Source of the DNA: Asaia lannensis NBRC 102526
GTDB lineage: Bacteria; Pseudomonadota; Alphaproteobacteria; Acetobacterales; Acetobacteraceae
Assembly: GCF_024054035.1 (NCBI RefSeq)
Contig: NZ_JAMXQU010000008.1
Coordinates: 1-64,000 of the forward strand
Direction of reading: 5' to 3'
DNA length: 64,000 nt
Part shown: positions 1 to 64,000 of the stretch, piece after piece
How positions within the stretch are numbered: position 1 is the first letter of the stretch
Layout of the letters: every line of letters starts with the position of its first letter
Notes under the pieces: model-generated
Told to the model about the DNA's origin: nothing
What the model saw: the letters and a program-made list of their open reading frames with translations, nothing else
Database searches by the model: none
Translations under genes and position numbers: made by a program

Positions 1-139
1 GCCGCCAGGCTATGGCTGAGGTCTTTTGTCAACGCAGCCTAGTCTGATTTTTCGCTGAATTCCTGACGTTAGCCGTTCGATACGCTGGCAATGTTACGCC
101 CGTTCCCGTCGGGCTTCGCTCAGCAACGCGCCACGCTCC

Positions 140-646
140 TCAATCCATCGGAATGGCAACGGCTACACCAGCAGCCATGGAGCCATGACCGCGTCGCTGG
201 TCGTTGGCACCTGCGCCACCAGCGAGTGCATCTCCCACCTGATGATGGTTGCGCTGGAAGAAATCGGGACGCAATGTCGCATCGCCGTCATTCCCGCGCT
301 CTTTGGGAGCATCGAGATCGTCATCGGGAAGAGGGGCCTCTGTAAAGCCATTCCGGCTGACAGGGGCTTTGGCTTTGACCGTCAGCGAAGCCTGCCTGAT
401 CAACGGTTCTGTCGATGACACCGGCGCGAGTGAAAAGGCAGAAGCCGATTCGAGACCCGTAAGCCCGGGCTTCACATCTGTTGGCCTGGAGTGACGAGGC
501 CAGGAATTTCGCAGATTTTCCCTGCTCGCAACCCGGTCATTCGCGTCATGCGAAACGACAGCCCGTTGCGCGTTGTCCTGTGCATGGACCGCAGGGATAG
601 CAAGGAGTGTTGAGACGCCGACAAACAAGGCAGAACAGATACGCAA
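140..646 (-). CDS. Small secreted protein of unknown function
   Basis: This is an open frame of 168 codons with a TTG start. A GAGG ribosome site lies about nine bases upstream of the TTG, which is why I accept it. The first 22 residues form a typical signal peptide (basic start, hydrophobic core, cleavage after VHA before QD), so the product should be exported. The rest is polar, low in hydrophobic residues, with many Asp, Arg and Ser, and shows no domain I know. The C-terminal third is weaker as coding sequence, because other frames are also open there, and a frameshift near the end cannot be excluded. It lies downstream of pgk but is separated from it by a strong terminator, so it is probably its own unit. 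Function unknown. Confidence 0.45.
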   Translation of the reverse strand: MRICSALFVGVSTLLAIPAVHAQDNAQRAVVSHDANDRVASRENLRNSWPRHSRPTDVKPGLTGLESASAFSLAPVSSTEPLIRQASLTVKAKAPVSRNGFTEAPLPDDDLDAPKERGNDGDATLRPDFFQRNHHQVGDALAGGAGANDQRRGHGSMAAGVAVAIPMD

Positions 647-745
647 CAGCGTGATCCTCTTTCCCGGTGGAACCGTAATTTCGCTAGAATCCGGTTTTTT
701 TGCCGGTCGCTGCGACTGTATGCGGGTCGGAAAATACTGCGCAAT

Positions 746-797
746 AAAAACCGGCCGATTGTATCACGTTGTCATGAAACGTGATGCAACCGGCCGT
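746..797 (-). terminator. Rho-independent terminator of gap-pgk
   Basis: A long hairpin with arms at 751-770 and 778-797, about 18 paired positions with one wobble and one mismatch, and a seven-base loop. It is followed on the minus strand by a run of five T (750-746). It lies 24 bases after the pgk stop codon and would end the gap-pgk transcript. Confidence 0.8.
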
Positions 798-820
798 ATC
801 CTTCCCGAAGGATCGGGGGG

Positions 821-2038
821 TCAGAGCGGGAAGACGTTACGCGCTGCGTCGTTCAGCACGGCAATACCGGGCAGAAGCTTGCCTTCGAGCCATTCCAGGA
901 AGGCCCCGCCGGCTGTCGAAACATAGCTCATTTCGTCGACCACGCCTGCGTGACGCAGTGCAGAGACCGTATCGCCACCACCGGCGATGGTCTTGAGCTT
1001 TCCTGCCCGTGTCAGTGCCGCTGCCTTCTGGGCCACGGCCACTGTTGCCGCGTCGAAAGGCTTGATTTCGAAGGCGCCGAGCGGGCCATTCCAGACAAGC
1101 GTTTTCAGCTGCTCAAGCTTGGCCTCGATCAGCGCAACCGTCTTGGGGCCGGCATCGAGGATCATCGCATCGGCAGGTACGGCATTGATGTCGCATACTT
1201 CCGACGGCGCACCTTCGCGAAATTCGCGAGCGATCACCGCATCGACCGGCAGGATGATTTCGCACTTGCCGTTCTTGGCCTGCGCCATGATCTTGCGTGC
1301 GGTTTCATGCATGTCGGCTTCCTGAAGCGACTTGCCGACAGCAACGCCCTGCGCCGCGAGGAAGGTGTTGGCCATGGCACCGCCGATGAACAGCACATCG
1401 ACCTTGCCCAGCACGTTTCCGATGAGATCGAGCTTGGTCGAGATCTTTGCGCCGCCGATCAGCGCGCCCACAGGGCGTTCCGGCAGTTCGAGCGCTGCGT
1501 TCAGGGCGTTCAGCTCGGCTTCCATCAGGCGTCCGGCAAAGGACGGTAGATGATGGGCCAGGCCTTCGGTCGAGGCATGGGCACGATGAGCCGCCGAGAA
1601 TGCATCGTTCACGTACACGTCGCCCAGACGCGCCAGCATATCCGTGAACGCCGGGTCGTTCTTTTCTTCACCCGCATAAAAGCGTGTGTTTTCCAGAACG
1701 CAGACTTCGCCATCCTTGAGGTTGGCAACGGCTTCTTCTGCTTTCGGGCCAACGCAGTCAGGCACGAAATAGACCCGGTGCTGGATTTTCGATTCCAGCA
1801 GTTCGGCCACGGGCGCGAGTGACATGCTGGGCACGACCTGACCCTTGGGGCGGTCGAAATGGCTCAGAATGATCACGCGTGCGCCCTTGTCGGCCAGCTC
1901 GCAGATGGTGGGAATGACGCGATCGATACGCGTCGTATCCATGATGGCACCCTCGCGCACCGGCACGTTGAGGTCAGCGCGCAGAAGAACGCGCTTTCCC
2001 TCAGGAGACAAATCGTCGAGCGTATGGAAACTGGCCAT
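821..2038 (-). CDS. pgk: Phosphoglycerate kinase
   Basis: It transfers the acyl phosphate of 1,3-bisphosphoglycerate to ADP in lower glycolysis (the reverse in gluconeogenesis) in the cytoplasm. The 405-residue length is normal for a bacterial enzyme. The N-terminal substrate segment with RADLNVP, the hinge segment [14 protein letters not shown] near residue 195, and the C-terminal nucleotide loop [10 protein letters not shown] near residue 350 are all present. A GGGAG ribosome site precedes the ATG. It lies 24 bases downstream of gap on the same strand and ends before a strong hairpin terminator, so the two form an operon. Confidence 0.97.
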
Positions 2039-2062
2039 GCTCTTTCTCCCGCTTTCTTGGTT

Positions 2063-3082
2063 TTACAGGCTGCCGAAAAGAGCTGCCGTGTCGGACATGC
2101 GGTTCGAGAAGCCCCATTCATTGTCGTACCACGAGCAGACGCGCACCAGCTTGCCGCCGTCGATCACTGCCGTCTGGGTGGCATCGAAAGTGGACGATGC
2201 ATAGGAGTGATTGAAGTCGCTGCTCACCAGCGGTGCTTCGTTGTAGTCGAGCACGCCCTTCAGCGGGCCTTCAGCGGCAGCGCGCAGCGCGTCGTTGATG
2301 ACCTGGACAGAAGCCGGTGCGCGGCTCGGGATGAAGTCGAGCGAGACAACCGAAACATTCGGCGTCGGCACGCGGATGGAGGTGCCATCCAGACGCCCCT
2401 TGAGGTGCGGCAGAACCAGGCCGATAGCCTTGGCGGCGCCCGTCGAGGTCGGGATCATGTTCAGTGCGGCTGCGCGGGCGCGGCGCGGGTCGCGGTGATG
2501 CGTGTCAACCGTGCGCTGGTCACCCGTATAGGAGTGAATGGTCACCATGTAACCGCATTCGATGCCGACCGCTTCATCCAGCACCTTGGCGACAGGTGCC
2601 AGGCAGTTGGTGGTGCAGGAAGCATTGGAGATGACCGTCATGTCCTTCGTCAGCATGTCGTTGTTCACGCCATAGACGATGGTGGCATCGACATCGGTGC
2701 CCGGAGCGGAAATCAGAACCTTGCGTGCACCGGCCTTGATGAGGGCCGAAGCCTTTTCCTTGCTGGTGAACAGGCCGGTACATTCCATGGCGACATCGAC
2801 GCCCTCGAACGGCACCTTGCTCGGATCGCGTTCGGCAGAGAAGCGGATCGGGCCGTAGGTGCGGCCATTGGCTTCGATGATCAGGGCATTGCCATCGACG
2901 CGGATCGTGCCGGGGAAACGGCCATGAACACTGTCATAGGCCAGCAGATGGGCGCTTTCCTCGACGGAGCCGAGGTCGTTGATGGCGACAGGCACGACAT
3001 CCGTACGTCCGCTCTCAATGATACCACGCAGCACCAGACGTCCGATACGTCCAAAACCGTTGATCGCGATTTTCACAGCCAT
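2063..3082 (-). CDS. gap: Glyceraldehyde-3-phosphate dehydrogenase, type I
   Basis: It oxidises glyceraldehyde 3-phosphate to 1,3-bisphosphoglycerate with NAD(P). The start at 3082 gives 339 residues beginning MAVKIAINGFGRIGR, the canonical Rossmann N-terminus, and has a GGGAG ribosome site eight bases upstream. An upstream in-frame start at 3130 would add 16 unrelated residues and is rejected. The active-site segment SCTTNCLAP with the catalytic cysteine and the C-terminal WYDNEWGFSNRM segment are intact. It is the first gene of the gap-pgk operon. A perfect inverted repeat lies in its upstream region and may be a control site. Confidence 0.97.
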   Translation of the reverse strand: MAVKIAINGFGRIGRLVLRGIIESGRTDVVPVAINDLGSVEESAHLLAYDSVHGRFPGTIRVDGNALIIEANGRTYGPIRFSAERDPSKVPFEGVDVAMECTGLFTSKEKASALIKAGARKVLISAPGTDVDATIVYGVNNDMLTKDMTVISNASCTTNCLAPVAKVLDEAVGIECGYMVTIHSYTGDQRTVDTHHRDPRRARAAALNMIPTSTGAAKAIGLVLPHLKGRLDGTSIRVPTPNVSVVSLDFIPSRAPASVQVINDALRAAAEGPLKGVLDYNEAPLVSSDFNHSYASSTFDATQTAVIDGGKLVRVCSWYDNEWGFSNRMSDTAALFGSL

Positions 3083-3104
3083 TGTAGTCTCCCGGCCAGT
3101 AGGC

Positions 3105-3128
3105 GGTTTCGTTATAAGAGGCGAAACC
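3105..3128. promoter_or_regulatory. Inverted repeat upstream of gap
   Basis: Perfect 7-base arms, GGTTTCG at 3105-3111 and CGAAACC at 3122-3128, separated by ten bases that contain a TTATAA -10-like element on both strands. It lies 23 to 46 bases before the gap start codon and could be an operator or a leader hairpin. The regulator is not known. Confidence 0.4.
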
Positions 3129-3253
3129 ATAGCACCCTTGGAAGACGAGACGAGAGGGGGCTACCAAAAATCTTATCGATATTTTCGTGAAAACTGGTCT
3201 TTCTGTTCCCGCTCTCTTGCTTGTGTCCGGTCTTCCTGCAAGTTCTTTAGGTC

Positions 3254-3739
3254 ATGACGATGACGAATGCTTCGAATTGTGGTTTCCTGAAATTTCGGTC
3301 TTTGGCGATTGCCGGTTTGTGCCTCGTTCCGGTGGCCCTGTCAGCCTGCACACCGCCCGATCAGCGCCTGTTCGATCCCAATGCGGGCAAGCCGCCCAAG
3401 CCCTATATTCCGCCTGCTCCGCCAGCCAAACCCGCCCCGGCGCCGTTCCTCCAGATCGTTGCGGGAACACCGAAGGAGGAATGGGTGCCAGCGGTTACGC
3501 GCAGCACGAAGCTCGCACTGTCGCGCAAGCCCGATCTTCTCTTCGTGGTGACAGTCCTCTCTCCGGTGACAGAGAGCCCTGCCGCTCAGGTCAAATCGCT
3601 CGAAACCCTGACAGCGCAGGACGGCAAGGACGTGGCAGAGCAGATTGTGGCTTCGGGTGCCCCAGCCAGTCAGGTCCAGATCGAAGCCAGGACAGACGCC
3701 TCCAGCCCCAAGGGGCGCATTCGCATCGACCTGCGTTAG
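3254..3739 (+). CDS. Proline-rich lipoprotein of unknown function
   Basis: A 161-residue protein with a lipoprotein signal peptide: a hydrophobic core at residues 15-30 and a lipobox ending LSAC, so Cys32 would be lipidated. Residues 40-66 are rich in Pro, Lys and Ala and look like a periplasmic linker. The second half (70-161) is a compact alpha/beta-looking segment ending in a basic tail, possibly a small periplasmic domain, but I recognise no family. Divergent from gap with 171 bases between the starts. Membrane-anchored placement is inferred from the signal; no function is proposed. Confidence 0.7.
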   Translation: MTMTNASNCGFLKFRSLAIAGLCLVPVALSACTPPDQRLFDPNAGKPPKPYIPPAPPAKPAPAPFLQIVAGTPKEEWVPAVTRSTKLALSRKPDLLFVVTVLSPVTESPAAQVKSLETLTAQDGKDVAEQIVASGAPASQVQIEARTDASSPKGRIRIDLR

Positions 3740-4051
3740 AAATCTTTCCGTCGGTCCGGCAATTCTGAGGTCGCCTTTGCGTCATCTGTCGGAGGGTGCC
3801 GGACTTCGCGGCCCTGAGATAACTCTCCGATGATACCCCTCCGATCGGCAGGACGCTGAACGGACCCGTATCCGCGCAGGCTTGCGTGTCGGGCCGAAAA
3901 TCGTCCTGCCCTCTCATTGGAACGCTCCTGTAGTGCCGGGGTGGTACCGTATTGGCCCGGCAGTTTTCGCATCCTGTTGCGCATCGGCCATTACGCACCG
4001 GTTCGTTCTGACCTATGGAGGCGGGAGAACACGACCGGAGAGGGACATTTC
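3740..4051. other. Intergenic region without a recognisable gene
   Basis: 312 bases between the lipoprotein and the next gene. Short open frames on both strands lack ribosome sites and resemble no protein family I know. It probably holds the promoter of the gene starting at 4052, but no clear -35/-10 pair or hairpin stands out. Confidence 0.5.
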
Positions 4052-4969
4052 ATGGGTTTGCGCAAGGATATCTGGCGAACAGGCATTCTGGAGGCTCCCC
4101 TCGCAAGCCTGATCCAGAACCCTGACTGGACAGCCATTCCCTGCCATTTCCTGCCGGACATGCCGCGTGGGTTCCAGTTTCGCGCCGATCCGTTCGGCGT
4201 ATGGCATGACGGCAAGCTGCATGTGTTCGTCGAGATCTACGATTACCGCAATCGTGTCGGCGAGATCGAGCTCTTCGTTTACGATGCCAGCTACACCCTG
4301 CTGCGCAACGAGATCGTACTGCGTGAAAAGTGGCATCTTTCCTACCCGCAGGTTATCGAAGCCGAGGGCTCGTTCTGGATGCTGCCTGAGGCCCATCGCT
4401 CTGGCACACAGACGCTTTACCGCGCCGAGCGGTTTCCCGATCGCTGGGTTCCCGGTTGCCAGATCGATCTGGGTGGGGAAATCGCTGTCGATGCCACACT
4501 TCATTTTCAGGACGGTCTGTGGTGGATGATCTATACCCCCGTCGAGGCAGCGAAAAAGGCACCGAGCCGCCTTCACGCCGCCTATGCCCCCTCGCTGTGC
4601 GGTCCATGGACGCGGCACCACCAGAACCCGATCAGGCTCGATCCTTCGAGCGCCCGCGCCGGTGGGACGCCTGTCACAATCGACGGGCGTCTGATGCTGC
4701 CGGTTCAGGATTGCGCCCATACCTATGGCGGGGCGATACGTCCGCTCTGGTTCGATGAACTGACTCCTGAACGTGTCATCACCCATACCGGTCCGGCCTT
4801 GCCGATCGCACCGTATTTCGCGCCTTATGCCGAGGGCATGCACACTCTCTCGGCAGCAGGCCCCGTAACCCTGTTCGATATCAAGCGAACGGAACTCTCC
4901 CCCCATGGCCTGATGATCGAGGCCGGACGCGAGATCGGCAAGCTGCGTCGACGGCTGGGGATTGGCTGA
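4052..4969 (+). CDS. Beta-propeller protein similar to the N-terminal domain of glucosamine inositolphosphorylceramide transferase (GH43-like fold)
   Basis: 305 residues from the ATG at 4052, which has a GGAGAGG site; an in-frame start at 3917 would add 45 residues that look non-coding. The repeating pattern of acidic-aromatic blades (ADPFGVWHDGKLHVFVE near 45-60, LSYPQVIEAEGSFWMLPEA near 100-120, VDATLHFQDGLWWMIYT near 150-165) is typical of five-bladed propellers of the GH43/GH32 type. Such domains occur alone or attached to formyl- and glycosyltransferases in surface glycan loci. No signal peptide is seen, so it is probably cytoplasmic. The true substrate is unknown. A polysaccharide flippase lies 5 kb away. 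Confidence 0.7.
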   Translation: MGLRKDIWRTGILEAPLASLIQNPDWTAIPCHFLPDMPRGFQFRADPFGVWHDGKLHVFVEIYDYRNRVGEIELFVYDASYTLLRNEIVLREKWHLSYPQVIEAEGSFWMLPEAHRSGTQTLYRAERFPDRWVPGCQIDLGGEIAVDATLHFQDGLWWMIYTPVEAAKKAPSRLHAAYAPSLCGPWTRHHQNPIRLDPSSARAGGTPVTIDGRLMLPVQDCAHTYGGAIRPLWFDELTPERVITHTGPALPIAPYFAPYAEGMHTLSAAGPVTLFDIKRTELSPHGLMIEAGREIGKLRRRLGIG

Positions 4970-5024
4970 CCTCAACCCTGTCGACACGAGCCTTCTGCAG
5001 CGCGACATTGGGCGATTGCCGATT

Positions 5025-6428
5025 CTAGCGCCTGCCACCGGCGCGGCGGCCACTGAGCCAGGGCGGTAACATATCGCCTGCCATGATGCAGCCAACCGGA
5101 TCGATGTAGTCCTCGATATCTGCAAGATTGTAGCGTCCGATCTGCTCCACAACACTCTTCGCACGCTTGTAACTTGAGGGAAGTTCTGACACGTCGATCC
5201 TGCCTCCGAAAAACCGGATATCGAGGCCCGGAGTCTCGGCTGCAAGCAGGGCTTCAGGCGTTATATCCCCCATACGACGGCGATGCTCCGTACGCGTCAT
5301 GTTGCGCCCTGCACCGTGAGGGGCGAAGCCCAGCCCATGAGCTGCGTCGCGTCCACGGGCGACAAGAACCGGCTCGGCCATGTTCAGCGGAATGAGTACC
5401 TTACCCGTCGCGTCGTCGGCATAGCTGCCCCAAGCTGGCGTTGCACCTTTCCCGTGATGGAACAGCCCGTTGCGCTCGAAAACGAAATTATGTTCGTTCC
5501 AGAAACGCTCGACAGGGGTGACCCGCAGGTTTTCAGTCACAGCCTGATGGATGGCATTGTGGTTTGCCTTGGTCCAGCGACGGATGATCTGAAGTGCATG
5601 CCAGTAGTCCCGCCCCTCATCACTATCGGCCGGGATCCAGGCATTCTGGCGCAGTGTCTCAGGTGACAGGAGGCGTCTCCAGCGCTCTGCCACTTCAACG
5701 CCTGCACGATATAACTGGGCACCGGGACCGCGTGATCCATGATGCGTCACCATGGCGGTATGGCCCGTGGCGCGTGAACGCCCCACGAAGAGGAAGTGAT
5801 TGCCGTCGCCCTGCGTCCCCATATGGGTCTGTGCTGCATGCACGATCTTCGGCGAGGAAAGGAACGGATTCTCGCGAAACGCATCCAGAAGATCCAGCGA
5901 GAGTGTGAAGCGCCGGCCCTGATCGCGCCCTCCGGCACCGAAATGTGTAATACCCGAGGCGGCGTCGAGTACGGATACGGGATCGACCGGCCCAAGGTCG
6001 GTCATCATGACGGAACAGCAGATATCGGGTGAATGCATGCCTGGATGAATGGCGTTGCGCGTACTCACGATACCGCCAACCGGAATTGTGCCAAGCGGGC
6101 CTGCCGGGCAGGCATCGGGCATGATCGCTGCAGCGACAACGGTCGGCGTGCGGATCAGTGTGCGCATCGTTTCGATGACACGCTCGCGGTTCTCTGTCTC
6201 GTCAGGCGTCTCGGCTTCGAGCGAGACGTGAAGAGGCACATCGTCCGGGTCCTGCAGCGGTAACCGTGTCGGCGGGGGTGCCGGTACGATGGCAGCCCGT
6301 ATGGCTGTTTCGTCATGGCCCTCCTGAGCGAGGAAACGGGCCCGTTCTAGTGTTGCGGCGAAGCCTGGTCCTGGCGTGTGGCCCCAATCAATCAGAACGG
6401 TGCCGTCGATATGTCTTGGATCGGTCAT
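5025..6428 (-). CDS. rtcB: RNA-splicing ligase RtcB, divergent type
   Basis: RtcB joins RNA 2',3'-cyclic phosphate (or 3'-phosphate) ends to 5'-OH ends with GTP and Mn2+. The 467 residues exceed the E. coli length of about 408, mainly through an N-terminal extension. The metal and guanylation residues can be placed: Asp and Cys in PDICC, Asn-His in GDGNHF, His in THHGSRG, His in NEHNF and the guanylated His in PHGAGRNM. Two positions differ from the usual enzyme: MPDVHLGKG reads MPDACPAGP, and the GSMG stretch is not seen. The ATG has a GAGG site. It is divergent from rtcR with 185 bases between starts. No rtcA (RNA cyclase) is present in the window. Confidence 0.92.
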   Translation of the reverse strand: MTDPRHIDGTVLIDWGHTPGPGFAATLERARFLAQEGHDETAIRAAIVPAPPPTRLPLQDPDDVPLHVSLEAETPDETENRERVIETMRTLIRTPTVVAAAIMPDACPAGPLGTIPVGGIVSTRNAIHPGMHSPDICCSVMMTDLGPVDPVSVLDAASGITHFGAGGRDQGRRFTLSLDLLDAFRENPFLSSPKIVHAAQTHMGTQGDGNHFLFVGRSRATGHTAMVTHHGSRGPGAQLYRAGVEVAERWRRLLSPETLRQNAWIPADSDEGRDYWHALQIIRRWTKANHNAIHQAVTENLRVTPVERFWNEHNFVFERNGLFHHGKGATPAWGSYADDATGKVLIPLNMAEPVLVARGRDAAHGLGFAPHGAGRNMTRTEHRRRMGDITPEALLAAETPGLDIRFFGGRIDVSELPSSYKRAKSVVEQIGRYNLADIEDYIDPVGCIMAGDMLPPWLSGRRAGGRR

Positions 6429-6613
6429 GATCCTCTGCCTCTCTTTCGTGAATAACCAGAGGGCTGAGCATGAGAGAGAATGTATTTCATCGGAAAGAAA
6501 TATCTAAAGTAGAAGCAAGATATTGAAAAACAACATTAAAATTTCGAACGGGGGTTTTTGGCTTAAAAAAATACGATCTTTTTATATCGTCATTTATCTG
6601 GAATAATCGTGTC

Positions 6614-8215
6614 ATGAGAAATGTCGTTATCGGTTTGCTTGGCACGAAGATTGATCGGATACGGGGCAGCGGGGCGTGGCAGCCAAGCGTAAAGCTTTGT
6701 GCTCACGAGACATTTCCAGTCGATCGCTTCGAGTTGCTTTACCCCAGCTATGCGCAAGCGCTGGCAGGTCATGTGGCGCGCGACATCGCTGCCGTTTCTC
6801 TTGAAACCGAGGTGCGACTGACACCACTCGATTTCGACGATCCGTGGGATCTGGAGGAAGTCTACGGTAAACTTTACGACTTTGCTGTTGCTTATGGCTT
6901 CGATGAGGATCGTGAACGGTATTTCGTCCATCTGACGACGGGGACTCACGTTGCACAGATATGCTGGTTTCTCTTGACGGAGAGTCGTCATATCCCAGGT
7001 CATCTGATCCAGATGGAACCGCCTCGTCCCGAAACAGGGCCTTATGGTCGCCTGAGCGTCATTAATCTCGACCTCGCCCGCTACGATGCGCTCCAGTACC
7101 GGTTCGAGATTGCCGCAGCCCAGCAGTCGCAGTTGCTGCGGGGCGGCATTACAGGCCGCGATCCGGTGCTGGACCGCCTCATAGGTCGACTGGAGTCGAT
7201 CACCTTGCGTTCCGATGCGCCAATTCTCATCGTGGGCGAGACCGGATGTGGCAAATCCACGCTGGGTACGCGTATCCATCTATTACGTGTTCAGCGTCAT
7301 TTGCTGCGTGGCCCTCTTGTCAGGATCAGTGCAACCGTTCTTGCAACGCCGGATGGACCCGCCATGCTTCTGGGTCAGAAGCGTGGCTTGGGAAATGGCG
7401 GCGGAATAGAACGAGTGGGTCTGCTGGCGCAGGCGCATCGTGGCACACTTCTGATCGACGATATGGAGCATTTGCCGGTCTCTTTGCGCGCGTGTCTCGC
7501 ACGAGCTGCAGATGAGGGGCGTTATCGTCCGATTGGTGGTGAAACCGATCTTGATATCCAATTCCGTCTGATAGGCACGGCACATGAAGCGGAGGGGCTG
7601 GAATGGCTTTTTCCATGGATCATGCGCATTCCGCCTCTCCGGGAGCGTCTGATCGATCTGGAAGCCGAATTCGATCATGCGCTTGGCATGGCAGAACGTC
7701 AGCTCGGAACCAAGACCGGCTTTGCCCCCGGCGCAAGAGAGCGCTATCTGCGCTTCGGGCGTTCTGCGGAGGCGCGATGGCCGGGGAATTACCGTGATCT
7801 TGCCATGTCCATCCTGCGTCTGTGTACTTTCGCCGAGCGCGGTCGCATCACCGTTTCCATGATCGAGGATGAGATTATGGAACTTGGAGACCGCTGGCGC
7901 AGCGCGGCTCCAGCAGGGTCGCATGGCTACGTGCCCGATGACACACAGCTACTGGCCGATATTCTTCCCGACCCGGAATCGATCGATATGTTCGATCGTG
8001 TTCAGCTTGCGACAGTGGTGAGGGTGTGTCGCCTGTCCGCCAGTCTTTCCGATGCCGGACGTACCCTGTTCTCTGTCTCGCGTACGCAACGATCGAGCCG
8101 CAACGATGCTGACCGGCTGCGCAAATATCTTGCGCGCTTCGATCTCGATTGGGAGCGCGTCCAGAAAGAAAAAAAGCCCCCTCTCATGCTATCGAAACCC
8201 GTTGGACGCCGTTAG
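6614..8215 (+). CDS. rtcR: RtcR-family regulator with a degenerate sigma-54-activator AAA+ domain
   Basis: 533 residues. The first 180 or so form the RtcR sensor (CARF-like) domain, including the conserved LTTGTHVAQICWFLLTE run, thought to sense RNA ends. An AAA+ domain follows: Walker A GETGCGKS (208-215) is intact. The sigma-54 contact loop, normally GAFTGA, reads GLGNGG (258-263) in an ungapped alignment. Walker B is LLIDDME (279-285), with Asp instead of the catalytic Glu. The stretch normally carrying the arginine fingers (FREDLYAR type) is missing between GTAHEAEG and LEWLFPW. WPGNYRDL near sensor II and the C-terminal RtcR-type DNA-binding domain (NDADRLRKYLARFDLDW) remain. It probably still senses RNA and binds DNA but should not remodel sigma-54. 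Confidence 0.9.
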   Translation: MRNVVIGLLGTKIDRIRGSGAWQPSVKLCAHETFPVDRFELLYPSYAQALAGHVARDIAAVSLETEVRLTPLDFDDPWDLEEVYGKLYDFAVAYGFDEDRERYFVHLTTGTHVAQICWFLLTESRHIPGHLIQMEPPRPETGPYGRLSVINLDLARYDALQYRFEIAAAQQSQLLRGGITGRDPVLDRLIGRLESITLRSDAPILIVGETGCGKSTLGTRIHLLRVQRHLLRGPLVRISATVLATPDGPAMLLGQKRGLGNGGGIERVGLLAQAHRGTLLIDDMEHLPVSLRACLARAADEGRYRPIGGETDLDIQFRLIGTAHEAEGLEWLFPWIMRIPPLRERLIDLEAEFDHALGMAERQLGTKTGFAPGARERYLRFGRSAEARWPGNYRDLAMSILRLCTFAERGRITVSMIEDEIMELGDRWRSAAPAGSHGYVPDDTQLLADILPDPESIDMFDRVQLATVVRVCRLSASLSDAGRTLFSVSRTQRSSRNDADRLRKYLARFDLDWERVQKEKKPPLMLSKPVGRR

Positions 8216-8237
8216 CGAGCCTCTGGTTGGCGACCTC

Positions 8238-9680
8238 TTACGTGCCGCAGAACGTCGCCCTGACGATTTGCGCGTCTTCGGGGGGGCGTTCATAGGTGGC
8301 ATCATCCTCGAACGGTCGGGTGATGCGCGTCAGAAGCGCTTCGAAAATACTGAAGTCCCCCGTCTCCGCAGCCTCTATCGCTTCAGCGATACGGTGATTG
8401 CGTGCAATGACGGCCGGGTTGCTTTTCAGCATCAGGGCCTGGCTTTCGGCCTCCGAAAGCGGGTCGAGCGCGCGACGCGCCTGCCAGCGCGACATCCACG
8501 AAGCGAGGTCGTCCGGCATGGCGTCGGACAGGCTGGCATCGAGCAGGTTTTCTCCACGGGCAAGCCGTCTGAATGTCAGGGTCCAGTCAAGCTGGTGCGT
8601 TTCCATACAGGCCAGAAGTGCCGCTATCAGAGCAGGATCGTCGTCATGGGGCTGTGACAGACCGAGTTTGGCCCGCATCAGATCGTCATAAGCCTCGGTG
8701 TAGAGCGGTAGAAACCGCCCGAGGGCCGATTGCGCGTGGTCCAGCGCCTTGTCTTCATCCGGGTCGAACAGAGGCAGAAGCGTCTCGGCCAGCCTTGCCA
8801 GATTCCAGCCCGCCAGTTTCGGCTGATTGGCATAGGCATAACGTCCGTTGCGGTCGATCGAACTGAACACCTTGCCTGCGCTATAGCTGTCGAGAAAGGC
8901 ACAGGGACCGTAATCGATCGTCTCGCCCGAAATCGCCATGTTATCGGTATTCATGACACCGTGAATGAAGCCAAGGCTCATCCATTGTGCAATCAGCCGT
9001 GCCTGTGCGGCCACCACGCCATCGTAGAGCGCCCTGACGGGATGCGCTGCCTCACGGGCACAAGGGTAATGACGTGCAATGGCCATATCGCACAAAAAGC
9101 CGATGGCCTCGCTGTTTTCCCGCACGGCGAAATACTGGAACGTCCCGACACGCAGATGACTGGCGGCCACACGTGCCAGAACGGCTCCTGGCTGAGGGCG
9201 ATCGCGCCAGACCGTCTCACCTGTCAGCACCGCCGAAAGGGCGCGCGTGGTCGGTACATGCAAGGCCGCCATGGCTTCGCTCACCAGATATTCGCGCAAT
9301 ACCGGCCCGAGTGCAGCAAGCCCGTCCCCACGGCGCGAGAACGGGGTCGGCCCCGATCCCTTGAGCTGGATGTCCTTTTCCCGGCCATTGCAATCGGTCA
9401 GCACACCCAGAAGATGGGCCCGCCCGTCGCCAAGCTGGGGCACGAACTGCCCGAACTGGTGACCGGCATAGGCCTGCGCGACGGGTGCCACATCGTTCAG
9501 CCGCAACTGTCCCCCGAGAAAGGCAAGTCCTTCATCGGATTTCAGCCAGTCGGGCGACAGGCCGAGCGACCGGGCTAGCGGTTCGTTGACCGCAATACCG
9601 CGCAGGCCGGTGAAGCGGGCCGGATCGGTCTGGACGGCCATGGTCGGCGGAAACGGGGCCGGGCGAAGGGGAGCACTCAT
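8238..9680 (-). CDS. selO: SelO/YdiU protein adenylyltransferase
   Basis: SelO is a pseudokinase-fold enzyme that transfers AMP from ATP to hydroxyl side chains of proteins and is linked to oxidative stress in the systems studied. 480 residues from the ATG at 9680, which has GAGG five bases upstream; the ATG at 9701 has no ribosome site. Family landmarks are QAYAGHQFGQFVPQLGDGRA near residue 70, DIQLKGSGPTPFSRRGDG near 100, and the catalytic/metal segment HGVMNTDNM followed by DYGPCAFLD near 240-265. It converges on rtcR with 22 bases between the stops. Confidence 0.95.
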   Translation of the reverse strand: MSAPLRPAPFPPTMAVQTDPARFTGLRGIAVNEPLARSLGLSPDWLKSDEGLAFLGGQLRLNDVAPVAQAYAGHQFGQFVPQLGDGRAHLLGVLTDCNGREKDIQLKGSGPTPFSRRGDGLAALGPVLREYLVSEAMAALHVPTTRALSAVLTGETVWRDRPQPGAVLARVAASHLRVGTFQYFAVRENSEAIGFLCDMAIARHYPCAREAAHPVRALYDGVVAAQARLIAQWMSLGFIHGVMNTDNMAISGETIDYGPCAFLDSYSAGKVFSSIDRNGRYAYANQPKLAGWNLARLAETLLPLFDPDEDKALDHAQSALGRFLPLYTEAYDDLMRAKLGLSQPHDDDPALIAALLACMETHQLDWTLTFRRLARGENLLDASLSDAMPDDLASWMSRWQARRALDPLSEAESQALMLKSNPAVIARNHRIAEAIEAAETGDFSIFEALLTRITRPFEDDATYERPPEDAQIVRATFCGT

Positions 9681-9931
9681 GAAACCTCGGCTGAAAAACA
9701 CATGCTGAAATTATATGTTTGAGATTATGCTGGGCCTGTCCAAGCCCGTAGGACACCCGGCAGAACATGCAGGAGAAAGACCTGCCCGGTGTGTGTCATC
9801 TCCATGTGGCGTTTTGTCAGAGATGGCGAGCGCGGAGAATGCTGCAAGGCTCGGGCGGTAAATGGGAGGATCGGATAAGTTTTTTTACCCTCTCCCTTCC
9901 CATTTCGCGACCGGACGTCCAAAACCCCCTC

Positions 9932-11341
9932 ATGTCGAAACACCCTTCTGCCGGCAGACGGATCGTCCATAATGTCAGCTTTCTGACACTGGGGCGCATT
10001 GCGACGGCAATATGCAGCTTTGCCTATATTGCCTTTGCCGTCAGGGCGCTCGGTCTGGCGTCGTTCGGTGTGCTGATCCTGATCCATTCCCTTGGCATCA
10101 TGGCTTCGACATTTTCCCGCATGCAGTCCTGGCAGACACTCATACGCTATGGCAACGAGCCCTATGCACAGCGCGATCTCGATCTGTTGCGCAGGATCAT
10201 CGGGTTCTGCATCCGTCTCGATCTGCTTTCGGCCTTGGTGGCCGTCTCGATCGGTCTGATCAGCGTGACATTCTACAGCCATGTCGCGCACTGGACTTCA
10301 TGGGTCACCACACTGGCCTATTTCTACGCGCTGATCTGTCCTTTCATGTATACCGGATGGAGCAATGGCGTTCTGCGCCTGACCGAGCGTTTTCACCTCG
10401 TTCCGGTCAGCGATACCATAACGGCCATCTTCCGGACGGCAGGCACGGCCGTCGGGTACGTGTTCCATCTCAAGCTCGGATTTTTCGTTCTGGTCTGGGC
10501 AGGCGCGGTGCTTCTGGATTACGGGCTGTTCCTGTATTTCGCCCTTTCCACGCTGCGTCATCAGATCGGGTTGCGCCTTCGCGTGCGCGATGTGTTGACC
10601 GGGTGGCGCTGGCAGTTGCCCGGCATGTGGGCGTTCACCCGTTCGACCAGTATCAATCAGACCCTTGGGGCTGTCTCGGGCCATATCAGCACGCTGGTCG
10701 TAGGCTCTCTGCTCGGCTCGGCCGAGGCCGCCGTATTCAGGATCTGCCGCCAGATTGCCGACGGGATCGTCACGCCGGCCCAGATGCTTTCGCCCGTGCT
10801 TTATCCCGAACTCGTCAAGATGCGCGACCGGCAGGACTGGTCGGGGCTCAAGCGCCTCACATGGAAAATCTTCGGTATTCTCTGTGCTGTGTCTGTTGTC
10901 CTGCTTCTGGTCGCAGCGTTTTTCGGCGGTCGCATTTTCTCGCTCATGCTGCATATCCATCTGCATGGCACGACCTATTACATCTCGATCATGTTGGTTT
11001 CTGCTGTCCTGACCCTGCTGGTCGTGCCACTGGAGCCGCTTTTGACGGTCATGGGGCAGATAGGCTTTCTGATGGCCAACCGGACCTGGATTACCCTTGC
11101 CTATTTCCCCGTCCTTTATGGCCTGACCGCGCATTTCTCGCTCGCCGGGGCCTGTTATGCGACGACGTTCAGCAGCTTTCTCATGTTCGTGACACGTCTG
11201 TGGAAAGCAGCGATGTCGTCCCTGCGCGTCCATGGTACGACGCCTCCCTCAGTGAGCCAGCCCTTAACGCCCGCTGTGCAGGAGGACGCCGCTGCTTCCG
11301 ATGCTGCACGCTCCGAAGAGGGGCTGATCGTCAAGGCGTAA
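9932..11341 (+). CDS. Polysaccharide flippase-like membrane protein (MATE/MVF superfamily)
   Basis: 469 residues from the ATG at 9932. About 12-14 hydrophobic segments run through the chain, starting with the family-typical opening RIVHNVSFLTLGRIATAICSFAYIAFAVRALG, which matches the first helices of Wzx/RfbX O-antigen and exopolysaccharide flippases. The last 35 residues are a hydrophilic Pro/Ala/Glu tail in the cytoplasm. It would move lipid-linked glycan units across the inner membrane. The ribosome site is poor, and starts further upstream (9839) are possible. No glycosyltransferases or polymerase lie next to it, so its partner pathway is unknown. It converges on the Ehr-like operon. Confidence 0.8.
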   Translation: MSKHPSAGRRIVHNVSFLTLGRIATAICSFAYIAFAVRALGLASFGVLILIHSLGIMASTFSRMQSWQTLIRYGNEPYAQRDLDLLRRIIGFCIRLDLLSALVAVSIGLISVTFYSHVAHWTSWVTTLAYFYALICPFMYTGWSNGVLRLTERFHLVPVSDTITAIFRTAGTAVGYVFHLKLGFFVLVWAGAVLLDYGLFLYFALSTLRHQIGLRLRVRDVLTGWRWQLPGMWAFTRSTSINQTLGAVSGHISTLVVGSLLGSAEAAVFRICRQIADGIVTPAQMLSPVLYPELVKMRDRQDWSGLKRLTWKIFGILCAVSVVLLLVAAFFGGRIFSLMLHIHLHGTTYYISIMLVSAVLTLLVVPLEPLLTVMGQIGFLMANRTWITLAYFPVLYGLTAHFSLAGACYATTFSSFLMFVTRLWKAAMSSLRVHGTTPPSVSQPLTPAVQEDAAASDAARSEEGLIVKA

Positions 11342-11353
11342 AGGCCTTGGAAC

Positions 11354-12754
11354 CTACTGCTCCGCTCCGCCAGGATCGAAGCCGAAAGACGCCAGAACAA
11401 GCCTGTCATCCCACCGGTTGTGCAGCATCTGCGGCAGAACCCCCAGAAGCGCGCGTGCCGGATCGCGGAGCATGATTCCTTCGATACGCGAGTCCTGAAG
11501 GCGTACCCAGCACCAGATATCGCCATGCGGACCTTCCACAGCGCCAATACCCTCGCCCGAACCGGTCGGCAGAGCGGGCGTGGTAGGGAGAGGCGTGCCG
11601 AATTGCGAAGCCACACGTTCGATGCGGCGCAGGGAATCGCGTATCTCGTCCAGTCTCAGGGATTGCCTCGCCCAGGCATCCCCGGCCATACGGGAACCGG
11701 CCCGCCCGGGAACATGGCGCATATCGTCCTCAAGCTGGCGCAGATCGAAAGAGCGTCCCGAAGCACGCCCTGCGATCCCCCCCAGACAGAAAATGCGGGC
11801 ACGCGACGATGTCAGCGTGCCTAGCCCTTCGAGGCATTCGGCCATCTGGGCATGAAGCGTCTCCAATGGATCCAGACGCGGCATGAGCGCGTCGTGAACG
11901 GCATGGGCGAGGCCGCAGATATCGAGTCCTGATGCAATGCCCTCGGGCGTGATGGAATCCGTCAGCCGTCTTGTCGCCCCATGATGCGCACATAGACTGG
12001 CGCAGAGATCTTCGGCCAGACGGGCATGGGTGGCCAGCAAGCCGAAGCCCGACAATTCCGCCAGCAGGGCAATATCGCGGCAATGGACGGCAATGCGCTC
12101 GATTTCAGACAGCAATGTGCGTGCATCGCGCACATCGTCGCCCGGCACGATGCCCAGCGCCTGTTCCACAGCACGCGAATAGGCCAGGGGTGCTGCAACG
12201 AAGGCAGAAGAGACGCTGCGCCCGATGAGCTTCAGAACTGCTTCAGGAGGCTGACCGATGAGTTGCTGAAGCAGTCCTCTATGGGCAGCACCCGGGATAA
12301 TCGTGCCATTACCCCAGGCAAAGGGAGCCATGTCGCTGTGGAGCGCATCGAGAAACGCGGGAGAGGGCGGGGCATGATCCGATGGGACGGAACGGCGGGA
12401 CAGCGGCGCGATGCTCGCCCATCCGCCTCGGTCCAGCGCAGGCTCCGTATCGGCCGCGCCCAAGGGCAGACATCCCCATAGATCCTGCGCGATGCGCTCT
12501 GGCCATGATGCGGGCGGCAGGACAGCCGAAAGCGCGAAATAACGTCCGTCGATCAGAGGCGTGCTCACCATGAGCGGTGTGCGGTGATCGAGAAACAGCG
12601 CATAGGCAAAGCTGTCATCGCACCAGTGCGCAATGAACCAGCCGGGCGCTTTTGTCAGCATGTCCCGCCACTGTCCCTCATCCAGACGGTAATGCTGCGG
12701 CGCTATGGCCTCTCCTGCCCGTATTGCGGCAATCATGCTCATGGTGCCCGCCAT
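11354..12754 (-). CDS. Hydrogenase-4/NuoCD-like large subunit without Ni-Fe ligands (HyfG-like, Ehr type)
   Basis: 466 residues, about 90 fewer than E. coli HyfG. Residues 1-130 resemble the NuoC-like part (YFALSAVLPPASWPERIAQDLWG), and the rest the NuoD/large subunit, with AHRGLLQQLIG at 157-167. Where Ni-Fe enzymes have RICGxC, this protein reads GRSVSSAFVAAP (179-190), and the C-terminal DPCxxC reads DPARALL, so all four ligand cysteines are absent. That places it with energy-converting-hydrogenase-related (Ehr) subunits rather than true hydrogenases. It overlaps the previous gene by 16 bases. It is the last gene of the operon; the usual NuoB-like partner that should follow is missing. Confidence 0.8.
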   Translation of the reverse strand: MAGTMSMIAAIRAGEAIAPQHYRLDEGQWRDMLTKAPGWFIAHWCDDSFAYALFLDHRTPLMVSTPLIDGRYFALSAVLPPASWPERIAQDLWGCLPLGAADTEPALDRGGWASIAPLSRRSVPSDHAPPSPAFLDALHSDMAPFAWGNGTIIPGAAHRGLLQQLIGQPPEAVLKLIGRSVSSAFVAAPLAYSRAVEQALGIVPGDDVRDARTLLSEIERIAVHCRDIALLAELSGFGLLATHARLAEDLCASLCAHHGATRRLTDSITPEGIASGLDICGLAHAVHDALMPRLDPLETLHAQMAECLEGLGTLTSSRARIFCLGGIAGRASGRSFDLRQLEDDMRHVPGRAGSRMAGDAWARQSLRLDEIRDSLRRIERVASQFGTPLPTTPALPTGSGEGIGAVEGPHGDIWCWVRLQDSRIEGIMLRDPARALLGVLPQMLHNRWDDRLVLASFGFDPGGAEQ

Positions 12755-13893
12755 TTCAAAGGCCAGTCAGACAGGATAGGGAGTGCCCCTCCAGAGGGTA
12801 GGGACGTCGTCCACCCTGTCACGATACCTGCACCAAGACCGAGACCCAGAAGGGCCAGCACGATCGCACGGTCGCGCCACGAGGCAGGAAAGCAGGAGGT
12901 AAGCTGGCAGCGACTGGCCAGCACGCAAAGCGCCAGACCGCAGAGCCCGGTAAGAAGAATGCCCGATCGTGCCAATCCCGCGAGTACCATGCAGCTTGCT
13001 GCAAAGCCCGGCCAGGGTGGCAGGCCGCACTGGATCCAGCGTCGCATGGGAAGCGGGAGGACGGGTTCGGCTGCAAGGGCGAATGCGCTGGTCAGAAAGA
13101 GCAGCGATGGCACGATACCTATCGGCAGGGCGGCAGCGATAATGGCCAGTGCCACAGAGATCCGCGGGCTGTCCTGATCCGTCAGAACGCAGATCCAGAG
13201 TCCGGCGAGCCCTGCAAGAAGAAGCACCATATGGGTCATGTCGCGCTCTGGTAGGCGCAGCATCAGGGCAATCGCACTGAGGCAAAGCAGCATATCGAGC
13301 AGGATCGCATTTCTGTAATCGGCCCGTATGCTGCGACCGGAGGTCCCCGGCAGACCAAGACCGGCGAGAAGACAGAGGCCGACGGCCATGAACAGATCGC
13401 CTAGGCGAAGCAGGGCAGGATCGGCCCCAAGAGTGGTGAGGCTCGTGCCGAGCAGGGTCATGACAAGACCTGCCAGTCGCAGGCGCATCGGTTCCCAGGC
13501 CTGTTTGGCCCGTGAGGTGACCAGTGTTTCATTGAGCGCGAGCACGAGCGCAGCACAGCCGGTCAGACAGGCCACGGGCAGGACGCTTTTCGCACAAAGG
13601 GCCAGCATGATCACGGCACTGGCCAGAAAATTGAGCGATGTTGGAATGCGTCCGTTTGCTTCGCGCCATGCGAGCAGGGGAACAGTGCTCGCAAGCAGGC
13701 ATCCCCAGCGTGCCAGAAGATCCTGATTGTAGAGAAGCGGTGTGAGAACGAGCGTAAGGGCAAGGCCTGCAAGCGCGAAAATCCGCGCGGAACTGCGCGC
13801 GCGCGCTTCAGGCAGAAGAATGAGCAGACAAGCTGCAATGAGCGGCCAGGCCGGGATCAGGAATTGCGCGATCTGGTGCAGGGTCTCACCCAT
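12739..13893 (-). CDS. Antiporter-like membrane subunit, HyfF/NuoN-related, shortened
   Basis: 384 residues with about 11-12 hydrophobic segments, against about 526 in E. coli HyfF. Position in the operon and the pattern of helices place it with the NuoL/M/N-type subunits. The hallmark TM5 Glu and the TM7 Lys of the KxxxVPxHxWLPDA type cannot be found: the matching region reads LLAGLGLPGTSGRS (around 180-190). A GLPP(W)PGF segment near residue 285 is the best-kept family landmark. It overlaps the gene before it by 8 bases and the one after by 16. Probably a structural membrane subunit that no longer pumps ions; this is an inference from memory-based alignment. Confidence 0.65.
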   Translation of the reverse strand: MGETLHQIAQFLIPAWPLIAACLLILLPEARARSSARIFALAGLALTLVLTPLLYNQDLLARWGCLLASTVPLLAWREANGRIPTSLNFLASAVIMLALCAKSVLPVACLTGCAALVLALNETLVTSRAKQAWEPMRLRLAGLVMTLLGTSLTTLGADPALLRLGDLFMAVGLCLLAGLGLPGTSGRSIRADYRNAILLDMLLCLSAIALMLRLPERDMTHMVLLLAGLAGLWICVLTDQDSPRISVALAIIAAALPIGIVPSLLFLTSAFALAAEPVLPLPMRRWIQCGLPPWPGFAASCMVLAGLARSGILLTGLCGLALCVLASRCQLTSCFPASWRDRAIVLALLGLGLGAGIVTGWTTSLPSGGALPILSDWPLKWRAP

Positions 13894-14440
13894 CGATGTT
13901 GCTCCCGATGCGTGACCAGGCGAGACGCGGCATCAACCAGCCCCCTAGCGCAAGCAGCCCGCTCCAGACGAGCGCGGTGCCGAGAATGAGGGGCCAGCTT
14001 TGCGTATGTCCCCCGAGGAGGAGCAGACCGTTAAGCGCGCACAGAAGCCCGGTCAGCTGGAAAAGCGGCGTCGGTAGGGCCGCAGCGCATAAACCGGAAA
14101 GTACGATCCCCGTGCAGATCAGGACCGGCAGCCCTGGCATGGCAGCAAGGGCCGTCAGCAGAACGAGCAGAATGGCTGCACAGACGGCGAGTGCTGCAGA
14201 TTGCTGGGCGGCACGCCGCTCGCGCAGATCGCCGGAGCGCCAGGCGATATAGCGACGCAGGACGATCCACCCTGCCCCGTTGAGCAGGGGCAGTAGAATG
14301 AGCGCGGCAAGTGCAGGGGCACCATGCCCGATCCCCGACACGCACGCTGCGGCGCAGGTGCCGTGAAAAGGCAGGATACGGGCATCCCGCCCTATGGCGG
14401 CAAGGGCAATCAGCAGGGTCAGGCCGAGCAGGACTGTCAT
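13886..14440 (-). CDS. HyfE-like membrane subunit of the Ehr-like complex
   Basis: 184 residues with about six hydrophobic segments, starting MTVLLGLTLLIALA at an ATG (14440) that overlaps the preceding stop codon as ATGA. A longer frame to 14671 exists but runs through the preceding gene and is rejected. HyfE proteins (about 216 residues in E. coli) are NuoK-like at one end and sit between HyfC/D and HyfF, which is exactly this position. No catalytic residue is expected. Assignment rests on gene order, size and hydrophobicity more than on motif. Confidence 0.6.
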   Translation of the reverse strand: MTVLLGLTLLIALAAIGRDARILPFHGTCAAACVSGIGHGAPALAALILLPLLNGAGWIVLRRYIAWRSGDLRERRAAQQSAALAVCAAILLVLLTALAAMPGLPVLICTGIVLSGLCAAALPTPLFQLTGLLCALNGLLLLGGHTQSWPLILGTALVWSGLLALGGWLMPRLAWSRIGSNIDG

Positions 14441-15339
14441 GATGCGATTCTCCCGGCCAGGACCAGCAGAATGGCTGCCCCGCTCAGCACAAGGGCCAGG
14501 CGGGCCGAGGGCAGCGGTCGCAGAACACGCCAGCCTGTTGCCAGAACCACGAGCACCGCAAGTTTGGCCGGGGCAGCCACACACCAAAGCAGGGCAAGAT
14601 GGCCGAATGAGCTCGTGGCAGTGGCAATGGAATCCGGCCAGACCAGATCGGCAACGAGCAGATACCAGCACAGACAGGAAAGATCGTGTCTGTAGCGCAG
14701 CAGGCTTCGGTGTCGCCCTTCGGCACCGGCACTCAGCCCTTCAAGAACGGCGTACGAAAGGAAATTCCGGTTCAGGATCAGCAGAACTGCCGTCGCCACG
14801 AAGACGAGACCACCGAGCAGGGCAGGGGCGGGTTGAAGGAGACGCTGTTGCAACAGCCCGTCGAGCGTTGCCGCACCGGGCAGGCCGATCGTGATAAGCG
14901 TGCCTGTCAGGGCAAGGAGCGGGACAAGAAAAATCAGATCCTGACCGATCGCTGCGAGGCTGGCGCGGTTTCTGAGGGCGATCATGCGCGTGGGCGCCTG
15001 ACTCTGGGCTTGGGCCCAGATCGGCACGCAGGAGAGGATCAGCAGTATGCCGCAGGCCAGTGGCTCGGACAGGAAGCCGAAGGCGGAAAATGTGCTGGCA
15101 TAGGGCACACCCAGACAGGCCAGACCCGCTGCACAAAGCGCCATCCATCCCGATGCCGGTACCGTTCCCGGCTGGTTCCAGCCTGTACGGATCTGACGCC
15201 AGCGCCAGCCCGGGCGTGGGCCGTGGCGCCCGGTGAACAGGGCCTCCATGGCGCATTCCAGATCGGTCAGAAAGGGGGCAATGACGGCAAGGATCGCGAG
15301 CTGCGCGAGGGTTATGCAAAGACCGAGTACGATTGTCAT
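14437..15339 (-). CDS. HyfC/NuoH-like membrane subunit of the Ehr-like complex
   Basis: 300 residues from the ATG at 15339, which overlaps the stop of the upstream gene (ATGA). About eight hydrophobic segments. Family landmarks are a long loop after the first helices (APFLTDLECAMEALFTGRHGPRPGWRWRQI), matching the amphipathic loop of NuoH/HycD near the quinone chamber, and a late segment LNRNFLSYAVLEG where relatives have an E-x-R-x-P-x-D motif. The acidic E/D residues of that motif are thus changed. This subunit normally links the large subunit to the membrane arm. A start at 15387 is possible but would extend into the upstream gene. Confidence 0.65.
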   Translation of the reverse strand: MTIVLGLCITLAQLAILAVIAPFLTDLECAMEALFTGRHGPRPGWRWRQIRTGWNQPGTVPASGWMALCAAGLACLGVPYASTFSAFGFLSEPLACGILLILSCVPIWAQAQSQAPTRMIALRNRASLAAIGQDLIFLVPLLALTGTLITIGLPGAATLDGLLQQRLLQPAPALLGGLVFVATAVLLILNRNFLSYAVLEGLSAGAEGRHRSLLRYRHDLSCLCWYLLVADLVWPDSIATATSSFGHLALLWCVAAPAKLAVLVVLATGWRVLRPLPSARLALVLSGAAILLVLAGRIAS

Positions 15340-16931
15340 GCGGCCCAGCCCAACCATGCCAGTGCACAGGCCAGAAGGACGAGCCACAGCGGGAGGATCT
15401 GTCGGTTGAGGACCCCGCCCAGACGCCCTGCGGCCGGCGCAGAACCGTCTGCGGACGCTTGTGCGGAATGGTGCATGACGCGGCCAGCGATATCACGCAT
15501 CAGATGTCGTCGCGATGCCATGACCCGTCTGAGTCCCCAGGGGAGACGAAGACGAAAACCCGGTAAAGGCCAGTCTGTCAGCAGGGGTATATGGGTAGGA
15601 AGATGGGCTGCCAGATGCGGCATAACGAAGGGAGCAAGCAATGCGGGTACTGCAAAGATCAGGGCAGGATACCAGAACGCGCCATCTCCCCCAGCGATCG
15701 ACCAGATCGGCCATGAGCGCCAGAGTTCCGGGGCGACGCCTGCAACATGCTGGACAGCCTCATGAACGAGCCCCAGCAGAAGCCCCGGACAGATCGACAG
15801 GCATAATCCCAGTGTCAGGGCAGGCATTGCTGCGCGATCGGCCCAGACAGCCGGGCTATAACCAGGTGTGGGGATCTCGCCTGCCATAGAGTCATGATCG
15901 GATCGAACGGGATCGGACAATGGAACGCGCCGCTTCCCCGAGAGGCTCTGCCATGTCTCCAGCCAGGCCCTGACCATAAGGAGACCGATGACGAGGCTCA
16001 GGATCATGGCACCCGCTGTCCAGCTCGGCGAGAGTCCGGCCAGACCACTGACACAATGGAGCCCGAGCCAGAATGGCAGAAAGCCTGCAAGAGGAGGAAG
16101 GGGTGTTCTGAAGAACCCTGTTATGCGGTCGGAGGCGCTCAGCGCCAGAGCCAGAATGAATGCTTCTCCTCCCGCAAGGGCGCTGTCCGGCAGGCCGCCC
16201 GCCCGGGCACTGAGGGTTAGTCCAAGCAGCAGAACGGGCCAGAAAGTCAGTGCGAGCCTGACTGGAAGGAGCAGGCAAAGCCCACTTCCCAGAATGCACA
16301 ACGCGACCGGCCAGAAAAACCCGTGTTGCGCCAGAAGCCCCGGCACGAGGAGCGCATAGGCCAGAACGGGCAGGTCGATGAAACCGGGCAAAAGGACAAG
16401 GCTGAAGGCCGGCGCGAGCGGACCGAGTGCGGGAATGATGGCCGCGACGACTGCAAGACAGCCGCCCGGTGCCAGAAATCCGAGTTTCCAGCGCTGGAGC
16501 CGGGAGGCGGAAGAAGGTGATCGCCCCTCGATCAGGCACGGCATGAAACATATCAGGCTCAGGGCAGGCGATGCGCAGATCAGTCCGAGTGCTCCGCTCG
16601 CCGCGCTGACCGGTTTGTCCTTCAGGGCAGGCGAGAAACAGGCAATGGACCAGAGAAGAAGCCAGCATCCACGAAGCGGATCGAGAGCGAGAGGTCCGAG
16701 ATGGATTTCATGCAGCCCACAGGCAGCCCATCCGGCGATGACGATCTGTGCGATGAGCGCTGCAAGACGCAAAAGGATGAGGGCATGGCTTTGCCCGAAC
16801 ATTGCCGACAGCCTGATGGCAAAACAGACAGGCAGAAGGGCAAGGGCGAAGGTCGGAAACAGGGTCTCATCCTGACAGAAAAGAAGCGATATCCGGCGGA
16901 TTGCGTCGTCGTTGTGACGTGATACCGGCAA
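15336..16931 (-). CDS. Antiporter-like membrane subunit, HyfB/NuoL-related, shortened
   Basis: Up to 531 residues with about 14 hydrophobic segments; E. coli HyfB has about 670. First gene of the five-gene operon. The only in-frame start before the first helix is a TTG at 16931; the first ATG (16802) would remove that helix, so the 5' end is uncertain. The conserved WE in TM5 reads MP (CFMPCLIEG near residue 135), and no K-x-x-x-VP-x-H-x-WLP segment is found, so the proton path seen in the nuoL, nuoM and nuoN products of this same window is gone. Residues 330-420 and 440-520 contain long loops. Identity rests on order and topology. Confidence 0.6.
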   Translation of the reverse strand: MPVSRHNDDAIRRISLLFCQDETLFPTFALALLPVCFAIRLSAMFGQSHALILLRLAALIAQIVIAGWAACGLHEIHLGPLALDPLRGCWLLLWSIACFSPALKDKPVSAASGALGLICASPALSLICFMPCLIEGRSPSSASRLQRWKLGFLAPGGCLAVVAAIIPALGPLAPAFSLVLLPGFIDLPVLAYALLVPGLLAQHGFFWPVALCILGSGLCLLLPVRLALTFWPVLLLGLTLSARAGGLPDSALAGGEAFILALALSASDRITGFFRTPLPPLAGFLPFWLGLHCVSGLAGLSPSWTAGAMILSLVIGLLMVRAWLETWQSLSGKRRVPLSDPVRSDHDSMAGEIPTPGYSPAVWADRAAMPALTLGLCLSICPGLLLGLVHEAVQHVAGVAPELWRSWPIWSIAGGDGAFWYPALIFAVPALLAPFVMPHLAAHLPTHIPLLTDWPLPGFRLRLPWGLRRVMASRRHLMRDIAGRVMHHSAQASADGSAPAAGRLGGVLNRQILPLWLVLLACALAWLGWAA

Positions 16932-17284
16932 AAGGCCCGGTCATGCTAGCCCAATGCAGGAGGGTGCCCAACCGACGTGCCCCGGGTATCGACCGGTTAT
17001 CGCTCGGCTATCGTGAACCTTGCAGCACGGCTTTGCTGTTGTGGATCGGGCATCGCCAGTATCGGCTCTGCCAGTATCGGGCATTGCCGGTCAGGATGTG
17101 GGTCCTCAGCCGATCAGCAGTTTATCCTGATGTCAGCGCTACGCGATCATGCGCCACGTCACATGGGTTCGAAACCGGGTCGAGGACCCGGATTCACGGT
17201 CGCTGTCAGATCGGTTTCCACAACTGGAATGTTTCTCGCTCGACAGGGCCATCTTAACCGGACGGTGCGAGGGCCGTAAGGCGG
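16932..17284. other. Intergenic region upstream of the Ehr-like operon
   Basis: 353 bases without a convincing gene; two short plus-strand frames here have no ribosome site and no family resemblance. It must hold the promoter of the Ehr-like operon. It contains several close copies of TATCG (for example near 16988-17010 and 17055-17085) and a perfect 7-base hairpin at 17175-17191. Confidence 0.5.
17175..17191 (-). terminator. Hairpin downstream of the 91-residue protein gene
   Basis: CCGGGTC (17175-17181) and GACCCGG (17185-17191) pair perfectly around a three-base loop. On the minus strand it is followed by TTTCG only, so a weak terminator for the gene ending at 17285 is possible; a protein site is equally possible. 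Confidence 0.35.
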
Positions 17285-17560
17285 TTAAATCGGAAGAAAT
17301 TCTCCTGCGCGCTCGTTGGCGGCATCGATGAGGGCATTCTGGCTGTTACCCTCGAAATGCGGGTCGTAGAAAACGAACTCCAGTTCCGGCTCCATTTGCG
17401 TGCAGGCCAGTGCGCATTCCAGATAGTCGCTCAGATGACCCGTGAAGCTCGGCAGATGAACGCTCGGCAAATGCGAAACCCATACGCGCCTGTCCGATTC
17501 GAACTGATGGGAAATGCCGGGGTGAGCCGCAAGAAATTTCTCGAATTCTTCCTTGGTCAT
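17285..17560 (-). CDS. Small acidic cytoplasmic protein of unknown function
   Basis: 91 residues, no signal peptide and no membrane segment. It starts MTKEEFEKFLAAHPG, with AAGG about ten bases upstream of the ATG. It is rich in Glu, Phe and His and contains two Cys (LECALACT near residues 48-54). No family is recognised. A flanking AT-rich region at 17600-17640 probably carries its promoter. Codon use and the clear start support a real gene. Confidence 0.6.
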   Translation of the reverse strand: MTKEEFEKFLAAHPGISHQFESDRRVWVSHLPSVHLPSFTGHLSDYLECALACTQMEPELEFVFYDPHFEGNSQNALIDAANERAGEFLPI

Positions 17561-17741
17561 CAGGGTATACCTTCAGCTTATGGACTGACATTCATTATTT
17601 TGAACGAATATTAACAATATAATTGCATCTTAGAAACCACTTTCTGTGACGTGCTGTTCGCAGTGCACTCACGCTCGGTTTTTCTACGTGGATTTCCTGA
17701 GGTTTTTCCCGGTGGCTCGCCGAATTCCCCCCCCCTGCTTC

Positions 17742-18587
17742 TCAGATCATCTGGAGCGGCGTTTTGTGCTGAGGCGGCCTGAAATGCGCATCGAGTTGCC
17801 TCAGATCGTCGTCACGCAGTGTGATCGACAGGGCTTCTAGATTTGCGCGCAGATGCGCCCTCCTGCCTGCTTTGGGGATTGAGAGCACATTCGGGTTTCT
17901 CAGTGTCCAGGCGAGGGCGATCTGCGCCGGTCTCGCGATGCCCGAAGGGGTTTCGTAGGTACGGGCAATCTGCCCCAGCACAGAATCGTCGAGCAGTTCG
18001 CCTCCCTGCCCGAGGGGAGAGTAGGCAATCGACACGACCTTGTTGTCACGATCGTGGTCGAGCAGATCGTATTCGATCCCGCGCGCCTCGAGATTGTAGA
18101 GTATCTGATTGGCTGAACAACTCGTATCGAGTGCATCGAGTTCTTCCATATCCTCGGTGTCGAAATTCGATACCCCCCAGCGCCTGATGGCTCCACGCGA
18201 TTTCAGATGTTCCATGGCCTCCACGGTTTCCTCCAGAGGTACGCCGCCACGCCAGTGGAGCAGATAGAGATCCAGATAATCCGTACCCAGACGCTTCAGT
18301 GAGGCCTGACAGCTTCGTATGGTGCCATCGAATGTCGCGTTGGAGGGCAGCACCTTGCTGATGAGAAAGACCGCGTGACGTTGCCCGTCTATGGCTTCGC
18401 CCACCAGTCGCTCCGAACGCCCGCTACCGTACATCTCTGCCGTATCGATCACGCTGAGCCCGGCATCGAGACCTGCGCGCAGACTGGCAATCTCCTCGGC
18501 GCACGAAGCATTGGAGTCGCCCATGTTCCAGCTGCCCATGCCGAGTGCCGGAACCGAGCATCCATCCCGGAAAGTAACGGTTTTCAT
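17742..18587 (-). CDS. Aldo/keto reductase
   Basis: 281 residues from the ATG at 18587, which has an AAGGA site; the in-frame start at 18626 is rejected. An NADPH-dependent carbonyl reductase of the (beta/alpha)8 fold. The catalytic set is visible: Asp and Tyr in DTAEMYGSG near residues 47-55, Lys in LISKV near 75, and His in LYLLHWRGG near 108. The cofactor-binding end has IPKAGRRAHLRANLEA near 245, as in family members that take NADPH. Substrate unknown. Divergent from the bicupin gene across a 191-base region with two dyads, so the pair may be co-regulated. Confidence 0.92.
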   Translation of the reverse strand: MKTVTFRDGCSVPALGMGSWNMGDSNASCAEEIASLRAGLDAGLSVIDTAEMYGSGRSERLVGEAIDGQRHAVFLISKVLPSNATFDGTIRSCQASLKRLGTDYLDLYLLHWRGGVPLEETVEAMEHLKSRGAIRRWGVSNFDTEDMEELDALDTSCSANQILYNLEARGIEYDLLDHDRDNKVVSIAYSPLGQGGELLDDSVLGQIARTYETPSGIARPAQIALAWTLRNPNVLSIPKAGRRAHLRANLEALSITLRDDDLRQLDAHFRPPQHKTPLQMI

Positions 18588-18650
18588 CAAAAATTCCTTT
18601 TCAATCTCCTTTCTCAAGCGCCACACGGAAGGAGACGTTTGCCTTTTGAC

Positions 18651-18677
18651 GATCCTCGTGGATCACGAATCCGTGAT
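18651..18677. promoter_or_regulatory. Overlapping dyads between the aldo/keto reductase and bicupin genes
   Basis: Two perfect dyads share bases: GATCC-TCGT-GGATC (18651-18664) and ATCACG-AATC-CGTGAT (18662-18677). They lie in the shared upstream region of two divergent genes, 65 bases from the reductase start and about 100 from the bicupin start. Likely a regulator binding site; the regulator is not in view. Confidence 0.4.
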
Positions 18678-18778
18678 TTTTGGCAGCAATCAATCTGTTC
18701 GGCGTTAGTCTGACGAACGGGTCGCAGGGCCCAGGTCTGCAAAAAAAAACTGGTCCGTGCGAAAAAGGGAGGGCGGTC

Positions 18779-19810
18779 ATGGCGTCTTTCGATCCTCACC
18801 TGCTCCAGCGACTATTCGGTGCAGGTATGACGAACGGGCATGGATGGGCAGGCATGTCGCGTCGTGGCGTGCGGGTCGGTTGGCCTGAACGACTGCGCGC
18901 GTCCCAGCGTGCCGGGCATGCACGGGCTCCGATGCTGGATGAAGATGCACCCACAGAAGGTGTTGCAGGCGGGGGATGGTCCTGGTCGGAACGCGTGGCA
19001 CCGTTCGGTGTGCATGATGTGCGGGTACAGCATCACACTCTTGCCGGTGTTGCGCATGGCGCATCGCACCGATGCCGGGCGACAGGCTGGGGCATGGTCA
19101 TATCTGGCAGTGCGGTGCTCGAAATGCGCCGTGAGAATCACCGTCCGGCACGGTATGAGCATCTCGAGGCGGGCGATGTCTGGAGTGTGCCGTCATCTGT
19201 CTCAGCCTGGTTCCACTGCAATGAAAACGAGAAGGCCAGCGTTGTAGCGCTCATCGGAGGGCGCGAACATGACGATACCGGTTTCTCCGAACAAACCGCG
19301 ACCGGGCAAACTGCGGATGTGCCCTGCTCGATGGGAGAGAGCTTTCGACACAGGCTTATGGAACAGCCGCCTCAATCGACATCATGGGGCAGGCTACGTG
19401 TCGTAGAGGCCGATGCATTCAGCGACCCGGATGCACTCTCTGCCGCTTTGGTCGAGATCGATCCGGGATGCTGTACCGACCTTCACTGGCATCTGAATAC
19501 GTCTGTCTGGCAGATCTGCCTCGACGGCACCGGAAGCCTCCTTCGATTTCCTTCCGACGGGCGTCGACCCGTTTCGGTCATGCGTGCAGGAACAGTCGCG
19601 CATGTCCAGCGCGCCGAAGGGCATTTCATTCGCAATCACGGGTCGGACACGCTGCGCCTGCTCGAGATTTTCAGATCGGATCATTATCACGACCTGTCCC
19701 TGCCGCAATGGCTGGCTGCTGCATCGCCTGAGACGATAGCCGCCTATCTTTGCATCGATGTCGGCATGGTTGCGGGTCTGGCCCGTGTGCAGGATCGACG
19801 CGCCAGCTAG
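18779..19810 (+). CDS. Bicupin protein, oxalate-decarboxylase-like but lacking usual metal ligands
   Basis: 343 residues from the ATG at 18779 (site AGGGAGGG). Two cupin domains can be seen, roughly residues 75-165 and 215-310. The second reads LHWHLNTSVWQICLDGTGSL and later GHFIRNHG, very close in pattern to OxdC-type decarboxylases (HWHxxxxEW...GHxxxN), but Ser242 stands where the metal-binding Glu should be. In the first cupin the HxH pair reads HRCR. Metal binding is therefore doubtful in the first domain and altered in the second. The N-terminal 60 residues are basic and Gly-rich. No signal peptide. The role may be in sugar or acid metabolism, but the substrate is unknown. Confidence 0.75.
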   Translation: MASFDPHLLQRLFGAGMTNGHGWAGMSRRGVRVGWPERLRASQRAGHARAPMLDEDAPTEGVAGGGWSWSERVAPFGVHDVRVQHHTLAGVAHGASHRCRATGWGMVISGSAVLEMRRENHRPARYEHLEAGDVWSVPSSVSAWFHCNENEKASVVALIGGREHDDTGFSEQTATGQTADVPCSMGESFRHRLMEQPPQSTSWGRLRVVEADAFSDPDALSAALVEIDPGCCTDLHWHLNTSVWQICLDGTGSLLRFPSDGRRPVSVMRAGTVAHVQRAEGHFIRNHGSDTLRLLEIFRSDHYHDLSLPQWLAAASPETIAAYLCIDVGMVAGLARVQDRRAS

Positions 19811-19995
19811 TTTTCCGTTCCGTAAAAGGAATGGACGGATCTTGTGAGGCCTATGGCGCAGCTTTAGGATGGCATTGCCCCACATAAGCAGGAAACCCTG
19901 TATGTCGGGCGAGAGCGCCTGTCCGGACAAGCGCTGCAGCGCCACGTTCATACGATCCTGCATGGCAGGTATCCTCACCTGTCAGGAAGCGCCTT

Positions 19996-21411
19996 ATGAT
20001 CAGCCTGTTCGATCTGTTCAAAATCGGTATCGGTCCGTCGTCATCCCATACGGTGGGACCGATGCGTGCAGCCCAGCGTTTCATGGCATCGCTCGGTCAT
20101 GCCGTGGAGGCCGGACATGAAGGGACCAGGCTCAAAGAGACCGGGCTCGAAAAAATCGGGAGATTGCGCGTCACGCTCTACGGATCTCTGGCCTGGACGG
20201 CACAGGGTCATGCCACTGACAAGGCTGTTATTCTGGGTCTGGGCGGTGCCTTGCCGCATACGGTCGATCCCGATCTGGCTGACGACATCGTTGCACGTGT
20301 GCAGCGCACGCGACATGTCGTGTTCGAAGGTATTTCCGTTCCCTTCGATCCCGAGCAGGATCTGGTCCTCGATCGGGAGACCATTCCTCCGGTTCACCCC
20401 AATACCCTGCAGTTCGAAGCCTTCGCCAATGATGGCACGATCATGGGACGCGCTCGTCTGTGCTCCGTCGGAGGGGGCTTTATCGTTTCTGAAAGCGTGA
20501 CGGAAAGCGCTGGTTATGCCCAGCCCGACGTACCTTATCCGTTTACGAGCGGCGCTGCATTGCTAAAACAGGCGCGTGCGCAGGGCATGAGTATCGCGGC
20601 TCTGGTGATGGAGAACGAATGCGCCCTGCGTCCGCGTGAAGAGGTCGAAGCGTATCTCGACGAAATTATCGCCGTCATGATGGCGTGTATCGAGCGAGGC
20701 ATTGCACAAAAGGGTGTTTTGCCCGGCCGGCTCAAGGTGCGCCGCAGAGCCAATGCGCTTCATGAAAAGCTCTGTGCACATGAGCAGAGCAATGCGCGCT
20801 CTGCGCATGCCATCATGGACTGGATCAGCCTGTTCGCCATTGCTGTGAACGAGGAAAATGCTGCGGGTGGACGTGTGGTAACGGCACCGACAAACGGTGC
20901 TGCAGGCATCATCCCCTCGGTACTGCGTTATTATCGCGATTACTGTCCGCCTCTACCTCCTGCGACTGCACAGCAGGGTATGCGCGATTTTCTACTGACA
21001 GCTTCTGCAATCGGTGGGCTGTTCAAACTCAATGCCTCGATTTCCGGGGCGGAGGTGGGGTGTCAGGGTGAGGTCGGCGTCGCTTCGTCCATGGCGGCCG
21101 CAGGACTTGCTGCGGCACTTGGCGGAACACCGGCACAGATCGAGGATGCTGCCGAGATCGGCATGGAGCATCATCTGGGCATGACATGCGACCCAGTTGC
21201 GGGGCTGGTGCAGATCCCGTGCATCGAACGCAATGCTTTCGGCGCTGTGAAGGCGATCAATGCCGCCTCGCTGGCTCTGAATGGCGATGGGGCGCATCTT
21301 GTCTCGCTCGATCAGGTCATCAGGACCATGGCCGAAACGGGCCGGGATATGAACCAGCGTTACAAGGAAACCTCGCTTGGCGGTCTCGCCGTCAATCTGC
21401 CCGAGTGCTGA
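19996..21411 (+). CDS. sdaA: L-serine dehydratase (L-serine ammonia-lyase)
   Basis: It converts L-serine to pyruvate and ammonia with an oxygen-sensitive [4Fe-4S] cluster. 471 residues, close to the 454 of E. coli SdaA, with the single-chain arrangement of beta and alpha parts. It starts [23 protein letters not shown], the hallmark of the family. The three cluster cysteines are in [25 protein letters not shown] and [11 protein letters not shown] near residues 353-415. A GGAAG site lies eight bases before the ATG. It stands alone between the bicupin gene and a convergent SDR gene. Confidence 0.96.
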
Positions 21412-21552
21412 GCAGGGTGACTTGCTGAAAGGGCATGCTGCCCAGGGTCTCCCGAACAGTTTTTTCCTTCTTTCCCGCGGCCAGAGGCGATACCGACAAT
21501 GCTGGCTGCGGTACCGCCTGACTGAATGTGGCGTAGCGACCGGGATGCACGA

Positions 21553-22332
21553 TCAGCGATAGACGATACCACCATCTGTCAGAATGGACTGACCCGTGAT
21601 GTAATCGGAATCTCCACTGGCGAGAAACGCGACGAGAGCGGCCACGTCGTCAGGTGTCTGGGCACGTCCGAGCGCAATTCCTTCCACGTATTTCTTGTAA
21701 GTCTCGCCTTTTTTCGTGCCGGTGATTTCGGAGAAACGTTCGTCGATCTCGACCCACATATCTGTGCCGACAATCCCCGGACAATAGGCATTCACCGTAA
21801 TGCCGGCACTGGCATATTCCTTGGCGGCTGTCTGTGTCAGCGCACGAACGGCAAATTTTGTGGCGGAATAAATGCCGAGCAGGGCAAAGCCGTCATGACC
21901 GGCAATGGACGAGGCATTGATGATCTTGCCCTTGTGTTTACGCGCCTGGAATTTTGCCGCAGCGGCCTGAATACCCCAGAGAACACCCTGAATATTGATG
22001 CGGAGAATACGTTCGACATCCTCCGGCATGACGTCGGCAAGGGGTTTGACCTGAGCAATGCCGGCATTGTTGATCATGATATCGAAGCCGCCTAGCGCGG
22101 CCTCAGCATGATCGACTGCTCGATAGACGGCATCGCGATCACTGACATCGGCGGCACAGAGCGTTGCGCGTCTTCCGAGTGCCTCGATTTCGTTCTTCAC
22201 GTCCTGCAGCTTGTCGGTGTTGAGGTCGACCAGGGCGATATCGGCCCCGTCTTTGGCCAGTCGGAGCGCTATGCCGCGCCCAATCCCCTGCGCAGCCCCT
22301 GTCACCAGAGCGATTTTCCCATCCAGACGCAT
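21553..22332 (-). CDS. budC: meso-2,3-Butanediol dehydrogenase / acetoin (diacetyl) reductase
   Basis: A short-chain dehydrogenase of 259 residues. The NAD loop [12 protein letters not shown] (near 11-22), the NNAG motif at about 88 and the catalytic Ser-Tyr-Lys set ([10 protein letters not shown]...YSATKFA near 140-160) are present. The C-terminal half, with [14 protein letters not shown], an insert [24 protein letters not shown] and a GG-IVYR end, follows the acetoin reductase/butanediol dehydrogenase subgroup closely. It would interconvert acetoin and 2,3-butanediol with NAD(H), a redox valve in acetic acid bacteria. The symbol is by similarity; other SDR substrates are possible. Confidence 0.85.
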
Positions 22333-22513
22333 CGATATCTCCCCTGAACAGGGAATATCTGCGCCCGATTGCGCCTGAGACTGCCCTGTCGTCGTCAGGA
22401 AAACGGCTCAGCCAGGCGCAGGATCACCCCGGTGAGCGGCTTGTGAATTCTGAAACATTCGATGTCAGAAAATACCGCTCCAGCTGGCGCAGATGCTGCA
22501 GAAAAGCGGCAGG

Positions 22514-22960
22514 TCAACCGGCTTTCTGCCAGCCGCGCTCGCCCTGCTGCCAGTAGGCCAGATTATGCCCGGCCTGTCTGCTCCTGCTCCAGAATGCGCG
22601 TGCCCGGCTGACAGCCTCGGTGTCGTTGCCATCGAACAGGGTAAACACACGGTCGAAAACCTCTATTCCCTGATCGATGCCGCCATCGAGCAGAAACAGG
22701 AAGCGGGCCTCGTTGGGAACGTCCTCACCCTTGGTCAGCCAGATCGGCTGTCTGGGTCCATGGCCCATGCTCTGACTACCATGGGGCAGCCAGACAGGGG
22801 TTTTCGCTTTCCAGAGCGCCTCGTCGAGCTGCTTGACCTGCGCGGCATCGCGACAGCGTATGACGGCACGCTGTCCCACTTCCAGTGTGCGGCCCAGAAG
22901 CGGAGCAAGGGCATCTTCAAGCGTGGTGCGGGTCAGATGATAAAAGCCGATATCGCTCAT
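22514..22960 (-). CDS. holC: DNA polymerase III chi subunit
   Basis: 148 residues beginning MSDIGFYHLTRTTLEDALAPLL, typical of HolC, which links the clamp loader to single-strand binding protein. The ATG at 22960 overlaps the pepA stop codon as ATGA, so it is translated after pepA; a longer frame to 23044 is rejected. The family pattern of an FY-x-L start, VIRCRDAAQVKQLDEALW near 40 and the DGGI...VFTLFDGND segment near 100 is clear. The pepA-holC arrangement is common in proteobacteria. Confidence 0.93.
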   Translation of the reverse strand: MSDIGFYHLTRTTLEDALAPLLGRTLEVGQRAVIRCRDAAQVKQLDEALWKAKTPVWLPHGSQSMGHGPRQPIWLTKGEDVPNEARFLFLLDGGIDQGIEVFDRVFTLFDGNDTEAVSRARAFWSRSRQAGHNLAYWQQGERGWQKAG

Positions 22961-24456
22961 GAGGCCTTTTCGTCTGTCGTTTCGTGATGACGCACAAGCG
23001 CATCGAGCAGACGTACGCCGAAGCCTGTGGCGCCCTTGGGGCATTGAGGCACCGCATCCGAACGCCAGGCAACACCGGCAATATCGAGATGGGCCCAGGG
23101 CGTCTCGCCTACGAAGCGGGCCAGGAACTGTGCCGCCGTGATCGAACTGCCGGGACGCCCGGTGATGTTTTTCATGTCCGCAATGTCCGAGCGGAGCTGA
23201 CGATCATAGGCCTTGCCCATCGGCATGCGCCATACGGCTTCGCCCGTGGTCTCACCCGCTTCGAACAGGGCGCCCGCCAAAGCGTCGTCATTGCTGAACA
23301 GGCCAGCGCGTACATGGCCCAGACTGACGACGATCGCACCTGTCAGTGTGGCCAGATCGATCATCAGACGCGGCTGGAAACGCTCTTTCGTATAGGCAAG
23401 CACGTCCGCCAGAACCAGTCGCCCCTCGGCATCCGTATTCAGCACCTCGATGGTCTTTCCGGCATAGCTGCGCACCACATCGCCGGGGCGCTGGGCATTG
23501 CCCGAAAGCATGTTTTCGACCAGTCCGACCACGCCGATGACATGAAGTCCGGCCTTGCGTCGTGCGACAGCTTCCATTGCCCCGACTACAGCCGCTGCCC
23601 CGCCCATATCGGTCTTCATTTCATCCATGCCGGCTGCGGGCTTGATGGAGATACCGCCTGAATCGAACGTTACGCCCTTGCCAATGAAGGCAATCGGGGC
23701 ATCTTCCGATCCGCGATAGCGCATGATGGCAACGCGGGCCTCCTGATCGCTGCCCTGTGCCACGCCCAGCAGGGCGCCGAAACCCAGTTCGCGCAGTTTG
23801 GCAGCGTCGAGAATATCCACTTCGACGCCCAGATCGCGCAGCGTCTCGATACGACGCGCAAATTCAGGCGGTGTCAGCACGTTCGGGGGTTCGCTCACCA
23901 GATCGCGTGCGCGGAAAACACCCTGGGCGACAGCCTTGAGGCTCGCCCATTCCTTGCGCGCGGTCTCGGGATTCTCGACGCCGAGATGCAGGCGCTGAAG
24001 CTGAGGCGCATTTTCGGGTTCATCGGTATGATAGAGATCGAAGCTGTAGCGTCCCAAAGCGGCACCATAGGCTGCATGTGCGGCATATGCCGCACATGCG
24101 CCGGCAAAGGCCAGGTCGGCATGGGCCGTATCGCGTACGGCGCGTGCGGCCTGACCGCCAGCGGCTTCCATCGTCGGAATGTCCAGCTCGTTTTCAGGCC
24201 CGCAGCCGATCAGAACGACACGGGCAAGTGCTGCGCAGGGGGCAAGCAGGACGCAGCTCTGATCGCGCTGACCCTTGAAGCGCGAGATCGCGACAGCGCG
24301 ACGCAGAGCCCCGCCTGTTGCACGGTCAAGATGCGCAAAGGGACCATTGGCGACGTCGAAATCAGGTCCGGTCAGTAGAACGAGTGTCTGCTCGGATTTC
24401 GGGACGCCATTGCCCTGAAGAATTGGAAACGGTTCCTGAATCTGGATATCGAGCAT
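22957..24456 (-). CDS. pepA: Leucyl aminopeptidase (M17)
   Basis: 499 residues. The enzyme removes N-terminal residues from peptides in the cytoplasm with two metal ions, and in some bacteria also binds DNA. The metal and catalytic segments are seen: GKGVTFDSGGISIKPAAGMDEMKTDMGGAAAV near 245-275 (with the Lys and Asp ligands) and NTDAEGRLVLADVL near 335-348 (Asp/Glu ligands and Arg). The N-terminal alpha/beta domain is present but weakly conserved, as usual. It is followed by holC with a 4-base overlap and is divergent from a TSUP permease. Confidence 0.97.
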   Translation of the reverse strand: MLDIQIQEPFPILQGNGVPKSEQTLVLLTGPDFDVANGPFAHLDRATGGALRRAVAISRFKGQRDQSCVLLAPCAALARVVLIGCGPENELDIPTMEAAGGQAARAVRDTAHADLAFAGACAAYAAHAAYGAALGRYSFDLYHTDEPENAPQLQRLHLGVENPETARKEWASLKAVAQGVFRARDLVSEPPNVLTPPEFARRIETLRDLGVEVDILDAAKLRELGFGALLGVAQGSDQEARVAIMRYRGSEDAPIAFIGKGVTFDSGGISIKPAAGMDEMKTDMGGAAAVVGAMEAVARRKAGLHVIGVVGLVENMLSGNAQRPGDVVRSYAGKTIEVLNTDAEGRLVLADVLAYTKERFQPRLMIDLATLTGAIVVSLGHVRAGLFSNDDALAGALFEAGETTGEAVWRMPMGKAYDRQLRSDIADMKNITGRPGSSITAAQFLARFVGETPWAHLDIAGVAWRSDAVPQCPKGATGFGVRLLDALVRHHETTDEKAS

Positions 24457-24531
24457 GATCTGTCCGGTCTGTGACTGAGAATAGCGCCACTATCGTCAGG
24501 CTGCCCGCATAAGGCAAGGCATAGGGTGAAT

Positions 24532-24551
24532 AACAACGATCTATCGTCGTT
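24532..24551. promoter_or_regulatory. Near-perfect inverted repeat in the pepA / permease divergent region
   Basis: AACAACGAT (24532-24540) and ATCGTCGTT (24543-24551) match at eight of nine positions around a two-base centre; a related AACGTTGATTGTTGTT stretch lies at about 24573-24588. The spot is 75 to 95 bases from the pepA start and about 90 before the permease start. A possible operator in an AT-rich patch. Confidence 0.35.
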
Positions 24552-24642
24552 AAATTAATTCAAACCACTATCAACGTTGATTGTTGTTCGGAAATATGGC
24601 CTAGTCGCCCTTCCTTCCCGCGATGCGCATCAAGGCCCCTTC

Positions 24643-25428
24643 ATGTCACTGCTTGCCGATCTGAATCTGCTCTATGTTCTCTCCGGTCTGGGGGTCGGGT
24701 TTCTGGTGGGGATGACCGGGGTGGGCGGGGGCTCGCTGATGACGCCGCTGCTCATTCTCCTGTTCAAGGTGCATCCTCAGGCGGCGGTCGGCACTGACCT
24801 GCTTTATGCGGCCATCACCAAATCGGTCGGGACGCTGGTGCATGGCCATCGCGGTGCGGTCGAATGGCGTGTCGTGCTGCGTATGCTGGCGGGCAGCCTG
24901 CCTGCCACGCTGATCGCGCTGCTGTTTCTGCACTGGTATGGCAGCCCGTCTCACGACACGACGAAACTGGTTTCGACGGCGCTCGGTGTTGCATTGCTGA
25001 TTACGGCCCCGAGCGTGTTTTTCCGCAAGGAATTGCAGGCCTGGTCCCATCGTAACGCCGGAGAGCTCTCGCCTCGTATCGCTGCGATCCTGACTGTCGT
25101 GCTCGGCGCGGTGCTCGGTGTGATGGTAACATTGTCTTCTGTCGGTGCAGGGGCGATCGGCATGACCGTTCTGATTCTACTCTATCCCTCGCTCAGCACG
25201 GCACGTCTCGTCGGGTCGGATATTGCCCATGCCGTGCCGCTGACGCTGATTGCAGGCATGGGGCACTGGTGGCTGGGTGCGGTGAAAATCCCCATGCTCG
25301 TTTCGCTGCTTTGCGGATCGATCCCCGGGATCGTGCTGGGCAGTCTGTGCGTCGGACAGGTTAATGAGCGCGTGCAACGCTCCGTTCTGGCTGCGGTGCT
25401 GTTTATCGTCGGCTGGCGCCTGATCTGA
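24643..25428 (+). CDS. TauE/SafE (TSUP) family membrane permease
   Basis: 261 residues with seven to eight hydrophobic segments from the ATG at 24643 (AAGG site). The first repeat carries GFLVGMTGVGGGSLMTPLLILL with the glycine-rich TSUP signature; the second carries GVMVTLSSVGAGAIGMTVLILLYP in the mirrored position. Members export sulfite, sulfoacetate or take up thiosulfate and related anions. The substrate is not evident here; no sulfur gene lies next to it. Divergent from pepA and convergent with moaE. Confidence 0.88.
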   Translation: MSLLADLNLLYVLSGLGVGFLVGMTGVGGGSLMTPLLILLFKVHPQAAVGTDLLYAAITKSVGTLVHGHRGAVEWRVVLRMLAGSLPATLIALLFLHWYGSPSHDTTKLVSTALGVALLITAPSVFFRKELQAWSHRNAGELSPRIAAILTVVLGAVLGVMVTLSSVGAGAIGMTVLILLYPSLSTARLVGSDIAHAVPLTLIAGMGHWWLGAVKIPMLVSLLCGSIPGIVLGSLCVGQVNERVQRSVLAAVLFIVGWRLI

Positions 25429-25462
25429 TCGTTGCGATCTGCATGCTCTGATGTGGTGCGCC

Positions 25463-25522
25463 CAATAGCTGCACGCTGGTTACTGCACGTCCGATAACTG
25501 CCTGTCCGATAACTGCACGTCG
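25463..25522. repeat. Four imperfect tandem copies of a 15-base repeat
   Basis: Copies at 25463-25477, 25478-25492, 25493-25507 and 25508-25522 share the core TAACTGCACGTCC with a few changes each; the last two are nearly identical. They lie in the 134-base gap between the convergent permease and moaE 3' ends. No T-run follows, so they are not a standard terminator. Confidence 0.7.
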
Positions 25523-25562
25523 GCAAAGGGTGCGCCCGGCATCAGGAACGGCCCCGTTCGGC

Positions 25563-25997
25563 TCAGTCCGCTGGGGGCACGTCATGGCAGGCAATCCATT
25601 CTGACTGCCCGTCTGCATAACGCTCGCGTTTCCAGATCGGCACGCGTCTCTTGATGTCGTCTATCACGAACCGGCACGCCTGAAAGGCCGCGTCGCGATG
25701 GGCCGCAGCCACACCGATCCATACGGCCATATCCCCGATGTCGAGGCTGCCGAAACGATGAATGGCCGATGCCGCGATAATATCGAAACGATGTTCTGCC
25801 TCGCGCAGAACGGCCAGCGCCTCAGCCTCTGCAAGGGGACGATAGGCCTGATAGTCGAGTCCGAGCACGGCGCGGCCTTCGCTGTGATTACGCACCCACC
25901 CTTCGAAGCTGCAATAGCCGCCCGCCTCGTCGCGACGCAGTGCCTCGGCGAAATCGGTGGGATCGATGGGAGATTCGGTGAGGTGAAACGCGCTCAT
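25563..25997 (-). CDS. moaE: Molybdopterin synthase catalytic (large) subunit
   Basis: 144 residues. With MoaD it adds two sulfurs to cyclic pyranopterin monophosphate to make molybdopterin. Family blocks are GGYCSFEGWVRNHSEGR (near 27-43), YQAYRPLAEAEA (near 50), SAIHRFGSLDIGDMAVWIGVAAAHRDAAFQACRFVIDDIKRRVPIWKRE (78-125), with the catalytic Lys in IWKRE near 122. It overlaps the moaD stop by four bases and ends the moeA-moaA-moaC-moaD-moaE operon. Confidence 0.96.
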   Translation of the reverse strand: MSAFHLTESPIDPTDFAEALRRDEAGGYCSFEGWVRNHSEGRAVLGLDYQAYRPLAEAEALAVLREAEHRFDIIAASAIHRFGSLDIGDMAVWIGVAAAHRDAAFQACRFVIDDIKRRVPIWKRERYADGQSEWIACHDVPPAD

Positions 25998-26236
25998 CCG
26001 CCCGATACCGGCGGAATGAATACGATATGATCGCCGTCTTCCGGCAAGCGACCCCAGACAGAGAACGCGCCATTGACCGCGACGCGCAGACGCGCTCTCG
26101 GCAGGCTGAAACCATGGGCGATGGCAAGGTCGTCATAGAGCATGGCGAGTGTATCTGCTTCGGTCTCGATGGTTTCCGTAGTGCACTTCGCTTCATCGCG
26201 CAGGGCAGCAAAATATTCCAGAGTGACCCGTTTCAT
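25994..26236 (-). CDS. moaD: Molybdopterin synthase sulfur carrier (small) subunit
   Basis: 80 residues from the ATG at 26236, starting MKRVTLEYFAALRDEA, the usual family opening, and ending in VSGG, the Gly-Gly tail that carries the thiocarboxylate. An in-frame ATG at 26272 overlaps the moaC stop as ATGA and would add 12 residues (MTRRCTTGKPDD); that start would give better coupling but lies outside the usual family length, so I prefer 26236. It partners with MoaE, whose gene overlaps its stop by four bases. Confidence 0.93.
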   Translation of the reverse strand: MKRVTLEYFAALRDEAKCTTETIETEADTLAMLYDDLAIAHGFSLPRARLRVAVNGAFSVWGRLPEDGDHIVFIPPVSGG

Positions 26237-26268
26237 GTCATCAGGCTTCCCTGTTGTGCAACGGCGTG

Positions 26269-26745
26269 TCACGCAGCATTGAAATCGCGCTTGCCGCCGC
26301 TTTTCCCCATGAGACGGACATCATAAATCACCATGTCGTGGCTAAGTGCCTTGCACATGTCATAGAGCGTGAGTGCTGCAACTGTGGCACCGGTCAGGGC
26401 CTCCATTTCCACGCCCGTCTTGCCTTCGCATTTCACCGTGCAATCGATAATGGCATCGCATGCCTCGATGGTGATCTCGACGCGGCATCCCGTGAGGGAA
26501 AGCGGATGACAGAGCGGGATAAGCTGTGCCGTTGCCTTGGTGCCCATGATGCCTGCAAGCTGCGCAACGGTCAGCACGGCGCCCTTGCTTGTCATGTAGC
26601 CCGCATCGGCCAGGGTCCTGGCAACATCGGGCGGAAAACGCAGCCGCGCCTGTGCGTGGGCTTCGCGCTTCGTCACGCTCTTATTGCCAATCTCGACCAT
26701 ACGGGGCCGTTCACCATTGGCATCCACATGGGACAGGGCAGTCAT
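26269..26745 (-). CDS. moaC: Cyclic pyranopterin monophosphate synthase
   Basis: 158 residues from the ATG at 26745, with a GGAGG site five bases upstream; the frame extends further but that part lies in moaA. MoaC rearranges the MoaA product to cyclic pyranopterin monophosphate. The active-site blocks are kept: GTKATAQLIPLCHPLSLTG near 70-90, GVEMEALTGATVAALTLYDMCKA near 110-135, with catalytic Lys and Asp near 130, and the C-terminal LMGKSGGKRDF. One base separates it from the moaA stop. Confidence 0.96.
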   Translation of the reverse strand: MTALSHVDANGERPRMVEIGNKSVTKREAHAQARLRFPPDVARTLADAGYMTSKGAVLTVAQLAGIMGTKATAQLIPLCHPLSLTGCRVEITIEACDAIIDCTVKCEGKTGVEMEALTGATVAALTLYDMCKALSHDMVIYDVRLMGKSGGKRDFNAA

Positions 26746-26746
26746 A

Positions 26747-27787
26747 TCAGCCTCCGATATAGTACATCTCGATGCGTGTATCGCCATCCGGCATGTCCGT
26801 CAGCTTCGTTTGCGCGTCAGGGTGTCGTTGCTCACTATAGCGATCGGTACGATCCTTCCAGATATTGCGCAGCAGGCCGTCAAGTGCGTCATCGGTCGGT
26901 GAGGCAAGGGCAGGGCGCAGATCCGTGCCCTTGCTGGCAAACAGGCAGGTGTAAAGCTGCCCTTCCGAGGACAGACGCGCACGCGAGCAGTCGCCGCAGA
27001 ACGGCGCGGTGACCGATGAAATAAAGCCGATTTCTCCACCGCCATCGGTAAAGCGATAGCGTGTGGCAACCTCTCCCGGATAGCGCGCCGCAAGCGCCTC
27101 TACCGGCCAGCGCGCGGCGATGCGCTCCAGCAGGACGGATGACGGCACGACGGCACTCTGGGACCAGTGATTACGCGTGCCGACATCCATATATTCGATA
27201 AAGCGCAGCGTAACGCCCGTATGGCGAAAACGCTCGACCAGAGGCAGGACTTCGCTTTCATTGATGCCGCGCTGTATGACGGCATTGATCTTGATCCCCC
27301 CGGGAAAGCCGCGCGCCACCGCTGCATCGATTGCTGCCAGAACCGTTTCGACCACGGCGCGACCGCCGCTCATATGGCTGAACACGCTGGGGTCGAGTGC
27401 ATCGAGACTGATGGTAAGGCGCGTCAGACCGGCCGCGTGTAACGCATCGAGATGACGCTGAAGCAACACGCCGTTGGTTGTAAGCGCCACATCCTCGATG
27501 CCCGGTATGGCGACGAGACGTTCGATCAGATGGGGCAGGGCAGGGCGCAGAAGCGGTTCGCCCCCTGTCAGGCGCAGCTTGCTGACGCCAGAACGCGCCG
27601 CAGCCCGTGCAATACGCTCTATCGCCTCGAAATCCAGACGCTCGGCCGGGTCGAGAAAAGTGAAATCGTCATGAAAGACCGATTGCGGCATACAATAGGG
27701 GCAGCGGAAATTGCAGCGATCCATCACCGATATGCGCAGATCGTGCCATGGACGCCCGAACGCATCGCGCAGCGTGTCACCACTCAT
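26747..27787 (-). CDS. moaA: GTP 3',8-cyclase (radical SAM)
   Basis: 346 residues. The first step of molybdenum cofactor synthesis: GTP to 3',8-cyclo-7,8-dihydro-GTP by radical SAM chemistry. The N-terminal [4Fe-4S] motif is CNFRCPYC near 27-34; the second, substrate-binding cluster is FCGDCSRARLSSEGQLYTCLF near 262-282. The usual C-terminal GG pair, which enters the active site and is followed at most by very few residues, is present as YIGG. It overlaps the moeA stop by 11 bases. Confidence 0.97.
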   Translation of the reverse strand: MSGDTLRDAFGRPWHDLRISVMDRCNFRCPYCMPQSVFHDDFTFLDPAERLDFEAIERIARAAARSGVSKLRLTGGEPLLRPALPHLIERLVAIPGIEDVALTTNGVLLQRHLDALHAAGLTRLTISLDALDPSVFSHMSGGRAVVETVLAAIDAAVARGFPGGIKINAVIQRGINESEVLPLVERFRHTGVTLRFIEYMDVGTRNHWSQSAVVPSSVLLERIAARWPVEALAARYPGEVATRYRFTDGGGEIGFISSVTAPFCGDCSRARLSSEGQLYTCLFASKGTDLRPALASPTDDALDGLLRNIWKDRTDRYSEQRHPDAQTKLTDMPDGDTRIEMYYIGG

Positions 27788-29054
27788 GAAAGGTCACGAT
27801 ATCACCTGCCTGCAAGGGCCTGTCTCCCGGTGGCAGGCTGACGATGCCGTCCGTCATGCCGAGCCGGTTGAAATCGCCGGACGTGGGCATGGGGTGAGGC
27901 GTGGCGCGCATCGATCCTGTCCCGTCGCTTTGCAGCTGCACCGGAACGAGCCGGGTCATGCCTGACAGGGGAGCAAGAGCCTCACTGAGAACCACCCTGC
28001 GGGTCGATAGGGCGTGATCCTGTGCGCGCAGCAGGGCCGGAACGACATGACGACTGCAGCATGCCAGAGCGGAAACCGGATTGCCCGGCAGGGCGAAGAC
28101 AGGCTGACCTTTGTCCGAAACGCCGAACCAGAACGGTTTGCCGGGGCGTTGCGCGACTTTGTGGAACACATTGCGGACATTGAGTGCGGCAAGGGCTTTC
28201 GGAACGAAATCGAACTGCCCCATGGACACGCCGCCGCTGATAACCAGCACATCATGTGTTTCAAGCACCTCACGGAAATGATCCGTGACCGCAGCGAGAT
28301 TGTCCGGCACGAGAGAAAGGCTTTGCAGTGTGAAGCCCTTTCTGCTGAGCGAGGCGGAGATCGCATATTCATTGGAGCGTCTGATCTGCCATGCCTGAAC
28401 GGGTTCATCCGGCGCGACGAGCTCGTCGCCTGTCGAGATGATGGCGATCGAAGGGATTATCGCGACACGCGGCTCGGCAACGCCGTTGGCCGCAAGAATG
28501 GCCAGGTCGGGCGGCGAGAGACGTATGCCTGCGTTCAGGAGCACGGTTCCCGCGGCGCAATCTGACCCTTCGGAATGAATATGCTGCCCCTTGCGCGGAT
28601 GTACGCCGTCCTCGAGCCGGATGATCGTACCATGCGTCCCCTCGGTGAGGTCGTAATCCTCACGCGGGATCACCGTATCGGTCCCGTGCGGAAGAACAGA
28701 GCCGGTCATGACAGCGATCGCTGCAGGCAGCGGCGCGTTTTCAGACGTCACGATTGTTCGGAGATCGAGGGGCGGCCTGCCGGCAGGCTGTGTGGCAGCC
28801 AGAACGAAGCTATCCGGTATTTCCTGCTTCCGGGTTCGCTGTCCCTGGGCCTGTGCCCCTCGGGTGTCCTGCCATCGAATGGCGATGCCATCGAGAATGA
28901 CCCGATCATATGGCGGCAGGGCGCGTTCTGCCCTGATCTCCTGACGCAGGATTCTCCCGGCACTGTGCAGGAGCGATACGGTTTCGGATCCGAAAGGCGC
29001 AAGAGCCTCGCCGATGAGGCGGTCGGCAGTCTCGATGCTCAGCAAATCGTGCAT
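27777..29054 (-). CDS. moeA: Molybdopterin molybdenumtransferase
   Basis: 425 residues from the ATG at 29054; the frame reaches 29180 but the extra 42 residues look non-coding. MoeA inserts molybdate into adenylylated molybdopterin. Landmarks: PPYDRVILDGIAIR near 45-58 (the usual family form is PxFDxSAMDGYAV, so this one is a little divergent), IISTGDELVAP near 225, ISGGVSMGQFDFVP near 295-308, and LPGNPVSALACC near 350. Length is about 15-20 residues above E. coli MoeA. First gene of the operon. The missing Ser/Met of the DGYAV box is a mild oddity. Confidence 0.94.
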   Translation of the reverse strand: MHDLLSIETADRLIGEALAPFGSETVSLLHSAGRILRQEIRAERALPPYDRVILDGIAIRWQDTRGAQAQGQRTRKQEIPDSFVLAATQPAGRPPLDLRTIVTSENAPLPAAIAVMTGSVLPHGTDTVIPREDYDLTEGTHGTIIRLEDGVHPRKGQHIHSEGSDCAAGTVLLNAGIRLSPPDLAILAANGVAEPRVAIIPSIAIISTGDELVAPDEPVQAWQIRRSNEYAISASLSRKGFTLQSLSLVPDNLAAVTDHFREVLETHDVLVISGGVSMGQFDFVPKALAALNVRNVFHKVAQRPGKPFWFGVSDKGQPVFALPGNPVSALACCSRHVVPALLRAQDHALSTRRVVLSEALAPLSGMTRLVPVQLQSDGTGSMRATPHPMPTSGDFNRLGMTDGIVSLPPGDRPLQAGDIVTFHEW

Positions 29055-29639
29055 GAAAGGTTTTGTCCGATTCCTCACAGATACAAACGCCCGTTCATCG
29101 ACCCGGATGACGGCGTGCCATCGCCCTATCGTGGCGATGGAAGAGCGGAACGGCAACAGGCCGAGATGATTTTGCGGCACCTTGTGAACGCGGTATGGCC
29201 GGGAGGCCGACTACCCGCCTTGTGGCTTTTCCGTAACAGAAGAGAACGATACTCCCCTGAAGGCGCAGTCTTCGGCAACCGGTCGTCCGCGATATGTTTA
29301 TGGTTCTCCGGTGAGCGGTGTTCCGCCACCTGTCTGAACCGGTGCCTGTATAACGGGTGCCTGTATGTTGAACGGAGCGATAGCGGGTTTCCGCACGCGC
29401 GTTACAGCCATCAGAGGCGCAACGTTTTGGTCGGTAATCCGCCCAGAGGAAACGCACGGGATACGTGATGTCGGATGCGGGACATTGTCTGCAACAGATG
29501 ATTGATGACCCGGTCGAGCTATGCTAGTCCATGACCGAACCGAACGGTCATTTTCAGCCTAGGCGAAGAGAATTCGGGGTCACAGAGCCAAAAACTGAGT
29601 TGCCATACGCGAGGGCGGGGCAACGCCGAGAGGATGCAC
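29055..29639. other. Divergent promoter region of moeA and the efflux operon
   Basis: 585 bases between divergent starts. A plus-strand frame at 28575-29468 crosses it but is antisense to moeA over half its length and is rejected. Two close copies of GGTGCCTGTAT occur at about 29341-29367. The end of the region carries the palindromic operator described separately. No sRNA or riboswitch fold was recognised by eye. Confidence 0.5.
29506..29551 (+). promoter_or_regulatory. Palindromic operator before the EmrAB-type efflux operon
   Basis: A perfect dyad ATGACCG (29531-29537), seven-base spacer AACCGAA, CGGTCAT (29545-29551), preceded by a smaller TGACCCGGTC (29506-29515) with the same half-sites. 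A -10-like TATGCT lies between them (29520-29525). The dyad sits 90 bases before emrA and looks like a TetR- or MarR-family site. No regulator gene is next to it. Confidence 0.55.
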
Positions 29640-30761
29640 ATGGCGCAGGGCGACGAGCAGGATAATCGCGCATCGCAGGGTGATGACGGTAAGAACGACA
29701 AGCAGGACAAGAAAAACGGGGGCAAGAAGCGTAGCCCCCTTTTGCGTGTTATCCTGATTGTTGTCGTCATTGTCGTGGCGATCGCCTGGATCGCGTACTG
29801 GTTGCTGACACGCAACCAGATCGAAACGGACGATGCCTACACGGCAGGCCGCAAGGTGGCGATTGCGCCCCATGTGAATGGCTATGTTACCCAGCTGCTG
29901 GTGAACGACAACCAGTTCGTCCATGCCGGTCAGCTTCTGGTCAAGATCGATGACCGCGACTACATCGCCTCGCTGCACAAGGCAGAAGCCAGCATCGCGC
30001 AGGCTCAGGCCAATTTCGCTGCAGCGACGCAGATGGTGATGGTGGCGCAGCAGAACTTCCCCGGTCGCCTGATTGCGGCAAAGGGCGCTCTGGCTTCGGC
30101 GCAGGCGCAGCTCTTCAAGGCCGAGACGGATTATCGTCGCCAGCACAGCGTTTCGCGCGCTGCCACGACGCAGCAGGACATCGACTACTCCAAGGCGGCA
30201 CTCGATCAGGCCCACGCCGAAGTCATGCGCGCCGAGGGTGAGTTGCAGCAGGCGACGCCGGTCAAGCCCAACATCGAAAACCAGCAAGCCACGATGAAGC
30301 AGCAGAACGCTGCCCTCAAGGCGGCCGAGGCCGATCTGGTACAGGCACAGCTGAATTACGGCTGGACTGAAGTGCGCGCGCCGCATGATGGCTGGATTTC
30401 GCAGCGTAATGTCGAGCAGGGCGATTTTGTCCAGACCGGGCAGAAGCTGTTCTCCGTGGTCGAGCCTGAAGTCTGGGTGGTTGCGAATTACAAGGAAACG
30501 CAGATCCAGAAGATGCGCCCCGGACAGAAGGTCGAGATCGAGGTCGATGCCTATCCGAACCTGACGCTGCACGGCCATGTGGATTCCATCCAGCTCGGTG
30601 CGGGCGCGGCATTCAGTGCATTCCCGCCCGAGAACGCAACGGGCAACTTCGTGAAGATCGTCCAGCGCGTACCGGTCAAGATCCTGATCGATAGCGGGCT
30701 CGATCCCAATGTTCCCCTGCCGCTTGGTGTCTCCGTCGTGCCGACGGTGACCGTCCCATGA
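29640..30761 (+). CDS. emrA: EmrA-type membrane fusion protein of an MFS efflux pump
   Basis: 373 residues from the ATG at 29640, which has GAGAGG six bases upstream; the ATG at 29634 lies directly on that site. The chain opens with a highly charged cytoplasmic tail (residues 1-31), then one membrane helix at about 34-56, then a periplasmic lipoyl/coiled-coil/beta-barrel body typical of HlyD/EmrA. The lipoyl half motif VAIAPHVNGYVTQLLVNDNQFVHAGQLLVKID near 75-105, long Ala/Gln-rich coiled coil at 110-235 and VRAPHDGWISQRNVEQGDFVQTGQ near 243-266 are seen. It couples EmrB to the outer membrane factor. Its stop overlaps emrB as ATGA. Confidence 0.94.
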   Translation: MAQGDEQDNRASQGDDGKNDKQDKKNGGKKRSPLLRVILIVVVIVVAIAWIAYWLLTRNQIETDDAYTAGRKVAIAPHVNGYVTQLLVNDNQFVHAGQLLVKIDDRDYIASLHKAEASIAQAQANFAAATQMVMVAQQNFPGRLIAAKGALASAQAQLFKAETDYRRQHSVSRAATTQQDIDYSKAALDQAHAEVMRAEGELQQATPVKPNIENQQATMKQQNAALKAAEADLVQAQLNYGWTEVRAPHDGWISQRNVEQGDFVQTGQKLFSVVEPEVWVVANYKETQIQKMRPGQKVEIEVDAYPNLTLHGHVDSIQLGAGAAFSAFPPENATGNFVKIVQRVPVKILIDSGLDPNVPLPLGVSVVPTVTVP

Positions 30762-32338
30762 GCGACGCGTCCAGCGATAGCAACCATTCCGACTGGAAGC
30801 CCAAAGCCAACCCCTGGTTGATTGCAGTGGTTGTGACGCTGGGCGCTTTCATGGAGGTGCTCGACACCACCATTATCAACGTGGCGCTTCCGCATATTTC
30901 GGGTGCGCTTGGCAGTTCCTATGACGATGCCACATGGGCGCTGACCTCCTATCTGGTGGCGAACGGCATCGTGCTGACCATCTCGGCATGGTTCGGCAAG
31001 CTTCTGGGGCGCAAGCGCTACTTCCTGATCTGTATCGCCATGTTCACGGTCTCGTCCTTCCTGTGCGGATTGTCGACGAGCCTGCCCATGCTGATCATTT
31101 TCCGCCTCATGCAGGGTTTCTTCGGCGGCGGTTTGCAGCCAAATCAGCAATCCATCATCCTGGACACCTTCCCGCCTGAAAAACGCGGTGCGGCGTTCGG
31201 TCTGACCGCCATTGCCACCATCGTGGCCCCGATCCTGGGCCCGCTTCTGGGTGGCTATCTGGTCGATAATTATTCATGGCGCTGGATTTTCTACGTCAAC
31301 GTGCCTTTCGGCATTCTGACGCTGATCGGCGTTTCGGCGCTTGTCGAGGATCCGCCATGGGAAAAGCAGAAGCGCGAGAAAGTCGACGTTATCGGTATCT
31401 GTCTGATTTCACTCGGTCTCGGCTGTCTCGAAGTCATGGCCGATCGTGGCGAGGATGACGACTGGTTCGGCTCCACCTTCATCATCACCATGGCCGCACT
31501 CGGCGTGGCCGGTATCGTGGGCGCGGTCATTTGGCTGCTACGTGCCAAAAACCCGCTTCTGAACCTTGCGATTTTCAAGGACCGCAATTTTGCGGTCGGC
31601 ACGTTCCTGATGGCGATGGTAGGTGGTCTGCTCTATGCCTCGGCGATCATCGTGCCTCAGTTCGCCCAGCAGGTACTCGGTTATACGGCAACGATTTCGG
31701 GCGAAGTGCTCGCGCCGGGCGGTGCGGTGATTATCTGTCTGATTCCGATTGTGGGAAAACTCATGGGCTTCATTCAGGTGCGCAACCTGATTGCCTTCGG
31801 GTTTTTCCTGATGGGATTGGCCATGTTCTATTCGGCTCATCTGGTGCCTACAACGAGCTACGCGCATCTGGTGGAGTATCGTATCTTCCAGACGTCGGCT
31901 CTGGCTTTCCTGTTCGTGCCGATTTCGACCATTGCCTATTCCACACTGCCCAAAGAGCTGAATTCCGATGCCTCGGCCATGTTCAGCATGTCGCGTAACT
32001 ATGTGGGCTCGCTGGCCATTTCGCTGGCCACAGCGGCAATTACCGAGACCAAGCAGATCCGTCAGAACTATATGGCGCACTGGTCGTCGGACTATAATGC
32101 CAACGGGCAGGATTACCTGAATACCGTCCAGAAGGTCGCGACCGATTCCGGGTTGACCCAGTCGGCAGCGCATCAGTTCGCGATCCATAGCTACTATCAG
32201 AATTTCATGCAGCAGATCTCCATGGTGGCCTATAACCAGACCTTCATGGTGATTGGCATCATGGCATTCTTCGTTGTGCCCTTCTGCTTCCTGCTGTCCC
32301 CGGTGGCCAAGAAAGGCCCGGCCGGAGGTGCCCATTGA
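30758..32338 (+). CDS. emrB: EmrB/QacA (DHA2) family MFS drug transporter
   Basis: 526 residues, 14 predicted membrane segments, as usual for DHA2 proton-driven multidrug exporters. Motif D1 is seen in the first helix (LDTTIINVALPHIS near 32-45), motif A in WFGKLLGRKRYF near 75, and motif C region GLTAIATIVAPILGPLLGGYLVD near 145-167. It should use the proton gradient to move substrates from the cytoplasm through EmrA and an outer membrane factor. Overlaps emrA by four bases and the next gene by one (TGATG), so the three are translated as one unit. Confidence 0.95.
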   Translation: MSDASSDSNHSDWKPKANPWLIAVVVTLGAFMEVLDTTIINVALPHISGALGSSYDDATWALTSYLVANGIVLTISAWFGKLLGRKRYFLICIAMFTVSSFLCGLSTSLPMLIIFRLMQGFFGGGLQPNQQSIILDTFPPEKRGAAFGLTAIATIVAPILGPLLGGYLVDNYSWRWIFYVNVPFGILTLIGVSALVEDPPWEKQKREKVDVIGICLISLGLGCLEVMADRGEDDDWFGSTFIITMAALGVAGIVGAVIWLLRAKNPLLNLAIFKDRNFAVGTFLMAMVGGLLYASAIIVPQFAQQVLGYTATISGEVLAPGGAVIICLIPIVGKLMGFIQVRNLIAFGFFLMGLAMFYSAHLVPTTSYAHLVEYRIFQTSALAFLFVPISTIAYSTLPKELNSDASAMFSMSRNYVGSLAISLATAAITETKQIRQNYMAHWSSDYNANGQDYLNTVQKVATDSGLTQSAAHQFAIHSYYQNFMQQISMVAYNQTFMVIGIMAFFVVPFCFLLSPVAKKGPAGGAH

Positions 32339-33954
32339 TGACCCGTTTCACGATTTCCCGGAGCCATGAATTGAAGACTGGCCGTTCTCCGCGTGCGCTC
32401 ATGCTTTGCGGCGCGTCACTTGCCATGGCCATTACCCTGCCAGGATGCGTCGGGTCGAAATACCACAAGCCCGATCTCTGGTCCCCCAGCCAGTACGACA
32501 TGCATGCTCATGCAGGGCAGGCGGGCAGCCAGACAACGCCGGATGCGCCGGACCCGAGCTGGTGGAAGGTCTTCAACGACCCGACCCTGACCTCGCTCGA
32601 AACGCGTCTGGCCACGCAGAACCTCGATATCCAGCGCGCTACGGCCCAGCTGGCGCAGAGCCGCGCCCAGCTGCTGATGGCTGGTGCGGAGCGTTTCCCC
32701 GGTCTTTCTGCCAGCGGCTCATACACCCGCTCGCAATACAGCACCAAAACGCTTCAGCGCATCCTGTCGGGCATTTCCAAGGAAAATTCCGCAGCACTCG
32801 GTCAGCAGAATGCCAATCTGCTCGACCAGAGCGTTGGCGCAGCGACGATCCCGGTGCTGAACCAGTGGAAATATTCGATCGACGCGCAATACGAGGTCGA
32901 TCTCTGGGGGCGTGTCGCACGTCAGTACGAAGCAGCCAAAGCCGATCTTCAGGCCACGGATGAAGAGCGTCGTGGCGTTCTGATCGCGCAGCAGGCCGAT
33001 ATGGCCAATGATTACCTCACTCTGCGCGGTCTGCAGGAACAGCTGCGTATCACCCAGGCCAATCGCGATACGCAGGCACAAACCCTGTCTCTGGCGAAAG
33101 AGCGTCAGAAAACGGGTCTCGTGACAGAGCTCGACGTAACAAGCGCAGAAAGCCAGCTCGATTCCACAACCGCCCAGATCGCCCAGATCGAGCAGCGTAT
33201 CGAGCAGCAGATCAATGCCATAAGCCTGTTGCTCGGATCGCCGCCGGGCACGCTCAATGACGAGCTGACCCGTACGGCGGGTATTCCGGTCGTGCCGCCG
33301 CGCGTACCGGTCGGTGTCCCGTCCGAACTGGCCCAGCGTCGCCCCGATATACGTCAGGCCGAGGCCCAGCTTCATGCGGCGGTTGCGAATGTGGCCGAGG
33401 CAGAAGCCGAGTTTTATCCCAAGGTTACACTCAACGCGGATTTCGGCCTCCAGTCCCTGTCGTTCCGCGATCTCGGCTTCTGGAATGCGCGGGCCTGGAA
33501 TCTCGGTCCGTCGATCTCCCTGCCTATCTTCCAGGGCGGCAGATTGCGCGGCCAGTTGATGCTCAACCGCTATGCCCAGAAGGCAGCGGCGATCACCTAT
33601 CGTGAGACCGTGCTCACGGCATGGCGCGATGTCGATAACGCGCTGATCGCCTATCGTGACGAGCAGCGTCGGCGCGATGGTCTGCAGGCTGCCGTTTCAG
33701 CCGGTGAACATGCGCTGCGTCTGGCGCAGGATCAGTATCGCAGCGGTCTGACCACCTATCTCAATGTGTTGTCTGCCCAGCGCGATCTGCTGTCTGCCCA
33801 GCTTCAGCTGGCTGACAGCACCACCACCATCGCCAGCAATCTCGCGCATTTGTACAATGCACTTGGTGGCGGGTGGGAAACGCAGTTTCCGCAAGACGAG
33901 CCTGAGGATTCCACTGTTCGTCAGCTGGGCGGGGACAGTCCCCGTCACGGCTGA
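32338..33954 (+). CDS. Outer membrane efflux lipoprotein, NodT/OprM family
   Basis: 538 residues from the ATG at 32338, sharing one base with the emrB stop and preceded by GGAGG. The signal peptide ends in LPGC, so Cys37 is lipidated. Two OEP repeats follow, with long coiled-coil helices (about 115-260 and 350-480) and the conserved QYEVDLWGRVARQYEAAKADLQAT, RRPDIRQAEAQLHAAVANVAEAEAEFYP blocks, the second repeat starting YPKVTLNADFG. It should form the trimeric outer-membrane channel of the EmrA-EmrB pump. The last 40 residues are polar and unlike the family. All three pump parts in one operon is typical of acetic acid bacteria and other alpha/gamma proteobacteria. Confidence 0.94.
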   Translation: MTRFTISRSHELKTGRSPRALMLCGASLAMAITLPGCVGSKYHKPDLWSPSQYDMHAHAGQAGSQTTPDAPDPSWWKVFNDPTLTSLETRLATQNLDIQRATAQLAQSRAQLLMAGAERFPGLSASGSYTRSQYSTKTLQRILSGISKENSAALGQQNANLLDQSVGAATIPVLNQWKYSIDAQYEVDLWGRVARQYEAAKADLQATDEERRGVLIAQQADMANDYLTLRGLQEQLRITQANRDTQAQTLSLAKERQKTGLVTELDVTSAESQLDSTTAQIAQIEQRIEQQINAISLLLGSPPGTLNDELTRTAGIPVVPPRVPVGVPSELAQRRPDIRQAEAQLHAAVANVAEAEAEFYPKVTLNADFGLQSLSFRDLGFWNARAWNLGPSISLPIFQGGRLRGQLMLNRYAQKAAAITYRETVLTAWRDVDNALIAYRDEQRRRDGLQAAVSAGEHALRLAQDQYRSGLTTYLNVLSAQRDLLSAQLQLADSTTTIASNLAHLYNALGGGWETQFPQDEPEDSTVRQLGGDSPRHG

Positions 33955-33969
33955 TCACGTTATTGTTTG

Positions 33970-33995
33970 AGATCGCGAAAATAATTAGGCGATCT
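33970..33995. promoter_or_regulatory. Inverted repeat upstream of zwf
   Basis: AGATCGC (33970-33976) and GCGATCT (33989-33995) are perfect arms around a 12-base AT-rich centre, 56 to 81 bases before the zwf start. It may be an operator for zwf; no T-run follows, so a terminator of the efflux operon is less likely. Confidence 0.3.
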
Positions 33996-34050
33996 ATTGG
34001 GGTCGGTTAAGCTTTTCCATTCTGCTCATTGGGACAGATGGAGAAGCACC

Positions 34051-35553
34051 ATGCCGGCATCGACTGACCAGCTTAAGGCAACCCTCAGCCAGGCTTCCGC
34101 GCGGACCTGCAAGCTGGTCATATTCGGAGCCGGCGGCGATCTGACACGCCGTCTGCTGCTCCCCTCGCTTTACGATCTGGCCGCTTCTGACGCGTTGCCT
34201 TCCGCATTCGGCATTGTCGCGATAGACCGCGCCGAACGAACGGGCGAGGACTGGGCCGCGCATCTGTTCTCCCTTGCAGAGCAGGACGCCAAAGACCCCT
34301 CTGCCGAATTTTCCTGTCCTCAGCTCGATCGTGCTTTGTGGGACAAGGTTACGCGTAATGTGCAGTATATCGCGGGCGATTTTACGCAGCCTGCGCTTTT
34401 CACCACTTTGCGCGATGTGCTGGGCGAGAGCGATGCCATTTTCTATTGTGCCGTCGCAGCAAGGTTTTTTGCGCCCATCGCAACGGCGCTGGGTGAGGCC
34501 GGACTGCTTGAGGAAGAGGGGCGGTTCAGACGTATCGTGATCGAAAAGCCCTTCGGTCACGATCTGGCCTCGGCACGCGTGCTGGATGACGTGCTGAGAC
34601 ATCAGGCGAAAGAAAGCCAGATCTACCGGATCGATCATTTCATGGGCAAGGAGGCCAATCAGGGCATTCTGGTGGCCCGGTTCTCCAATGTGCTGTTCGA
34701 GCCGATCTGGCGGCGGGAATATATCGACCACGTGCAGATCACGGCGGCAGAGACGATCGGTGTGGAGAGCCGCGGTGCATTCTATGAGCAGACCGGTGCC
34801 TTGCGCGACATGGTGCCCAATCACCTGTTCGTTCTGCTCAGTCTGATCGCCATGGAGCCGCCTGCCTCGCTCGAGGCCGAGGCCATAAGGCAGGAGAAGA
34901 CACGCCTGCTGCAGGCGATACGGCCGATACGCCCGCAGGATTATGTCCGGGGTCAGTATGTTGCTGGCGATATCGAGGGTATTGCATCGGTCGATTATCG
35001 CGATGAGCCGGGTGTGGCTGCAGATAGCTGCACCGAAACCTATGCGGCCATGCGGCTCGATATCGATAACTGGCGCTGGGGTGGCGTGCCCTTTTATCTG
35101 CGCACGGGCAAACGCATGAAGGCGCGTCGGACCGAGATCAACATCGTCTTCAAAAAGCCGCCTTACGCGCTGTTCGATCAGGATATGAACGATCCGCGCA
35201 CAGGCAATGTCATACGTTTCCTGCTCGATCCTGTGCGTGGCGTCTCGATCTGCTTCGATGCCAAGCAGCCCGGTCTGGGCGAGGTGATCGCCCCGGTCAA
35301 TACGCGCTTTCTCTATGATGATTTTTTCAGGAAGGCGCCCAATGTGGGTTACGAAGCCCTGCTTCATGACTGCATGGCGGGCAATCAGATGCTCTTCCAG
35401 AGTGCCGGGACGATCGAGGCGGCTTGGGCTGCGATCGATCCAGTCGTCAATATCGGGTCGACGCCGTCGTTTTATCCTGCCGGTTCCCAGGGGCCAGCCG
35501 AGGCAGATGCCCTTCTGGCGCGAGACGGACGCCAGTGGATTGCCGTGACGTAA
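34051..35553 (+). CDS. zwf: Glucose-6-phosphate 1-dehydrogenase
   Basis: 500 residues from the ATG at 34051 (GGAGAAG site); the frame reaches 33997 but that extension is rejected. It makes 6-phosphogluconolactone from glucose 6-phosphate, feeding the pentose phosphate route, which is central in acetic acid bacteria. Landmarks: cofactor loop FGAGGDLTRRLLLPSLYDL near 26-45 and active-site RIDHFMGKEA near 195 (family: RIDHYLGKE). The conserved C-terminal blocks VPNHLFVLLSLIAMEPP and FYLRTGKRM are present. A GH15 enzyme gene follows after about 117 bases. Confidence 0.96.
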   Translation: MPASTDQLKATLSQASARTCKLVIFGAGGDLTRRLLLPSLYDLAASDALPSAFGIVAIDRAERTGEDWAAHLFSLAEQDAKDPSAEFSCPQLDRALWDKVTRNVQYIAGDFTQPALFTTLRDVLGESDAIFYCAVAARFFAPIATALGEAGLLEEEGRFRRIVIEKPFGHDLASARVLDDVLRHQAKESQIYRIDHFMGKEANQGILVARFSNVLFEPIWRREYIDHVQITAAETIGVESRGAFYEQTGALRDMVPNHLFVLLSLIAMEPPASLEAEAIRQEKTRLLQAIRPIRPQDYVRGQYVAGDIEGIASVDYRDEPGVAADSCTETYAAMRLDIDNWRWGGVPFYLRTGKRMKARRTEINIVFKKPPYALFDQDMNDPRTGNVIRFLLDPVRGVSICFDAKQPGLGEVIAPVNTRFLYDDFFRKAPNVGYEALLHDCMAGNQMLFQSAGTIEAAWAAIDPVVNIGSTPSFYPAGSQGPAEADALLARDGRQWIAVT

Positions 35554-35670
35554 ATTGGACAAGATCGTGCTGTGTCCTGAGTGCGCTTCCTGCCAGGCAG
35601 GGGGGCTGGCAGCAGGCGGGCAGCACTTCATTCAGTATCCTGCAAAAGCTTCGGGTCGAAAGTATAGCGA

Positions 35671-37497
35671 ATGAGTATGGCAATCGAGAATCATGCCGTG
35701 ATCGGCGATCTGCGTACGACGGCGCTTGTGGCGCTCAATGGATCGATCGATTTCATGTGCTGGCCCCGTTTCGACAGTCCGAGCGTGTTCGCGTCGCTCC
35801 TTGAGCCGAGCGCCGGGTTTTTCGAACTGGCGCCCGTGCTGGAGGGGGGACGTTTCAGGCAGTTCTATGTGCCGGATACGAATGTCCTGCTGACGCGCGT
35901 TCTCTCTCCGGAAGGCGTGAGCGAGATCTCGGATTTCATGACACTCGCGCCCGACTATCCCGAGCAAAGGGTAATCCGGCGTGTGAAAGCCGTTCGCGGC
36001 ACGCTGAAATTCAGACTGCATTGTGCGCCGCGCTTCGATTATGCCCGTACGGGGCACAAGGCGCGCGCGCTCAGTGACCGGGTCATCCTTTTCGAGCCCG
36101 AAGGCGATCATCTGCCCTCTCTGCGCATCAGCTCTACCATTCCCATGCAGATCGTGGATGGCGATGCCTGTGCGGAATTCGTGCTGGAGCTGAATGACAC
36201 GGCTATCTTCATGCTCGACAGCGTGACGACGGATGAAAATCTATGCCTTGAGGATCACTGGTCCTCCAATGCGTTCAAGGCGACGTGCAACTACTGGACC
36301 GACTGGGTGGCGCGTGCCCAGTATCACGGTCGCTGGCACGGGCACATCACGCGTTCGACCCTCGCGCTCAAGCTGCTGACCTCTGCGGAATACGGATCGA
36401 TGGTGGCGGCCGCGACCTTTGGCCTGCCCGAAGACCCCGGAGGTGTGCGCAACTGGGATTACCGTTACTGCTGGATCCGCGATTCCTCCTTCATGGTCTA
36501 TGCCTTCATGAAGACGGGCCATACTGAAGAGGCTACGGCGTTCATACGCTGGCTGCATGAGCGACGTCTCGACGCCCGACCGGGCGAGGCGCGCCTGAAG
36601 GTCATGTATGCGATCGACGGTCAGGCTTTCGTGCCGGAAACGGATCTGACGCATTTCAGAGGGTTCAGGGACTCGCGTCCGGTCCGTATCGGCAATGGGG
36701 CCGAAGACCAGCTTCAGCTCGATATCATCGGCGAGATGATGGATGCCGTCTATCATGCCGACCGGCATTGCGAACGCATCAGCTGGAAAGCCTGGGAGTC
36801 CATTGCAGAGGGGATCGACTGGTTGTGTACGGCCTGGAACCAGCCCGACGAGAGTATATGGGAGGTACGCGGCGGGAAAAGACACTTCCTGTTCTCGCGT
36901 ATCATGTGCTGGGTTGCTCTGGACCGCGCCATAAGAATGTCGGAAGAACGCGGACTTCCGGCACGAATTGCAGTATGGGTGCGTGAACGAAATTCCATAT
37001 ACATGGACGTACAGAATAATTTCTGGAATGAAGATCTTCAGTACTATGTGCAGTACAAGGGCGGTACCGCAATCGACGCGTCATGCCTGCTCATGCCGCT
37101 CATGGGATTCATAGGCGATCACGATCCGCGCTGGCAGGCAACGCTCAGGGCGGTCGGTGACCAGCTGCTCGATGACAGCCATGTCTTTCGCTACCACGTG
37201 GCCGAGGGTGACAACGATGACGGGCTGGAAGGTCGTGAAGGCACATTTACCATGTGTTCGTTCTGGTACATCGAATGTCTTGCGCGCTCGGGCGATCTGC
37301 TGATGGCGCGTTTCCTGTTCGACAAGACCCTGTCCTACGCCAATCATGTCGGGCTTTTCTCGGAAGAAATCGGCCCGGCGGGCGAGCATCTGGGCAATTT
37401 CCCGCAGGCTTTCACGCATCTGGCGCTGATCAGGGCGGGGCAATATCTGGATCAGGCACTGTCTCACAAGGATGCGGGCAGGGACCCGGGGAGTTGA
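35671..37497 (+). CDS. Glycoside hydrolase family 15 enzyme (glucoamylase / trehalase-like)
   Basis: 608 residues. It starts SMAIENHAVIGDLRTTALVALNGSIDFMCWPRFDSPSVFASLLEP, the standard opening of bacterial GH15 proteins. An N-terminal beta-sandwich (about 1-230) precedes the (alpha/alpha)6 barrel. The likely general acid Glu398 lies in SIWEVRGG, and the second catalytic Glu in SEEIGPAGEHLGNFPQAFTHL (Glu565/566). No signal peptide, so it is cytoplasmic, which argues for trehalose or short alpha-glucan breakdown rather than extracellular starch. The neighbouring zwf would take the glucose released after phosphorylation. The ribosome site is weak; the second ATG (35677) is also possible. Confidence 0.9.
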   Translation: MSMAIENHAVIGDLRTTALVALNGSIDFMCWPRFDSPSVFASLLEPSAGFFELAPVLEGGRFRQFYVPDTNVLLTRVLSPEGVSEISDFMTLAPDYPEQRVIRRVKAVRGTLKFRLHCAPRFDYARTGHKARALSDRVILFEPEGDHLPSLRISSTIPMQIVDGDACAEFVLELNDTAIFMLDSVTTDENLCLEDHWSSNAFKATCNYWTDWVARAQYHGRWHGHITRSTLALKLLTSAEYGSMVAAATFGLPEDPGGVRNWDYRYCWIRDSSFMVYAFMKTGHTEEATAFIRWLHERRLDARPGEARLKVMYAIDGQAFVPETDLTHFRGFRDSRPVRIGNGAEDQLQLDIIGEMMDAVYHADRHCERISWKAWESIAEGIDWLCTAWNQPDESIWEVRGGKRHFLFSRIMCWVALDRAIRMSEERGLPARIAVWVRERNSIYMDVQNNFWNEDLQYYVQYKGGTAIDASCLLMPLMGFIGDHDPRWQATLRAVGDQLLDDSHVFRYHVAEGDNDDGLEGREGTFTMCSFWYIECLARSGDLLMARFLFDKTLSYANHVGLFSEEIGPAGEHLGNFPQAFTHLALIRAGQYLDQALSHKDAGRDPGS

Positions 37498-37503
37498 GAA
37501 CAA

Positions 37504-37566
37504 GTATCAACAAGTCATCCCGAATGGGGGAGAATGATTGATATCGCGTTGATAATGAATATCAAC
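37504..37566 (+). promoter_or_regulatory. Cluster of TTGATA/TATCAA half-sites before the nuo operon
   Basis: A perfect dyad GTTGATA (37548-37554), five bases, TATCAAC (37560-37566), a further TTGATA at 37539-37544 one helical turn upstream, and TATCAAC at 37505-37511. All lie about 190-250 bases before nuoA. The half-site resembles the FNR/CRP type TTGAT, but the spacing is not the canonical four bases. Probably a control site for complex I expression. Confidence 0.4.
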
Positions 37567-37751
37567 AAAAACAGGACTGTTCAAATACTGATAATCACGG
37601 GTTCGTGTGCTCCCTTTGAGGTGATAGGCAGGGACTTGATGTGATGCTAGGCATTGGCGCAGAAAAAAACCTCACGACCACTGGCTTTTTAGTTCCAGAC
37701 CGGTGTTACACGCCGTGATGGAACGCAGGCCTTTGGTCCCGTCGGGAATAG

Positions 37752-38219
37752 GTGGTTGCGCCAGTGTCTCAGTTTCTCGCAGATCATGCTTTAGCGATCT
37801 ACGTGGCCTTTACGGTCATTTTCCTTTGCATCGTGGTGGCGCTGTCAGCTGCTCTTGGCCCTCGTCGTGTTGGTGCGGCACGTGGCCGCTCCATGAGCCT
37901 TCCTTATGAATCGGGCATTCTGTCCACCGGTTCGGCGCGTATCCGCCTGCCGGTGCAGTATTATCTGCTCGCCGTTTTCTTCGTCATTTTCGACGTGGAG
38001 GGCGTGTTTATCTATTCATGGGCTCCGGTGGTGGTTGAGGCCGGTTGGGCTGCCTTCATCTCGGTTGCGACCTTTGTCGTCTTTCTGACGCTCGCCCTGG
38101 TTTATCTCTGGCGCAGCGGTGCCCTCGAATGGGGCCCCAAGCACCGCCGCATGCCGGTCAAGGTGCCGCCCAACTCCCCCGTTGAACTTGTCAAAATCCC
38201 CGAGCGCGAGGTCGTATAA
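37752..38219 (+). CDS. nuoA: NADH-quinone oxidoreductase subunit A
   Basis: 155 residues with a GTG start. It has three membrane helices and the NuoA loop [40 protein letters not shown], whose acidic residues line the proton/quinone region. A second GTG at 37764 has a better-placed AGGTGG and would give 151 residues. First gene of a complete 13-gene nuo operon on the plus strand (37752-52286). The C-terminal tail of about 25 polar residues is longer than in E. coli. Confidence 0.95.
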
Positions 38220-38221
38220 CG

Positions 38222-38863
38222 ATGACTTGGACTCTTACCTCCGCCGTCGGCGAACCCCGTCTGCAATCTCCTGAAGATCTTCTGGCGCACGAGGACGTGC
38301 GCCGTAACCTTGTTGTGGGCAAGCTTCAGGATTTCATCTCCTGGGGGCAGAAGAACTCGGTCTGGCCGTTCAACTTCGGCCTGTCCTGCTGTTACGTGGA
38401 AATGGCGACGGCCTTCACCAGCCGTTACGACATTGCCCGTTTCGGCTCCGAGGTGCTGCGTGCTACCCCGCGTGAAGCCGATCTGATCGTGATTGCGGGC
38501 ACCGTGTTCCGCAAGATGGCCCCTATCGTGAAGTATCTGTACGACCAGATGCTGGAGCCGCGCTGGGTTATCTCGATGGGCTCCTGTGCCAATTCGGGTG
38601 GCATGTACGACATCTACAGCGTCGTACAGGGCGTCGACAGCTTCCTTCCGGTCGATGTGTATGTGCCGGGCTGCCCGCCGCGCCCCGATGCGCTGCTCGA
38701 AGGGCTGATGCTGCTTCAGGATTCCATCGGCAAGCAGCGCCGTCCGCTCAGCTGGATGGTGGGTGATCAGGGTGTGACCAAGGTCACGCCTCCCAGCATG
38801 CGCGACCTCAAGCGTGAAGAGCGCATGGCGGTCACCAAGCTGCGCACGCCCGACACGATCTGA
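38222..38863 (+). CDS. nuoB: NADH-quinone oxidoreductase subunit B
   Basis: 213 residues. It carries cluster N2, the last iron-sulfur centre before quinone. Cluster ligands are in [12 protein letters not shown] (near 60), [10 protein letters not shown] (near 125) and [15 protein letters not shown] (near 155). The start is two bases after the nuoA stop. Length and motifs are as in E. coli NuoB. Confidence 0.97.
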
Positions 38864-38876
38864 GGAGCCGGCAGCA

Positions 38877-40655
38877 ATGAGCGAAGTTTTCGACAACAGC
38901 CGGGCAGCAGGCATAGGCACGGGCAGCATGGGGGCGGCAGTGGCCGCTTTCCCGCCGCACATGATCATGATGGAAGAGGCCACCCGCGACGGCGTGCCGA
39001 CCTTCTGGGTGTCGCGTGGCCAGATTCGCGCCGTGCTCCAGGCCGTCAAGGCCGGTGGCGCGCTGCGTATGCTGCTCGACCTGACCTGTGTGGATGAGCG
39101 TCAGCGCATTCATCGCGACGGTCTTCCGGCATCCGATTTTACGGTTGTCTATCACATCCAGTCTTTCGACGGTCCGATCGACGAAGTGCGTTTCAAGGTG
39201 CCTCTGGCAGCCGATGACGCGAATATCGCCTCGATTACCGATATCTGGCCCAACTCGAACTGGCTCGAACGCGAAGCCTGGGATCTGTTCGGCGTTGTCT
39301 TCGAAGGGCACCCGCATCTCTCGCGCATTCTGACTCCGCCCACATGGGTCGGTCACCCGCTGCGCAAGGATCATTACGCCCGTGCCACCGAGCGTCCGCC
39401 TTATACGCTCTCCGAAGACCAGGTTTTCGACGAGCAGGAAGCACTGAGGTTCGACCCCGAAGCCTGGGGCATGAAGCGCCATTCCGACAACAGCGACTTC
39501 ATGTTCCTCAATCTTGGCCCGAACCATCCTTCGGTGCATGGCGTGTTCCGCGTCGTGCTTCAGCTGGAAGGCGAGTTCATCGTCGATGCCGTGCCCGATA
39601 TCGGGTTCCATCATCGCGGTGCCGAGAAAATGGCCGAGCGCCAGACCTGGCACAGCTACATCCCCTATACCGACCGTATCGACTATGTCGGCGGGGTGAT
39701 GAACAACTTCCCGTACGTGATGGGTGTCGAGAAGCTTGCGGGCATCACGGTGCCGCCGCGCGCGCAGCTTATCCGCATCATGCTGGCCGAGTTCTTCCGT
39801 ATTTCCAGCCATCTCGTGTTCTACGGAACCATGGTGCAGGATCTCGGTCAGCTCTCGCCGGTGTTCTATATCTTCACCGATCGCGAGCGTGTTTTCGAGA
39901 TCATCGAAAAGATCTGCGGTTTCCGCATGCATCCGGCCTTCTTCCGCATCGGCGGTGTGGCCATGGATCTGCCGGAGGGCTGGGATGGCGAGGTGCGCGC
40001 TTTCCTCGACTACCTGCCCAAGCGTCTGGACGAGTACAACGAACTCGTCATGAAGAATCCGATCTTCAAGGCCCGTACCAAGGGGGTAGGTGTTTACAAT
40101 ACCGAAGAGGCGATCGACTGGGGTGTGACGGGTCCGGGGCTGCGCGCCACGGGTCTCGAATGGGATTACCGCCGCAAGGCGCCCTACTCGGGCTATGACC
40201 AGATCGATTTCGATATTCCGACCGCCGTCAACGGCGATTGCTATGACCGCGCTGCGGTGCATATCGAAGAGATCCGCCAGAGCCTGCGCATCATCCGCTA
40301 CTGCCTCGATAACATGCCGGGCGGTCCGTACAAGGCCGAGCATCCACTGGCCGTTCCGCCGCCGAAGCCGCGCACGATGCATGACATCGAGACGCTCATC
40401 CATCACTTCGTGGGCGTCAGTTGGGGGCCGGTCATTCCGCAGGGCGAAGTGCGCTCCTGCATTGAGGCGACCAAGGGCCTTAACCAGTATTACCTTGTGA
40501 GCGATGGCGGCACGATGTCCTACCGGACGCGTATCCGCACACCGTCGTTCATTCATCTGCAACAGCTTCCGATGCTGTCACGCGGCACCATGATTGCCGA
40601 TCTGATCGCCATCATCGGAAGCATCGATTTTGTGATGGCCGATGTCGACCGCTGA
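38877..40655 (+). CDS. nuoC: NADH-quinone oxidoreductase subunit C/D fusion
   Basis: 592 residues; NuoC (about 1-190) is joined to NuoD (about 200-592), as in E. coli and unlike the separate nuoC and nuoD of most alphaproteobacteria. The join is near [33 protein letters not shown]. NuoD motifs include [32 protein letters not shown] and, at the C-terminus, [11 protein letters not shown]. Part of the quinone pocket. The start at 38877 has GGAG upstream; a frame start at 38814 would lie in nuoB. It overlaps nuoE by 14 bases. The symbol is often written nuoCD. Confidence 0.97.
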
Positions 40656-41151
40656 ACTTACGGCGCAGGACGCCGAACTCCCCAAGGATCTCGTCGATAC
40701 GTTCATCGACATGGCGGCCCATGAGCATCATCCGCGTGGCGCCGCTATCGAGGCGCTGCGTCTGGTGCAGGAACGCTTTGGCTGGATCAATGACGCGCAT
40801 CTTGCCCAGACGGCACGTATTCTGGGCATGTCCCAGGCCGATCTGGACGGGATTGCCACCTACTTCAACCTGCTGTTCCGTAAGCCGGTCGGCAAGAACG
40901 TGGTCATGCTGTGTGACTCCGTTTCCTGCTACATCATGGGCGCCGAGCAGACGCGCGAGCGTCTGTGCAAGAAGCTGGGCGTGAAAATGGGCGAGACGAC
41001 GCCGGATGGTGAATTCACCGTTCTGCCCATCGTCTGCCTCGGCCACTGCGACCATGCGCCGGCCATGCTGGTCGGCAAGGACCTGTTCGGTCCTGTCCGT
41101 CCGGAAGATATCGACGGCATCATCGACGACATTCGGGCGAGGAAGAAGTGA
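40642..41151 (+). CDS. nuoE: NADH-quinone oxidoreductase subunit E
   Basis: 169 residues. The [2Fe-2S] cluster N1a ligands are seen in [11 protein letters not shown] (near 90) and [11 protein letters not shown] (near 130), in the thioredoxin-like C-terminal part. Part of the NADH dehydrogenase module with NuoF and NuoG. Its 5' end overlaps nuoCD by 14 bases and its stop overlaps nuoF (TGATG). Confidence 0.97.
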
Positions 41152-42467
41152 TGACTGGTCTCAACCCCGAAAAGCAGCCGCTTCTGGCGCTCGTCAACCG
41201 CGAGACACCGCTCGATCCGGCTGGCTACGACAAGAAGGGTGGATGGCGCGGTCTGCGTCGCGCCCTTGGCATGAGCCCCGCGGAGATCATCACCGAGGTG
41301 ACGGACTCCAAGCTGCGCGGACGCGGCGGCGCCGGGTTCAGTACCGGCATGAAATGGAGCTTCGTTCCCAAGGAATCCTCGAAGGATCGCCTCAAATACA
41401 TCGTCGCCAATGGTGACGAGATGGAGCCGGGCACCTTCAAGGATCGTATCCTTGTCGAGGGCAACCCGCTCCAGCTTATCGAAGGCATGATCATCTCGGC
41501 CTATGCCATTCAGGCGCGGCACGGCATCATCTTCCTGCGCGGCGAGTATCATCTAGGTCTGGAGCGTCTCCAGCAGGCGGTCATTCAGGCGCGTGAGGCT
41601 GGTTTCCTCGGGAAAAACATCCTCGGTTCCGGCTTCGATTTCGACCTGCATGTCCATCCCTCCGCCGGACGCTATATCTGCGGTGAGGAAACGGCCCTGA
41701 TCACGGCGCTGGAAGGCCGCCGCGCCAACCCGCGTGCCAAGCCGCCATTCCCGCAGATCGGCGGTCTGTGGGGCGCGCCGACGGTCGTGAACAATATCGA
41801 GACCTTCAGCAACATCCCGCATATTCTGGCCAACGGCACGGAATGGTATCTCGGGCTCAGCGCCTGCGTCGATGGGGGCACCAAGCTCTACGGTGTCAGC
41901 GGTCGCGCCAAGCGTCCGGGTGTGTTCGAACTGCCTCTGGGCACGTCGCTCGGTGTGATCCTGAACGAATGTGCTGGCGGCATGCAGGACGGTTACAAGC
42001 TGCGTGCCTTCCTGCCCGGTGGCGCCTCGACCGCGTTCCTCGGGGCCGAACACGCTGATATCATCATGGACTACCCGACGCCGGAAAAGGCGGGCAGCCG
42101 CCTCGGTACGGGTCTGGCCATTCTGCTCGATGACAAGACCAGCCCGATCGGGATGATCCGCAATCTCGAGCATTTCTTTGCGCAGGAATCCTGTGGCTGG
42201 TGCACGCCCTGTCGTGATGGCCTGCCCTGGGTCGAGCGTCTTCTGATCGCCATCGAGGAAGGGCGCGGCACACAGGAGGATATCGATCGCCTCCATGATG
42301 CTGCCCGTCTGATCGGCCCGATGGGGCGCACGTTCTGCGCCCATGCACCGGGTGCGATTGCGCCTCTGGCCAGCGGCCTGAAGATGTTCGCCGAGGATTT
42401 CCAGCGACTGGTTAGCAAGCCCACCTCCGGCACCGCAGCGAGCGGCGCCGCAGGGCAGGCGGCGTAG
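41151..42467 (+). CDS. nuoF: NADH-quinone oxidoreductase subunit F
   Basis: 438 residues from the ATG at 41151. It binds NADH, FMN and cluster N3. The NADH/FMN glycine loop LRGRGGAGFSTGMKW (near 57-71), VANGDEMEPGTFKDR (near 85) and the cluster motif ESCGWCTPCRDG (near 345) are intact. Electrons enter complex I here. A C-terminal Ala/Gly/Ser tail of about 15 residues is unusual but short. One base shared with the nuoE stop. Confidence 0.97.
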   Translation: MTGLNPEKQPLLALVNRETPLDPAGYDKKGGWRGLRRALGMSPAEIITEVTDSKLRGRGGAGFSTGMKWSFVPKESSKDRLKYIVANGDEMEPGTFKDRILVEGNPLQLIEGMIISAYAIQARHGIIFLRGEYHLGLERLQQAVIQAREAGFLGKNILGSGFDFDLHVHPSAGRYICGEETALITALEGRRANPRAKPPFPQIGGLWGAPTVVNNIETFSNIPHILANGTEWYLGLSACVDGGTKLYGVSGRAKRPGVFELPLGTSLGVILNECAGGMQDGYKLRAFLPGGASTAFLGAEHADIIMDYPTPEKAGSRLGTGLAILLDDKTSPIGMIRNLEHFFAQESCGWCTPCRDGLPWVERLLIAIEEGRGTQEDIDRLHDAARLIGPMGRTFCAHAPGAIAPLASGLKMFAEDFQRLVSKPTSGTAASGAAGQAA

Positions 42468-42480
42468 GAGGAACGGCCCG

Positions 42481-45192
42481 ATGGCAAAAATCGTAATCGA
42501 CGGCCGCGAGGTTGAAGCACGTTCAGACGTGAACCTTCTGCAGGCCTGTCTCGAGGCAGGGGAAGACCTGCCCTATTTCTGCTGGCACCCGGAGCTCGGG
42601 TCTGTCGGTGCGTGCCGTCAGTGCGCCGTCAAGCAATATGCCAATGCCGACGACACGCGCGGTCGTATCGTCATGGCCTGCATGACGCCGGTGACAGAAG
42701 GCGCGATCATCTCGGTTGCTGATCCCGAAGCCAAGGAATTCCGTGGTGAGGTGGTCGAGTGGCTGATGACGAACCATCCGCATGACTGCCCGGTCTGTGA
42801 AGAAGGCGGCGAGTGCCACCTTCAGGACATGACCGTCATGACCGGTCATCGCGAGCGCCGCTATCGCTTCGACAAGCGTACGCACAACAATCAGGATCTC
42901 GGTCCTTTCGTGAAACACGAAATGAACCGCTGCATTGCGTGCTATCGTTGCGTGCGTTTCTATCGCGATTATGCGGGCGGCCAGGATCTGGGCGTGTTTG
43001 CCTCGCATAACAACGTCTATTTCGGCCGTCATGAGAGCGGTACGCTGGAGAGCCCCTTCTCGGGCAACCTCATCGAGGTGTGCCCGACCGGCGTGTTTAC
43101 CGACAAGCCGTTCTCCAAGATGTACAGCCGCAAATGGGACATGCGCGGCGCGCCGTCCGTCTGTTCCAACTGTGCGACGGGCTGCAACACGATCATCAAC
43201 GAACGCGCCGGCAAGGTCCGCCGCACGCTCAACCGCTACAATGATGAAGTGAACCGCTACTTCCTTTGCGATCGCGGTCGCTTCGGTCATGGCTGGGTCA
43301 ATGCCCCCACCCGTCTGCGTTCGGCTGGGTATGTCATCGATGGCGACATGACGCCGGTCCCGGCTCAGGCCGCTCTGGATCATTTCGGCAAGATCGCAGC
43401 CTCCGGCAAGCTGGTGGGTATCGGATCGCCGCGTGCCTCGCTGGAATCCAACTACGCTCTGCGCAAGCTGGTCGGTGCCGAGAATTTCTCCACCGGTATG
43501 GCCGAGCCGGAGCACGGGCTGGTCATGCTCGCTGCGTCGCTGATGCGTGTCAGTCCGGCACGCATCGCAACCATGCATGAGATGGAAACAGCCGATGGCG
43601 CGCTGATCCTGGGTGAGGATGTTTCGGCAACTTCACCGCGCATGAGTCTGGCGCTGCGTCAGATCAAGCGTACGGCCTTCAACAAGGCTGCCGATCAGGC
43701 GCGTGTCCCGCACTGGATGGACGCTTCGGTGCGTACGCTCGGACAGGACACCATCTCGCCGCTCTTCGTGGTGTCTCCCACGGTGACCGATCTGGATGGT
43801 TTCGCGCAGGACGCGATCCGCGCCATGCCCGAAGATGCAGCACGTCTCGGCTTTGCCATCGCGCATCGCATCGACTCTTCCGCTCCTGACGTGACGGGCC
43901 TGAGCGATGCGGAAGGCGAGGCAGCTACACGCATTGCCGAAGCCCTCATGGCAGCCGAAAAGCCGCTTCTGGTATCGGGCCTGCAATACGCGTCCGCAGC
44001 TTTGCTTCAGGCAACAGCGAATATTGCTTCGGCTCTCGCGGCCAAGGGCAAGACGCCGCTTATCAGCTTCGTTCTTCCCGAAGCCAACTCCATGGGTCTC
44101 GCGCTCATGGGGGGGCTCTCGCTCGACGAGATCGGGGCACGTGCAACCGATGCCACGCTTATCGTGCTCGAAAACGACCTGAGCCGTCGTCTCGATCCGG
44201 CCCGTTTCAACGCGCTGGTGGACAGAGCGGCCAATCTCGTCGTGCTCGACCATTCGGTGACGCCCACAGCGATCCGTTCCCAGGTAACCTTCCCCGCGTC
44301 AGCCTATTCCGAAGCGGATGGCACGCTGGTCAGCGCCGAGGGTCGTGCCCAGCGTTTCCTGCAGGTGGTCTATCCCGATGCACCGCTTCAGGCGAGCTGG
44401 CGCTGGATTGCCGATATGGCGCAGGCGGCAGGCTTCAATCATGTGCAGCCCTGGGCCAAGCTGGACGATCTGATTGCTGAGATCGCCATCGAGATGCCGG
44501 TTTTCGCTCTTGTTCCCGAGGCGGCTCCCGGTGCGGATTACGAGCTTGAAGGCACGCCGTTGCGTAGCCAGACGCATCGCGTGAGCGGACGCACGGCCAT
44601 TCGTGCCAATATCAGCGTGCGCGATATTCCGCCGCCGAGCTCGCCGGACACACCGTTGCACTCCACGATGGAAGGCTCCTACAGCACCGACATGCCCGGT
44701 ACGCTCATACCGTTCTATCAGGTGCCCGGCTGGAACTCCGAACAGTCCCTGAACCGTTTCCAGCAGGAAATCGGCGGCAAGATGCGCGGCGGCGATTGCG
44801 GCGTGCGTCTGGTCGAGGGGGCCGCCAATGGGGCGGGTTCCTATGCCATGGACATTCCTTCGGCCTTCGCCCCGCGTGCAGGCCAGTTCATGCTCCTGCC
44901 AGAAGCTCGCGTGTTCGGTACGGATGAAATGAGCATGATGGCCCAGCCGATTGCCGAGCGCGCCGCACCTGCAGTTGTGCGTATCGGTGGGGATGTGGCT
45001 GAGGGCGCGCAGGTCCGCCTCATGCTGGATGGCGAGATCTTCACGGTCGATGCCGTGTCCGATCCGAACCTGCCTGCAGGTGTCGCCACCTGTCCTCCGC
45101 ATATGGTGTCCCGCTCCTGGTCGGCTCCGGGCTGGGTCTCTCTTGAAATTACGGCGCCTGCCGAGCGTGTTGGAACGGAGAGCGCGGTATGA
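42481..45192 (+). CDS. nuoG: NADH-quinone oxidoreductase subunit G
   Basis: 903 residues. N-terminal domains carry N1b (CWHPELGSVGACRQCAVK), N5 (HPHDCPVCEEGGECHLQDM) and N4 (CIACYRCVRFYRDYAGGQDLG). The E. coli-type extra cluster N7 motif CSNCATGCNT near 225 is also present. The remainder is the molybdopterin-oxidoreductase-like scaffold without cofactor. The long form with N7 agrees with the E. coli-like operon type. It overlaps nuoH by four bases. Confidence 0.97.
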   Translation: MAKIVIDGREVEARSDVNLLQACLEAGEDLPYFCWHPELGSVGACRQCAVKQYANADDTRGRIVMACMTPVTEGAIISVADPEAKEFRGEVVEWLMTNHPHDCPVCEEGGECHLQDMTVMTGHRERRYRFDKRTHNNQDLGPFVKHEMNRCIACYRCVRFYRDYAGGQDLGVFASHNNVYFGRHESGTLESPFSGNLIEVCPTGVFTDKPFSKMYSRKWDMRGAPSVCSNCATGCNTIINERAGKVRRTLNRYNDEVNRYFLCDRGRFGHGWVNAPTRLRSAGYVIDGDMTPVPAQAALDHFGKIAASGKLVGIGSPRASLESNYALRKLVGAENFSTGMAEPEHGLVMLAASLMRVSPARIATMHEMETADGALILGEDVSATSPRMSLALRQIKRTAFNKAADQARVPHWMDASVRTLGQDTISPLFVVSPTVTDLDGFAQDAIRAMPEDAARLGFAIAHRIDSSAPDVTGLSDAEGEAATRIAEALMAAEKPLLVSGLQYASAALLQATANIASALAAKGKTPLISFVLPEANSMGLALMGGLSLDEIGARATDATLIVLENDLSRRLDPARFNALVDRAANLVVLDHSVTPTAIRSQVTFPASAYSEADGTLVSAEGRAQRFLQVVYPDAPLQASWRWIADMAQAAGFNHVQPWAKLDDLIAEIAIEMPVFALVPEAAPGADYELEGTPLRSQTHRVSGRTAIRANISVRDIPPPSSPDTPLHSTMEGSYSTDMPGTLIPFYQVPGWNSEQSLNRFQQEIGGKMRGGDCGVRLVEGAANGAGSYAMDIPSAFAPRAGQFMLLPEARVFGTDEMSMMAQPIAERAAPAVVRIGGDVAEGAQVRLMLDGEIFTVDAVSDPNLPAGVATCPPHMVSRSWSAPGWVSLEITAPAERVGTESAV

Positions 45193-46151
45193 TGCCCATC
45201 GTGTGGCCAATTCTTGTGATAGTCGTGACCGTCTTTGGCGTTCTCGGCGTCGCTGCGGTCTCGACCATGCTGGAACGCCGCCTTCTCGGCGTGTTTCAGG
45301 ATCGTCCCGGCCCGAACCGCGTAGGTCCGTTCGGCCTGTTCCAGGTCATCGCTGATGCGATGAAAATGCTGTTCAAGCAGGACTGGATTCCGCCCTTTGC
45401 GGACAAGCCGGTCTTTCTTGTGGCTCCCATCATCGGCTTTCTGGCCGTTCTGCTCTGCTTTGCGGTCGTCCCCATCACGCCTATCTGGAGCGTCGCGGGC
45501 GATCTGAACGTCGGTCTGCTCTTCATTTTCGGTATGCTGGGGCTTGGCGTCTATTCGGTGGTTCTCGCCGGATGGTCGTCCAACAACAAATACGCCCTGC
45601 TCGGCGGTATGCGTGCCGCGGCCCAGATGATCTCCTATGAGGTTTTCATGGGGCTCTCGGTCATGGGTGTGGTGATTGCAGCCGGGTCGTTCAGCCTCCG
45701 CGATATCGTGGATGCACAGACCCATGGCTGGTTCATCATCCCGCAATGCCTGGGTGCCGTTATTTTCCTGCTTGCCGGTATTGCTGAAACGCATCGTCTG
45801 CCTTTCGATTTTCCGGAAGGCGAAAACGAAATCGGTGCAGGCTTTCATACCGAATATTCGGGCATGAAATTCGGCATGTTCTATCTTGCCGAATATGCCG
45901 GCGTTGCGCTCAGCTCCGCCCTGATCACCACGCTTTACCTTGGTGGCTGGCATGGCCCGTTCCTGCCGCCTTTCCTGTGGTTTGCGATCAAGGTTTTCCT
46001 GCTGATCTGCTTCTATATCCTGCTGCGTGCAGCACTGCCCCGTCCTCGTTACGACCAGCTGATGTCCTTCGGCTGGAAGGTGCTGCTGCCGCTGTCTCTT
46101 CTTAACATTCTGGTCACCGGCGCGGTCGTTCTGCTGCGCGCGGGCGTCTGA
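45189..46151 (+). CDS. nuoH: NADH-quinone oxidoreductase subunit H
   Basis: 320 residues with about eight membrane helices. It lines the quinone chamber; landmarks are [37 protein letters not shown] near 25-60 and [29 protein letters not shown] near 200-225, the acidic E-channel loop. It starts inside the nuoG stop (ATGA). For comparison, the Ehr-like NuoH relative at 14437-15339 lacks this acidic loop. Confidence 0.97.
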
Positions 46152-46164
46152 GAGGGGGCGCGCC

Positions 46165-46677
46165 ATGCTTGGTATTCTCCGCACCATATGGATGACGTTC
46201 CTGCACGTGTTTCATCGCAATGAAACCGTGCAGTATCCGGACGTCAAACCGTACCTGTCCCCCCGCTATCGCGGTCGTATCGTTCTCACCCGCGATCCCA
46301 GCGGTGAAGAGCGCTGCGTGGCGTGCAATCTCTGCGCGGCAGCCTGCCCGGTGGATTGCATCAGCCTGCAGAAAGGCGAGAAGGAAGGACGCTGGTATCC
46401 GGAATTCTTCCAGATCAATTTCTCACGCTGCATTTTCTGCGGTTTCTGTGAGGAAGCCTGCCCGACCTATGCCATTCAGCTCACGCCCGATTTCGAGATG
46501 AGTGAATATGTGCGCCAGAACCTGGTTTACGAGAAGGAAGATCTCCTGATCAGCGGACCCGGCAAGGTACATGATTACAGCTTCTATAATGTGTCGGGGC
46601 TCAAGATCCCGGGCAAGAATAAAGGTGAAGCCGAAAATGAAGCCAAGCCTATCGACATTCATGCACTGATGCCCTGA
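46165..46677 (+). CDS. nuoI: NADH-quinone oxidoreductase subunit I
   Basis: 170 residues with two [4Fe-4S] motifs (N6a, N6b): [16 protein letters not shown] near 52 and [16 protein letters not shown] near 90. It bridges the peripheral arm to N2 in NuoB. A GAGG site lies in the 13-base gap after nuoH. Confidence 0.97.
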
Positions 46678-46679
46678 TC

Positions 46680-47183
46680 ATGAATATCATGCTTGAACTC
46701 TATGGGTTGATCGCCATCGGCGCGACTGCGTTGGCGATTACTCGCACCATCCCCGTGCACGGCCTGCTTTATCTTGTCGTGTCTCTTCTGGCGCTTGCCT
46801 GCATGTTCGAACAGCTTGGCGCACCTTTTGCCGCCATGCTCGAAATCATCGTCTATGCCGGCGCGATCATGGTCCTGTTCGTCTTCGTGGTCATGATGAT
46901 CAATCTCGGCCAGCCGGACCAGCTTCGTGAAAAAGGCTGGTTTGCCGGTGGCGCCTGGGTCGGACCGGGCGTGATCACGCTGATGCTCATGGGCCTGCTG
47001 ATCTATGGCGTAACCCACAGCACCATGGCGGTGGGCACGGTAGGCGCGCCGATCGGTCCCAAGGCAGTCGGCCTGACGCTTTACGGACCCTATATCCTGA
47101 CCGTCGAGCTCTCCTCTTTCCTGCTTCTGGCAGGTCTTGTGAGCGCCTATCACATCGGCCGCCGGATCGGAGGGAAATCCTGA
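46680..47183 (+). CDS. nuoJ: NADH-quinone oxidoreductase subunit J
   Basis: 167 residues with five membrane helices. The conserved TM3 stretch [22 protein letters not shown] near 52-73, with the pi-bulge glycine and Tyr/Glu residues, is intact. Two bases after nuoI. Confidence 0.96.
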
Positions 47184-47184
47184 T

Positions 47185-47496
47185 ATGACTGCTGCCGATC
47201 CCAATGGCGCGCTCATTGTCGCCGTCATACTCTTTTCACTCGGAGCGTTGGGCGTTCTCGTGCGCCGCAACCTGCTCTTCATGCTGATGTCGACCGAAAT
47301 CATGCTTAATGCCGCGTGCCTCGCGTTCATCGCGGCGGGCACACGCTGGCATATGGCAGACGGTCAGGTCATGTTCATGATGGTGGTCGCTTTTGCCGCA
47401 GCAGAATCTGCTGTCGGTCTCGCCATTATCCTGCGCATGCATGCAGCCGGACGCTCCACGCTTGATGCCGATACCGGCAACCGTCTGGGGGGTTAG
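47185..47496 (+). CDS. nuoK: NADH-quinone oxidoreductase subunit K
   Basis: 103 residues with three membrane helices and the two membrane glutamates of the proton path, in MSTEIMLNA (near 38) and [11 protein letters not shown] (near 73). The final 15 residues form a polar tail. One base between the nuoJ stop and this ATG. Confidence 0.96.
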
Positions 47497-47500
47497 TCTC

Positions 47501-49339
47501 GTGGCCATGCTGCTTCCGCTCGTCATTTTCTGCCCCCTTGCCGTCTCCATCATCCTGATGCTGACCGGGGGCAAGCTGCCTGCACGGGCCACCACGCTGC
47601 TTGTCGGCGCGGGTATGGGTCTTTGCGCGCTTTTTGCCGTCATTTCGGCTTCCAGCTTTCTGACGGGGCCTGACTCGCTCGGCTCCCTGCACGTCGTGCT
47701 GTGGAACTGGATGAATGTCGGTTCCTTCAACGCCCAGATTGCCCTGACGCTCGACCGGCTTTCGCTGGTCATGATGCTTGTCGTCTCCTGCGTCGGCTTC
47801 CTGATTCTCGTCTATGCCTGTGCCTACATGTATGACGATCCGGATATCGCCCGGTTCTTCACCTACATGACGCTCTTCGTCGCCTCCATGCTGCTGCTGG
47901 TTCTGGCGTCCGATCTGCTGGGTGTGTTCATCGGCTGGGAAGGCGTGGGTCTTTGCTCCTATCTTCTCATCGGGTTCTGGTATGGCGAGCAGGCCAATGC
48001 CATCGCTGCACGCAAGGCCTTCGTGGTCACGCGCGTGGGCGATGCGCTCTTCCTGCTGGGCATGCTGCTGATGGCGACCGCCATCGGCTCGCTCGATATT
48101 CCCACCCTTCTTGCCGTCGGTCCGCACGCGGCTCCGCGTACGCTGACGCTCGGCATGTTCCTGCTTCTCGGCGGTGCCATGGCCAAGTCGGCTCAGGTGC
48201 CGCTGCAGACATGGCTGCCTGACGCCATGGCCGGACCGACGCCTGTTTCGGCTCTTATCCATGCCGCGACCATGGTGACGGCCGGTGTCTATCTTCTGGC
48301 GCGTCTGCATGGCCTGTTCGTGCTGACGCCGCTTGCAATGTATGCCTGTGCGATCGTCGGTTTCGTTACCATCCTGCTCGCCGCGGGCAGTGCTCTGGTC
48401 CAGACCGACATCAAGCGCATCCTCGCCTATTCGACGATGAGCCAGCTCGGCTACATGTATCTGGCGCTGGGCTGCGGTGCTTGGCATGCGGCTATGTTCC
48501 ATCTTGTTACCCACGCCTTCTTCAAGGCGCTGCTCTTCATGGCCGCAGGGTCGATCATCCTGCGCGTCCATCACGAGCAGGACATTTTCAAGATGGGCGG
48601 TCTGCGCAAGGATATGCCCTGGGTGTTCACGGCGTTCCTGATCGGCTCTGCCGCTCTTGCAGGACTGCCGCTGATCACGGCCGGGTATTTCTCGAAGGAA
48701 CTCATTCTGGGCAGTGCCTATGATATGAGCCCCGTTCTCTGGGCCGGTGCGCTTTTCGGAGCATTCCTGACCTCCATCTATATCTTCCGCTGCGTGTTCA
48801 TCGTGTTCTGGGGCGCTCACCGCACCCATGCTCACGGCAAGTCGGGCATCGCCATGGCATTGCCCATGGGTATCCTCTCGGTACTGGCCATCGCTGGCGG
48901 CTGGATGGAAATGCCCGACGCCATTGCGCACGTGCATATCTTCTCCAACCTCCTGGCACCGGTACTCGGTGCGATGCCTGAAGAGCACAACACCAGACTG
49001 CTCATCATCGGATCGCTCGTGCCGATCGCCGGTGTGACCCTTGCCTGGACGCTGTGGCGCCCGAAGGGCACTGCGCCGGTGGCAGCAGAAAGCCCCGCCA
49101 TTTCGACGCTTCGCGCCGATTGGGGTTTCGACACGCTGTATGACTGGGTTTTCGTGCGGCCGTTCATGGTGCTTGGTCATCTGAACCGCCGTGATTTCAT
49201 CGATCGTTTCTATGATCTGGTTGCAGCCCTGACCCAGGGCGGTGGATACGCTGTTGCGAAGCTGCAGAGCGGCCAGGTGCGTCGCTATGCCGGCTGGATC
49301 GCAGCAGGAACGGTTGCAGCTCTTTGTCTGGCGGTATGA
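47501..49339 (+). CDS. nuoL: NADH-quinone oxidoreductase subunit L
   Basis: 612 residues from a GTG at 47501, eight bases after a GGGGGG site; ATG at 47507 is the alternative, while the frame reaching 47393 lies in nuoK. Antiporter-like subunit with the long lateral helix at the C-terminus. Proton-path residues are kept: Glu in VFIGWEGVGLCSYLLIGFW near 145, Lys in AKSAQVPLQTWLPDAMAGPTPVSAL near 225, and Lys in TDIKRILAYSTMSQLGYM near 305. Its stop overlaps nuoM. Confidence 0.97.
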   Translation: MAMLLPLVIFCPLAVSIILMLTGGKLPARATTLLVGAGMGLCALFAVISASSFLTGPDSLGSLHVVLWNWMNVGSFNAQIALTLDRLSLVMMLVVSCVGFLILVYACAYMYDDPDIARFFTYMTLFVASMLLLVLASDLLGVFIGWEGVGLCSYLLIGFWYGEQANAIAARKAFVVTRVGDALFLLGMLLMATAIGSLDIPTLLAVGPHAAPRTLTLGMFLLLGGAMAKSAQVPLQTWLPDAMAGPTPVSALIHAATMVTAGVYLLARLHGLFVLTPLAMYACAIVGFVTILLAAGSALVQTDIKRILAYSTMSQLGYMYLALGCGAWHAAMFHLVTHAFFKALLFMAAGSIILRVHHEQDIFKMGGLRKDMPWVFTAFLIGSAALAGLPLITAGYFSKELILGSAYDMSPVLWAGALFGAFLTSIYIFRCVFIVFWGAHRTHAHGKSGIAMALPMGILSVLAIAGGWMEMPDAIAHVHIFSNLLAPVLGAMPEEHNTRLLIIGSLVPIAGVTLAWTLWRPKGTAPVAAESPAISTLRADWGFDTLYDWVFVRPFMVLGHLNRRDFIDRFYDLVAALTQGGGYAVAKLQSGQVRRYAGWIAAGTVAALCLAV

Positions 49340-50838
49340 TGATGTTGGCACTTCCCGCTCTTGTTCTGATCCCCTTCATCGGGGGGCTCGCGGCCTGGCT
49401 TGTCGGGCTGCGCGGTGCCTCGCGTGCCGCCTGGGCTTCTTCTCTCATCACGCTCGTCCTGACGGTGATCCTGCTTGCGCAGGTCACGATCAGCACGCTT
49501 TCCTCAGGCGCAGGTACGGGGGGATGGCTGGGTCATTTCTCCATGGCCTGGGTGCCGATGCTGGGCATCAATGTCCGGTTCGACATCGACGGTCTGAGCC
49601 TGGTCATGCTCTGGCTCAATGCGCTGATCTCGCTGCCTTGCGCGCTGCTTAGCGCACGCAATGTGACCGACCGTGCCGGGCTGTTCCAGTTTCTGCTTCT
49701 GGCGACGGTGGCCGGGATCAACGGCGTCTTCATGGCGACCGACCTGTTCCTGTTCTTCTTCTTCTGGGAGCTGATGCTGCTGCCGCTGTTCGGGGTCATC
49801 CTGATCTGGGGCGATGCAGGCCGTCAGCGCGCTGCGCTGAAATTCTTCCTGTTCACGCAGGGCAGCGGTCTGCTGATGCTTCTGGCCATTCTCGGCCTCG
49901 TCATCGTCAATGCCCAGCGGACCGGTGTGATCACCTTCGATTACTTTGCCCTGTCGCAGACGGCGATGATCGCCCCGATCGCTCCCGTCCTGATGCTCGG
50001 TTTCTTCATCGCTTTTGCGGTCAAGCTGCCGATGGTGCCTTTCCATTCATGGCTGCCTGATACTTATGCCGCATCGCCTACCGCTGCGAGCATTCTGCTT
50101 TCGGGCGTACTGGCCAAGACGGGTGGTTACGGTCTGATCCGCTTTGTGGTGATGCTGTTCCCGCAGGCTTCGGCACATCTGGCACCGATCGCCATGACAC
50201 TGGGTGTCGTCGGCATTCTCTACTGTGCCTGGCTGGCTGTGGCGCAGGACGATATCAAGCGCCTGATCGCCTATTCCTCCATCAGCCATCTCGGTTTCAT
50301 CCTGCTGGGCGTGTTTTCGGGCACGCGCATCGGTATGGAAGGTGCGATCGTGCAGATGGTGGCTCATGGTCTGAGCACCGGCGCGCTCTTTGTGATTGCC
50401 GGTCTGCTCGAAGACCGTCTCGGCACACGAGACATGTCCAGAATGGGCGGTCTCTGGCCCGCCATGCCGCAGTTCTCGGCTCTTGCCATGTTCTTCGCGG
50501 CGGCTTCGCTGGGCTTGCCGGGGCTGGGCAACTTCATCGGTGAATTCTTGGTGCTCATGGGCACGTGGCAGGTCAGCCATGTCATGACGTTCTTTGCAGC
50601 CGCAGGCCTCGTATTGTCCTCGGTCTACTCGCTCACCATGATGCTGCGCGTTTTCTACGGTCCTAAAAAGACCGACGCGGCGGCACCGCTCGGTGCGCCT
50701 TCCATGCCGCATCTGGCCGTTCTCGGTGTGGCAGCCCTTCTTCTCCTCGCGCTTGGCGTCTATCCGCAGCCGGTTCTGAACCTTTCGGCACCGGCCAGCC
50801 CCCATGTCGTGAGCATCGCTCAGGAGCAGGCCCAGTAA
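49336..50838 (+). CDS. nuoM: NADH-quinone oxidoreductase subunit M
   Basis: 500 residues. Three ATG codons in a row at 49336, 49339 and 49342; the first overlaps the nuoL stop. Glu in FFFFWELMLLPLFGVI near 140, Lys in AVKLPMVPFHSWLPDTYAASPTAAS near 230 and Lys in DDIKRLIAYSSISHLGF near 310 mark an active antiporter-like subunit. It ends one base into nuoN (TAATG). Confidence 0.97.
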   Translation: MMMLALPALVLIPFIGGLAAWLVGLRGASRAAWASSLITLVLTVILLAQVTISTLSSGAGTGGWLGHFSMAWVPMLGINVRFDIDGLSLVMLWLNALISLPCALLSARNVTDRAGLFQFLLLATVAGINGVFMATDLFLFFFFWELMLLPLFGVILIWGDAGRQRAALKFFLFTQGSGLLMLLAILGLVIVNAQRTGVITFDYFALSQTAMIAPIAPVLMLGFFIAFAVKLPMVPFHSWLPDTYAASPTAASILLSGVLAKTGGYGLIRFVVMLFPQASAHLAPIAMTLGVVGILYCAWLAVAQDDIKRLIAYSSISHLGFILLGVFSGTRIGMEGAIVQMVAHGLSTGALFVIAGLLEDRLGTRDMSRMGGLWPAMPQFSALAMFFAAASLGLPGLGNFIGEFLVLMGTWQVSHVMTFFAAAGLVLSSVYSLTMMLRVFYGPKKTDAAAPLGAPSMPHLAVLGVAALLLLALGVYPQPVLNLSAPASPHVVSIAQEQAQ

Positions 50839-52286
50839 TGTCCTTCTCGTTCCTCCCCAATGCGGTGCTGGTGCTGTGCCTCGGAAGCCTGGTGCAGCTC
50901 GCAGCCATCTCCTGGCGGCGTCATGTCGCACGCGATGCGATCTTGTGCGTAATCGTCCTTCTGGCTTCCCTGGTCTCGATCATGATGCCGACGGCCCTGA
51001 TCATGACGGGAGCCATGCCGCTTTTTGCGCCCGATACCTGGTCGTCTTTCTCGGGTGCGCTGATCATTCTCTCGGCACTCGCCATTGTCCTGATGTCGCG
51101 TCATGGCGCCATCAGCGCCGACCCGACCGTGAATAGCGAGTTTTTCCTTCTGCTCACGCTGGCAACGCTGGGTGCGGTCGCAATGACCGGCGCAGTTCAT
51201 TTCGTGTCGTTCTTCCTCGGTCTGGAAACGCTCAGCCTTGCTCTTCTCGGCCTGATTGCGTTCCGTAACGAGCGTCTGGATGCCGGCGAAGCAGCGATGA
51301 AATATCTGCTGCTCTCCGGCGTGGCCTCGGCCACGATGGTGTTCGGTTTTGCCCTGATCTATGCGGAAACGGGCTCACTGCGTTTCGCTGCACCCGATCT
51401 GAGTCATGTGCCCGAACCCATGATCGGCACGATGGGTATGATTCTCATCCTGACAGGCATGTTCTTCAAGCTTTCAGCCGTGCCGTTCCATCTGTGGCTG
51501 GCCGATGTGCTTGAAGGTACGTCCATCCCGGTTGCGGCACTGGTGGCGGTCACATCCAAGATTGCCCTCTTCGCGGCCATGCTGCGCTATTTCTCTTCGG
51601 TCAATCTCTATGTGCCGAGCGCACAGGTGAACGAGATTCTGATCGTGGCGGTGCTCAGCATGCTGGGCGGTAACCTCATGGCCGTCGTGCAGACCGATCT
51701 GCGTCGCCTTCTGGCCGGGTCGTCCATTGCCCATGTCGGTTATCTTCTGGTGGCTTTCCTGTCGCCGGGTCCGTTCGGTGTGGCTTCTGCAGCCTTCTAT
51801 ATGGCGGCTTATGCCGTCTCGACACTGGGTGTGTTCGCCATCATGAACGGTGTGATGCCCCAGGGCACGGATATCCGTGAATGGCACGGTCTGTTCCGTC
51901 GCAAGCCGGCAGCGGCTCTGGCGATGTCGATCATGCTGATCTCTCTGGCAGGTATCCCGCCAGCAGTTGGCTTCTTTGCAAAGTTCTACGTCGCGGCAGC
52001 CGGCGTTTCGGCGCATCAGACATTGCTGCTGTTCGTGCTGATCCTGAGCAGCACGATCGGTCTGTTCTATTACCTGCGTCTGATCCTGATCATGCTGACG
52101 CCCGCGCCGTCCGATCGAGAAACCCGTGCAGAACTGACGGCTCCCACGCCGGTCAATGCCGCTCTGATCACGGTTCTGGCTTGCGCCACCATCCTGCTTG
52201 GCGTCTGCCCCAGCACGCTGGTCCAGCGCGCCCAGTCCCTGGTTGTTGCGCCGCCTCTGCCTGCGGCACCGATAAACCTGCCCTGA
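50838..52286 (+). CDS. nuoN: NADH-quinone oxidoreductase subunit N
   Basis: 482 residues, third antiporter-like subunit. Glu in FFLGLETLSLALLGL near 130, Lys in FFKLSAVPFHLWLADVLEG near 215. Last gene of the operon; a strong terminator follows 33 bases after the stop. All subunits A-N are present, so complex I should be complete and proton-pumping. Confidence 0.97.
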   Translation: MSFSFLPNAVLVLCLGSLVQLAAISWRRHVARDAILCVIVLLASLVSIMMPTALIMTGAMPLFAPDTWSSFSGALIILSALAIVLMSRHGAISADPTVNSEFFLLLTLATLGAVAMTGAVHFVSFFLGLETLSLALLGLIAFRNERLDAGEAAMKYLLLSGVASATMVFGFALIYAETGSLRFAAPDLSHVPEPMIGTMGMILILTGMFFKLSAVPFHLWLADVLEGTSIPVAALVAVTSKIALFAAMLRYFSSVNLYVPSAQVNEILIVAVLSMLGGNLMAVVQTDLRRLLAGSSIAHVGYLLVAFLSPGPFGVASAAFYMAAYAVSTLGVFAIMNGVMPQGTDIREWHGLFRRKPAAALAMSIMLISLAGIPPAVGFFAKFYVAAAGVSAHQTLLLFVLILSSTIGLFYYLRLILIMLTPAPSDRETRAELTAPTPVNAALITVLACATILLGVCPSTLVQRAQSLVVAPPLPAAPINLP

Positions 52287-52319
52287 CAGGGCAGGGCATA
52301 GGCCGTCATTTGCTTATCG

Positions 52320-52354
52320 AAAGCTGCATGTCCCCGGGGCATGCAGCTTTTTTT
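52320..52354 (+). terminator. Rho-independent terminator of the nuo operon
   Basis: An 11-base perfect stem (52320-52330 with 52340-52350), nine-base GC loop, followed by a T-run at 52348-52354. It separates nuoN from cobG, so the cob genes need their own promoter in the 38 bases before cobG or read-through. Confidence 0.9.
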
Positions 52355-52392
52355 ATGGGTGCCTGTCTTCAGGGCGGGCTATCACAGGACGC

Positions 52393-53496
52393 ATGACACG
52401 CGTTCCGATACGAAAAGGCTGGTGCCCCGGCCTTTACGCCCCCATGCAGACCCATGATGGATGGCTTGTGCGTGTGACGCCCGATTTCGTGGGGCTTACC
52501 GCAGGTCAATTCCGGTTTCTCATCGATTATGCCATGCGTCACGGTAATGGCAGCATGACCCTCACCCTGCGTGGCAATCTCCAGCTGCGTGGGCTCGATG
52601 AGGCAAGTGCACGCGCTTTTGCGTCTCGGGCCGTTATGCATCGTCTCGGACTTGCCGATCCTGCGCAGGAGGCACGACGGCGTATTCTGTTCACCTCGCC
52701 CCTGGCCGGTCTCGACCCCGATTGCGCACCGGACACACTTGCTCTTGCACGCGATATCCAGTGCGTATTGCAAAACCTGCCCGCGTACTGGCGTGCACCT
52801 GAAAAATTCAGTCTGGCGATTGATGGTGGCGGCCTCGTTCCTGTTGGTGCCTTGCGCGCCGATCTGGCATTACGTTGTGAAAATGGTGAATGGCGCCTGT
52901 ATGAGGGAGCGCACTGTCACGCGCCGTGCAGAGAGGATCTTATCCAGTCTGTCATGGCGGCGCTCTTGCGCATGACAGAAGCGGCCGGGACGGGACGGGC
53001 CCTGCATCGCGCCGCGCCTTTCACTGGGCATGTGCCGCCTCTTCTGGGAGCATTTCTCCCGGGCTGTTTCGGGGCGAGAGCGGTGCTCGGCACACTGGAC
53101 GCGCGGCATTGTGAAATACTTGCTGATAGCGGCGCCACACTCCGGCTGACGCCATGGCGGGGTCTTGTGCTCGACCGGGTCATTGCAACGCCGGATCTGA
53201 TTACAGACCCGGACGATTACCGTCTTGATGTTGTGGCCTGTCCGGGGCAGGCGCGCTGCGCGCAGGGACTGGCCTTTACCCAGCGCGATGCGCTGTCTCT
53301 CGCTCCCGATCTCGGGGGAAGGAAACTGCATGTCTCGGGCTGCGCCAAATCCTGTGCTTCGCACGATATGCACGATGTGACGCTGGTTGCCAGCGAACGA
53401 GGATACGATCTGATCTGGCAGGGTAAAGCCAGTGACACACCCATAGAGACTGGTCTTGGCGTCGAGGACGTGCGAAGGCGTCTGCGTCAGACGTGA
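52393..53496 (+). CDS. cobG: Precorrin-3B synthase
   Basis: 367 residues of the nitrite/sulfite reductase ferredoxin-like family. CobG uses O2 to hydroxylate precorrin-3A and contract the ring in the aerobic cobalamin path. The [4Fe-4S] binding set CPGQARCAQG (near 278-287) and SGCAKSCASHD (near 315-325) is complete, and the opening RKGWCPGLYAPMQTHDGWLVRV is family-typical. First gene of the cobG-H-I-J block. Confidence 0.95.
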   Translation: MTRVPIRKGWCPGLYAPMQTHDGWLVRVTPDFVGLTAGQFRFLIDYAMRHGNGSMTLTLRGNLQLRGLDEASARAFASRAVMHRLGLADPAQEARRRILFTSPLAGLDPDCAPDTLALARDIQCVLQNLPAYWRAPEKFSLAIDGGGLVPVGALRADLALRCENGEWRLYEGAHCHAPCREDLIQSVMAALLRMTEAAGTGRALHRAAPFTGHVPPLLGAFLPGCFGARAVLGTLDARHCEILADSGATLRLTPWRGLVLDRVIATPDLITDPDDYRLDVVACPGQARCAQGLAFTQRDALSLAPDLGGRKLHVSGCAKSCASHDMHDVTLVASERGYDLIWQGKASDTPIETGLGVEDVRRRLRQT

Positions 53497-53550
53497 CAGG
53501 CTCGGATGTGACAGGCAAGGACAGGCACCGCCCATGATTGAGGGAAACCC

Positions 53551-54186
53551 ATGACCCAGGGGAGCTACGATTACATCCATGACGGCGCGACGATCTATGC
53601 GCAGTCTTTCGCAACGATCCGGGCCGAGGCCGATCTGTCGGCCTATGCGCCAGATGAGGCACGCGTCGCCGTGCGCGTCATTCATGCCTGCGGCATGGTG
53701 GATATTACCCGTCACCTCGCTTTTGCGCCGGGCTTTGTAAAGGCCGCCCGCACTGCGTTTCTGGCAGGAAAACCGGTGTTGTGCGATTCGGAAATGGTTG
53801 CCCACGGTGTGACGCGCGCCCGTCTGCCTGCCGGTAATCAGGTCATATGTACGTTGCGCGACGAGCGCACGCCTCCGCTCGCGGCATTTTTGGGTAATAC
53901 GCGCTCCGCCGCCGCAGTCGATCTGTGGGGAGACGATGTCGATGGCGCTGTCGTGGCCATAGGCAACGCCCCGACGGCGTTGTTCCGGCTGCTCGAACTT
54001 ATAGAGCGCGGTGGCAAGCGCCCTGCCGCAATTATCGGCATGCCCGTCGGTTTTATCGGGGCAGCTGAGTCGAAAGAGGCACTCGCCGCCTTCAACGAAA
54101 TTCCCTGGGCCATTGTGCGTGGCAGACAGGGGGGAAGCGCCATGGCTGCCGCCTGTGTGAACGCTCTGGCTAGCGAGAAAGAATGA
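53551..54186 (+). CDS. cobH: Precorrin-8X methylmutase
   Basis: 211 residues. It moves a methyl group from C-11 to C-12 to make hydrogenobyrinate. Catalytic His and partners are seen in VRVIHACGMVDITRHLAF near 43-60; PVGFIGAAESKEAL near 168 is also kept. 54 bases after cobG; overlaps cobI by four bases. Confidence 0.97.
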   Translation: MTQGSYDYIHDGATIYAQSFATIRAEADLSAYAPDEARVAVRVIHACGMVDITRHLAFAPGFVKAARTAFLAGKPVLCDSEMVAHGVTRARLPAGNQVICTLRDERTPPLAAFLGNTRSAAAVDLWGDDVDGAVVAIGNAPTALFRLLELIERGGKRPAAIIGMPVGFIGAAESKEALAAFNEIPWAIVRGRQGGSAMAAACVNALASEKE

Positions 54187-54905
54187 CAGGCATCTGCCAG
54201 ATTCTCGGCATGGGGCCGGGCGATCCCGAATTGCTGACGCTCAAGGCCGTACGCCATCTGGCCGGAGCCGAGGTTGTGGCGTGGTTTGCTGCCTGCGGCA
54301 GGCCCGGCCATGCGCGTGTCATTGCGGGCGAATATGTGCCCGCAAACGCACGCGAGCTGCGCTTCGATTATCCTTTCACGACCTCAGTCTCTGTGGAGGA
54401 TCCGCGCTATCTTACCGATATGGCGGCATTTTACGACGGCTGCGCCCAGACCCTGTCTGCCGAGCTGGCACAGGGGCGGCGCATTGCGCTGCTCTGCGAG
54501 GGCGATCCGTTCCTTTACGGTTCGGCCATGTATCTTTTCGACCGGCTCAGCCCACGTTTTCGCTGTGAGATCGTCCCCGGTATTACGGGAATGAGCGGTT
54601 GCTGGTCGGCCGCTCATCTGCCCATGGTGCATGGCGACGATATACTCAGTGTGCTGCCCGCCACACTCGACGAGGCGAGTCTTTCTGCCTGGCTCGAACG
54701 CGGCGATGCCCATGTCATCATGAAAATCGGGCGTAACTTTGCGAAAGTCCGTGCCGCCTTGCAGCGTAGCGGCCGCCATGAAAAGGCGGTTTATGTCGAG
54801 CGGGGCACGCAGAGCGGACAAGTCTGCCTGCCGCTCGATCAGGCACCGGAAAAAGCGCCCTATTTCTCGATGGTCCTCGTACCTGGGCGGACAAGAGCGC
54901 GATGA
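54183..54905 (+). CDS. cobI: Precorrin-2 C20-methyltransferase
   Basis: 240 residues, SAM-dependent tetrapyrrole methylase fold: GMGPGDPELLTLKAVRHL at the N-terminus, LCEGDPFLYGSAMYLFDRL near 103, VPGITGMSGCWSA near 132. It overlaps cobH and cobJ by four bases each. Confidence 0.96.
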   Translation: MTGICQILGMGPGDPELLTLKAVRHLAGAEVVAWFAACGRPGHARVIAGEYVPANARELRFDYPFTTSVSVEDPRYLTDMAAFYDGCAQTLSAELAQGRRIALLCEGDPFLYGSAMYLFDRLSPRFRCEIVPGITGMSGCWSAAHLPMVHGDDILSVLPATLDEASLSAWLERGDAHVIMKIGRNFAKVRAALQRSGRHEKAVYVERGTQSGQVCLPLDQAPEKAPYFSMVLVPGRTRAR

Positions 54906-55663
54906 ATCCGGTTCTGTATGTCGTCGGCCTCGGCCCCGGATCTCCGGGCCAGATTACCGATGAGGCACGCAATGCCCTGGCGGAAGCGACGGATATTCTC
55001 GGCTACGGGCTTTATGTCAGGCGTGCTCTCGCCTTGGGGGCATCGCCTTCGGCTGAGGCGCATGTGACCGATAATCGCGAGGAACTCGATCGTGCCCGCC
55101 ATGCGCTGCAACTGGCCATGACAAATCAGGTTCCGGTGGTGGTATCTGGGGGCGATGCTGGTGTGTTCGGCATGGCGAGTGCCATTTTCGAAGCGGTGTC
55201 GCAGGGTCCCGAGGCGTGGCGCAGTATCGACATACGCGTAATTCCCGGTGTGAGTGCGGTACTGGCGGTGGCAGCCGCGCTCGGTGCGCCATTGGGTGGC
55301 GATTTCTGCGTGATATCGCTGTCGGACAATCTCAAACCCTGGGAAGTCGTCGCCAGACGGCTCGCCTTGGCCGCAGAGGCGGGATTTGTCATCGCACTCT
55401 ATAATCCACGCTCCATGGCGCGCCCCGATCAGCTCGATGAGGGTCTTGCCGTATTGCGTGAGAAACTGCCGGGTGAAACGCCTGTCGTTTTCGCCCGTGC
55501 GATCGGTCGCCCGGATGCACAGGTGAGGCATGTCTCGCTGGCTGAAGCAAAGGGCGAGTATGCCGATATGAGCACGCTCGTGCTTGTCGGCTGTGCCTGC
55601 ACGCGGATGATCGAGCGCGCAGAAAAAATGCCCTGGCTCTATACGCTAAGGCGCGTCCCCTGA
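54902..55663 (+). CDS. cobJ: Precorrin-3B C17-methyltransferase
   Basis: 253 residues. Methylates C-17 during ring contraction in cooperation with CobG. GLGPGSPGQITDEA at the start, VSGGDAGVFGMASAIFEA near 80, IPGVSAVLAVAAALGAPLGGDFC near 115 and ALYNPRS near 165 mark the family. Its 3' end overlaps the convergent cobK by 18 bases. Confidence 0.96.
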   Translation: MNPVLYVVGLGPGSPGQITDEARNALAEATDILGYGLYVRRALALGASPSAEAHVTDNREELDRARHALQLAMTNQVPVVVSGGDAGVFGMASAIFEAVSQGPEAWRSIDIRVIPGVSAVLAVAAALGAPLGGDFCVISLSDNLKPWEVVARRLALAAEAGFVIALYNPRSMARPDQLDEGLAVLREKLPGETPVVFARAIGRPDAQVRHVSLAEAKGEYADMSTLVLVGCACTRMIERAEKMPWLYTLRRVP

Positions 55664-56407
55664 GCCTTGCAGACGACGCCTGAAATCGCGCACCCAATTC
55701 AGGGCAGTCTCCAGCGTTTCACATTCCTCCGCAGGTGGCAGTACCGGGCGATCGACCATGATGACGTCGACCCCCAGTTGACGGGCCGCCTCCAGCTTTG
55801 GTGCCGTTGCAGATGCGCCGGCATTTTTTGTCACGAGACAATCGATGCGATGCTCGCGAAACAGGGATAATTCGTCCTCCAGTGTGAAAGGGCCACGTCC
55901 GAGCAGAAGACTCGCACCGCGAGGCAGAGGACCCGTCGGCGGATCGATACTGCGCAGGAGATAGTGATGCGGCGTATTTATGAACGGATCGAGATCCTTG
56001 CGTCCTGTCGTCAGGAAAACCCGTCGAGGCGCCGGTCCCAGAGCATGGGGAACCGCATCGATCGCGGGAACATGGCGCCACAGGCCCCCCGGGCCAGCAC
56101 GCCATGGAGGACGCACGAGCCTGATGAGCGGTATGGCGAGGCGCTTCGTGGCCGCAACCGCATGATGGCTCATTTGCGCAGCGAAGGGATGGGTGGCGTC
56201 GATCACAAGATCGATGCCCGTCCGTTCGAGCCATGTCGCCAACCCCTCGATACCCCCAAAGCCGCCGGAGCGCGTCTTTGCCGGGACCGGCAGGGCCGAC
56301 GCAGTGACCCCAGCCAGCGAAAACGTGATATGGTCGAGACCAAGAGACTCCAGCGCGCAGCAGAGTTGTCGCGCTTCGCTCGTGCCCCCCAAGATCAGGA
56401 TATGCAT
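55646..56407 (-). CDS. cobK: Precorrin-6A reductase
   Basis: 253 residues, NADPH-dependent, on the strand opposite to the other cob genes. It starts HILILGGTSEARQLCCALE, the family opening; DATHPFAAQMSHHA near 70 and CLVTKNAGASATAPKLEAA near 193 are family blocks. Its ATG shares the palindrome ATGCAT with the cobL start, so the two genes overlap head to head by six bases. Its own promoter must lie inside cobL. This inverted cobK also occurs in some other alphaproteobacteria. Confidence 0.95.
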   Translation of the reverse strand: MHILILGGTSEARQLCCALESLGLDHITFSLAGVTASALPVPAKTRSGGFGGIEGLATWLERTGIDLVIDATHPFAAQMSHHAVAATKRLAIPLIRLVRPPWRAGPGGLWRHVPAIDAVPHALGPAPRRVFLTTGRKDLDPFINTPHHYLLRSIDPPTGPLPRGASLLLGRGPFTLEDELSLFREHRIDCLVTKNAGASATAPKLEAARQLGVDVIMVDRPVLPPAEECETLETALNWVRDFRRRLQGSGDAP

Positions 56408-57652
56408 CTTTTGTCCTCACTAACGTCCCTGACAGGCACCCAATGCTGGCTGACGGTCATCGGCCTGGGAGAAGACGGGTTTGAGGCGCTTTCTCGCGAG
56501 GCGCAACGGGCAATTGCCCAGGCAGAGGTGCTGGTCGGTGCCGCGCGACATCTGGCGCTGGTCGAAAATGCCGGGGCAGAATCTGCAATACGCGAGACCT
56601 GGCCGTCACCCTATACGCAGGCGATGGCCGTTCTGGAGAGGCATGAAGGACGAAGGGTTGTGGTTCTGGCCTCGGGCGATCCGTTCTGCTTCGGTATCGG
56701 CAAACAGATTATCGGCCATTTCGGCCTCGCGGCGATGCGGGTCGTACCCTCGCGCTCCTGCCTGACGCTGGCCTGCGCCCGACTGGGCTGGTCTGCGCAG
56801 GATATCCGTCTGGTGTCGCTCTGCGGACGTCCCATGAGCAGACTGGTGCCTCTCATCCAGCCCGGTGCGCGCCTCGTCATACTGTCTGCCGATGAGAAGA
56901 CACCAGAGAGACTGGCAGAATGGCTATGCGCCCGAGGGTGCGGTGAGAGTGTCCTGCATCTGCTCGAGGCCCTCGATGGACCATACGAGAGGCAGCAATG
57001 TTTCCGGGCATGCGAAGGGCCGTCAGGCGACGTGGCGCGTCTCAACATGATCGGTGTCGAGGTGGTGGCTGGGCCGGATGCACAGATCGTGCCTCTTGCC
57101 TCGGGGCTGCCTGACAGTTTTTTCGACCATGACGGGCAGATTACCAAGCAGGAAGTCAGGGCGGTTACACTCAGTGCGCTCGCCCCCCGTCAGGGCGAGA
57201 TATTATGGGATCTGGGGGCCGGGTCGGGATCTGTCGGGATCGAATGGATGCTACGCCATCCGACCAACAGGGCTTTTGCGTTCGAGCGCGATGCTCAGCG
57301 CTGCGCGCGTATTGCCCGCAATGCAGAGGCACTCGGTGTGGATCAGCTTCACGTGGAACAGGGCGATCTGCCGGTGGCTTTGCCCGCTCTTCCCGCGCCG
57401 GATGCCGTTTTCATCGGCGGCGGGGTCGGTTTGCCGGGAATGCTTGAAATGGGATGGTCGGCGCTCGCACCGGGCGGGCGTCTGGTGGCGAATGCCGTGA
57501 CGATCGAGGGAGAAAAGCGGCTTTTCGAGGCTTTTCAAGCCTGGGGCGGTGCGCTATCGCGCATCGGCATAGAGCGTCTGGGATCGATAGGAGATTTGTT
57601 TGGGTTCAGGCCGGCCATGACAGTGACACAGTACAGGGCTGTCAAACCATGA
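56402..57652 (+). CDS. cobL: Precorrin-6B C5,15-methyltransferase (decarboxylating)
   Basis: 416 residues from the ATG at 56402 (AGGA site just before it); the frame runs open to 55964 but that part is antisense to cobK. Two domains: an N-terminal tetrapyrrole methylase (1-210, VIGLGEDGFEALS, LASGDPFCFGIG) and a C-terminal SAM methylase/decarboxylase (220-416, GEILWDLGAGSGSVGIEW). It methylates C-5 and C-15 and removes the C-12 acetate carboxyl. Overlaps cobE by four bases. Confidence 0.96.
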   Translation: MHLLSSLTSLTGTQCWLTVIGLGEDGFEALSREAQRAIAQAEVLVGAARHLALVENAGAESAIRETWPSPYTQAMAVLERHEGRRVVVLASGDPFCFGIGKQIIGHFGLAAMRVVPSRSCLTLACARLGWSAQDIRLVSLCGRPMSRLVPLIQPGARLVILSADEKTPERLAEWLCARGCGESVLHLLEALDGPYERQQCFRACEGPSGDVARLNMIGVEVVAGPDAQIVPLASGLPDSFFDHDGQITKQEVRAVTLSALAPRQGEILWDLGAGSGSVGIEWMLRHPTNRAFAFERDAQRCARIARNAEALGVDQLHVEQGDLPVALPALPAPDAVFIGGGVGLPGMLEMGWSALAPGGRLVANAVTIEGEKRLFEAFQAWGGALSRIGIERLGSIGDLFGFRPAMTVTQYRAVKP

Positions 57653-58104
57653 TCATGGGTGGATTGGGCTGCAGGCTCGAAGCTTCACCGGAAGCGATGA
57701 TCGATGTCGTCAGTCGGGCGATCGACCAGTGGGGGCTGCCGCAGGGATTTGCAGTGCCGCCTTTTCGTCAGAACCATGCTGCCGTGCAGGCCGTGGCGCG
57801 TGTGTTTTCCCTGCCGGTAACCGTTGTCGATCTGCTGGCTCTGGCCTCTGCGCAGCCAAGATGTCTGACCCATTCCGAACGCGCGCGGGTTACGATGGGA
57901 TTCGGTTCGATCGCCGAGGGCTGTGCCTTGGCCATACTCGGGCCGCAGAGTCAGCTTCTGGGCGCGCGTCTGGCGGGTGAGGGCGTGACCTGCGCTTTTG
58001 CCATGATCGGAAACGCACAACCCAACGGACAGGCAAGCGGGAACCCCAGTCAGAATTCCAGTGGCAGTTCCATTGGGCATTCCACCGGATATGCCGGGGT
58101 ATGA
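57649..58104 (+). CDS. cobE: Cobalamin biosynthesis protein CobE (CbiG C-terminal-like)
   Basis: 151 residues from the ATG at 57649 (overlapping cobL stop). It contains the CobE/CbiG_C fold: MGGLGCRLEASPEAMIDVV at the start, GFAVPPFRQNHAAVQAVAR near 32, and MGFGSIAEGCALAI near 88-100, as in the CobE group that probably handles precorrin intermediates. The final 25 residues are Ser/Gly/Gln/Asn-rich and low in complexity, an odd tail. Confidence 0.85.
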   Translation: MIMGGLGCRLEASPEAMIDVVSRAIDQWGLPQGFAVPPFRQNHAAVQAVARVFSLPVTVVDLLALASAQPRCLTHSERARVTMGFGSIAEGCALAILGPQSQLLGARLAGEGVTCAFAMIGNAQPNGQASGNPSQNSSGSSIGHSTGYAGV

Positions 58105-58898
58105 CGGTTCATTTCATCGGTGCAGGTCCCGGGGCGGCCGATCTCATGACTCTTCGCGGTCGTGATATTCTGGGGCGCGTGCCGCTCTGTCTCTATGCGG
58201 GATCGATTATCCCGCCAGAAATTCTCGGGTTTTGTGCCCCCCAGACGCGTCTTGTCGATACGGCCCCGCTTTGCCTCGATGAAATCGAAGCCCTTTTTGT
58301 CGAGGCCTATCGCAACGGGCAGGACGTCGCGCGTCTGCATTCCGGGGATTTGTCTCTTTACAGCGCGGTGGCCGAGCAGGTTGCGCGCCTTGAGCGTCAT
58401 GGCATTCCCTACACATTGACGCCCGGCGTACCGGCCTATGCGGCGTCTGCTGCGCTTCTCGGGCGCGAGCTGACTGTGCCGGGCCTTGTCCAAAGCCTTG
58501 TCCTGACACGTATTTCGGGCCGTGCTTCTGCCATGCCTGCCGCAGAGCAACTTGAAGCGTTTGCCGCAACAGGGGCAACGCTTGCCATCCATCTCGCCAT
58601 TCACAGACTGGACGATATCGTTACCCGTCTGACGCCTTTTTATGGCGACGATTGCCCTGTCGCCGTGGTGGCGCGCGCAAGCTGGCCCGATGAACGTGTC
58701 GTTCTTTCGACACTGTCCGGGATCGAGGCCCTTATGGCTGTCGCACCCGAAACACGCACAGCCCTCGTCCTTGTCGGCAGGGCGCTTGGCCCCGGTGCAT
58801 TTCGTGAAAGCGCACTTTACGACCCGCATTACCAGCGGCGTTTTCGTCAGCGAGGCAGTGAGGCGGCTTCGTGGACAGAACACTCCACAATTTCCTGA
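58101..58898 (+). CDS. cobM: Precorrin-4 C11-methyltransferase
   Basis: 265 residues. GAGPGAADLMTLRGRD at the N-terminus, CLYAGSIIPPEIL near 33, LHSGDLSLYSAVAEQ near 80 and LTPGVPAYAASAALLGRELTVP near 108 are family marks. Overlaps cobE by four bases. It is the last of the cluster; cobF, cobB and cobN are not in the window. Confidence 0.97.
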   Translation: MTVHFIGAGPGAADLMTLRGRDILGRVPLCLYAGSIIPPEILGFCAPQTRLVDTAPLCLDEIEALFVEAYRNGQDVARLHSGDLSLYSAVAEQVARLERHGIPYTLTPGVPAYAASAALLGRELTVPGLVQSLVLTRISGRASAMPAAEQLEAFAATGATLAIHLAIHRLDDIVTRLTPFYGDDCPVAVVARASWPDERVVLSTLSGIEALMAVAPETRTALVLVGRALGPGAFRESALYDPHYQRRFRQRGSEAASWTEHSTIS

Positions 58899-59000
58899 AC
58901 GAAGCGGACTGCTCTCAAGCCGTCGCTTCAGGACTGGGTGCGTGCGGCGCCTTCCGGCTCCCTTCTGTGCAGCGATCTGCTGCATGAAAGGGCTGTCGTA

Positions 59001-59384
59001 TCAGGTGGCAGTTTTACGCATTGCCTCGCCTTTTTTGACCTGACGTTCCATCCATTTCTGTGCTGTGAGTTTCATGGCCGGGTCGAGAAGACGATAGAAC
59101 CGCAGGAGGTCGTCTTCATCGGGGGTGAGAACAGCAGGAATATCTTTCTCGATCATCCCGGTCAGAAAGGCCTCGGTAGAAACGCCGAACAGATCTGCGA
59201 GCTTGGGAATGTACTTTCTTAAACTACCGACGCGTCCTGTTTCCCAAAAAGCAACAGCGGATCGAGAAACGCCGAGGGCGTCCGCAAGTTGTTGCTGACT
59301 AAGGCCCTGACTCTTGCGAAGCATAGCGATGCGTCGCGTCAGGGTGAAGCTTGGGGATATCTCTGACGTCTGGCCGCTGGACAT
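59001..59384 (-). CDS. XRE-family transcriptional regulator
   Basis: 127 residues. A classic helix-turn-helix of the Cro/CI type lies at about 14-68 (RIAMLRKSQGLSQQQLADALGVSRSAVAFWETGRVG), followed by a 55-residue alpha-helical region (LTPDEDDLLRFYRLLDPAMKLTAQKWMERQ) that may mediate dimerisation. Its target is unknown. An AT-rich region with possible promoters precedes it. It lies downstream of the lysR gene on the same strand with a 77-base gap. Confidence 0.9.
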   Translation of the reverse strand: MSSGQTSEISPSFTLTRRIAMLRKSQGLSQQQLADALGVSRSAVAFWETGRVGSLRKYIPKLADLFGVSTEAFLTGMIEKDIPAVLTPDEDDLLRFYRLLDPAMKLTAQKWMERQVKKGEAMRKTAT

Positions 59385-59461
59385 GATTATACATTCTCTA
59401 TTCTGGCGAAAGAATTGACATCATAGGGTAACATTTATCCGGTCTCCAGATCATCCTTATT

Positions 59462-60415
59462 TTAATGCGTGTTTAATCTTCTCCAAGGTGTGTTGCGTAG
59501 CGCCCTACCTATATGATCGAGAAAGGCTGAAACGCGCGCAGGATGAGAGCGACCTGGCGGTGTCAGCAGACAAAGGGCGGTATCCGGAAAAGACCAGTTC
59601 GGCAGGACGCGCTCAAGCAGGCCCTCTCCCAGTGCTTGCGCCACCATGAATTCCGGAAAAAGTCCTATGCCCAGTCCGGCATGCAGGGCTGGCAGGAAGG
59701 CCTCGGCATTATTGGCCCGGTAGCGGCTGCGCGGTGGCTCGACCTGAAGACTCTTCCCCTTGCGTGTCATTTTCCATGGGCCGGAACCGGAGAGGGTCTC
59801 ATACATGAAACCGTCATGATGTTTCAGGTCCCGGGGATGGGTCGGGAGGCCTCTCAGCGCAAGATAGGTGGAAGAGGCGACCAGCAGAAGCGGAATCGAG
59901 CAAAGATGCAGTGCGCGTAGTGAAGAAGGCGCATGGGCGGCGATCCTGATCGCCACATCGAACCCGCCACCGATCAGATCGAGCTGCTCGTCTGTATAGG
60001 TCATGGCCAGTTCGATATCTTCGAAGCGTGACAGGAAAGCCGGGAGAAGGGGGGCGATATGGCTGAGCCCGAAGCCGATCGGGGCCGTGACGCGCAGTAA
60101 CCCGTGCGGGTGGTGAGCGGCCCGACGCAATTCGGCTTCTGCGGCTTCGCCCTCGCCAAGCAGTTTCACCGCATGAGACAGGACGCGTTCGCCTGTTTCC
60201 GTCAGCGACAGACGGCGCGAGGTTCGGTTGAACAGGGCGGTGCCTGTCGCCTGTTCCAGCCGGGATACGGCCTTGGAAACCGTCGGACGCGACAGGCCGA
60301 GCACGCGTGCGGCTTCGCTGAAGGAGCCATGCTCGACAATGCGCGCGAAAATCGCAAGCGCCTCGAAATCAGGAAGTCTTTCTGTCAAGAAATGGCACCG
60401 ATCCGTTTCTGTCAT
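59462..60415 (-). CDS. LysR-family transcriptional regulator
   Basis: 317 residues. N-terminal winged helix-turn-helix at about 15-75 (FARIVEHGSFSEAARVLGLSRPTVSKAVSRLEQATGTALFNR), then a linker helix and a periplasmic-binding-like effector domain (about 105-300). This subgroup with LTxTGE and the GLLRVTAPIGFG linker resembles CrgA-type regulators. Divergent from the pirin gene with 61 bases between starts, so pirin is its probable target. Confidence 0.93.
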   Translation of the reverse strand: MTETDRCHFLTERLPDFEALAIFARIVEHGSFSEAARVLGLSRPTVSKAVSRLEQATGTALFNRTSRRLSLTETGERVLSHAVKLLGEGEAAEAELRRAAHHPHGLLRVTAPIGFGLSHIAPLLPAFLSRFEDIELAMTYTDEQLDLIGGGFDVAIRIAAHAPSSLRALHLCSIPLLLVASSTYLALRGLPTHPRDLKHHDGFMYETLSGSGPWKMTRKGKSLQVEPPRSRYRANNAEAFLPALHAGLGIGLFPEFMVAQALGEGLLERVLPNWSFPDTALCLLTPPGRSHPARVSAFLDHIGRALRNTPWRRLNTH

Positions 60416-60476
60416 TTCTATATCTTGACGTATGCCGGACTGTCTATGGTCTTGGGCAGAACAGGAGGACCGTTTT

Positions 60477-61178
60477 ATGATCGAGCTTCGTAAATTCTCT
60501 TCACTGGGTCATGCGGATCATGGCTGGCTCAGAGCCGCGCATCATTTTTCGTTTGCCGGATATCACGACCCTGCGCGCATGGGCTGGGGGGCGCTGCGCG
60601 TCTGGAATGACGATGAGATCGCGCCCGGGGGCGGGTTTCCATCACATCCGCACCGTGACATGGAAATCATTACCTATGTCCGACAGGGTGCAATAACCCA
60701 CAGGGACTCGCTCGGTAACCAGGGACGTACCGAAGCAGGTCAGGTGCAGGTGATGTCAGCAGGAGCGGGTATCGTTCATAGCGAGGCCAATCTTGAGGAT
60801 GTGACGACCACATTGTTCCAGATCTGGATTCATCCGGATCGGCGTGGTCATGCGCCTTCATGGGGAACGAGGCCTTTTCCGGTCGAGGCGCGCGCCAATC
60901 GTCTCGTCACGCTGGCATCCGGCGTTGAGGGCGATGACGAGGCTCTCGGTATCAATGCGACCGCGCGCGTCAGGGCTGCGACAGTGACAGCGGGCGAAAG
61001 TCTGACATGGTCGCTCCCGACGGGCTGGCTGGGCTATGTCGTGCTGGCTTCGGGTCTTATCCGTGTCGATGATGTCACGCTTGAGGAACGCGATGGCGCA
61101 GCGATTACGGATATGAAAGAGGTGACGATACGGGCCGAGAGGGATTCCGAGATCGTCATTGTCGAAACGCCTGCCTGA
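60477..61178 (+). CDS. Pirin-family bicupin
   Basis: 233 residues from the ATG at 60477, with a strong AGGAGG site; the frame reaches 60432. Metal ligands of the N-terminal cupin are seen: His pair in FPSHPHRDMEII (near 57-68) and His-Glu in GIVHSEAN (near 102-109), as in iron-binding pirins with possible quercetinase activity. The C-terminal cupin is degenerate, as usual. Divergent from a LysR regulator that probably controls it. Confidence 0.93.
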   Translation: MIELRKFSSLGHADHGWLRAAHHFSFAGYHDPARMGWGALRVWNDDEIAPGGGFPSHPHRDMEIITYVRQGAITHRDSLGNQGRTEAGQVQVMSAGAGIVHSEANLEDVTTTLFQIWIHPDRRGHAPSWGTRPFPVEARANRLVTLASGVEGDDEALGINATARVRAATVTAGESLTWSLPTGWLGYVVLASGLIRVDDVTLEERDGAAITDMKEVTIRAERDSEIVIVETPA

Positions 61179-61217
61179 CAGGATTGCAGAAACGACTTCA
61201 TGCTTTCCTGCACCCTC

Positions 61218-61236
61218 CCCCCTAGGGTATAGGGGG
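61218..61236 (+). promoter_or_regulatory. CsoR/RcnR-type operator before the metal sensor gene
   Basis: A perfect dyad, CCCCCTA (61218-61224), five bases GGGTA, TAGGGGG (61230-61236), ends three bases before the sensor ATG. GC-tract dyads with TA steps are typical of CsoR/RcnR-family binding sites. Repression would cover the ribosome site and the promoter of the whole efflux operon. Confidence 0.75.
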
Positions 61237-61239
61237 CAT

Positions 61240-61506
61240 ATGAGTCCGCCCAATCACAAGAAGATCGCCCTGCGCCTTAAACAGGCTCACGGGCATCTGG
61301 CAACCATACTCGAGATGATCGAGGCCAATCGTAGCTGCGCCGATCTGGCGCAGCAGATCCAGGCTGTCGAAAACACGCTGCGCAACGCCAAGCGCACCCT
61401 GATTCAGGATCATGTCGAGCATTGCATTGTCGAGGCGCTGGCCGATGGAGGAGACAGCCGCGACGAAACGATGCGCGAATTCGCGCGTCTCGTCCGGTAT
61501 CTTTGA
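61240..61506 (+). CDS. CsoR/RcnR/FrmR-family metal-sensing repressor
   Basis: 88 residues from the ATG at 61240 (AGGGGG site, which also forms part of the operator); a longer frame to 61159 would overlap the pirin gene end and is rejected. All-alpha tetrameric repressor family. The ligand set is Cys33, His58 and Cys62, with the spacing of the Cu(I) sensor CsoR (Cys-25-His-4-Cys); Ni/Co RcnR has His at the last place and FrmR has none. So copper or silver is the likeliest signal, as inferred from the ligands. It leads an operon with a membrane fusion protein and an RND pump. Confidence 0.85.
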   Translation: MSPPNHKKIALRLKQAHGHLATILEMIEANRSCADLAQQIQAVENTLRNAKRTLIQDHVEHCIVEALADGGDSRDETMREFARLVRYL

Positions 61507-61520
61507 AGGGGCCGGGTTCG

Positions 61521-62822
61521 ATGGCATGTTTCACGGCCCTGCGATGCCATGCTGCGCTGGCACTGTCTTTACTGGCACTGTCTTTAGTGGCGCTGCTTCC
61601 TGCTTTGGGGGTGTCGGTCAGTTCGCGCAGCGAAGCGGCCGAAGCCTGGCGTCACGAGCTGGAGCTCTCGCAGGATGCGCAGAACAACGAGCATATGTCT
61701 TTCGTCACGATAGGCAGGGGCATTGTGTACGACCAGATCCTTGCGATGGCCCGCGTGGATGCCGATACCAGTCGCATTATCGACATCCACTCAGCCGGAT
61801 CGGGCAAGGTGACCGCCGTGCATGTGACCCCCGGTCAGCATGTGCGACAGGGTCAGTCGCTCATATCCTATACCGATCACTCCCTGCATGAACTGGCGCT
61901 CCAGCGCGAACAGGTCGAGGCGGCTCTTGCTTCAGCACGTGCTGCAGAAACGGAGGCGCGCCTGTTCTATGATCGTGGTGTCGTTCTGGTCGGCAGCGCC
62001 GTTTCGCGCGGTGAACTCCAGCGCCGACTTATGGTGCTGGAACAGCAGCGCGATGCGGTAAAGGCGCGTGAGGCCGATCTCGCCACCCTGAACCACCGTC
62101 AGACCGAGGAATTCACCTCCGTGACCGAGCGGATCGTTCAGGACGAGGCCTCGGATCTCATCAGCCCGGTCGATGCGGTCGTGCAGGCCATAAGAACCTC
62201 AGTCGCTGCCGATATCACCGCTGGCGATAATTTGGTTACGGTGGTCGATCTCTCGCGCCTGTGGCTCATAGCCGATCTGTCGCCTGAAGATGCATCGCAG
62301 CTTTCGGTCGGCGGATGGGTTGCGTTTCATCCCTCAGGCCAGACTGAAATGCAGCCGGACACCCGGACCGACAAGCAGCTTTCGAACCCGGCCGGGCCAG
62401 AGACAGTCACAGCCAGAATAGATACGATTGCCGGTCTGGCCGATCCGTCGACCGGGCTGGTGCGTGTGGTCTCGGTCATCGATCACCCATCCTCCAGGCT
62501 CAGGCCCGGCATGATGCTCGATGCAGCGTTCAGAACGGGCGAAGGGGTGGAAGGGCTTGTCGTGCCACTCGCAGCTCTTCAGCAGATCGAGGGTGAGGAT
62601 ATTGTTTTTCTGCGCCGCGATGCGACCCATTTCGTGCCGGTACCGGTCAGGATCCTGAGACATGACGAGGCGCAGGCTGTCATTCAGGGTGCGCAAAGCC
62701 AGGATATGCAAGGCCAGGATACGCTGAGCAAGGAAAAGCTCGTTCAGGGCCAGCAGATTGCCGGTGCAGGGAGCTTCGCGCTCAAATCCATGGCGCTTCT
62801 TTCTTCCATGGCGTCGGACTGA
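61521..62822 (+). CDS. Membrane fusion protein of a heavy-metal RND efflux system (CzcB/CusB-like)
   Basis: 433 residues from the ATG at 61521, 14 bases after the sensor stop. The signal peptide (about 1-37) holds a perfect 15-base tandem repeat in its core (LALSL twice). After it come a lipoyl half motif (SGKVTAVHVTPGQHVRQGQSLISYTD near 93-118), a coiled coil (about 120-200), the second lipoyl half (DLISPVDAVVQAIRTSVAADITAGDNLVTVVD near 212-245) and a beta-barrel. The C-terminal 45 residues are rich in Gln, Asp and Ser. It would link the RND pump to an outer membrane channel. No Met-rich N-terminal metal site is obvious. Confidence 0.85.
   Translation: MACFTALRCHAALALSLLALSLVALLPALGVSVSSRSEAAEAWRHELELSQDAQNNEHMSFVTIGRGIVYDQILAMARVDADTSRIIDIHSAGSGKVTAVHVTPGQHVRQGQSLISYTDHSLHELALQREQVEAALASARAAETEARLFYDRGVVLVGSAVSRGELQRRLMVLEQQRDAVKAREADLATLNHRQTEEFTSVTERIVQDEASDLISPVDAVVQAIRTSVAADITAGDNLVTVVDLSRLWLIADLSPEDASQLSVGGWVAFHPSGQTEMQPDTRTDKQLSNPAGPETVTARIDTIAGLADPSTGLVRVVSVIDHPSSRLRPGMMLDAAFRTGEGVEGLVVPLAALQQIEGEDIVFLRRDATHFVPVPVRILRHDEAQAVIQGAQSQDMQGQDTLSKEKLVQGQQIAGAGSFALKSMALLSSMASD
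61557..61586 (+). repeat. Perfect 15-base tandem repeat inside the membrane fusion protein signal peptide
   Basis: CTGGCACTGTCTTTA occurs twice in a row (61557-61571, 61572-61586), encoding two copies of LALSL in the hydrophobic core. In frame, so gain or loss of a unit would lengthen or shorten the core by five residues. Confidence 0.8.
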
Positions 62823-62831
62823 GACCCTCTC

Positions 62832-64000
62832 ATGTGGCAGTTTCTGCAAAGCAACAGGCTGGCGGTGCTTGCTCTTTGTCTCCTGCTCGTTCTGGGCGGT
62901 CTGTGTGTCGTGCCCGGCCTGCCTGTCGAGCCGGTGCCCGATATATCGCCCCAACAGGTGCTTGTTTCAGTCACGGCGCCCGGGCTGGCGACAGAAGAGG
63001 TCGAAAAGCAGATTACCTTTCCTCTGGAGGCCAGTCTGACCGGGCTGCCCGATCTGATCGATCTGCGCTCGGTTTCGCGCACAGGGGTCTGCGTCGTTTA
63101 TCTGCAATTCGACGACCGCTCCGATCTTGACCTCGATCGTGCGCGTATTGCCGAAAAGCTGCAAAAGGCCAAGGAAACCATCGCCGTACCGGTCAGCCTC
63201 TCGATGGGACCGCTCGCGACCGGCATGGGTGAAATCATGCAGATCCAGATCAAGGGTGATCGCCGCTATTCGCCGCTGGATCTGAATCGTCTTATGAGCT
63301 GGGCTGTGGCCCCGCAACTGCGTCTCGTACCGGGTGTGGCCGATGTCAATGTAAATGGCGGGGCGGAGGAAACCTATACTCTTGCCCTCGATCCGGCGCG
63401 GATGCGTGCGCATGACGTGTCGATCGGGCAAATCTATGCAGCCGTCGAAAGCAACAACGCCTCGTCCGGCGGCGGCTGGATTGCCAGACAGGCGGAACAG
63501 AATGTTGTGGTCGGGCGTGCACTGATCGGCTCGCTGGCCGATTTTGCGGCGATACCGGTCAGGATGGCTCCCAATGGCGTCGCCCTGCGGCTGCGCGATC
63601 TTGGTACCGTCTCTCTGGGCGCGCGTCTGCGTCTTGGGGCTGTGACACGCGACGGAAAAGGCGAGATCGTCAACGGTGTGGTGCTGATGCAAAAAGGCGC
63701 AAGCTCCAACGCCACGCTCGCCGCCATCGAAAAAGCCCTGCCTGCCATCAGTCAGACGCTGCCCCCCGGTGTGACGCTCGCGCCCTTCTACAGTCGTGCC
63801 ACCCTGACCGACGAGACGGTTCATACCATCAAGGAAAACCTCGTTCTTGGGGCTGTGCTGGTCTTTCTGACCCTGCTTCTGGTGCTGGGCAACTGGCGCG
63901 CCGCGCTTGTCATCATATCGGTGATTCCGGTCTCTCTCGTCATGGCCTTCGTCGGCATGCGCGTATTTGGAATATCGGCCAATCTGCTCAGTCTCGGTGC
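62832..64000 (+). CDS. Heavy-metal efflux RND pump (CzcA/CusA-like), cut by the window end
   Basis: The first 389 codons of an RND protein that should have about 1030. It opens with a membrane helix (RLAVLALCLLLVLGGLCVV) and the HME family start PVEPVPDISPQQVLVSVTAPGLATEEVEKQITFPLE (near 32-67). The porter domain follows (about 40-330), then two helices (LVLGAVLVFLTLLLVLGNW, ALVIISVIPVSLVMAFVGM). The window stops at ANLLSLG, directly before the LSLGA(I/L)DFG(L/I)IVD motif that tells metal classes apart, so the substrate cannot be read here. Starts nine bases after the fusion protein stop. Confidence 0.9.
   Translation, partial: MWQFLQSNRLAVLALCLLLVLGGLCVVPGLPVEPVPDISPQQVLVSVTAPGLATEEVEKQITFPLEASLTGLPDLIDLRSVSRTGVCVVYLQFDDRSDLDLDRARIAEKLQKAKETIAVPVSLSMGPLATGMGEIMQIQIKGDRRYSPLDLNRLMSWAVAPQLRLVPGVADVNVNGGAEETYTLALDPARMRAHDVSIGQIYAAVESNNASSGGGWIARQAEQNVVVGRALIGSLADFAAIPVRMAPNGVALRLRDLGTVSLGARLRLGAVTRDGKGEIVNGVVLMQKGASSNATLAAIEKALPAISQTLPPGVTLAPFYSRATLTDETVHTIKENLVLGAVLVFLTLLLVLGNWRAALVIISVIPVSLVMAFVGMRVFGISANLLSLG

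What the first reader, a model, noticed from the sequence alone, without database searches (positions are those of the whole stretch)
11354..16931. Intact Ehr-like (hydrogenase-4-related) operon that lacks its NuoB-like subunit
Five minus-strand genes follow the order HyfB, HyfC, HyfE, HyfF, HyfG with 4, 4, 8 and 16-base overlaps. In Hyf and Ehr clusters a NuoB-like small subunit (HyfI) and often a ferredoxin-type subunit accompany HyfG. Here the HyfG-like gene ends 12 bases from a convergent flippase gene, and no NuoB-like or ferredoxin gene is present apart from the nuo operon. Every subunit is shorter than its E. coli counterpart (531 against about 670, 384 against 526, 466 against 555). 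Tight coupling and open frames argue against decay. A membrane complex with a large-subunit-like protein but no known redox partner may be a new function: quinone- or ion-linked sensing, or a partner of the real complex I.
Basis: partly seen in the sequence, partly recalled or inferred. Interest (0 to 1): 0.85.

Follow-up and report, generated by a model that had tools for sequence, protein, structure and literature searches.

The report
Proton-pump-stripped complex I cousin, split locus
The operon is real and under selection, and its supposedly missing iron-sulfur subunit sits elsewhere in the same genome; the surprise is that in acetic acid bacteria this relative of respiratory complex I appears to have lost its known proton-pumping and substrate-site signatures while keeping its iron-sulfur centre.

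Summary
The five overlapping minus-strand genes are real, but the headline claim is wrong. The NuoB-like subunit (HyfI) is encoded in the same genome on another contig (G000:C4:274195-274677), with all four cluster cysteines. It is co-conserved with HyfG: 147 of 150 family genomes agree on presence or absence (cut-offs chosen after seeing the data), and 9 of 9 in the genus have both. In Brytella and Gluconobacter the two genes are still close together. In the Asaia lineage the block LAP-HolC-AKR-HyfBCEFG moved away and HyfI stayed with its old neighbours. It is not an ordinary Ehr complex: HyfB/HyfF lack the antiporter signature, HyfC the ND1-loop glutamates, HyfE its ENG glutamate and HyfG the beta1-beta2 loop. 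HyfI keeps its four cysteines in 47 of 48 sequences, and dN/dS is 0.01-0.34. Nine of 16 named genomes (Gluconobacter, Saccharibacter, Bombella) keep the complex without complex I. Best reading: a non-pumping, single-cluster redox complex, its electron partners unknown.

The parts
15336..16931 (-). HyfB-like membrane subunit (antiporter-like fold, no antiporter sequence signature). TTG start at 16931 doubtful; true start probably near 16709.
14437..15339 (-). HyfC-like (NuoH/HycD homologue); E-channel/ND1-loop motif missing
   Evidence: ATGA overlap with HyfB; profile and gene order; alignment shows the P-D-P--H-E block missing
13886..14440 (-). HyfE-like; conserved ENG glutamate replaced
   Evidence: ATGA overlap with HyfC; profile and gene order; alignment
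12739..13893 (-). HyfF-like membrane subunit (antiporter-like fold, no antiporter sequence signature)
11354..12754 (-). HyfG-like (NuoC/D-like) subunit; no cysteines at the Ni-ligand positions, beta1-beta2 loop deleted; HRG, GRASGR..D.R and EG.G..EG..G..W kept
   Evidence: PF00346 31.3 bits; alignments
17742..18626 (-). Aldo/keto reductase upstream of hyfB; syntenic in many relatives, possible but unproven partner
   Evidence: PF00248 175.5 bits; relatives of it in 18 of the 30 family cluster loci compared and upstream of HyfB in 28 of 42 named loci; not found in the 10 Bombella/Saccharibacter-type loci
22517..24489 (-). HolC-like and leucyl-aminopeptidase-like ORFs that travel with the hyf block; mark the moved segment (names recalled from the sequences, no family search run)
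9767..11341 (+). Flippase-like gene, convergent with hyfG (flank shared by Asaia/Swaminathania after relocation; with SelO at 8238-9701)
   Evidence: PF01943 19.7 bits, below its cut-off of 28.2; SelO PF02696 365.7 bits; shared flanks

Best explanation
A six-subunit complex descended from the Ehr type (complex I/group 4 hydrogenase superfamily), encoded by hyfBCEFG in the window plus hyfI at a second locus. Shown: the sixth subunit gene exists, is co-conserved and keeps its [4Fe-4S] ligands; the gene set is under purifying selection; it persists where complex I is absent; the known sequence signatures of proton translocation and of the substrate loop are absent. Inferred: the subunits assemble; the membrane arm now serves as anchor or scaffold rather than pump; the HyfG-HyfI module still carries electrons on its single cluster, between an unidentified soluble donor and an acceptor, or reads redox state. 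The quinone-type pocket formed with the beta1-beta2 loop and ND1 loop is gone, so ordinary quinone reduction with pumping is unlikely.
For: HyfI on C4; co-occurrence 147 of 150 (the 150 include genomes with canonical Ehr) and 9 of 9; HyfG-HyfI closeness in named relatives; four Cys in 47 of 48 HyfI. HyfG motif H158-R159-G160 kept in 21, 19 and 20 of 21. Antiporter signature strong in both B and F in 13 of 50 loci, partial or atypical in 7, none in 30 including the window (own profile); Pfam at E<=1 gives PF00361 in 5 of 30 HyfB and 3 of 30 HyfF. beta1-beta2 loop, ND1 loop and ENG motifs largely go with the antiporter signature. Fold kept. dN/dS 0.01-0.34 in 14 pairs. No complex I in 9 of 16 carriers. 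HypD in 0 of 19 genomes.
Against: No biochemical data; assembly, cluster and electron transfer are inferred. No donor (ferredoxin-like subunit) or acceptor is known. One relative (G100, L104) has lost 3 of 4 HyfI cysteines, so redox chemistry may be dispensable there. HyfG is in pieces in G126 and in G150 and G154, so the complex can be lost or those assemblies are poor. The hyf genes evolve faster than housekeeping neighbours: dN/dS of the LAP gene 0.04-0.11 and of the 225-aa neighbour 0.01-0.05 against 0.06-0.24 for HyfB. Motif loss is judged by profile and regex, which miss variants (L108, L109, L122); unconventional residues could replace the lost ones. The HyfB model is only moderate (pLDDT 73) and Foldseek alone gave no match at E<=0.001.
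Confidence: 0.55

Rival explanations
1. The complex is now structural or regulatory (scaffold, assembly platform or ligand sensor), and the Fe-S cluster is only structural.
For: Substrate loop, ND1 loop and ion path signatures lost; no donor subunit in the operon; G100 keeps the operon with 3 of 4 cysteines lost; in the window's genome hyfI overlaps by 4 bases the start of an NrtR-type regulator ORF beside nadA- and nadB-like genes.
Against: Four cysteines kept in 47 of 48 HyfI; the HRG motif, which I recall as lying by the cluster in complex I, is kept.
Confidence: 0.22
2. An ordinary Ehr complex that still couples redox to ion translocation through unconventional residues.
For: Antiporter-like folds kept in the models. 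E. coli FHL itself tolerates changes at several antiporter positions (PMC9474812, passages read).
Against: Losses are concerted in the 30 loci without the antiporter signature, among them the ND1 loop and E-channel positions important in FHL. Exceptions and gaps: L113 keeps the beta1-beta2 pattern and its B, C and E were not found; L086 has HyfG in pieces; in some of the 30 the E subunit was not found.
Confidence: 0.12
3. Decaying operon.
For: Shortened subunits; HyfG broken in G126, G150 and G154; faster evolution than neighbours.
Against: dN/dS 0.01-0.34 for all six genes (14 pairs; HyfI in 11 of them); kept in 1.9-2.1 Mb genomes; co-conservation.
Confidence: 0.04
4. One reading: a NuoB-less complex, or an accessory of the real complex I.
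For: No NuoB-like gene next to this operon in the window.
Against: HyfI found; complex kept where complex I is absent.
Confidence: 0.02

Closest known systems
Canonical Ehr / hydrogenase-4-like HyfBCEFGI operons of other Acetobacteraceae (e.g. G143, G062; loci L087, L098)
   Same: Same gene order B-C-E-F-G-I, HyfG without Ni-binding cysteine pairs, HyfI with the four-Cys cluster site; HyfG tree places the window form among them
   Different: Canonical forms keep the antiporter Glu/Lys, ND1-loop PVDNPATHLE, ENG and GPxH..PGHF loop; the window form keeps none of these and has hyfI at a second locus
E. coli hydrogenase 4 / formate hydrogenlyase (HyfABCDEFGHIJ, HycBCDEFG)
   Same: Homologous B, C, E, F, G, I; HyfB model closest to HycC
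   Different: No Ni site, no HyfA/HyfH ferredoxin-type, HyfD or HyfJ gene in this operon, HypD in 0 of 19 genomes
Respiratory complex I (nuo operon in the same window)
   Same: HyfG~NuoCD, HyfI~NuoB, HyfC~NuoH, HyfB/F~NuoL/M/N fold
   Different: No NADH module in the operon; proton path and quinone loop signatures absent; persists in 9 of 16 named genomes without complex I

Membership tests
Ehr (energy-converting hydrogenase-related complex) | Large subunit of NuoD/HyfG type without Ni-coordinating cysteines | tested here: met
Ehr (energy-converting hydrogenase-related complex) | NuoB-like small subunit with [4Fe-4S] ligands | tested here: met
   Found on contig C4 with four Cys
Ehr (energy-converting hydrogenase-related complex) | Mrp antiporter-like subunits with the charged ion-translocation residues | tested here: not met
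   No antiporter signature in window HyfB/HyfF, though the predicted fold is kept
Ehr (energy-converting hydrogenase-related complex) | NuoH-type anchor with ND1 loop/E-channel glutamates | tested here: not met
   Block missing in the alignment
Ehr (energy-converting hydrogenase-related complex) | Descent from the same gene cluster | tested here: met
   Gene order and HyfG tree, quick method
Group 4 [NiFe] hydrogenase | CxxC pairs binding NiFe and Hyp maturation | tested here: not met
   No cysteines at those positions in HyfG; HypD in 0 of 19 genomes
Respiratory complex I | Quinone loop (beta1-beta2) and NADH module in the same operon | tested here: not met
   Loop deleted; no NADH-module gene among the five ORFs
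Any of the above | Measured redox or ion-translocation activity | not testable with these tools
   Needs biochemistry

The most novel reading that the evidence does not exclude
A complex I-superfamily machine that evolution has turned from an ion pump into a redox or NAD-state sensor (or non-pumping electron relay) in acetic acid bacteria: membrane arm kept only as scaffold, cluster kept as the working part, and in Asaia the cluster subunit encoded with an NrtR-type NAD regulator and nadA/nadB.
Probability: 0.3. Interest if true: 0.85.

Novelty: new variant of a known kind. Interest (0 to 1): 0.7.

Why it matters
The complex I superfamily is known for coupling redox chemistry to ion movement. 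A widespread, selected member that looks stripped of the coupling parts but keeps its Fe-S centre would be a natural dissection of what the arms are for. Gluconobacter, which keeps it without complex I, makes it directly testable. It also corrects a wrong inference: the 'missing' subunit is simply split from the operon.

Tried and rejected
Absence of a NuoB partner: rejected. Partner of complex I: rejected as a general explanation. Decay: rejected for the lineage. Hydrogenase: rejected. Promoter/terminator scan: 2 promoter-like sites (shuffles 2.1) and 2 terminator-like sites (shuffles 5.6), no excess. Neighbours of canonical clusters were only clustered by similarity; no family search was run on them and no partner was named. 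Literature: searches (open PMC library only; I saw titles and starts of abstracts, and only 20 of 22 papers and 20 of 67) listed no paper on this complex in acetic acid bacteria. The main text of the knockout-collection paper PMC8602642 holds no 'hydrogenase' and no 'complex I' (passages). The aldo/keto reductase as obligate partner: rejected, because it was not found beside the operon in the 10 Bombella/Saccharibacter-type loci L180-L188 and L190.

Counting caveats. My first cysteine count by regex undercounted and was replaced by alignment columns. The ND1-loop and ENG regexes miss variants in canonical loci L108 and L109, and an ND1-type loop in L122, which I had scored as absent. In 10 of the 50 loci no E subunit was found, so ENG was not scored there; in L116 and L125 no HyfI was found in the fetched stretch; in L113 B, C and E were not found; L086's HyfG is a piece. 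Gene starts were chosen automatically, and some HyfI and HyfG rows carry extra N-terminal residues into the dN/dS count (e.g. 216-aa HyfI rows). Two Asaia-genus HyfG were in pieces and not used for dN/dS. The profile is narrow and misses lost-type genomes such as G040, G122, G042, G030 and G100.

Full report

The missing subunit is not missing. PF01058 hits two places in the genome: nuoB in the window, and a 160-aa protein at G000:C4:274195-274677. The second aligns with the HyfI that lies beside HyfG in relatives, with Cys36, Cys39, Cys103 and Cys138 at the cluster positions. I compared presence in 150 family genomes, a sample drawn by the tool, calling HyfG present at E<=1e-9 and HyfI at E<=1e-15; these cut-offs were set after seeing the lists. 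Both were present in 122, neither in 25, and 3 disagreed: G009 and G031, where the hit lies at a contig end, and G069, an 85%-complete assembly. G029, counted as lacking HyfI, is a borderline case (1.5e-15). These 150 include genomes with canonical Ehr clusters, so the test speaks for the pair HyfG-HyfI in general. In the genus, 9 of 9 genomes have both, with HyfG in two pieces in G150 and G154.

How the locus split. In Brytella the order is LAP-HolC-AKR-hyfBCEFG-NUDIX-hyfI-nrtR; in Gluconobacter hyfI follows hyfG; in Saccharibacter and Bombella sp. ESL0385 (L180, L182) the same stretch also holds Sua5, CysQ, nadA/nadB and nrtR. In the window's genome hyfI sits with Sua5, CysQ, NUDIX, nrtR and nadA/nadB, while LAP, HolC, AKR and hyfBCEFG lie in the window. 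The simplest reading is that the block moved and left hyfI behind. Some of these gene names are recalled from the sequences; AKR, NUDIX, NrtR, SelO and the inositol-phosphatase-type gene have Pfam support.

It is not an ordinary Ehr. Of 50 clusters compared, 13 have strong antiporter signatures in both HyfB and HyfF, 7 weak, partial or atypical ones, and 30, the window included, none (own profile; Pfam at E<=1 gives PF00361 in 5 of 30 HyfB and 3 of 30 HyfF). The other motifs largely follow: the beta1-beta2 loop pattern in 13 of the 13 strong loci and 1 (L113) of the other 37; the ND1-loop pattern in 12 of 13 and 0 of 37 by regex, though L122 carries a variant that the regex missed; ENG in 11 of 13 and 0 of the 27 others in which an E subunit was found. 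In the window HyfG the beta1-beta2 loop is deleted. By contrast, all four HyfI cysteines are kept in 47 of 48 sequences, the exception being G100, which lost three. The HRG motif of HyfG is kept (H in 21, R in 19, G in 20 of 21); that it lies near the cluster is recalled from complex I, not tested. On a quick HyfG tree the loss label needs 5 changes, with one supported 28-row set holding 26 of the 29 rows so labelled, so there were probably several losses and one main one.

Selection and independence. dN/dS is 0.01-0.34 for the six genes in 14 pairs (HyfI in 11 of them). The window pairs have near-saturated dS and no HyfI. The hyf genes are less constrained than the LAP neighbour (0.04-0.11) or the 225-aa neighbour (0.01-0.05) in the same call. 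Five Gluconobacter, one Saccharibacter and three Bombella genomes, 9 of 16 tested, have exactly one PF01058 protein, at the HyfI place, and no PF00361 protein. This agrees with the statement in PMC4596401 (passages read) that G. oxydans has no nuo operon. HypD is found in 0 of 19 genomes. The narrow HyfB profile hits 53 of 299 genomes of the order, all 53 in the window's family; the kinship of most genomes without a match was not shown, and known lost-type genomes are missed, so this is a lower bound and does not show that the form stops at the family.

Mechanism. PMC9474812 (passages read) describes the beta1-beta2 loop as the proton-donating loop conserved in the superfamily and the HycD glutamates as the E-channel. 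With both absent along with the antiporter residues, conventional coupling is unlikely. What selection holds is the cluster site and conserved HyfG motifs. I therefore favour a membrane-anchored, single-cluster electron relay or redox sensor (0.55 in all; that it is a six-gene set, split, and lacks the known pumping signatures, about 0.9). The functional step is inference.

Known or new. Ehr complexes are known as hydrogenase relatives lacking Ni/Fe ligands and suspected to couple redox to ion translocation (PMC6349859, passages read). By descent this is Ehr; by two tested features (charged antiporter residues, ND1 loop) it is not a regular member. The listed literature searches found no description of the acetic-acid-bacterial form, but they cover only the open library and I saw capped listings.

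Noticed in passing
L104:10584-11201 (G100): HyfI-like protein that has lost three of the four cluster cysteines while the operon is kept; a possible cluster-free version.
   Followed up: partly
L086:3615-5225 (G126); G150:C35 and G154:C34: HyfG-like gene in three pieces (G126) or two pieces (G150, G154): local decay or assembly faults. Described only.
   Followed up: no
L003:10175-11074: NrtR-type regulator ORF overlaps the hyfI stop by 4 bases and precedes nadA- and nadB-like genes; a relative of it also follows hyfI in Brytella.
   Followed up: partly
window 17285-17560 (-): 91-aa ORF between the aldo/keto reductase and hyfB with no Pfam match.
   Followed up: no
L098 and L125 (both G062): One genome carries both a canonical Ehr cluster with antiporter signatures and a second cluster without them.
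   Followed up: partly
G029:C1:754838-755200: Borderline HyfI-like hit (1.5e-15) in a 1.9 Mb genome with no HyfG hit.
   Followed up: no
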